The notes beneath the pieces were generated by a model. The model saw nothing but the letters and a program-made list of their open reading frames with translations. It had not been told where the DNA came from and searched no databases. A stretch of 7,037 nt of DNA from an uncultured Actinomycetes bacterium (GTDB taxonomy: Bacteria > Actinomycetota > Actinomycetes > Nanopelagicales > Nanopelagicaceae): positions 1 through 7,037 of the forward strand of contig CAIMUD010000069.1 in NCBI GenBank assembly GCA_903844585.1, given 5' to 3'. Shown here piece by piece: positions 1 through 7,037 of the stretch. Each line of letters begins with the position of its first letter. Within the stretch, counting starts at the first letter, position 1. Both the position numbers and the translations under genes were made by a program.

Positions 1-438
1 AGTTCATTCGGACCTCTTCCAAAATCTGGAACCGTTCTTGTCTCACTGGCAGATAAGGATAAGGAATCTGGAGTAGCCAGCGTAAAGGCATTTATAGATC
101 TCGGATTTAAAGTTCTCACAACTGGCGGCACCGCTGATTACCTAGCTAATCGCGGAATATTAACGCAGAAGGTTCGTAAAAATTCTGAAGGTACAGGGCC
201 AATGGGGGAGCGCACTATTGTTGATTTACTCAATAGTGGTGAGATTGATTTAGTGATCAACACGCCTGTAGGACGCGGGACAAGGCAAGATGGTTGGGCG
301 ATACGTACCGCTTCGATTCAAAGGTCAATTCCTTGCATAACGACTATTCCAGGTTTTAGCGCTGCAGTTGAGGGAATTAAGGCTTTGCAAAAAGGTGAGC
401 TTGGTGTGCGATCAATTCAAGAGTGGCTGCGCAGCTAA
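1..438 (+). CDS. carB: Carbamoyl-phosphate synthase large subunit, C-terminal fragment (5' end outside window)
   Basis: The reading frame is open from base 1 to the TAA at 436-438 and gives the last 145 residues of CarB. CarB makes carbamoyl phosphate from bicarbonate, ATP and the ammonia delivered by CarA, feeding pyrimidine and arginine synthesis in the cytoplasm. What is visible is the MGS-like allosteric domain. It has the opening strand GTVLVSLADKDK, the phosphate-binding loop TTGGTA (about residues 40-45 of the fragment) and the INTPVGRGTRQDGWAIRTASI segment around residues 83-103, typical of the UMP/IMP effector site. It ends with the usual short tail after an IPCITTIPGFSAA stretch. 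The catalytic ATP-grasp domains lie upstream of the window. The stop codon overlaps the next start by one base (TAATG), so translation is probably coupled to pyrK. An internal ATG at 202 is not a start, because the homologous domain begins well before it. Confidence 0.95.
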   Translation, partial: SSFGPLPKSGTVLVSLADKDKESGVASVKAFIDLGFKVLTTGGTADYLANRGILTQKVRKNSEGTGPMGERTIVDLLNSGEIDLVINTPVGRGTRQDGWAIRTASIQRSIPCITTIPGFSAAVEGIKALQKGELGVRSIQEWLRS

Positions 439-1286
439 TGTCAACCATCAATAGATTTGCCTCGCAATTTGTTGCAACAATTGTTGCTAACAAGCGCGTT
501 GGCCAATACCACCAAATAATTTTGCAGGTCGGCGATATCGTCACTTCTTGCAAGCCAGGCAACTTCCTTGCAATTCGAGTTGGTGGTGAAGATTCACGCA
601 TGATTTTGCGTAGAGCATTTGCAATATCTAGAACATCTCACACAGCAAGCTTTGGCGGAACTCTTGAGCTAATCGTTGCGCCACATGGTTCGGGCTCTAA
701 ATGGTTATGCGCACAAGAAGAAGGCGTTGAATTAGATGTCGTAACACCACTTGGGACGGCATTTGGTATTCCAACCGAACCAGTTAAGGCGCTGCTTGTC
801 GGCGGAGGATATGGTTCTGCTCCACTTTTTGGATTAGCCGAAGTTTTAAAGAACAGGGGCTGCCGCGTAGATATGTTGCTCGGTGCCAGTACTGGGCAGA
901 AGATTTATGCTCCAATGGAAGGCAAGAGAGCAGTTAACTCACTACGTATTTACACAGAAGATGGAAGCGTTGGCGAACGCGGTCGTGTGACAGATCCAAT
1001 GTGGGCGATGATTGAAGATGGTGCAGTCGATGTTATTTATTCTTGTGGCCCTATGGCTATGCTCAGGGCCATTTCAGAACTCGCTAAAGATACTGGCGTT
1101 GTTCATCAATGCGCCGTTGAAGAAGCCATGGCATGTGGTGTGGGTATTTGCATGACTTGCGTATTGCCAGTCAAGAATGAAGACGGGTCAACATCAATGT
1201 TGCGTTCGTGCATTGATGGTCCGGTTATGGATGGTTCAGTGGTGCAATGGGATTTGGTTGGCAAAATTCCAGAGGTTACGCAATGA
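438..1286 (+). CDS. pyrK: Dihydroorotate dehydrogenase electron-transfer subunit (FAD, [2Fe-2S])
   Basis: This is a 282-residue protein of the PyrK family. It passes electrons from the FMN of PyrD through a [2Fe-2S] cluster and FAD to NAD+. The N-terminal half is a ferredoxin-reductase-like FAD barrel, with RRAFAI (58-63) in the place of the family RxxS/T-type FAD motif. The nucleotide-binding part contains GGGYGSAPL (122-130) and SCGPMAML (202-209). The C-terminal cluster ligands are Cys233, Cys238, Cys241 and Cys258, with spacing C-x4-C-x2-C-x16-C, ending in the family RSCIDGPV motif. I chose the ATG at 438, which overlaps the carB stop by one base. An in-frame GTG at 423 would add only MAAQL and lies further inside carB. 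The stop overlaps the pyrD start by 4 bp (ATGA), which fits a two-subunit enzyme made in equal amounts. Length is near the usual 250-290 residues. A general flavodoxin/ferredoxin reductase is the alternative name, but the partner gene decides it. Confidence 0.93.
   Translation: MSTINRFASQFVATIVANKRVGQYHQIILQVGDIVTSCKPGNFLAIRVGGEDSRMILRRAFAISRTSHTASFGGTLELIVAPHGSGSKWLCAQEEGVELDVVTPLGTAFGIPTEPVKALLVGGGYGSAPLFGLAEVLKNRGCRVDMLLGASTGQKIYAPMEGKRAVNSLRIYTEDGSVGERGRVTDPMWAMIEDGAVDVIYSCGPMAMLRAISELAKDTGVVHQCAVEEAMACGVGICMTCVLPVKNEDGSTSMLRSCIDGPVMDGSVVQWDLVGKIPEVTQ
1271..1275 (+). promoter_or_regulatory. Ribosome-binding site of pyrD
   Basis: AGAGG lies seven bases before the ATG at 1283, inside the last codons of pyrK. 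It favours 1283 over the in-frame ATG at 1247. The longer form would add 12 residues that do not resemble a dihydroorotate dehydrogenase N-terminus and would overlap pyrK by 40 bp. Confidence 0.6.
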
Positions 1287-2218
1287 AAGACTTCGATTTC
1301 GGAACTGACTTGGGTGGTGCTTGGTTTGCCTCACCAATCTTTACTGCGAGTGGATGCGCAAGCTCTGGCAAGGAACTTGCCCAATTTTTTCCGTTAAAAG
1401 AAATAGGAGCCGTTGTAACAAAGTCAGTGATGACTAAGCCGCGTCATGGTAGACCCACTCCTAGAATGGCCGAAACTCCATCCGGAATGCTCAACAGTAT
1501 TGGACTGCAAGGCCCAGGAATTGATTACTTTTTAGCTAATGATGTTCCGTGGCTTGTAGAACAACAAGCACGAGTAATCGTTTCCATTGCTGGGGAAACT
1601 GTTGAGGAGTATTCAACCCTTGCTCGTAAGGTGCGAAGCGCTGCGGGAATTAGCGCACTTGAAGTGAACATTTCATGTCCCAATGTGGAAAATAGAGGCC
1701 TTGTCTTTGCATGCGATCCAGAAGCCTCACGTCGAGTCATCGATGGAGTGAGAAAAACCATTGGTGGTGAGTTACCCATTATTGCCAAACTAACTCCTGA
1801 TGTAACTAATCTGCCAGCGATTGCAAGTGGCGTTGTAGATGCAGGGGCTGACGCTTTAGCGTTAATCAACACAGTATTAGGGATGGTTATCAATTTAGAC
1901 ACCATGCGCCCACATCTCGGAGGAAAAACCGGTGGGCTTTCAGGCCCTGCAATTCGTCCCGTAGCTGTTCGTGCTATTTATCAGGTGCATGAAGCGCTGC
2001 CGAAAGTTCCGATACTTGGAATGGGTGGGGTATCAAATGGACGAGATGCTCTTGAATTAATTCTCGCTGGAGCTTGTGGTGTTTCGGTTGGTACCGCCAG
2101 TTTTGGCAACCCAACGGCAATTATTAGTATTCAAAATGAATTGCGCGATCTGCTGATTGCTAGAGGTTTCACTTCGTTAAAGCAAGCTGTTGGTTATGCG
2201 CACAGAGCGGACGCTTAA
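1283..2218 (+). CDS. pyrD: Dihydroorotate dehydrogenase, class 1B catalytic subunit
   Basis: This is a 311-residue FMN-dependent TIM-barrel enzyme that oxidises dihydroorotate to orotate, the fourth step of UMP synthesis. Visible family features, in order, are FTASGC near residue 20, TKSVMTKPRHGRPTPRM (46-62) and SGMLNSIGLQGPG (67-79). These are followed by NISCPNV (129-135), whose Cys132 is the expected catalytic base of class 1 enzymes; class 2 enzymes have Ser here. Next are AKLTPD (168-173), INTVLGM (195-201), GGLSGPAIRP (217-226) and the FMN-phosphate loops GMGGVSNGRDALE (246-258) and GVSVGTASF (266-274). There is no N-terminal membrane helix, so the protein is cytosolic. The neighbouring electron-transfer subunit makes this the 1B (NAD+-linked) type rather than fumarate-linked 1A. 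The chosen start gives the ATGA overlap with pyrK, and the stop abuts the pyrF start directly. Confidence 0.95.
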   Translation: MKDFDFGTDLGGAWFASPIFTASGCASSGKELAQFFPLKEIGAVVTKSVMTKPRHGRPTPRMAETPSGMLNSIGLQGPGIDYFLANDVPWLVEQQARVIVSIAGETVEEYSTLARKVRSAAGISALEVNISCPNVENRGLVFACDPEASRRVIDGVRKTIGGELPIIAKLTPDVTNLPAIASGVVDAGADALALINTVLGMVINLDTMRPHLGGKTGGLSGPAIRPVAVRAIYQVHEALPKVPILGMGGVSNGRDALELILAGACGVSVGTASFGNPTAIISIQNELRDLLIARGFTSLKQAVGYAHRADA

Positions 2219-2926
2219 GTGAAGGCTCCAATTATTCTTGCCATTGATACGTCGGATTTATCAACGGCGAAAGCCTGGGTGAAGGCAACCCACGAGAGTG
2301 TAAGCGTTTATAAATTGGGTCTTGAATTTTTTCTTAATTTCGGGGCGGAGGGTGTGCGAGCTATTCAAGAAGAAGCGGGGGTCGATATTTTTCTTGACCT
2401 AAAGTTGCATGACATTCCACATACAGTCGCTGGTGCCGCTAGGTCAATCGCGTCTTTACAACCGAAATTTCTCACAATCCATGCCTGCGGTGGTGAGGCG
2501 ATGATTAAGGCAGCCGTAGAAGCAGTGCCACTAGTTGATGTAACAGCCGTCACGATACTTACTTCGCTAACAGAAGATGATTTGTTCAAAGTCGGATTTG
2601 CGAATAACGCGCTAGAGAGCGCGGTCGCGTTAGCAAAATTAGCTTTCGATAGCGGTGCCAAGGCAATTGTTTGTTCACCACTTGAAGTTGCGGCTATTCG
2701 TAAGATGGTTGGACCAGTACCTAAACTCATTACGCCAGGTGTTCGTCCGCTCTCTGATGTTGGAAAAGATGATCAAAGCCGCACCATGACGCCGGCTGCT
2801 GCGATTGCAGCGGGGGCTACTTATGTCGTCATCGGTCGTCCAATTACCAGTGAATGGAAAAATGGCGCCTCCGCCCTTAAGGAAAAAGCTGCCATGATTG
2901 CATCCGATCTCTTGGCAGTTAATTAG
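2219..2926 (+). CDS. pyrF: Orotidine 5'-phosphate decarboxylase, type 1
   Basis: This 235-residue TIM-barrel enzyme decarboxylates OMP to UMP, the last step of the pathway. All catalytic residues are in place: Asp10 (AIDTSD), Lys32 (VYKLGLE), and the Asp60/Lys62/Asp65 tetrad in FLDLKLHDIPHTV (58-70). The phosphate-binding part shows TPGVRP (172-177), DDQSRTMTP (184-192) with the Gln and Arg that grip the phosphate, and VVIGRPIT (203-210) with Arg207. Motif spacing and length match the E. coli/B. subtilis group (type 1), not the longer type 2 protein of mycobacteria and streptomycetes. The start is a GTG placed directly after the pyrD TAA, with no intergenic base. Only a weak upstream purine run (GAGCGGA) is present, so initiation probably depends on ribosomes arriving from pyrD. 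Confidence 0.95.
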   Translation: MKAPIILAIDTSDLSTAKAWVKATHESVSVYKLGLEFFLNFGAEGVRAIQEEAGVDIFLDLKLHDIPHTVAGAARSIASLQPKFLTIHACGGEAMIKAAVEAVPLVDVTAVTILTSLTEDDLFKVGFANNALESAVALAKLAFDSGAKAIVCSPLEVAAIRKMVGPVPKLITPGVRPLSDVGKDDQSRTMTPAAAIAAGATYVVIGRPITSEWKNGASALKEKAAMIASDLLAVN

Positions 2927-2940
2927 CGCCGGAGAAATTT

Positions 2941-3822
2941 ATGCCTAAGCCACCAGTTCTAACTCCTGAACAGAGAACTGCTGCGCTATTAAAGGCCAAG
3001 GAATCTAGAACTCGTCGTTCGGCGCTGAAGTTAGATGTGAAGAGCCAAAAAATTTCGGTCTCCGAAGTGCTTGATTTGTCAGCACGTGATGGGGCAATCG
3101 CAAAAATGCGTGTTATCGAATTGATCGAATCAATCCCTGGTGTTGGAAAAGTTCGCGCACAATCGCTTATAACAAAGTTAGGGATATCTTCCTCGCGTAG
3201 AATTGGAGGCCTCGGCCCACATCAGCGCCGCAGTCTAATTAAGGAGTTCACTTTGCCGGTGGATACCTCAACGCACGGTCGACTCGTAGTCCTGTCAGGC
3301 CCTGGAGGCGTTGGCAAAAGTTCAGTCGCTAAGGCGTTACGTCTTCGCGATGAGTTCTGGGTAAGTGTGTCTGCAACCACTAGAGCTCCACGACCTGGTG
3401 AAAAAGACGGCGTTGATTACTTTTTTTACAACGACGAAGAATTCGATAAAGCGATACAGAGCGATGAATTTTTGGAGTGGGCCGCATTTGCGGGAGCGCG
3501 CTATGGAACTCCAAAAGCTCCAGTTATGCAATCACTTGCTCGTGGCAAAAATGTATTGCTTGAGATTGATATCGATGGAGCAAAACAAGTCAAAGTGCAC
3601 CAACCAGATTCGCTTCTTGTCTTTCTAGAACCTCCAACCTGGGAGGAGCTAGTTGCTCGATTAGAAGGTCGTGGGACTGACTCGGAGGAACGTAGAGCCG
3701 CGCGATTGGCTCTAGCTCAGGAAGAACTTGCTCAAGCCTCATTCTTCGACAAGACCTTAGTAAATGAGCAAGTGGATTCAGTTGTTGAGCACCTGATACT
3801 CTTGGCCACATCGCAGCGTTAA
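2941..3822 (+). CDS. gmk: Fused actinobacterial integration host factor (mIHF) domain plus guanylate kinase
   Basis: One open frame of 293 residues carries two complete domains. Residues 1-103 match actinobacterial mIHF. They show a basic helical N-terminus (LTPEQRTAALLKAKESRTRR), then a helix-two-turns-helix/HhH core (SIPGVGKVRAQSLITKLGI, 64-82) and GLGPHQRRSLIKEF (90-103), where family members normally stop. This domain binds duplex DNA nonspecifically and helps shape the nucleoid. Residues about 111-293 are guanylate kinase (GMP + ATP to GDP + ADP). It has the P-loop GPGGVGKSS (120-128), SATTRAPRPGEKDGVDYFF (144-162) for GMP, FLEW and RYGT (177-190), DIDGA (210-214) and the lid RLEGRGTDSEE (240-250). 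The P-loop has Gly where most relatives have Ser (GPSG). The first start is an ATG six bases after GGAG (2931-2934), 14 bp after pyrF. An internal start for kinase alone is possible at 3253 and is listed separately. Domain assignments are confident. That the fusion is the natural product rather than a lost stop by sequence error is inferred from the intact frame. Confidence 0.9.
   Translation: MPKPPVLTPEQRTAALLKAKESRTRRSALKLDVKSQKISVSEVLDLSARDGAIAKMRVIELIESIPGVGKVRAQSLITKLGISSSRRIGGLGPHQRRSLIKEFTLPVDTSTHGRLVVLSGPGGVGKSSVAKALRLRDEFWVSVSATTRAPRPGEKDGVDYFFYNDEEFDKAIQSDEFLEWAAFAGARYGTPKAPVMQSLARGKNVLLEIDIDGAKQVKVHQPDSLLVFLEPPTWEELVARLEGRGTDSEERRAARLALAQEELAQASFFDKTLVNEQVDSVVEHLILLATSQR
3241..3255 (+). 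promoter_or_regulatory. Candidate internal ribosome-binding site and TTG start for free guanylate kinase
   Basis: AAGGAG at 3241-3246 is the strongest Shine-Dalgarno match seen in the window. It is followed after six bases by an in-frame TTG at 3253-3255 and, after twelve bases, by a GTG at 3259. It lies exactly between the mIHF domain (ending Phe103) and the kinase domain. Starting at TTG (codon 105) would give a 189-residue protein, a normal guanylate kinase length. The same bases encode Lys-Glu in the longer frame. Use of this start is inference. Confidence 0.5.
3253..3822 (+). CDS. gmk: Possible separate guanylate kinase from internal in-frame start (alternative product)
   Basis: This is the 189-residue product that would come from the internal TTG, nested in the same frame as the fusion and sharing its stop at 3820-3822. 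It would begin MPVDTSTHGRLVVLSGPG, so only about ten residues precede the first kinase strand, as in ordinary guanylate kinases. It would contain the entire P-loop, GMP-binding region and lid. In other actinobacteria mIHF and gmk are adjacent separate genes, so this start may be the remnant, or the still-active form, of the original gmk initiation site. A GTG two codons later is an equally plausible codon but sits less well spaced from AAGGAG. I list it as an alternative, not as an additional gene. Confidence 0.4.
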   Translation: MPVDTSTHGRLVVLSGPGGVGKSSVAKALRLRDEFWVSVSATTRAPRPGEKDGVDYFFYNDEEFDKAIQSDEFLEWAAFAGARYGTPKAPVMQSLARGKNVLLEIDIDGAKQVKVHQPDSLLVFLEPPTWEELVARLEGRGTDSEERRAARLALAQEELAQASFFDKTLVNEQVDSVVEHLILLATSQR

Positions 3823-3840
3823 GAACCCACAGGAGTAAAA

Positions 3841-4089
3841 ATGGACGGTATTACAAACCCACCTATCGATGAACTTTTATATAAGAGCGGTTCTAAGTAC
3901 AGCCTCGTTCTTTATGCGGCAAAGCGCGCTCGTCAGATCAATGCCTATTATTCACAACTTGGTGAAGGTCTTTTGGAATACGTAGGTCCACTAGTTGATA
4001 CGCATGTTCACGAAAAGCCACTCTCAATTGCGCTACGTGAGATTAACGATGGTCTATTGACTATCGAAAACCTTGAACCAACTGCTTAA
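3841..4089 (+). CDS. rpoZ: DNA-directed RNA polymerase omega subunit
   Basis: An 82-residue protein with the actinobacterial omega signature: [11 protein letters not shown] (3-13), [17 protein letters not shown] (18-34), then [13 protein letters not shown] (41-53) and [11 protein letters not shown] (58-68). Omega binds the beta' subunit and aids assembly and stability of RNA polymerase. The conserved [17 protein letters not shown] helix is the part that contacts beta' in this family. A clear ribosome-binding site, AGGAG at 3831-3835, lies five bases before the ATG. The gene follows the kinase by 18 bp and precedes coaBC by 15 bp. The gmk-rpoZ-coaBC order is shared with many bacteria. Length is normal for the family and nothing is missing. 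Confidence 0.96.
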
Positions 4090-4104
4090 TTTTTAAGGAA
4101 AAAT

Positions 4105-5286
4105 ATGTCACGCAGTCGAGAGATAGTTCTCGGCATTGGCGGCGGAATAGCAGCCTATAAGTCAGCTGATTTGTTGAGGCGTCTAAAAGATCGTGGTTAC
4201 TTAGTCACGGTTGTTCCAACTCCTTCGAGCTTAAATTTTGTTGGGGCTGCTACTTGGGAAGCCCTCTCTGGTCGCACCGTGACAACACAAGTATGGGAAA
4301 AAGTCGAAGAGGTTCGTCATATTTCATTGGCCCAAAAAGCAACCGCCGTTCTGATTGCTCCAGCGACCGCCGACCTGATTGCTCGCATTGCCATTGGGAG
4401 GGCAGATGATTTGCTAACAAATATTGTTCTTGCAACACCGGCGCCAATGTTTATCGTGCCTGCGATGCATCCAGAAATGTGGTCAAATCCGTCGACTCAG
4501 GCCAATGTTGCAACGTTGCGTAGCCGCGGAGTAATCGTTATGGAGCCAGAAGTTGGCCGCCTGACTGGCAGTGATGTTGGGCAAGGTCGCTTTCCAGAGA
4601 CTGCCGCAATTATCTCCAAGTTTGAAGAATCGCTAGGTTTCAAGCAAGATTTAAAAGGTAAGAGTGTTCTGGTCTCGGCGGGTGGAACTCGCGAGGCGAT
4701 TGATCCAGTTCGGTATATAGGAAACAGATCTAGCGGAAAGCAGGGTATCGCGATTGCTAAAGCTGCTCACGAGAGAGGAGCTAACGTCTGTCTTGTATTG
4801 GCAAATTCGGATATCTCCGTCATGGACGGCATTGACGTGATTCGAGTTGAGTCAGCCGATCAAATGCACACCGCGTTACATGAACGCTTTGCAAATACAG
4901 ATTACCTATTTATGAGCGCTGCTATTGCAGATGCTAAACCTTCAGAAGTTGCTGAAATGAAGATTAAGAAAGAGAACTTCAACAATATTTCACTCGAAAA
5001 GAATCCTGATGTCTTAAGCTCTCTTACAGCGCTTAAGACTAATCAAAGAGTTGTGGCATTCGCAGCCGAGACCAGTGATGATGAGACGGTTGCTGAGATG
5101 AAAATGAAGGCAAAGGGTGCTGACATGATCTATCTCAACAACGTCAGCGGTGGTCAAATTTTTGGAGAGGATCAAACATCTGGGACGATCATTGTCAAAG
5201 GTGGCGCATCACACAAAGTTCAAGATATATCCAAGGACACTCTAAGCCATCTGCTTCTGGATTTGGCTTCCAATAAGTTAGGTTAA
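4105..5286 (+). CDS. coaBC: Bifunctional phosphopantothenoylcysteine decarboxylase / phosphopantothenate-cysteine ligase
   Basis: A 393-residue CoA-biosynthesis enzyme. The N-terminal CoaC flavoprotein domain (about 1-180) shows [11 protein letters not shown] (10-20), [19 protein letters not shown] (38-56), the active-site His72 in RHISL, and APATADLIA (85-93). In place of the classical PAMN it has PAMHPEMW (119-126), and where E. coli has a Cys-containing ACG loop it has [12 protein letters not shown] (151-162). Both changes match what I recall of mycobacterial CoaBC. The C-terminal CoaB ligase domain (about 185-393) has [21 protein letters not shown] (191-211), SAAIADAKP (271-279), KIKK (286-289) and VAFAAET (317-323). 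It uses CTP to join cysteine to phosphopantothenate; CoaC then decarboxylates the product to 4'-phosphopantetheine. AAGGAA at 4095-4100 serves as the ribosome-binding site. The gene is 15 bp after rpoZ and 4 bp before metK. Confidence 0.95.
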
Positions 5287-5290
5287 TCCA

Positions 5291-6481
5291 ATGTCAAAGC
5301 GCCTATTTACATCCGAGTCCGTAACTGAAGGACATCCAGACAAGATTGCTGATCAGATCTCGGATGCGATTCTTGATTCACTTCTCACTCAAGATATAAA
5401 GAGTCGGGTCGCAGTTGAAACTCTCATCACTACTGGTCAGGTTCACGTAGCTGGAGAAGTAACAACAAACGGTTATGCAGATGTGATGGGAATTGTCCGG
5501 GATACAGTGATCGCAATCGGTTATGACTCTTCAGTCAAAGGTTTTGATGGAAATAGCTGCGGTGTATCAATCTCAATTGGGCAGCAATCTCAGGACATCG
5601 CTCAAGGAGTCGATGACGCCTATGAAAATCGAGTTGCCTCATCAGTTGATCCTTTAGATCTTCAAGGCGCTGGCGATCAGGGTTTGATGTTTGGTTATGC
5701 ATGTGATGACACAAAAGAGCTTATGCCGCTGCCAATCTGGCTCGCACATGAGTTGGCTGCGCAACTTTCGGCTGTTCGCAAATCTGGCCAACTTCCATAC
5801 CTGCGACCTGATGGTAAAACTCAGGTAACAATTGAGTATGAGGGGGATAAGGCTGTTGCAATCGATACTGTTGTAATCTCTAGTCAACACGCGGAAGAAG
5901 TAGATGTTGTAAAGCAACTAACACCAGAGATTATTAAATATGTGATTGATCCTGTTTTAAACAAAATTGATCTTCCAAGAAAAGAATTGCGCACTCTCAT
6001 CAATCCAACGGGGCGATTTGTCATCGGAGGTCCCATGGGTGATGCTGGTTTGACTGGTCGTAAAATTATCGTCGACACGTATGGCGGTATGGCTAGACAT
6101 GGAGGAGGAGCTTTCTCGGGAAAGGATCCATCCAAGGTTGATCGATCGGCTGCCTATGCGATGCGATGGGTTGCAAAGAACGTAGTTGCGGCAGGGCTTG
6201 CTCGTCGCTGTGAGGTACAAGTTGCTTACGCAATAGGCAAGGCACAACCTGTTGGTGTCTTTGTTGAGACTTTTGGAACTGAAAGCGTTCCTGTCGCAAA
6301 AATTCAAGATGCAGTCTTATCTGTTTTTGATTTACGTCCAGCCGCAATCATTCGGGATTTGAATCTATTGCGCCCAATTTATTCAAAGACTGCAGCGTAT
6401 GGACACTTCGGACGCAAACTTCCAGAATTCACTTGGGAAACCACCACTCGTGTGGAAGCTCTTCGCGCAGCAGTTAAGTAG
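5291..6481 (+). CDS. metK: S-adenosylmethionine synthetase
   Basis: A 396-residue enzyme of normal family length that makes S-adenosylmethionine from methionine and ATP. The three-part fold is traceable by motif. [20 protein letters not shown] (7-26) contains the catalytic His15 and metal-binding residues. AGEVTT (54-59) is followed by [12 protein letters not shown] (126-137), the signature hexapeptide region of the flexible active-site loop. [11 protein letters not shown] (173-183), [22 protein letters not shown] (237-258) and [22 protein letters not shown] (268-289) complete the phosphate- and K+-binding regions. It starts 4 bp after the coaBC stop. No strong Shine-Dalgarno sequence is seen, only a weak TTAGGT, so coupling to coaBC translation is likely. 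No SAM riboswitch could fit in the 4-bp gap. The last residues, ALRAAVK, match the family C-terminus. Confidence 0.97.
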
Positions 6482-6492
6482 AGCGTGTAAAT

Positions 6493-6515
6493 AAGTGGCC
6501 GAAGTAAAGCCACTT
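6493..6515 (+). promoter_or_regulatory. Small hairpin covering the priA start codon
   Basis: AAGTGGC (6493-6499) and GCCACTT (6509-6515) form a perfect 7-bp stem with a 9-base loop. The proposed GTG start (6495-6497) is inside the left arm. No T-run follows, so it is not an intrinsic terminator. A stem of this size occurs by chance a few times in 7 kb, so a regulatory role is only a suggestion based on its position. Confidence 0.25.
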
Positions 6516-7037
6516 CGCTTGAAAGCCCAGAAGGTTAAGAGCTCGCCTGTTTATACAGAATTTTCAAATTCTTTTGCTCGAGTCGTTGTCGATACCGGTG
6601 TATTCCATCTTGACCTGCCTTATGACTATCTAGTTCCCCTGGAATTAGATCACCTCGTCAAGAGCGGTGTTCGAATTCTCGTTCCTTTCGGATCCAGAAC
6701 CTTGGAGGCGATGGTTATTGACCGAATCAACGGCTGTGATAAAAATAATCTCAAACCAATTCATTCAGTCATTTGCCCCTTTTCGCTTTTAGATGAAAGT
6801 CTGATTGCTTTAATTTTTGATTGCGCAAAACGATGGGCTTGCCACCCATACGATTTTATAAAAGCTGCTATCCCGCCACGTGTTTTATCGGCAGAGAAGA
6901 ACCTTCTTTTTACAAAAACTAAAGATATTGGCTCGAAGAAGGTGGCGCGTAGGGTCTACTACCAGTTCTCACCAGGTGAAGATGAGTTCCACTCACTTTG
7001 CGCGATGGCAATGAAATCGGCCAAAGCAGGGGGAGTA
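6495..7037 (+). CDS. priA: PriA-like primosomal protein N', N-terminal part (runs off window end)
   Basis: An open frame of 181 codons reaches the window end without a stop. Residues about 29-130 (ARVVVDTGVFHLDLPYDYLVP, then GVRILVPFGSRTLEAMVID, then CHPYDFIKAAIPPRV) match the N-terminal 3'-end DNA-binding domain of PriA, which recognises stalled replication forks. In E. coli-type PriA a winged-helix domain and the Walker A loop GVTGSGKT would follow. Here the chain passes quickly to ARRVYYQFSPGEDEFHSLC (151-169) with no GxxGxGKT, as I recall for other actinobacterial PriA proteins thought to have lost helicase activity. The GTG at 6495 is the first possible start, because TAA lies immediately before it in frame. 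It is 13 bp after metK, with only a weak ribosome-binding sequence. A TTG at 6519 is an alternative. The gene order metK-priA supports the name. Confidence 0.85.
   Translation, partial: MAEVKPLRLKAQKVKSSPVYTEFSNSFARVVVDTGVFHLDLPYDYLVPLELDHLVKSGVRILVPFGSRTLEAMVIDRINGCDKNNLKPIHSVICPFSLLDESLIALIFDCAKRWACHPYDFIKAAIPPRVLSAEKNLLFTKTKDIGSKKVARRVYYQFSPGEDEFHSLCAMAMKSAKAGGV

Follow-up and report, generated by a model that had tools for sequence, protein, structure and literature searches.

The window, that is, the whole stretch of 7,037 nucleotides analysed here, carries at positions 2941-3822 of the plus strand a single stop-free open frame of 293 codons (ATG to TAA), in which an actinobacterial IHF domain is followed by a guanylate kinase domain. 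With gene names assigned from Pfam domains, the order of genes is pyrK-like (423-1283), pyrD, pyrF, mihF::gmk, rpoZ, coaBC and metK. The features of the locus are:

202-435: end of an MGS-domain protein (Pfam domain), probably carB
2219-2926, plus strand: pyrF (OMPdecase, 146.8 bits), ending 14 nt upstream of the fusion
2931-2934, plus strand: GGAG, read by eye, the likely ribosome site of the fused ORF
2941-3822, plus strand: mihF::gmk fusion ORF, 293 residues, by Pfam and NCBIfam domain matches
2941-3249, plus strand: actinobacterial IHF (mIHF/sIHF) H2TH domain, residues 1-103
3241-3246, plus strand: AAGGAG within the frame where the two halves meet, 6 nt upstream of TTG 3253 and 12 nt upstream of GTG 3259, a possible internal start for free Gmk
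3250-3276, plus strand: linker, residues 104-112, with residues 106-108 at pLDDT below 50
3277-3798, plus strand: guanylate kinase domain, residues 113-286
3295-3321, plus strand: P-loop SGPGGVGKS, residues 119-127, with G120, P121, G125 and K126 invariant in 72 fused proteins
3841-4089, plus strand: rpoZ (RNA polymerase omega; RNA_pol_Rpb6, 55.3 bits), 18 nt downstream of the fusion

This gene order is conserved. Among the loci with enough DNA (the window and L001-L080, so that the counts take in the window's matches to itself), pyrF (78/78) and pyrD (71/71) lie upstream of the fusion, and rpoZ (78/78), coaBC (72/72) and metK (66/66) downstream. The 16S tail GGATCACCTCCTTTCT, with its anti-Shine-Dalgarno sequence, is present in all six related genomes searched. 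In the passages of PMC6155035 on Mycobacterium tuberculosis, mihF has gmk and rpoZ directly downstream, and the polar effects of deleting mihF had to be compensated by supplying gmk-rpoZ. The fusion therefore joins two operon neighbours, and the claim of a sequence-only reading of this stretch that mihF and gmk are adjacent genes in characterised actinobacteria holds for M. tuberculosis, according to the same passages (PMC6155035).

The same reading had proposed an in-frame fusion of mIHF and guanylate kinase, and both domains indeed score well over the curated cut-offs. The NCBIfam model actino_IHF (NF041260) matches residues 5-103 with 117.7 bits against a cut-off of 60, covering model positions 3-101/102, while guanyl_kin (TIGR03263) matches residues 113-286 with 208.4 bits against a cut-off of 160.45. 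Two Pfam domains are likewise above cut-off, H2TH_5 at residues 33-103 and Guanylate_kin at 113-285. In sequence comparison, solved structures of sIHF (4itq) and mIHF (6tob) align to the N-terminal half, and many guanylate kinases, with M. tuberculosis Gmk as the first, to the C-terminal half. The reading's extent of a complete mIHF domain (1-103) stands, as does the completeness of the kinase; its kinase start at about residue 111 does not, since the domain really begins at about 113 and residues 104-112 are linker. The predicted structure consists of two confident domains (mean pLDDT 90.4, pTM 0.61) joined by what is probably a short, flexible linker. Across fused proteins the gap between the domain matches is 4-25 residues; in the window's group it measures 4-12 residues for 119 of 120 rows, and in the 10 Microbacteriaceae-type proteins read 14-18. 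The mIHF domain is a true family member, and the protein as a whole is a variant rather than a standard mIHF because it is fused to Gmk.

Both halves seem to be under selection. In 253 pairs at 80-99.5% identity, median dN/dS for pairs with finite dS is 0.067 for mIHF (120 pairs), 0.193 for the linker (132) and 0.046 for gmk (184), values that are rough because dS is close to saturation. Across 72 aligned proteins, chosen as fused, the kinase residues G120, P121, G125, K126, S144, T146, T147, R148, R151, R240, R244 and R255 are invariant; these are residues with catalytic roles in guanylate kinases. In the mIHF half of the same proteins R12, R23, R26, K30 and R57 are near-invariant, and G69 and R87 invariant. 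The kinase motifs that had been read from the sequence, Lys126 included, are thus present, with the core residues conserved in 72/72, and the claim that both halves are under selection agrees with the low, if rough, dN/dS of each. GMP kinase activity is expected of the window protein because four complete chromosomes of relatives yielded no gmk besides the fused one, and DNA binding and bending by the mIHF half would follow from homology. It is most improbable that one half is a dead remnant: although the Microbacteriaceae-type mIHF half scores weakly (about 1e-14 to 1e-22) and the mIHF half is absent from at least two small genomes, the dN/dS of both halves, the basic and core residues conserved across the 72 proteins, and the fused gmk being the only one found all speak against it.

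The fusion is widespread. Both Pfam domains occur in all of the best 120 of 6755 homologues (the query included; lengths 290-304 residues), so that the two-domain proteins of about 290 residues that the earlier reading had proposed to look for in relatives were found. That reading had also allowed for a stop codon between the halves in all close relatives; in fact, of the best 80 of 195 relatives in genome contigs, 80 are fused. Among the named fused relatives are Candidatus Planktophila lacus, of the order Candidatus Nanopelagicales, and three strains with complete chromosomes, IMCC26103, IMCC19121 and IMCC25003. Six genomes, four complete chromosomes among them (P. lacus and these three), each yielded exactly one mIHF and exactly one gmk, within a single ORF. 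An assembly or base-calling error hiding a stop between two genes in the window was therefore rejected, as the relatives share the fusion, in 80/80 contig loci, in four complete chromosomes and in all of the best 120 homologues; the chance of such an error is practically negligible. Six metagenome-assembled genomes titled Bifidobacterium breve or Streptomyces griseus (L028, L065, L066, L075, L078, L079) encode a Planktophila-type fusion, and their titles look mislabelled. No relative was found among viral contigs.

The search of 151 genomes of the P. lacus order found mIHF in 149, fused in 127 and as a separate gene in 22. All 22 split genomes were confirmed by reading the DNA, as were 43 of the fused ones (the 38 of L117-L154, and L004, L027, L048, L052 and L061); the remaining fused ones were called from the lengths of the mIHF frames, with gmk frames of equal length. 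A single gmk is present in 147 of the 149 genomes that have any, and in the two exceptions (G070, G097) the listed gmk pieces lie at contig ends. When 394 genomes of the class were searched, 21 outside the order sample proved to have full-length, stop-free frames, each with one gmk (21/21). The 12 that were fetched (L155-L166) are all fused, among them that of the Microbacterium terrae protein (L162; P0121), of the family Microbacteriaceae. The best 120 relatives listed for the M. terrae protein are all two-domain proteins, the named ones mostly Microbacterium 'guanylate kinase'. In a sample of Microbacteriaceae, 118 of 120 genomes have a match, 110 with a full-length, stop-free frame and 8 without. 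The fused state is hence the common one in the P. lacus order and in Microbacteriaceae, and is not particular to the window's genome. In the titles, abstract openings and topical passages of the open-licence PMC literature searched, no description of a mIHF-gmk fusion was found; none is named in the passages of PMC6155035 on mIHF that mention gmk, nor in those of PMC4255298, PMC3724605 and PMC10028186.

How many times did the genes fuse? The mIHF+Gmk tree was built from 118 of 171 rows, with one in three of L001-L080 and without the four near-duplicates L081-L084. Here the window and L001 (80% identity) form a pair in a starred 40-row fused clade that holds P. lacus, from which the window probably belongs to the same order. 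One origin of all fused rows is rejected (AU p 0.0018). On this evidence the fusion arose at least twice, separately in Microbacteriaceae. A small third fused group (L155 and L157, 2.2-2.3 Mb genomes, P-loop SGPSGVGKSSV) has domain gaps of 18 and 25 residues, and L155 has two relatives that carry the label Candidatus Nanopelagicales. This group may have a separate origin or be part of the Microbacteriaceae one; two or three origins are counted because a single origin of Microbacteriaceae plus L155/L157 is not rejected (p 0.41 in the gene tree; p 0.14 in the rpoB tree). For rpoB, 59 genomes were asked and 50 matched, of which the tree takes in the 47 that exceed the cut-off. On it the fused or split state needs four changes, all four forced by the starred branches, with the caution that long branches meet (G273 with G340).

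The fusion also appears to have been undone. Twelve split genomes (L105-L116) fall inside a starred 78-row clade of the mIHF+Gmk tree, whose other 66 rows are the fused ones of the window's group, and the 66 rows as one clade are not rejected there (p 0.43). The rpoB tree includes eight of the twelve, those with usable rpoB, and places them inside the fused group; since it rejects its 25 fused rows as one clade (p 0.00088), the split subclade is placed within that group. One fused genome (G096) groups with the eight on rpoB, so that the split may be later than its branching, or G096 may have fused anew. For the window's order, one fusion followed by one split is the simplest history, and several fusions a less simple one. 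The twelve split relatives keep mihF and gmk tightly coupled, which was counted in support of co-expression: the mihF stop and the apparent gmk start overlap in ten, seven times as ATGA and three times as TGATG, and in the other two the stop comes directly before the start.

Loss of mIHF is seen in Microbacteriaceae, where the 8 genomes lacking a full-length frame have no mIHF match above the family cut-off. In G514 an mIHF piece of 49.7 bits adjoins gmk and overlaps it out of frame, perhaps through a frameshift. The other seven (G515, G518, G574, G583, G594, G597, G569; 1.1-2.1 Mb) also have no mIHF above the cut-off, and what the mIHF model matches at other places in them, with 15-20 bits, seems to be the H2TH region of ribosomal protein S13; weak matches of the kind occur in Escherichia coli and other controls as well. 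A diverged mIHF domain could escape the family model, but the DNA of two loci (L240 of G515 and L241 of G518) was read directly: pyrF, gmk and rpoZ are directly consecutive with no mIHF part, gmk starting 4 nt past pyrF or overlapping it. At the G574 locus mIHF was not found. At least two small Microbacteriaceae genomes have thus lost mIHF and retained gmk.

The route to such a protein may be short. Fifteen genomes from other parts of the phylum (L223-L237) were picked for one in-frame stop between the halves and so are uninformative on how often the frames agree. In them this single stop lies 12-27 nt ahead of the kinase match, and one lost stop could therefore suffice. In six of them (L224, L226, L230-L233) TAA is followed at once by GTG; these back-to-back genes in one frame are candidates for stop read-through or young fusions. 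A further candidate fusion elsewhere in the phylum (G892) was rejected, its junction being a run of N. The explanation we hold to be likely is that a lost stop joined two operon neighbours, and that each domain still does its usual work, the two now being made in an enforced 1:1 ratio. In an ancestral pyrF-mihF-gmk-rpoZ operon with mihF and gmk close together, the mihF stop codon would have been lost, and one pass of the ribosome would then yield one bifunctional polypeptide. Its N-terminal H2TH domain would bind DNA as mIHF and sIHF do, and its C-terminal domain, tied to it by a short linker, would phosphorylate GMP. The main consequence would be a fixed 1:1 supply of both functions, with no physical tether required. 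The lost-stop route, the two activities and the primacy of 1:1 supply are what we infer here.

A nucleoid protein should be present in much greater amounts than a nucleotide kinase, and a strict 1:1 product is for that reason awkward, unless one copy number has shifted or free kinase is also made. The latter would be the case if the locus gave two products, the full-length fusion and, by initiation within the frame where the halves meet, free Gmk. The window carries AAGGAG (3241-3246) ahead of TTG 3253 and GTG 3259, and after thinning at 80% identity a start codon is present at the junction in 32 of 54 rows. In those 32 the Shine-Dalgarno-like energy is -3.84 against -2.83 in synonymous shuffles (0/200 as low); a repeat shuffle gives z -4.2 (0/100), compared with z -1.0 for the 22 rows lacking a start codon. 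Elsewhere in the ORF such sites before ATG are avoided (z +3.3), and GAG and AAG are slightly favoured at the mIHF end (p 0.03 and 0.045, the rows not being independent). However, 74 of 120 fused rows have an in-frame start codon in the junction zone and 46 do not, Met is not enriched there (16/741 versus 238/14713, p 0.24), and, by codon, only TTG shows a clear excess (z -2.9), while those of ATG (-1.7) and GTG (-1.6) are weak. In a scan of 237 sites (standard deviation of z 1.51) others reach -4.5 and -3.7, which leaves the junction merely among the lowest; with thinning at 70% (28 rows) the excess is equally strong in rows lacking a start codon, and the 12 rows of other fused groups give no signal. 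Moreover, this energy marks real starts poorly here, because the presumed mIHF starts themselves score weakly (mean -1.52). The junction signal counts as a lead rather than as a finding, and a second product is unlikely.

Alternatively, in line with the tether to DNA that the earlier reading had put forward, the mIHF domain might keep guanylate kinase on the nucleoid, providing GDP/GTP near transcription or replication, or the state of the kinase might tune DNA binding. The retention of the fusion across deep divergence, its rise at least twice (by the AU test above) and the close match to the DNA-bound fold of sIHF (6bek) are in favour, and from its long retention in the order and the family, together with the second origin, the physical join itself could be useful. 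Nevertheless, a nested subclade is split again, two Microbacteriaceae genomes whose DNA was read have gmk and no mIHF, and the linker of 4-25 residues is weakly modelled, the pTM indicating no fixed domain arrangement. Such a tether is quite unlikely; a fusion that is common and arose at least twice, yet was undone, fits co-expression better than an obligatory tether. The combination of both ideas, a one-locus switch in Nanopelagicales between a nucleoid-bound full-length fusion and free Gmk from the junction start, which would set packing and GTP supply together, is very unlikely.

Under the preferred explanation, co-expression through a lost stop, a simple event between close neighbours probably led to an uncommon protein that has endured. 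Most of the genomes examined in the P. lacus order, and independently in Microbacteriaceae, tie a chromosome protein to an essential nucleotide kinase in this way, and the database names, where given, say only 'guanylate kinase' for the fused proteins. Since the fusion forces equal synthesis, mIHF should be unusually scarce, Gmk unusually plentiful, or the product further processed. As nature offers fused, re-split and mIHF-less genomes, the effect of the join beyond co-expression can be tested.

Among known systems, mIHF and sIHF (M. tuberculosis mIHF, Streptomyces coelicolor SCO1480; 4itq, 6bek, 6tob) share the domain of residues 5-103, with the H2TH fold of DNA-bound sIHF (6bek; rmsd 0.7 over 89 residues). 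They are stand-alone proteins elsewhere (solved chains of 107 and 109 residues), whereas in the window the domain is the N-terminal half of a larger protein; the curated model and the fold of mIHF/sIHF are found in it, at a length beyond the ~105-110 residues of a stand-alone member. The position upstream of gmk is common to the window and, by the passages cited above, M. tuberculosis. Guanylate kinases (EC 2.7.4.8; TIGR03263; M. tuberculosis Rv1389, 1s4q, 1znw) share the complete domain, which here matches the curated model and has the P-loop and conserved core, at 47% identity to the M. tuberculosis enzyme in a structural alignment. The window kinase differs from the bacterial enzyme in the DNA-binding domain in front. 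The Microbacteriaceae 'guanylate kinase' of ~300 residues (e.g., P0121) likewise has an mIHF domain followed by a kinase domain within a single ORF, and differs in its separate origin, as judged from the trees, and in its longer domain gap. In eukaryotic MAGUK proteins a guanylate kinase fold also lies within a multidomain protein. MAGUK kinase domains serve as protein-binding modules. According to the abstract of PMC4325336, a Ser-to-Pro change makes a guanylate kinase domain such a module. Differently to MAGUK proteins, the window protein keeps the catalytic core residues.
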